Assembly: GCA_028287035.1 (NCBI GenBank)
Contig: JAQBQL010000263.1
Span: 1 to 9,730, forward strand
Direction of reading: 5' to 3'
From: Labilithrix sp.
Lineage (GTDB): Bacteria > Myxococcota > Polyangia > Polyangiales > Polyangiaceae
DNA: 9,730 nucleotides
The notes beneath the pieces were generated by a model. That model was not told the DNA's origin, did no database searches, and worked only from the letters and a program-made list of their open reading frames with translations. A program made the translations under genes and the position numbers. Position 1 is the first letter of the stretch. Every line of letters begins with the position of its first letter. Shown piece by piece: positions 1 to 9,730 of this stretch.

Positions 1-2
1 TC

Positions 3-644
3 GCCTGGGTGGCGCGCCCGCTGCTCGCCGCGGCGCTTCCGCGGCGGCTCCGGATCGCGCGCGCGCGGCGGGGACCGACGTGGGCGCCACCCTGGGCAGG
101 ACCGGTCCTGCGCGCGGCAGCCCGCGAACAGAGCGAGCGGAGCATCGCGCGGGCGCTCCGCGGTGCAGGCGCCGCCGATCGGTTCGACACGCTCGCGCGC
201 GGCGCGCACCGGATCCACCTCGCCTGGTTGCGGCACCAGGAGCAGGTCGGCGGCGGGCTCGAGCGCCGCGACCCGTTCCTCGCGCCCGACCTCGCGCGGC
301 TCGTGACGGCGTGGCCACCGGCGCTGCTGCTCCACGGCGGCGTGCGCCGCGGCCTCTTCCGCGAGGCGTGTCGCGGGCTCCTGCCCGAGTCGCTGCGGAC
401 GCGCGAGGACAAGGCGAGCTTCGAGCCGGCGTTCGAGCGGTGCTTCGTCGCGAGTGACGGTCCGCGCCGGATGCGCGGCTACGCGGACCTCGCCGCGCTC
501 GCCGACCTCGGCCTCGTCGAGCCGGCGCCGTTCCGCAGCGCCTTCGAGCGCTTCGTCGCCGCTCCGAGCGTGGGCTGGGAGGACGTCTGGCCGGCGCTCG
601 CCATCGAGTCGTTCCTGAGACGCCGCGCCGAGGGCCACGCGTGA
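3..644 (+). CDS. Asparagine-synthetase-like protein, C-terminal part (probable RiPP/lasso macrolactam cyclase), 5' truncated by window edge
   Basis: The reading frame is open to the left edge, so the true start, any glutaminase domain and the PP-loop ATP-binding motif lie outside; about 213 residues are visible. The visible part matches the C-terminal end of the asparagine synthetase fold. It has an ERRDPFLAPDL segment (from about nt 261), like the conserved 'R.PFLD..L' of AsnB-type enzymes. This is followed by RRGLFREACRGLLPESLR and then R..DKASFEPAF (about nt 399-434), a signature typical of lasso-peptide cyclases (C proteins). Family members adenylate a carboxylate side chain and form an amide; in lasso synthesis this closes the macrolactam ring. 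The next two genes, a kinase and a PqqD-like protein, favour the RiPP role over free asparagine synthesis. The stop overlaps the next start (GTGA). The family call is fairly safe; the cyclase role is inferred from context. Confidence 0.8.
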   Translation, partial: AWVARPLLAAALPRRLRIARARRGPTWAPPWAGPVLRAAAREQSERSIARALRGAGAADRFDTLARGAHRIHLAWLRHQEQVGGGLERRDPFLAPDLARLVTAWPPALLLHGGVRRGLFREACRGLLPESLRTREDKASFEPAFERCFVASDGPRRMRGYADLAALADLGLVEPAPFRSAFERFVAAPSVGWEDVWPALAIESFLRRRAEGHA

Positions 645-1468
645 GCGCCGCGCACGTCGAGTGGCTCGCCCGTTACGAGGAGGACGAGGACGTGCTCTTC
701 CGGATCGGGCGCAGCGGGGACACGCTCATCGCCGAGTGGATGGGCCTCGTCACCGTGACGTCGGATGCGCGCGGGGAGGTCGTCACGACCACCGTCGCCG
801 AGGGTGCCGACCCCGAGGACGTCGAGAAGATCCGCCGCGGCGGCGCGATGCTCCTCGTTCGCCACCTGCAGGGGAAGCTCGCGCTCCACGGTGCGGCGGT
901 CGCGTTCGGCGCGGAGGCGATCGTCCTGTTGGGTCGGAGCGGCCAGGGCAAATCCACGCTCGCCGCGAGCCTCTGCGCGGCCGGAGCGTCGCTCCTCGCC
1001 GACGACGCAGTGGCGATCGATTCTGCCGGCGCGTCCTTCGTGGTGGTGCCGAGCGAGGTGAAGCACTGGCTCGATGCGCCGGCCCGCGCCGCGCTGGCCG
1101 GCGGAGCCGCTCCGCCCGACGATCGCGGCAAGGCGGCGATCGCGACGGCACGTCCGGCCGCCGGCGCAGCGCGGCTGTGCGCGTTCGTCGAGCTCGCCTT
1201 TGTCGAGGAGGACGCGCCGGCCAAGCTGGTCCGGCTCGCGCCCGGGATCGCGGCGATGGCCACGCTCGTCCCGCAGGCGGTGCGCTTCGCGGTCGACGAC
1301 CCGCGGCTGCAGCGCGCGGAGCTCGACGCGCTCGGCCGGCTCGTCGATGCGGTGCCGGTCTATCGTCTCGAGCGGCCGCGGTCGCTCGAGCGTCTCGGAG
1401 CGGCGCACCCGCTGCTGCTCTCGCTCACCGGACGTGGCCTCGAGGAACCCATGGAGAGATCGCCGTGA
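641..1468 (+). CDS. HPr kinase/phosphorylase-like P-loop kinase (RiPP-associated)
   Basis: A 275-residue protein starting at GTG, inside the GTGA overlap with the preceding stop. Residues 81-126 carry the HprK core: ALHG with His83, Walker A GRSGQGKST (98-106), and LLADDAVAI with Asp121-Asp122. These correspond to the conserved His, P-loop and catalytic-Asp region of HPr kinases. The N-terminal 80 residues are not recognisable as the usual HprK N-domain, and no HPr or PTS gene is nearby, so carbon-catabolite control is unlikely. HprK-like kinases in lasso peptide loci (paeninodin type) phosphorylate the C-terminal residue of the peptide. HprK-related kinases paired with PqqD-like proteins also occur in other proteobacterial loci of unknown role. 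A peptide substrate is inferred, not shown. The protein lacks a signal peptide and membrane segments, so it should be cytoplasmic. Confidence 0.82.
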   Translation: MSAAHVEWLARYEEDEDVLFRIGRSGDTLIAEWMGLVTVTSDARGEVVTTTVAEGADPEDVEKIRRGGAMLLVRHLQGKLALHGAAVAFGAEAIVLLGRSGQGKSTLAASLCAAGASLLADDAVAIDSAGASFVVVPSEVKHWLDAPARAALAGGAAPPDDRGKAAIATARPAAGAARLCAFVELAFVEEDAPAKLVRLAPGIAAMATLVPQAVRFAVDDPRLQRAELDALGRLVDAVPVYRLERPRSLERLGAAHPLLLSLTGRGLEEPMERSP

Positions 1469-1749
1469 CCGACGCCGTTTCGCCGCGCACCAGCGCCAGG
1501 ATCCCCGCCAACGTGTACGCCCGACCCTTCGGCGAGGAGATCGTGCTGCTCGACTTCGCGCGCGGCGAGTACTTCGGGCTCGACGAGGTGGGCGCGGCGG
1601 TGTGGCGCTCGCTCGAGTCGGGTAAGACGGTGGGAGAGACGGTCGACCTGCTCGTCGACCGCTACGACGTGGCACGCGAGGTGGCCTTCGACGATATCGT
1701 CGCGATTGTCACACACCTGGCGGCCGAATCGCTGCTCCTGCTCGCGTGA
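1465..1749 (+). CDS. PqqD/lasso B1-type RiPP recognition element protein
   Basis: A 94-residue protein starting at GTG in a GTGA overlap with the kinase stop. Residues about 25-70 give the hallmark pattern of the family: EIVLLDFARGEYFGLDEVG, then AVWRSL, a short 'GKTVGETVDLL' turn-helix, and a RYDV segment before the last helix. These small winged-helix proteins bind the leader of a ribosomal precursor peptide and present it to modifying enzymes; as stand-alone proteins in lasso loci they are called B1. The length matches the family. A longer version of the same frame runs back to nt 661, but it is only the antiphase shadow of the kinase gene; the GTG at 1465 is the first start giving a PqqD-like protein. 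The B2 protease partner is not in the window. Confidence 0.85.
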   Translation: MTDAVSPRTSARIPANVYARPFGEEIVLLDFARGEYFGLDEVGAAVWRSLESGKTVGETVDLLVDRYDVAREVAFDDIVAIVTHLAAESLLLLA

Positions 1750-1836
1750 AGCTTGCGACCGAACTCCGCGTTGGCCCTTCGTCCCCCGAGGCGTTAGCCT
1801 GAAGGGGTATCACTCTCTCTTTCCCCGGGGTTCGCC
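1750..1836 (+). promoter_or_regulatory. Intergenic gap and leader upstream of the lipoprotein gene
   Basis: This 87-base gap separates the coupled cyclase-kinase-PqqD genes from the lipoprotein and is the largest non-coding stretch in the window. A GGGGT at 1827-1831 lies 5 bases before the ATG and can serve as ribosome binding site. A TTGGCC at 1771-1776 is a possible but poor -35 element, and no convincing -10 follows it. CCCCGGGG at 1823-1830 is a perfect 8-base palindrome overlapping the binding site. A separate promoter for the lipoprotein is plausible but not demonstrated. Confidence 0.3.
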
Positions 1837-2796
1837 ATGACCAGACTTCGCCTAATCGCGCTCGCTTCCGTCAGCCTTTCGATCGTCGCTGCGGGCTCGC
1901 TCGTCGCGTGCTCCGACGACACCTCGATCGATCCCACCGACGCGGGTGGCCTCGACACCGGAACCGATAGCGGCAAGGAGGACACCGGCGCGATCGATGG
2001 CGGCGCAGACGGCGCCGACACGGGTACGGATGCCGATGCGGGGGTGCCGATCACGCTTGCGAACGTCGCCGACGTCGTGTCCGAGCACATGTGCAATTCG
2101 TTCGCGCGCTGCTGCTTCGGCACGCCGACGCCACCCGCCGGTGGGCTCGACGGCGGCGGGTCGTTCGACCGCGCGAGCTGCCTCAGCCTGTACAACACGC
2201 TTGGCTTCGAGAACTCGAGCGTCGGTCACGACGTGTACGCGAGCGGCAACGTCGCCCTTGATCCGGCGAAGGCCGCTTCGTGCGTAGCGAAGATCGACAC
2301 CCTCAAGTGCACCCTGTCGGCGACGGACTTCCAGGACATTCGATCGACGTGTTTCTCGGCTGTCGCCGGGACTGTGAAGGTCGGAGACGCCTGCGCGAAG
2401 AGCGTTGAGTGCGCGGCCGGTCTGTTCTGCAAGCCGACTGCAGCCGGAGCACTTGCCGGCACGTGCGCCCCGCTCAAGGCGGCCGCGGAGTCCTGTTCGG
2501 ACTTCGCAGGGCAGGGTGACATTTATGGAGCGGCGCTACTTGCGGAGGAGTCTTGTTCATACCGCGGCAGCGGTACTCCGAAGCTGTTTTGCGACACCTA
2601 CGCGGACCCGTCGGATCCCGACGCGCCGCCCACGGACCCGACCACCTGGACGTGCAAGGCCGCCGGACCGGTCGGCGACCCCTGTGCCGACTCGACGTGG
2701 TGCGCGAGTGGCATCTGCGACCCGAACGGTTACCAGTGCGTCGATCCGTTCGTCTTCTTCGCGAGTGACCGCTGCGCCAAGAGCATCGTTCACTGA
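1837..2796 (+). CDS. Cysteine-rich predicted lipoprotein with Asp/Gly linker (Dickkopf-like cysteine modules)
   Basis: 319 residues starting at ATG. A basic MTRLR start, a hydrophobic stretch and a lipobox SLVAC put the lipidated cysteine at position 25, so the protein should be membrane-anchored outside the cytoplasm. Residues about 26-70 form a low-complexity spacer rich in Asp, Gly and Thr (12 Asp in 45 residues), probably a flexible stalk. The rest holds 20 further cysteines, an even number suited to disulfides. Two similar modules are visible: VGDAC..VEC..LFC (182-198) and VGDPC..WC..GIC..QC (279-301). Such Cys modules after an Asp/Gly stalk recur in myxobacterial lipoproteins of unknown function. 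The gene sits between the PqqD-like and nucleotidyltransferase genes but has no visible enzymatic motif. It may be a recent insertion or an accessory surface protein; I cannot assign a function. Confidence 0.8.
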   Translation: MTRLRLIALASVSLSIVAAGSLVACSDDTSIDPTDAGGLDTGTDSGKEDTGAIDGGADGADTGTDADAGVPITLANVADVVSEHMCNSFARCCFGTPTPPAGGLDGGGSFDRASCLSLYNTLGFENSSVGHDVYASGNVALDPAKAASCVAKIDTLKCTLSATDFQDIRSTCFSAVAGTVKVGDACAKSVECAAGLFCKPTAAGALAGTCAPLKAAAESCSDFAGQGDIYGAALLAEESCSYRGSGTPKLFCDTYADPSDPDAPPTDPTTWTCKAAGPVGDPCADSTWCASGICDPNGYQCVDPFVFFASDRCAKSIVH

Positions 2797-2816
2797 GCTG
2801 TGTCGGGCGAGCGGCC

Positions 2817-2820
2817 GGAG
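2817..2820 (+). promoter_or_regulatory. Ribosome binding site deciding the nucleotidyltransferase start
   Basis: GGAG lies 7 bases before the GTG at 2828 and only 1 base before the in-frame GTG at 2822. The spacing supports 2828 as the start. The open frame extends much further upstream, but only as a shadow of the lipoprotein gene. Confidence 0.45.
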
Positions 2821-2827
2821 CGTGAGA

Positions 2828-3841
2828 GTGGCGGCCCACAGCGAGCGGCTCCTCATCGCGCTCCTCGCGTCGCCCTCGCTGTCCCTTGATCCTGCACGGA
2901 TCGAGGAGCTCCTCGCGACCGCCGAGCGTCACGGGGTAGCCGGCGTCGCTCACGAGCTCCTCGAGGCTCGTGGGGTCGTGCCGCCGGCGCTCCGCGACGA
3001 GCTCGCGCTGCGCCGGGTGGCGCGCGAGCTCGATCACGCGGCGCACATCGGAACGCTGCGCCGCATCGATGCCGCGCTCTTCGAGGCGCGCATCGACGCG
3101 GTGGTCCTGAAGGGGCCGCTCTTCGCCGAGCGCTTCTACGCGAGCCCCGCCGCGCGAGCGACGAGTGACATCGATCTCCTCGTCGCCGAGCGCGAGCTCG
3201 ATCTGGCCACGACCGCGCTCCGCGCCGCTGGCTACATGGCGTCCGCCGATCCCCACGAGGCGTGGTGGCGCGCCGAGCACCATCACATCCACCTCGAGAG
3301 CCCGGACGGGCTTCCGCTCGAGCTCCACTTCCATGCGTACCGCGGCTTCGGCGGTATCCTGCGCAGCGAGCCGCTCATCGCGCGCGGCGTCGTCGCGTCG
3401 CGACCGCCGATGAGCGCGCTCCGGGTCCTGACCGCCGAAGACGAGCTCGTGTACCTGGCCGTCCACGCCGCCGCGCACCGCTTCGTGCGGCTTGGGTGGC
3501 TCTACGATCTGGTGCTTCTCGTCGGCACCATGACCGACGCGGCGCTCGAGCGCGCGGCGCAGCGCGCCCGTCAGCTCGGGTTCGCCCGACCCCTCGCGTT
3601 TGCCGGGCAGCTCCTCGTCGAACGCTTCGGCCTCGCGCGTGCCGAGCTCCTCGGCCGACTCGGGGCCGTGCGCGCGCCCGTCGTGAGCGCGGCGGTGCAC
3701 GCGCCCGAGCAGCCGCTCTTCCGCGCCGCCACGAGCTTCGTCTATGCGGCCGCGCTGTGTGACTCGCCCTCGTCCGCCGTGCGCTACGCGACGCGGGCGA
3801 GCGCCGACCGTGCGCGCCGGCTGTTCACGGGCGAGAGGTGA
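2828..3841 (+). CDS. Nucleotidyltransferase family protein (NTP_transf_5 type)
   Basis: About 337 residues from the GTG at 2828. The core has VVLKGPL (92-98), Arg110, then SDIDLLV (113-119) with Asp114 and Asp116. GLPLELHFH (161-169) supplies the likely third acidic residue, Glu165. The spacing LKG - R - DIDLLV - E.H is the signature of the uncharacterised nucleotidyltransferase family in the pol-beta-like superfamily; the two Asp and the later acidic residue would bind metal. A later AAAHRFVRLGWLYDL helix (214-228) is also typical. Members are frequent next to HprK-like kinases and PqqD proteins in lasso-type loci. A homologue in the pseudomycoidin cluster has been linked to further tail decoration after phosphorylation (from memory). 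The stop overlaps the glycosyltransferase start (GTGA), so the two are probably made together. Substrate unknown. Confidence 0.78.
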   Translation: MAAHSERLLIALLASPSLSLDPARIEELLATAERHGVAGVAHELLEARGVVPPALRDELALRRVARELDHAAHIGTLRRIDAALFEARIDAVVLKGPLFAERFYASPAARATSDIDLLVAERELDLATTALRAAGYMASADPHEAWWRAEHHHIHLESPDGLPLELHFHAYRGFGGILRSEPLIARGVVASRPPMSALRVLTAEDELVYLAVHAAAHRFVRLGWLYDLVLLVGTMTDAALERAAQRARQLGFARPLAFAGQLLVERFGLARAELLGRLGAVRAPVVSAAVHAPEQPLFRAATSFVYAAALCDSPSSAVRYATRASADRARRLFTGER

Positions 3842-4737
3842 GCGCGCCGCGCGTCACGGTCGGCCTCCCGTTCTTCAACGAGGAGCGGTTCCTGGCGCAG
3901 GCCATCCGATCCATCTTGGCGCAGACGATGGGCGACCTCGAGCTCCTGCTCGTGGACGACGGATCCACGGATGGCTCGCTCGCGATCGCGCGAAGCTTCG
4001 CGGACCCGCGCGTGAAGGTGCTCGCCGATGGCGAGCGGCGCCACCTGCCGGCGCGGCTGAACCAGATCACCGAGCTGGCGCGCGGAGACCTCGTGGCGCG
4101 CATGGACGCCGACGACGTGGCGCACCCGCGCCGCCTCGAGCTCGAGCTCGCGGTGCTCGCTGCGGATCCTTCCATCGACGCCGTCGGCGCCTGGGTCGCG
4201 TTGACGGACGACCGCGACCACATCATCGGCGTCGTGGAGGCTGCTCCGCTGGCCAGCACGCTGGCTGCGGTGCTCGAGCGCGGGCTCATCGCGCACCCGA
4301 CGATGCTCGCGCGCCGCGGCTGGCTGCTGGCGAACCCGTACGACGAGCGCCTGACGCGCGCCGAGGACCGCGACCTCTGGTGCCGGACCGTCGCGACGTC
4401 ACGCTTCGCGGTGGTGCCGATGCCCCTCCACGTGATGCGGGTGTCCTACGAGGACCCGCGCTTCCTTGCGTCGTATCTTGCGTCGCTCGCGCAAAACCGG
4501 CGGCTCTTCCTGCGTTACCGGTCGGGCGTCGGGCTCGGCACGGCGGCCCGTCTCTGGGCGGCGGCGGCCATGAAGGGCCTCGTGATGCAGGCGGCGGTGC
4601 GGGCGGGACATACCGAGACGCTCGTGAAGCGGCGTGGCCGCGCGCCGACCGACCGCGAGCGCGTTCTCGTCGCCGAGGCACTCGCCGCCTCATGCGTTCC
4701 GGTCGCGCACGCGCATGCCGAGGATCACCGGGCGTAA
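3838..4737 (+). CDS. Family 2 glycosyltransferase (GT-A fold)
   Basis: A 299-residue protein starting at GTG in a GTGA overlap with the nucleotidyltransferase. The N-terminal half is a clear GT2 domain. It has VTVGLPFFNEERFL (6-19), the nucleotide-binding LLVDDGSTDGS (37-47), and the DXD-type metal/sugar-nucleotide site MDADDVAHPRR (89-99). HPT follows at 153-155 and AEDRDLW at 175-181, the latter including the likely catalytic acidic pair. No convincing membrane segments are present, so it probably acts in the cytoplasm or at the inner membrane face. Sugar and acceptor cannot be read from sequence; coupling to the kinase/nucleotidyltransferase block suggests glycosylation of the cluster product, though polysaccharide assembly remains possible. 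The 3' end overlaps the oppositely oriented methyltransferase by 13 bases (4725-4737). Confidence 0.87.
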   Translation: MSAPRVTVGLPFFNEERFLAQAIRSILAQTMGDLELLLVDDGSTDGSLAIARSFADPRVKVLADGERRHLPARLNQITELARGDLVARMDADDVAHPRRLELELAVLAADPSIDAVGAWVALTDDRDHIIGVVEAAPLASTLAAVLERGLIAHPTMLARRGWLLANPYDERLTRAEDRDLWCRTVATSRFAVVPMPLHVMRVSYEDPRFLASYLASLAQNRRLFLRYRSGVGLGTAARLWAAAAMKGLVMQAAVRAGHTETLVKRRGRAPTDRERVLVAEALAASCVPVAHAHAEDHRA

Positions 4738-5852
4738 CGCGACACGAGCTCGCGGGTCTCCTCGAGCAGCCTCGCGTGCCCGGGGGCGCCATCGACGCCG
4801 CCCGCCACGCGCGTGAGCTCCTCGACCGTGCGCTTTCCGTCGATCGCCTCCAGCACCGCGCGCGCGCGTGAGCCTCGCGCGCCGAGCACCGGCTGGTGGC
4901 TGCTCGACAGCCGAAGGAGCTCCGCGGGATCGGTGGGAGCTCCGAGGAACGTCGACTGCCGCTGCGTGACGCGACCACCCGCGAGCTCCGTGTCCCACGC
5001 CCAGCGATCGCCGCGCGCATCGGCACGGACGGTGACCTTCAGGCGCTCGTCACACGCGACCCGCAGCGGCTCGGCCAGAGGCAGGAACGCGCGCGCATAC
5101 GCGAGCGACCAGCCGGGCGCCGTCCGGTAACGGATGTCGTCGGTCACGTGCGCCTCGAACCAGACGACGAGCCCGTGCGCGTCACCGGCGCGGGTCACCT
5201 CGAGGTCGACGGTGCCCTCGAACGACGACGGAGGATCGACGGCGTAGTCGATGGTGGCCCACGCTCCCTCCGTCGAGAGCACGTCGCTCGCCTCGATCGG
5301 CGCCGCGCGATCGTCGTAGATGCTGTTGACGAGCGACGGCCGCAGCGCGCTCGCCCGCAGGCCGCGCATCTCGAAGCTGCGCAGGCCGGCATCGAGGCGC
5401 CGAGCGAGCGCCTCGGACTCGACGAGCTGCACGTAGAGCGTGTCGCGAAGCGGAACGAGCGTGCCGCCTGGCACGAGGAACCGCCGCCGCGCCTCGGCGA
5501 TCGCCTCGAGATGCGCGCCGTTCAGCGGGGTGTTGCCACGCAGGTCGGAGACGATGACGTCGACCCGCTCCGGCAGCGCCAGGTCGGCGAGCTCGCAGTG
5601 ATGCACCTCGATGCGGTCGGCGCACCCGTTCTCGCGCGCCAGGTCGCGAAGCAGCAGGACCGCCGGGTTGATCTCGCACGCATGAACGCGCCGCGCGCCG
5701 GCCCGAGCGGCCAGCAGGGACATGATGCCGGTGCCGGCGCCGAGGTCGAGGACGGTGCACCCGGGCGTCACGACGCGCGCGATGGCGCGGGCATACGCGT
5801 CCATGCGGACCCCGTCGCCGGCCATCCGCCCGTAGTCGAGCACCGTGTACAT
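4725..5852 (-). CDS. PRMT-like class I SAM methyltransferase with short C-terminal extension (degenerate double-E)
   Basis: 375 residues starting at ATG (5852). The start YGRMAGDGVRMDAYARAI (8-25) matches the Y..M..D..R..AY helix of protein arginine methyltransferases. VLDLGAGTGIMSLLAARAG (34-52) is SAM motif I, with acidic Glu60 after it. The PRMT double-E loop aligns with SDLRGNTPLNG, giving Asp103 and Gly112 where canonical enzymes have two Glu nine residues apart, so arginine methylation is doubtful. Residues about 195-300 look like the PRMT beta-barrel, ending in an 'AFLPLAEPLRV' segment. Residues about 325-375 (RAVLEAIDGKRTVEEL onward) form a helical, possibly winged-helix or PqqD-like tail. 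It is divergent from the ABC exporter and convergent with the glycosyltransferase. No strong Shine-Dalgarno precedes it. The fold is confident; the substrate is unknown, possibly the RiPP. Confidence 0.78.
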   Translation of the reverse strand: MYTVLDYGRMAGDGVRMDAYARAIARVVTPGCTVLDLGAGTGIMSLLAARAGARRVHACEINPAVLLLRDLARENGCADRIEVHHCELADLALPERVDVIVSDLRGNTPLNGAHLEAIAEARRRFLVPGGTLVPLRDTLYVQLVESEALARRLDAGLRSFEMRGLRASALRPSLVNSIYDDRAAPIEASDVLSTEGAWATIDYAVDPPSSFEGTVDLEVTRAGDAHGLVVWFEAHVTDDIRYRTAPGWSLAYARAFLPLAEPLRVACDERLKVTVRADARGDRWAWDTELAGGRVTQRQSTFLGAPTDPAELLRLSSSHQPVLGARGSRARAVLEAIDGKRTVEELTRVAGGVDGAPGHARLLEETRELVSRYAR

Positions 5853-5913
5853 GACGGTGGCTTAGCAGGTTTTGCCGGCTTTTCCGGGGCCGCACGATGA
5901 TAGAAACGACCTC
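5853..5913. promoter_or_regulatory. Divergent intergenic region, candidate bidirectional promoter
   Basis: This 61-base gap lies between the divergent methyltransferase (-) and ABC exporter (+) starts and must hold any promoter private to either. For the + strand, TTGCCG (5872-5877) and GATGAT (5896-5901), 18 bases apart, are each 4/6 matches to sigma70 boxes and would give a very short leader. For the - strand, TATCAT (complement of 5897-5902) is a 5/6 match to a -10 box but lacks a good -35. The two candidate -10 boxes overlap, so the two directions would compete. CCGG repeated around a 5-base spacer (5875-5887) could be a small operator. All assignments are weak. Confidence 0.35.
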
Positions 5914-7515
5914 GTGCGAAACCGCGCGACAGCGCCCGTCCGGCGGCTCCTCGCGTCACTCACTCCCGGTGCGCGGCGTCTCCTCGCGGCCGCGGTCGCC
6001 ATCGGCGTCCTGGTGCGCATCAGCGTTCTCGTGACCGCCCGCGACGTGAGCCGCAGCGAGCTGCGGGGCGCCGCGCTCGTCTCGCTCTTCGTCGCGGGTG
6101 CGCTGGCGCTCCAGCGGCTGGTCCTCGCGCGGCTCCGCGTGAGCGTGGAGTGTGACCTTCATCGCGCCGCCGCGATCGCGCTCGTAGAGGCCGACGTGCT
6201 CGCCGCGCCGGTGCCCGACCTCCAGCGGCGCGTCTTCGAGGGCGAGTGGCAGGCGCGAACCCTGCTCTCCTCGGCGCTCCCGCAGATCCTCGGTGATGCC
6301 CTCGTGTGCGTCGCGGTCGTGCCGTACGTCGCGTACGTGCTGCCCGCGCGCGTGCTCGGGGTCGCCGGAGCAGCGCTGCTCGGCGTGCTCCTCGTCGTCG
6401 TCGCGCTCCGCCGCGCGACGCAGCGCTTGCAGGCGCGCACGCTCGCTGCCGCGCAGGAGGTCTACGATCACGTGCTCGTCGGCATCGAGGGGCGCCTCGA
6501 GCTCGCGGCGCGCGGGGGCGAGGCGGAGCTGAGAGGCCGCCTCGAGGATTCGCTCGCCCGCTATGCGGCGATCGCGAACCGTACCGGGCTGCGGTCGGCG
6601 ATGGCAGGACGCGCGCCGCTCGCGGTGGGCGCCGCGATCCTGGCGGCGGCGATCGCGCTCGATCCCGGGTCGCGCGCGGCGATCGGCACGGCGCTGCTCG
6701 GAGACGCGCTCCTCCTCGCGGCGTGCCTGCCGCCGATCGTCGGGGCGGTGGTCGGCGCGCACGAGGTGTTCCGTTCGAGCGCCGTCGTGGCGCCGCTCGT
6801 GAGCGTCCTCCAGGCGGCGAGACGGCCGGAGCTCTCGCGACCGGGAGGCACGGTGATGGCGCTGCCCGCCGAGATCGTGATGGATCGCGTGAGCTTCCGC
6901 TACGAGCAGGCCCCCGTCCTCGAGGACGTGAGCATGCGCTGGTCGCCCGGACAGGTGCTCCTCGTGACCGGCGCGAACGGGGCAGGGAAGAGCACGCTCC
7001 TCTGCCTCCTCCTCGGTCTGCGCGGGCCCGCGAGCGGCGCGATCACCGTGGGCGGCGCGCCGCTCGACGCCCTCGACGTCGTCGCCTTCCGTCGCCGCGC
7101 CGTGTACCTGCCGCAGCGGCCGTACCTCGGGGAGGCGCACGTCGCGGTGCGCGACGCGATGCGAATGGCGAGGCCGACCGCCACCGACGACGAGCTCCGC
7201 GCGGCGCTCGCGCGGCTCGAGGTGCTGCGTGCGCTCGAGGCGCACGCCGAGGAGGACGCGCTCTCGGTGACGGTCGGCTCGCTCTCCGCGGGCCAGAGGC
7301 AGCGCGTGGCCTTGGCCCGGGTGCTCCTGTCGGGCGCCGCGCTCGTCGTCCTCGACGAGCCCGACGCGTATCTCGACGCGGCGGGCATCGCGCTCCTGGT
7401 CGCGCTCGTCGAGGAGCTCACCGCCTCGGGCGCGATGGTCGCCGTGGCCGCCCACTCCCCGGCCTTCGCCACCCCGAGCGCCGTGCGGGTGATGCTGGAC
7501 CCTACAGCGGGGTGA
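5914..7515 (+). CDS. ABC exporter, fused transmembrane and ATPase domains (probable RiPP exporter, D-type)
   Basis: About 533 residues from GTG 5914; an in-frame TTG at 5872 would add 14 non-hydrophobic residues and has no better ribosome binding site. The N-terminal ~300 residues hold about six hydrophobic segments (near 21-41, 52-71, 126-144, 147-166, 233-250, 260-284). The ATPase half has A-loop Tyr330, Walker A GANGAGKST (353-361), Q-loop LPQRPYL (399-405, Gln401), signature LSAGQ (457-461), Walker B ALVVLDEP (476-483) and H-loop His514. All catalytic residues are intact, and the signature has Ala instead of the usual first Gly. There is no N-terminal C39 peptidase domain, so leader removal must be done by another protein, as in lasso systems where B2 cleaves. 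The length suits a half-transporter that works as a homodimer in the inner membrane. It ends in a 14-base tail overlap with the next minus-strand gene. Confidence 0.88.
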   Translation: MRNRATAPVRRLLASLTPGARRLLAAAVAIGVLVRISVLVTARDVSRSELRGAALVSLFVAGALALQRLVLARLRVSVECDLHRAAAIALVEADVLAAPVPDLQRRVFEGEWQARTLLSSALPQILGDALVCVAVVPYVAYVLPARVLGVAGAALLGVLLVVVALRRATQRLQARTLAAAQEVYDHVLVGIEGRLELAARGGEAELRGRLEDSLARYAAIANRTGLRSAMAGRAPLAVGAAILAAAIALDPGSRAAIGTALLGDALLLAACLPPIVGAVVGAHEVFRSSAVVAPLVSVLQAARRPELSRPGGTVMALPAEIVMDRVSFRYEQAPVLEDVSMRWSPGQVLLVTGANGAGKSTLLCLLLGLRGPASGAITVGGAPLDALDVVAFRRRAVYLPQRPYLGEAHVAVRDAMRMARPTATDDELRAALARLEVLRALEAHAEEDALSVTVGSLSAGQRQRVALARVLLSGAALVVLDEPDAYLDAAGIALLVALVEELTASGAMVAVAAHSPAFATPSAVRVMLDPTAG

Positions 7516-8734
7516 CGCGCACCATCGTGGTGCCGCGGTCGTACGAGTATTCCACCTCGAAGCTCGCGTCCTTCGCGAGCTTGAAGCAGTCGAACGCCGG
7601 GAAGAGGGCGTGCGCCCAGTGGTTCGCCGGGTCGAAGTCGTCGGGGAGCGTCGACAGGATCACGTCCTCGGCGAGCTTCGCGCGGAAGGCGAGGAGGATG
7701 CCGAGGTTCTTCGTCTCGCGCGACACGGTCATGACCACGCGCGTCGCGACCCACGTCTCGAACGGGCCCGAGAAGTCGATCTCGGCGAGGAGCGTCGGCG
7801 GGCCGAGCGGCCACGTCGCAACGTCCCGCGCGTCGACCATGATGGCCTCGGTCGACGAGAGCTGGTGCGAGGCGAGGACGGAGAAGTCGAGGCCGTAGGC
7901 ATCCCGGTACCCATCGAGCTTGCCGTCGGTGAAGACGTGGCGCTCGAGGAGCGCCTGCGGGATGTCGACTGCCACCGCGTAGATCTGGATGGCGGCGGGA
8001 ATGATGCGCGCGCCCGGCGCGAGGAGGCGCCGCTTGGCATCGGCGACGATCTCGAGCAGCTGCTCGTCCAGCGGATCGTTGCCGATGGTCTCCGTGACGA
8101 GCACCGTGGCCGGCTCCGGGAGCTCGGCGCTCGTCGAGCGGCGGCGTACGAGCTCGACGCGGTCCGCGACGCCGTTCGCCTCGAACATGCGGAGCGCGAC
8201 GTCCGCGATCCCGCTCGACTCGACGGCGTACACCTTGCGCGCGCCGGCCTTGGCCGCGCCAGCCGCGAGGACCCCCGTGCCGGTGCCGATGTCGAGCACC
8301 ACGTCGTCCGGCTTCACGGTCTGCCGGAGCGCGTGGAGGAAGCCCCTCGTCCGCGTCAGGTCGTCGAGCATCGAGAGGTGCACGTTCGGGCGCACCCAGC
8401 CGCGCGTCGCCTCTTCGCCGCGATCGGCCGGGTCGACGAGCACGCCGCGATCGGCGAGATCGGCGATGCACGTCGCGAGCTCGACCCAGTGCTCGGTGCC
8501 CGAGGCGGGGAGCGACGCCATGACCTCCTTCACCGTGCGCGGCACGGAGAAGGCGTCGAGGATGGTCATCGCCACGCGCGGGGCCAGGTGGCGCTCGCCA
8601 TAGAGCTCGATGCCGACCTCGTCCTCGTTGGTGAGGCGGACGAGGACGTCCTGGGCGCGCACGAGGGTCTGGTCGGGAAGGGTGAAATCGGCGCCAGCCG
8701 CATCGCTGGTCACCGCTGCCTGGGGGTCGGTCAC
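7502..8734 (-). CDS. PRMT-like SAM methyltransferase with N-terminal PqqD-like (RRE-like) domain
   Basis: 410 residues from GTG 8734, 27 bases after the stop of the upstream membrane-protein gene. Residues about 25-100 resemble a PqqD/RRE-type winged helix: VLVRLTNEDEVGIELYGERH, then a 'ILDAFSVPRTVKEVM' turn-helix and a final helix ending ADLADRGVLV. The methyltransferase domain follows: ML.DLTRTRGF (122-132), SAM motif I VLDIGTGTGVLAAGAAKAG (146-164), and Glu172 at the end of beta2. The double-E loop TETIGNDPLDE retains Glu215 and Glu224 nine residues apart with the central Gly, as in true PRMTs. The C-terminal half (about 250-410) has beta-barrel-like content. A fused leader-binding-like domain suggests it recruits its own peptide substrate. 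Target residue unknown: arginine is suggested by the Glu pair, but bacterial relatives are poorly characterised. It is a diverged paralogue of the methyltransferase at 4725-5852. Confidence 0.8.
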   Translation of the reverse strand: MTDPQAAVTSDAAGADFTLPDQTLVRAQDVLVRLTNEDEVGIELYGERHLAPRVAMTILDAFSVPRTVKEVMASLPASGTEHWVELATCIADLADRGVLVDPADRGEEATRGWVRPNVHLSMLDDLTRTRGFLHALRQTVKPDDVVLDIGTGTGVLAAGAAKAGARKVYAVESSGIADVALRMFEANGVADRVELVRRRSTSAELPEPATVLVTETIGNDPLDEQLLEIVADAKRRLLAPGARIIPAAIQIYAVAVDIPQALLERHVFTDGKLDGYRDAYGLDFSVLASHQLSSTEAIMVDARDVATWPLGPPTLLAEIDFSGPFETWVATRVVMTVSRETKNLGILLAFRAKLAEDVILSTLPDDFDPANHWAHALFPAFDCFKLAKDASFEVEYSYDRGTTMVRVTPL

Positions 8735-8748
8735 GGGGCGACCATAGC

Positions 8749-8769
8749 AAAAAGGCGCTCGTCAGCGAG
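8749..8769 (-). terminator. Weak candidate terminator or attenuator between the membrane-protein and methyltransferase genes
   Basis: Reading the minus strand, CTCG-CTGA-CGAG can form a 4-bp stem with a 4-base loop, followed by GCGCC and five T's. An alternative 4-bp pairing (CGCT/AGCG) uses the same bases. The hairpin overlaps the membrane-protein stop codon. The stem is short for an intrinsic terminator, so partial attenuation or chance is likely. Confidence 0.2.
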
Positions 8770-9730
8770 ACTCGACCGCCGGACAGCTCGCGGTCACGGG
8801 CGCGTTCGTGCTGGGCCGGGTCGTGACGTTCTCGGGCGCTCCGTACGCGGCGATGAGGGCGAAGTGCTCGTACGCGCACGGCGTGAGCTCGAGGGCGCGA
8901 GCTCCTTCCTCGCGGAGGACGCGTCCGCGCGCGACCTGCGGGCCGCGCAGCTCGTGCTCGGCCCGGCCCGGGACGTCGCGGAAGCCGCGCGTGCTGGTCA
9001 CCCCCCACGCCGCGCACACGACCGCGACCGCCGCGGCGCGCAGGCGTCGGCCGCGCATGTCGGCGGCGGCGAACGTTGCGCCGAGCGCGTCGACCACCGC
9101 GAAGGCGAGGACGAAGGTGATCGCGAGCAGCGGGCGCTCCGCATGGTGCGCCGGCGACCCGTCATGCACGTTGCCGTACGCGAGAAAGGCGAGCTGGCCC
9201 GCCGCGCATGCGAGCGGCACCGCCCAGCGCGCAGCGAGCTCGCGGCGCGCGGCGCTCCCCCACAGCGCGAAGCCCGCCAGAACCATCCCCAGCACGACGT
9301 CGAAGCGCATCCCGACCAGGAGACGCGGGTAGAGGAGCAGCGACGCGACGGGGTCGGTGCTTCCTTCCCCGATCGCGCGCTTGAACCGCGACACCCGCGC
9401 GAAGAAGTGGAGCGCGTCGCCGTGGGCGTGGCGGTTCCACGCCAGCCACGCGAGAGGCCCGGCGATCGCGAGAAGCGCGCATGCCGCCAGCACCACGCTG
9501 CGCTGCCGGACCGCGCGCCACGTGACGACCACCGCGAGCACCGCTGCCACGGGCCACGGCTCGTACCGGGAGAGGCACGCCGCGAGCAGCGCGATCGCGA
9601 AGCCGACCCGGGCGCGCGCCGGCGTGGCATTCGCGCCGAGCGCGATCGCGGCCGCCGCCGTGGCGCTCGCCGTGAACGACTCGGGCACCGTGGAGGCGCC
9701 GAGCCACACGCTCCAGGGCGCGAGGAGCGC
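8762..9730 (-). CDS. Polytopic membrane protein, GT-C glycosyltransferase-like, N-terminus beyond window edge
   Basis: The frame is open to the right edge; about 322 residues are visible and an in-frame GTG at 9709 is probably internal. The sequence is strongly hydrophobic with several membrane helices. It shows landmarks seen in GT-C/PMT-type transferases: a WLGASTVPES segment (9-18 of the visible part), LSRYEPWP (53-60), then a 'WLAWNRHAHGDALHFF' loop and later HHAERPLLAI. Enzymes of this superfamily move sugars from lipid-phosphate donors to acceptors on the outer face of the inner membrane. The usual catalytic Asp lies in the first periplasmic loop, which would be outside the window, so activity cannot be judged. 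The C-terminal ~90 residues are soluble with two Cys. It is co-directional with, and 27 bases upstream of, the methyltransferase at 7502-8734, so they may share a transcript. Whether it belongs to the peptide cluster is open. Confidence 0.65.
   Translation of the reverse strand, partial: ALLAPWSVWLGASTVPESFTASATAAAAIALGANATPARARVGFAIALLAACLSRYEPWPVAAVLAVVVTWRAVRQRSVVLAACALLAIAGPLAWLAWNRHAHGDALHFFARVSRFKRAIGEGSTDPVASLLLYPRLLVGMRFDVVLGMVLAGFALWGSAARRELAARWAVPLACAAGQLAFLAYGNVHDGSPAHHAERPLLAITFVLAFAVVDALGATFAAADMRGRRLRAAAVAVVCAAWGVTSTRGFRDVPGRAEHELRGPQVARGRVLREEGARALELTPCAYEHFALIAAYGAPENVTTRPSTNAPVTASCPAVESR

Follow-up and report, generated by a model that had tools for sequence, protein, structure and literature searches.

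The stretch of DNA analyzed here (the window) comprises 9,730 nucleotides from Labilithrix sp., a member of the order Polyangiales. On the forward strand, the window's edge cuts an asparagine-synthase-like (lasso cyclase-like) gene and leaves its C-terminal part (positions 3..644; Pfam and NCBIfam, with PF00733 matching at E 6e-11). This is followed by a gene for an HPr-kinase-like protein, likely a peptide kinase (641..1468), that scores below the curated cut-offs of the relevant models and has the H, K and DD residues of the lasso-kinase motif. Next are a free-standing PqqD/RRE protein that resembles lasso B1 (1465..1749; Pfam and NCBIfam, with PF05402 at 4.5e-17), a Cys-rich lipoprotein recognized by eye and conserved beside the PqqD gene (1837..2796), and Pfam-assigned NTP_transf_5 nucleotidyltransferase (2822..3841) and GT2 glycosyltransferase (3838..4737) genes. 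An ABC exporter with an ATPase and a membrane part is also on this strand (5872..7515; Pfam and NCBIfam). The reverse strand carries two proteins with a PRMT fold, which we call type B (4725..5852) and type A (7502..8734), and a conserved neighbor that was judged by eye to be probably a membrane glycosyltransferase and that matches no family (8762..9730). The type-A protein, our main subject, has 410 amino acids and is encoded by an open reading frame that runs from a GTG start codon at 8734 to 7502. It is a fusion of an RRE and a PRMT.

The PRMT half, i.e., residues 115-410 (7505..8392, reverse strand), consists of a Rossmann domain and a PRMT_C-like barrel, as indicated by Pfam and by sequence and structure comparison. 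Pfam reports methyltransferase models only, plus PRMT_C at 20.6 bits (cut-off 27), while the best solved structures by sequence are PRMT7 (E 4e-22) and PRMT6 (1.2e-21). We aligned the window's protein with 44 homologs of 43-78% identity, which were chosen among 120 listed of 348 matches. An AlphaFold2 model based on these 45 rows has a pLDDT of 91.4, and a Foldseek search with this model lists PRMT7, PRMT6, PRMT3 and a type I PRMT, with an E-value of 1.7e-22 for the PRMT7 structure. The C-terminal barrel/dimerization part is present, as the Foldseek match spans 322 columns. The sequence and structure matches thus agree with the preliminary description, which had proposed a PRMT-fold methyltransferase from the sequence.

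The SAM motif and the double-E pair are also conserved. Motif I for SAM binding, VLDIGTGTG, was located in the alignments at residues 146-154 (8273..8299), and its residues I149-G154, along with the post-I acid E172, are unchanged in 45/45 aligned rows. In PRMTs, both Glu residues of the double-E pair grip the guanidinium. The double-E loop of the fusion (8063..8092; alignments and reading of residues) extends from Glu215 (codon 8092-8090) to Glu224 (codon 8065-8063) at a spacing of nine, with Gly218 inside VLVTETIGNDPLDEQL. All three of these residues are invariant in the 45 rows, so the earlier claim of an intact pair with this spacing and an intervening Gly is upheld. The pair is also kept in each of the 22 fusion rows taken from the loci described below, where a degenerate tandem copy (L120) was excluded. 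At the position of the PRMT THW loop, sequence comparison and alignment place NHW in the window's protein (residues 371-373; 7616..7624), so that T is replaced by N. Among the fusion rows, W is found in 22/22 and H in 18/22, with S in the remaining four.

The N-terminal domain was more difficult to classify. Pfam finds no PqqD match in any of 20 N-termini, so a plain PqqD domain by Pfam is ruled out, and the N-terminus of the window's protein matches no Pfam family whatsoever. Modeling, profile comparison and structure comparison place an RRE/PqqD-fold domain at approximately residues 22-100 (8435..8671, reverse strand), with a three-strand sheet followed by three helices. This bbb-aaa fold is predicted with a pLDDT of 90, and the structural matches of the N-terminal model are led by the RREs of MccB, TigE, NisB and PbtF. 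When the N-terminal profile was compared to PqqD over 81 columns, the score was 23.4, versus a maximum of 20.3 among 400 column shuffles. The hhalign probability of this comparison is just 23.5%, and the match is visible only with the N-terminal alignment; the whole 45-row alignment gives a probability of 0.4%. The shuffle test, the predicted fold and the RRE-led matches bear out the earlier suggestion that the first ~100 residues are RRE-like. We regard it as very improbable that the domain is an unrelated winged helix whose likeness to PqqD is a coincidence of a common fold. The RREs of lasso B1 (TbiB1), PqqD, MccB, NisB and PbtF share the bbb-aaa fold with the fusion over 78-87 aligned residues, at an identity of 7-18%, but the fusion's RRE is distinguished from them by being joined to a PRMT. 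Both halves of the proposed fusion of a PqqD-like domain to a PRMT were therefore recovered, and we are nearly certain that the RRE-PRMT fusion is real.

The type-B protein in the window (Pfam and alignments) lacks the N-terminal RRE and has lost the double-E pair, with DLRGNTPLNG in its place. Type B is characterized by D-x-R-G, in which D103 and R105 are invariant in 34/34 rows. Among the type-B proteins in the loci, the first Glu has become Asp in 10/10 rows, and the second Glu is kept in only one (L107). An archaeal protein scored as type B (L010) keeps both Glu residues and is positioned outside the type-B group. An alignment of type-B proteins matches PqqD with a probability of 2%. Given that type B lacks both the Glu pair and the N-terminal RRE, the idea that all PRMTs in these clusters are one enzyme was ruled out. 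In a phylogenetic tree, 20 type-A rows and one actinobacterial row group together (SH-aLRT 97), as do 10 type-B rows (99). The fused proteins do not all form a single branch, since L121 and L122, two distant proteins with an N-terminal extension (from genomes G009 and G099; E about 1e-49), fall outside the type-A group. Type B also occurs near lasso-type genes in genomes where no fusion is nearby (G119, G131 and G150-G152).

Several genes in the window are those expected for lasso peptides, e.g., the cyclase and B1, yet the scores of lasso-specific NCBIfam models on the window's genes are below their cut-offs. We found no lasso precursor, i.e., no peptide with the leader motif and Asp or Glu at core position 7-9, among small open reading frames outside the window's genes (zero candidates). 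The precursor adjoins the cyclase in related loci (L102, L107 and L126), and the window's edge cuts the cyclase gene. The B2 peptidase is absent from the window, and there is no B2 match genome-wide in the window's relatives G001, G002, G128 and G133. A hidden B2 in these relatives was rejected, as the best tblastn match has an E-value of 0.004 over 42 residues and the best hmmsearch match, using a profile built from seven B2s, has an E-value of 1.3. Because B2 is missing in the window and these four genomes, we refer to the window's cluster as lasso-like, and not as a standard lasso cluster. The window's ten genes recur in related loci: ten in L102, nine in L104 (where the cyclase is located just past the compared stretch), eight in L107 (where NTP_transf_5 and GT2 are without a match) and seven in L111. 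As a separate observation, we noticed by eye that tpi is near the cluster in L102, L104, L107 and L111, pgk in L102, L104 and L111, and gap in L102 and L104.

We surveyed 183 genomes of the order, scoring ten candidates per genome, and took as fusions the 19 best matches (E 2e-200 to 2e-75), which are distributed over 18 genomes; L121 and L122 were left out of this set. Ten of these fusions are less than 11 kb from an Asn_synthase (lasso-type cyclase) gene together with PqqD (B1) and/or B2 (G001:C434, G002, G128, G003, G103, G121, G162, G084, G163 and G091). Two are on longer contigs that lack lasso genes, namely G001:C162 (26 kb, of which 5 kb are on one side), whose fusion is 71% identical to that of the window, and G175:C668 (90 kb); both of these genomes carry a lasso-type cluster elsewhere. 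The remaining seven occupy short contigs (4.3-7.5 kb) or, in the case of G085, the end of a contig, where a precursor adjoins the fusion. Therefore, 10 of the 12 resolvable fusions in the order are beside lasso-peptide genes, and these represent several lineages. B2 is near the fusion in seven of the ten linked relatives, with that of G103 scoring below the Pfam cut-off, and a B2 match is present in 10/18 fusion genomes. The strongest single evidence from context is the adjacency of genes in three loci: the earliest possible start of the PRMT (TTG, 10763) overlaps the precursor's stop codon by 4 bases in L116, the first start of the PRMT (GTG) is 24 bases past the precursor's stop in L118, and the fusion's stop overlaps the start of PqqD by 4 bases (ATGA) in L113. 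We consider it highly likely that, within the order, the fusion serves lasso-type pathways.

We identified a family of precursors by an all-against-all search of small open reading frames. Its members have the motif YxxPxL...GSV..LT, followed by a core with Asp or Glu at position 8 or 9. Of the 18 fusion genomes, 15 yielded such a lasso precursor, which shares a contig with the fusion in 10; none was found in G091, G075 or G105. The tail that follows the ring-forming acid contains an arginine in 14/15 fusion genomes, versus 3/9 PRMT-free genomes in which a precursor was recognized (Fisher p 0.0037). Genomes counted as PRMT-free lacked a match both in the 183-genome survey (threshold E 1e-20) and in the locus (threshold E 1e-12). 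This control set is small because motif scans of 61 control loci yielded precursors in 10. G099 was excluded from it because of L122, a distant PRMT that is not linked to the cluster and whose N-terminus resembles an RRE, and including this genome gives p 0.0017. The exception among fusion genomes is G002, whose core GSPSGGQMDGTPGAKKP has Lys-Lys at the place of KR and no arginine, although its enzyme keeps both Glu residues.

It is important to consider how robust this association is. Arginine accounts for 33/262 core residues in the fusion set and 4/140 in the PRMT-free set. It discriminates most among the 20 residue types, but the p-value of 0.0037 would fail a correction for 20 tests. Arginine is also the residue that a PRMT predicts. 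When genomes are grouped into clades, which were delimited by eye using the tree and the precursors, the counts are 7/7 versus 2/7 (p 0.02), and with same-contig precursors only, they are 9/10 versus 3/9 (p 0.02). The main count does not include second clusters in G151 and G152 (with Arg, identified by a looser motif) or the precursors of three genomes that have type B only, namely G119 and G150 (with Arg) and G131 (with neither Arg nor Lys in its core). The association is weaker (p 0.014-0.021) once type-B and second clusters are counted. A comparison of tails is suggestive at the sequence level: G163, which has the fusion, has GGLGLQRSS and GNLGQQRS, versus GGAGLQPA and GGGLQPTP in G164 and G165, which have no PRMT match in the 183-genome survey.

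In a phylum-wide sample of 377 genomes, in which at most four candidates were scored per genome, there are further PRMTs that carry sequence ahead of the PRMT domain. Seven such N-termini from outside the order, when aligned, are related to the window's N-terminus with a probability of 97.7% and are not recognizable as PqqD (score 15.6). The motif detects no lasso precursor in any of 13 loci outside the order, which come from 12 genomes, and five of these loci are on contigs under 6.5 kb. Gene lists were examined for eight of the loci, and the neighbors there appear by eye to be unrelated to RiPPs. Of the 12 genomes, none has B2 and six have a match to the PqqD family elsewhere, and PRMT is the only gene family common to at least three of 12 loci (L228-L239). 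The idea that the fusion is bound to lasso genes everywhere was therefore rejected. The expectation that homologs of the enzyme sit next to RiPP genes holds for 10 of the 12 resolvable cases in the order, and the refuting observation named in the preliminary description, i.e., homologs mostly without RiPP neighbors, is borne out in part outside the order. Because the relatives outside the order show no lasso link, the fusion probably predates its lasso use or extends beyond it, and this possibility is the main ground for caution.

Our best reading of these observations, which we regard as probable, is that the fusion is an RRE-guided PRMT that N-methylates an arginine in the tail of a lasso precursor. 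The N-terminal RRE would bind the precursor's leader (YxxPxL...GSV..LT) in the manner of the free-standing B1/PqqD, as its predicted fold suggests. The PRMT domain would bind SAM via motif I, and Glu215 and Glu224 would hold an arginine of the core's C-terminal tail by its guanidinium group; the residues for both steps are present. One or two methyl groups might then be placed on the omega nitrogens of the arginine. The asparagine-synthase-like enzyme would close the ring, the HprK-like kinase, the nucleotidyltransferase and the glycosyltransferases would attach further groups, and the ABC protein would export the product; all of these genes are present, and this order of events is a presumed one. 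Tailoring most likely occurs ahead of ring closure, because the leader is still attached at that time.

Methylation of the lasso precursor by the fusion is something that we infer, and other substrates or positions are conceivable. Known methylations of lasso peptides are on the C-terminal carboxylate and ring Asp, according to the available parts of two papers (PMC9266682, PMC13352647). The enzyme might tailor the precursor somewhere other than on arginine, e.g., on Lys, Asp/Glu, the C-terminal carboxylate, Ser, or a backbone or N-terminal nitrogen, in which case the PRMT fold was re-purposed and the arginine pattern is coincidental. The core with KK where others have KR and the NHW in place of THW are compatible with this. 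However, both Glu residues are invariant, whereas type B in some of the same clusters has lost the pair, and arginine best separates fusion-bearing from PRMT-free clusters, so we consider the idea unlikely. We view as still less likely the explanation that the N-terminal domain is vestigial, that the enzyme methylates a cellular protein, e.g., to protect the producing cell, and that its location in lasso clusters is secondary. Such a role would fit the 0/13 loci outside the order with a nearby lasso precursor, the unrelated-looking neighbors in eight of these loci, the genomes without B2 and the unlinked paralog in G001. It would not readily explain the linkage in 10/12 resolvable cases from several lineages, the close or overlapping precursor-PRMT and PRMT-PqqD genes, or the co-variation with arginine. 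A more elaborate version of the preferred reading, i.e., the arginine-methylating one, is that the leader-guided PRMT converts an arginine of a lasso or lasso-like peptide to omega-N-methylarginine. In the window's lineage, the pathway would have dispensed with the usual leader peptidase and would employ a second PRMT with altered catalysis, which might pair with the first as a heterodimer. For this version as a whole, we see the chances as evenly balanced.

Most of what is known about arginine methylation comes from eukaryotic PRMTs. These enzymes (e.g., PRMT1/3/6/7) share with the fusion the Rossmann domain and barrel, motif I, the double-E spacing of nine and the His-Trp of the THW loop, at an identity of about 21-26% in the Foldseek rows. 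They differ in having accessory domains where the fusion has its N-terminal RRE, and the fusion's gene, unlike theirs, sits in a peptide biosynthesis cluster. Among methyltransferases for RiPPs, StspM/LasF and the aspartimide-forming LihM type are likewise SAM-dependent and encoded in lasso clusters. These methylate carboxylates, at the C-terminus or a ring Asp (PMC9266682, PMC13352647), and StspM has been modeled on mitomycin-7-O-methyltransferase; the available parts of these papers mention no RRE fusion or double-E pair for either type. The plantazolicin methyltransferase PznL/BamL does methylate a RiPP arginine, by alpha-N-dimethylation (PMC11285071), so that, in the part of that source available, the alpha-N and not the guanidine is modified, whereas we propose the omega nitrogens as the fusion's target.

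The window's kinase and nucleotidyltransferase recall the cluster for pseudomycoidin, which has a kinase and a nucleotidyltransferase (PsmK, PsmN), and the kinase is also reminiscent of paeninodin, whose lasso cluster has an HprK-like kinase (PadeK); no PRMT is described for either cluster in the portion of the source available to us (PMC9266682). The paeninodin and pseudomycoidin kinases use a terminal Ser, and 11/16 of the cores identified here end in another residue. RRE-glycosyltransferase fusions are mentioned in accessible portions of the literature, and RRE-PRMT fusions are not (PMC7470986, PMC12710340, PMC11285071, PMC13352647, PMC9266682, PMC10036551); the same portions of two RRE-Finder papers contain no mention of an RRE-PRMT fusion. 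Within the open-access PMC literature, no lasso peptide with a PRMT appears in titles or abstracts among the matches listed, and no omega-N-methylarginine in a ribosomal peptide is described among the matches listed.

Clusters with and without the enzyme provide a natural comparison, as does the active-looking type A beside a type B that has lost its Glu pair. If our reading is correct, lasso peptides would gain a new modification, and a bacterial PRMT that is steered by an RRE would permit site-directed arginine methylation of designed peptides.

The nearest relative of the window's RRE-PRMT fusion found in a searched genome (71%) is encoded at L103:9702-11069, at a distance from lasso genes, and its host genome, G001, additionally carries a lasso-linked copy of the fusion. 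Two copies stand in tandem at a locus of genome G091 (L120, 8510-9739 and 9645-10871); the Glu pair of the first is degenerate, and this copy is perhaps a pseudoenzyme partner. An actinobacterial PRMT (L004:4181-5191) falls inside the fusion clade in the tree, yet its frame lacks the RRE.

The window encodes a second PRMT-fold protein (type B; 4725-5852, minus strand), which has DLRG where the Glu pair would stand and belongs to a separate conserved family. Type-B genes also occur close to lasso-type genes without the fusion, in genomes G119, G131 and G150-G152.

Also in the window, a gene that by eye encodes a Cys-rich lipoprotein (1837-2796, plus strand) adjoins the PqqD gene and is conserved in that position; it is doubled at locus L111 (13226-14059 and 14213-15034).

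No B2 leader peptidase was recognisable in the lasso-like clusters L102, L104, L107 and L126. The cyclase frame of L102 is short (463 aa), and Pfam did not find an N-terminal glutaminase-type domain in it. Genes for PhyH-type dioxygenases (L107:1566-2465 and L102:14063-15244) adjoin the precursor or type-B PRMT gene, and their products are possible further tailoring enzymes.
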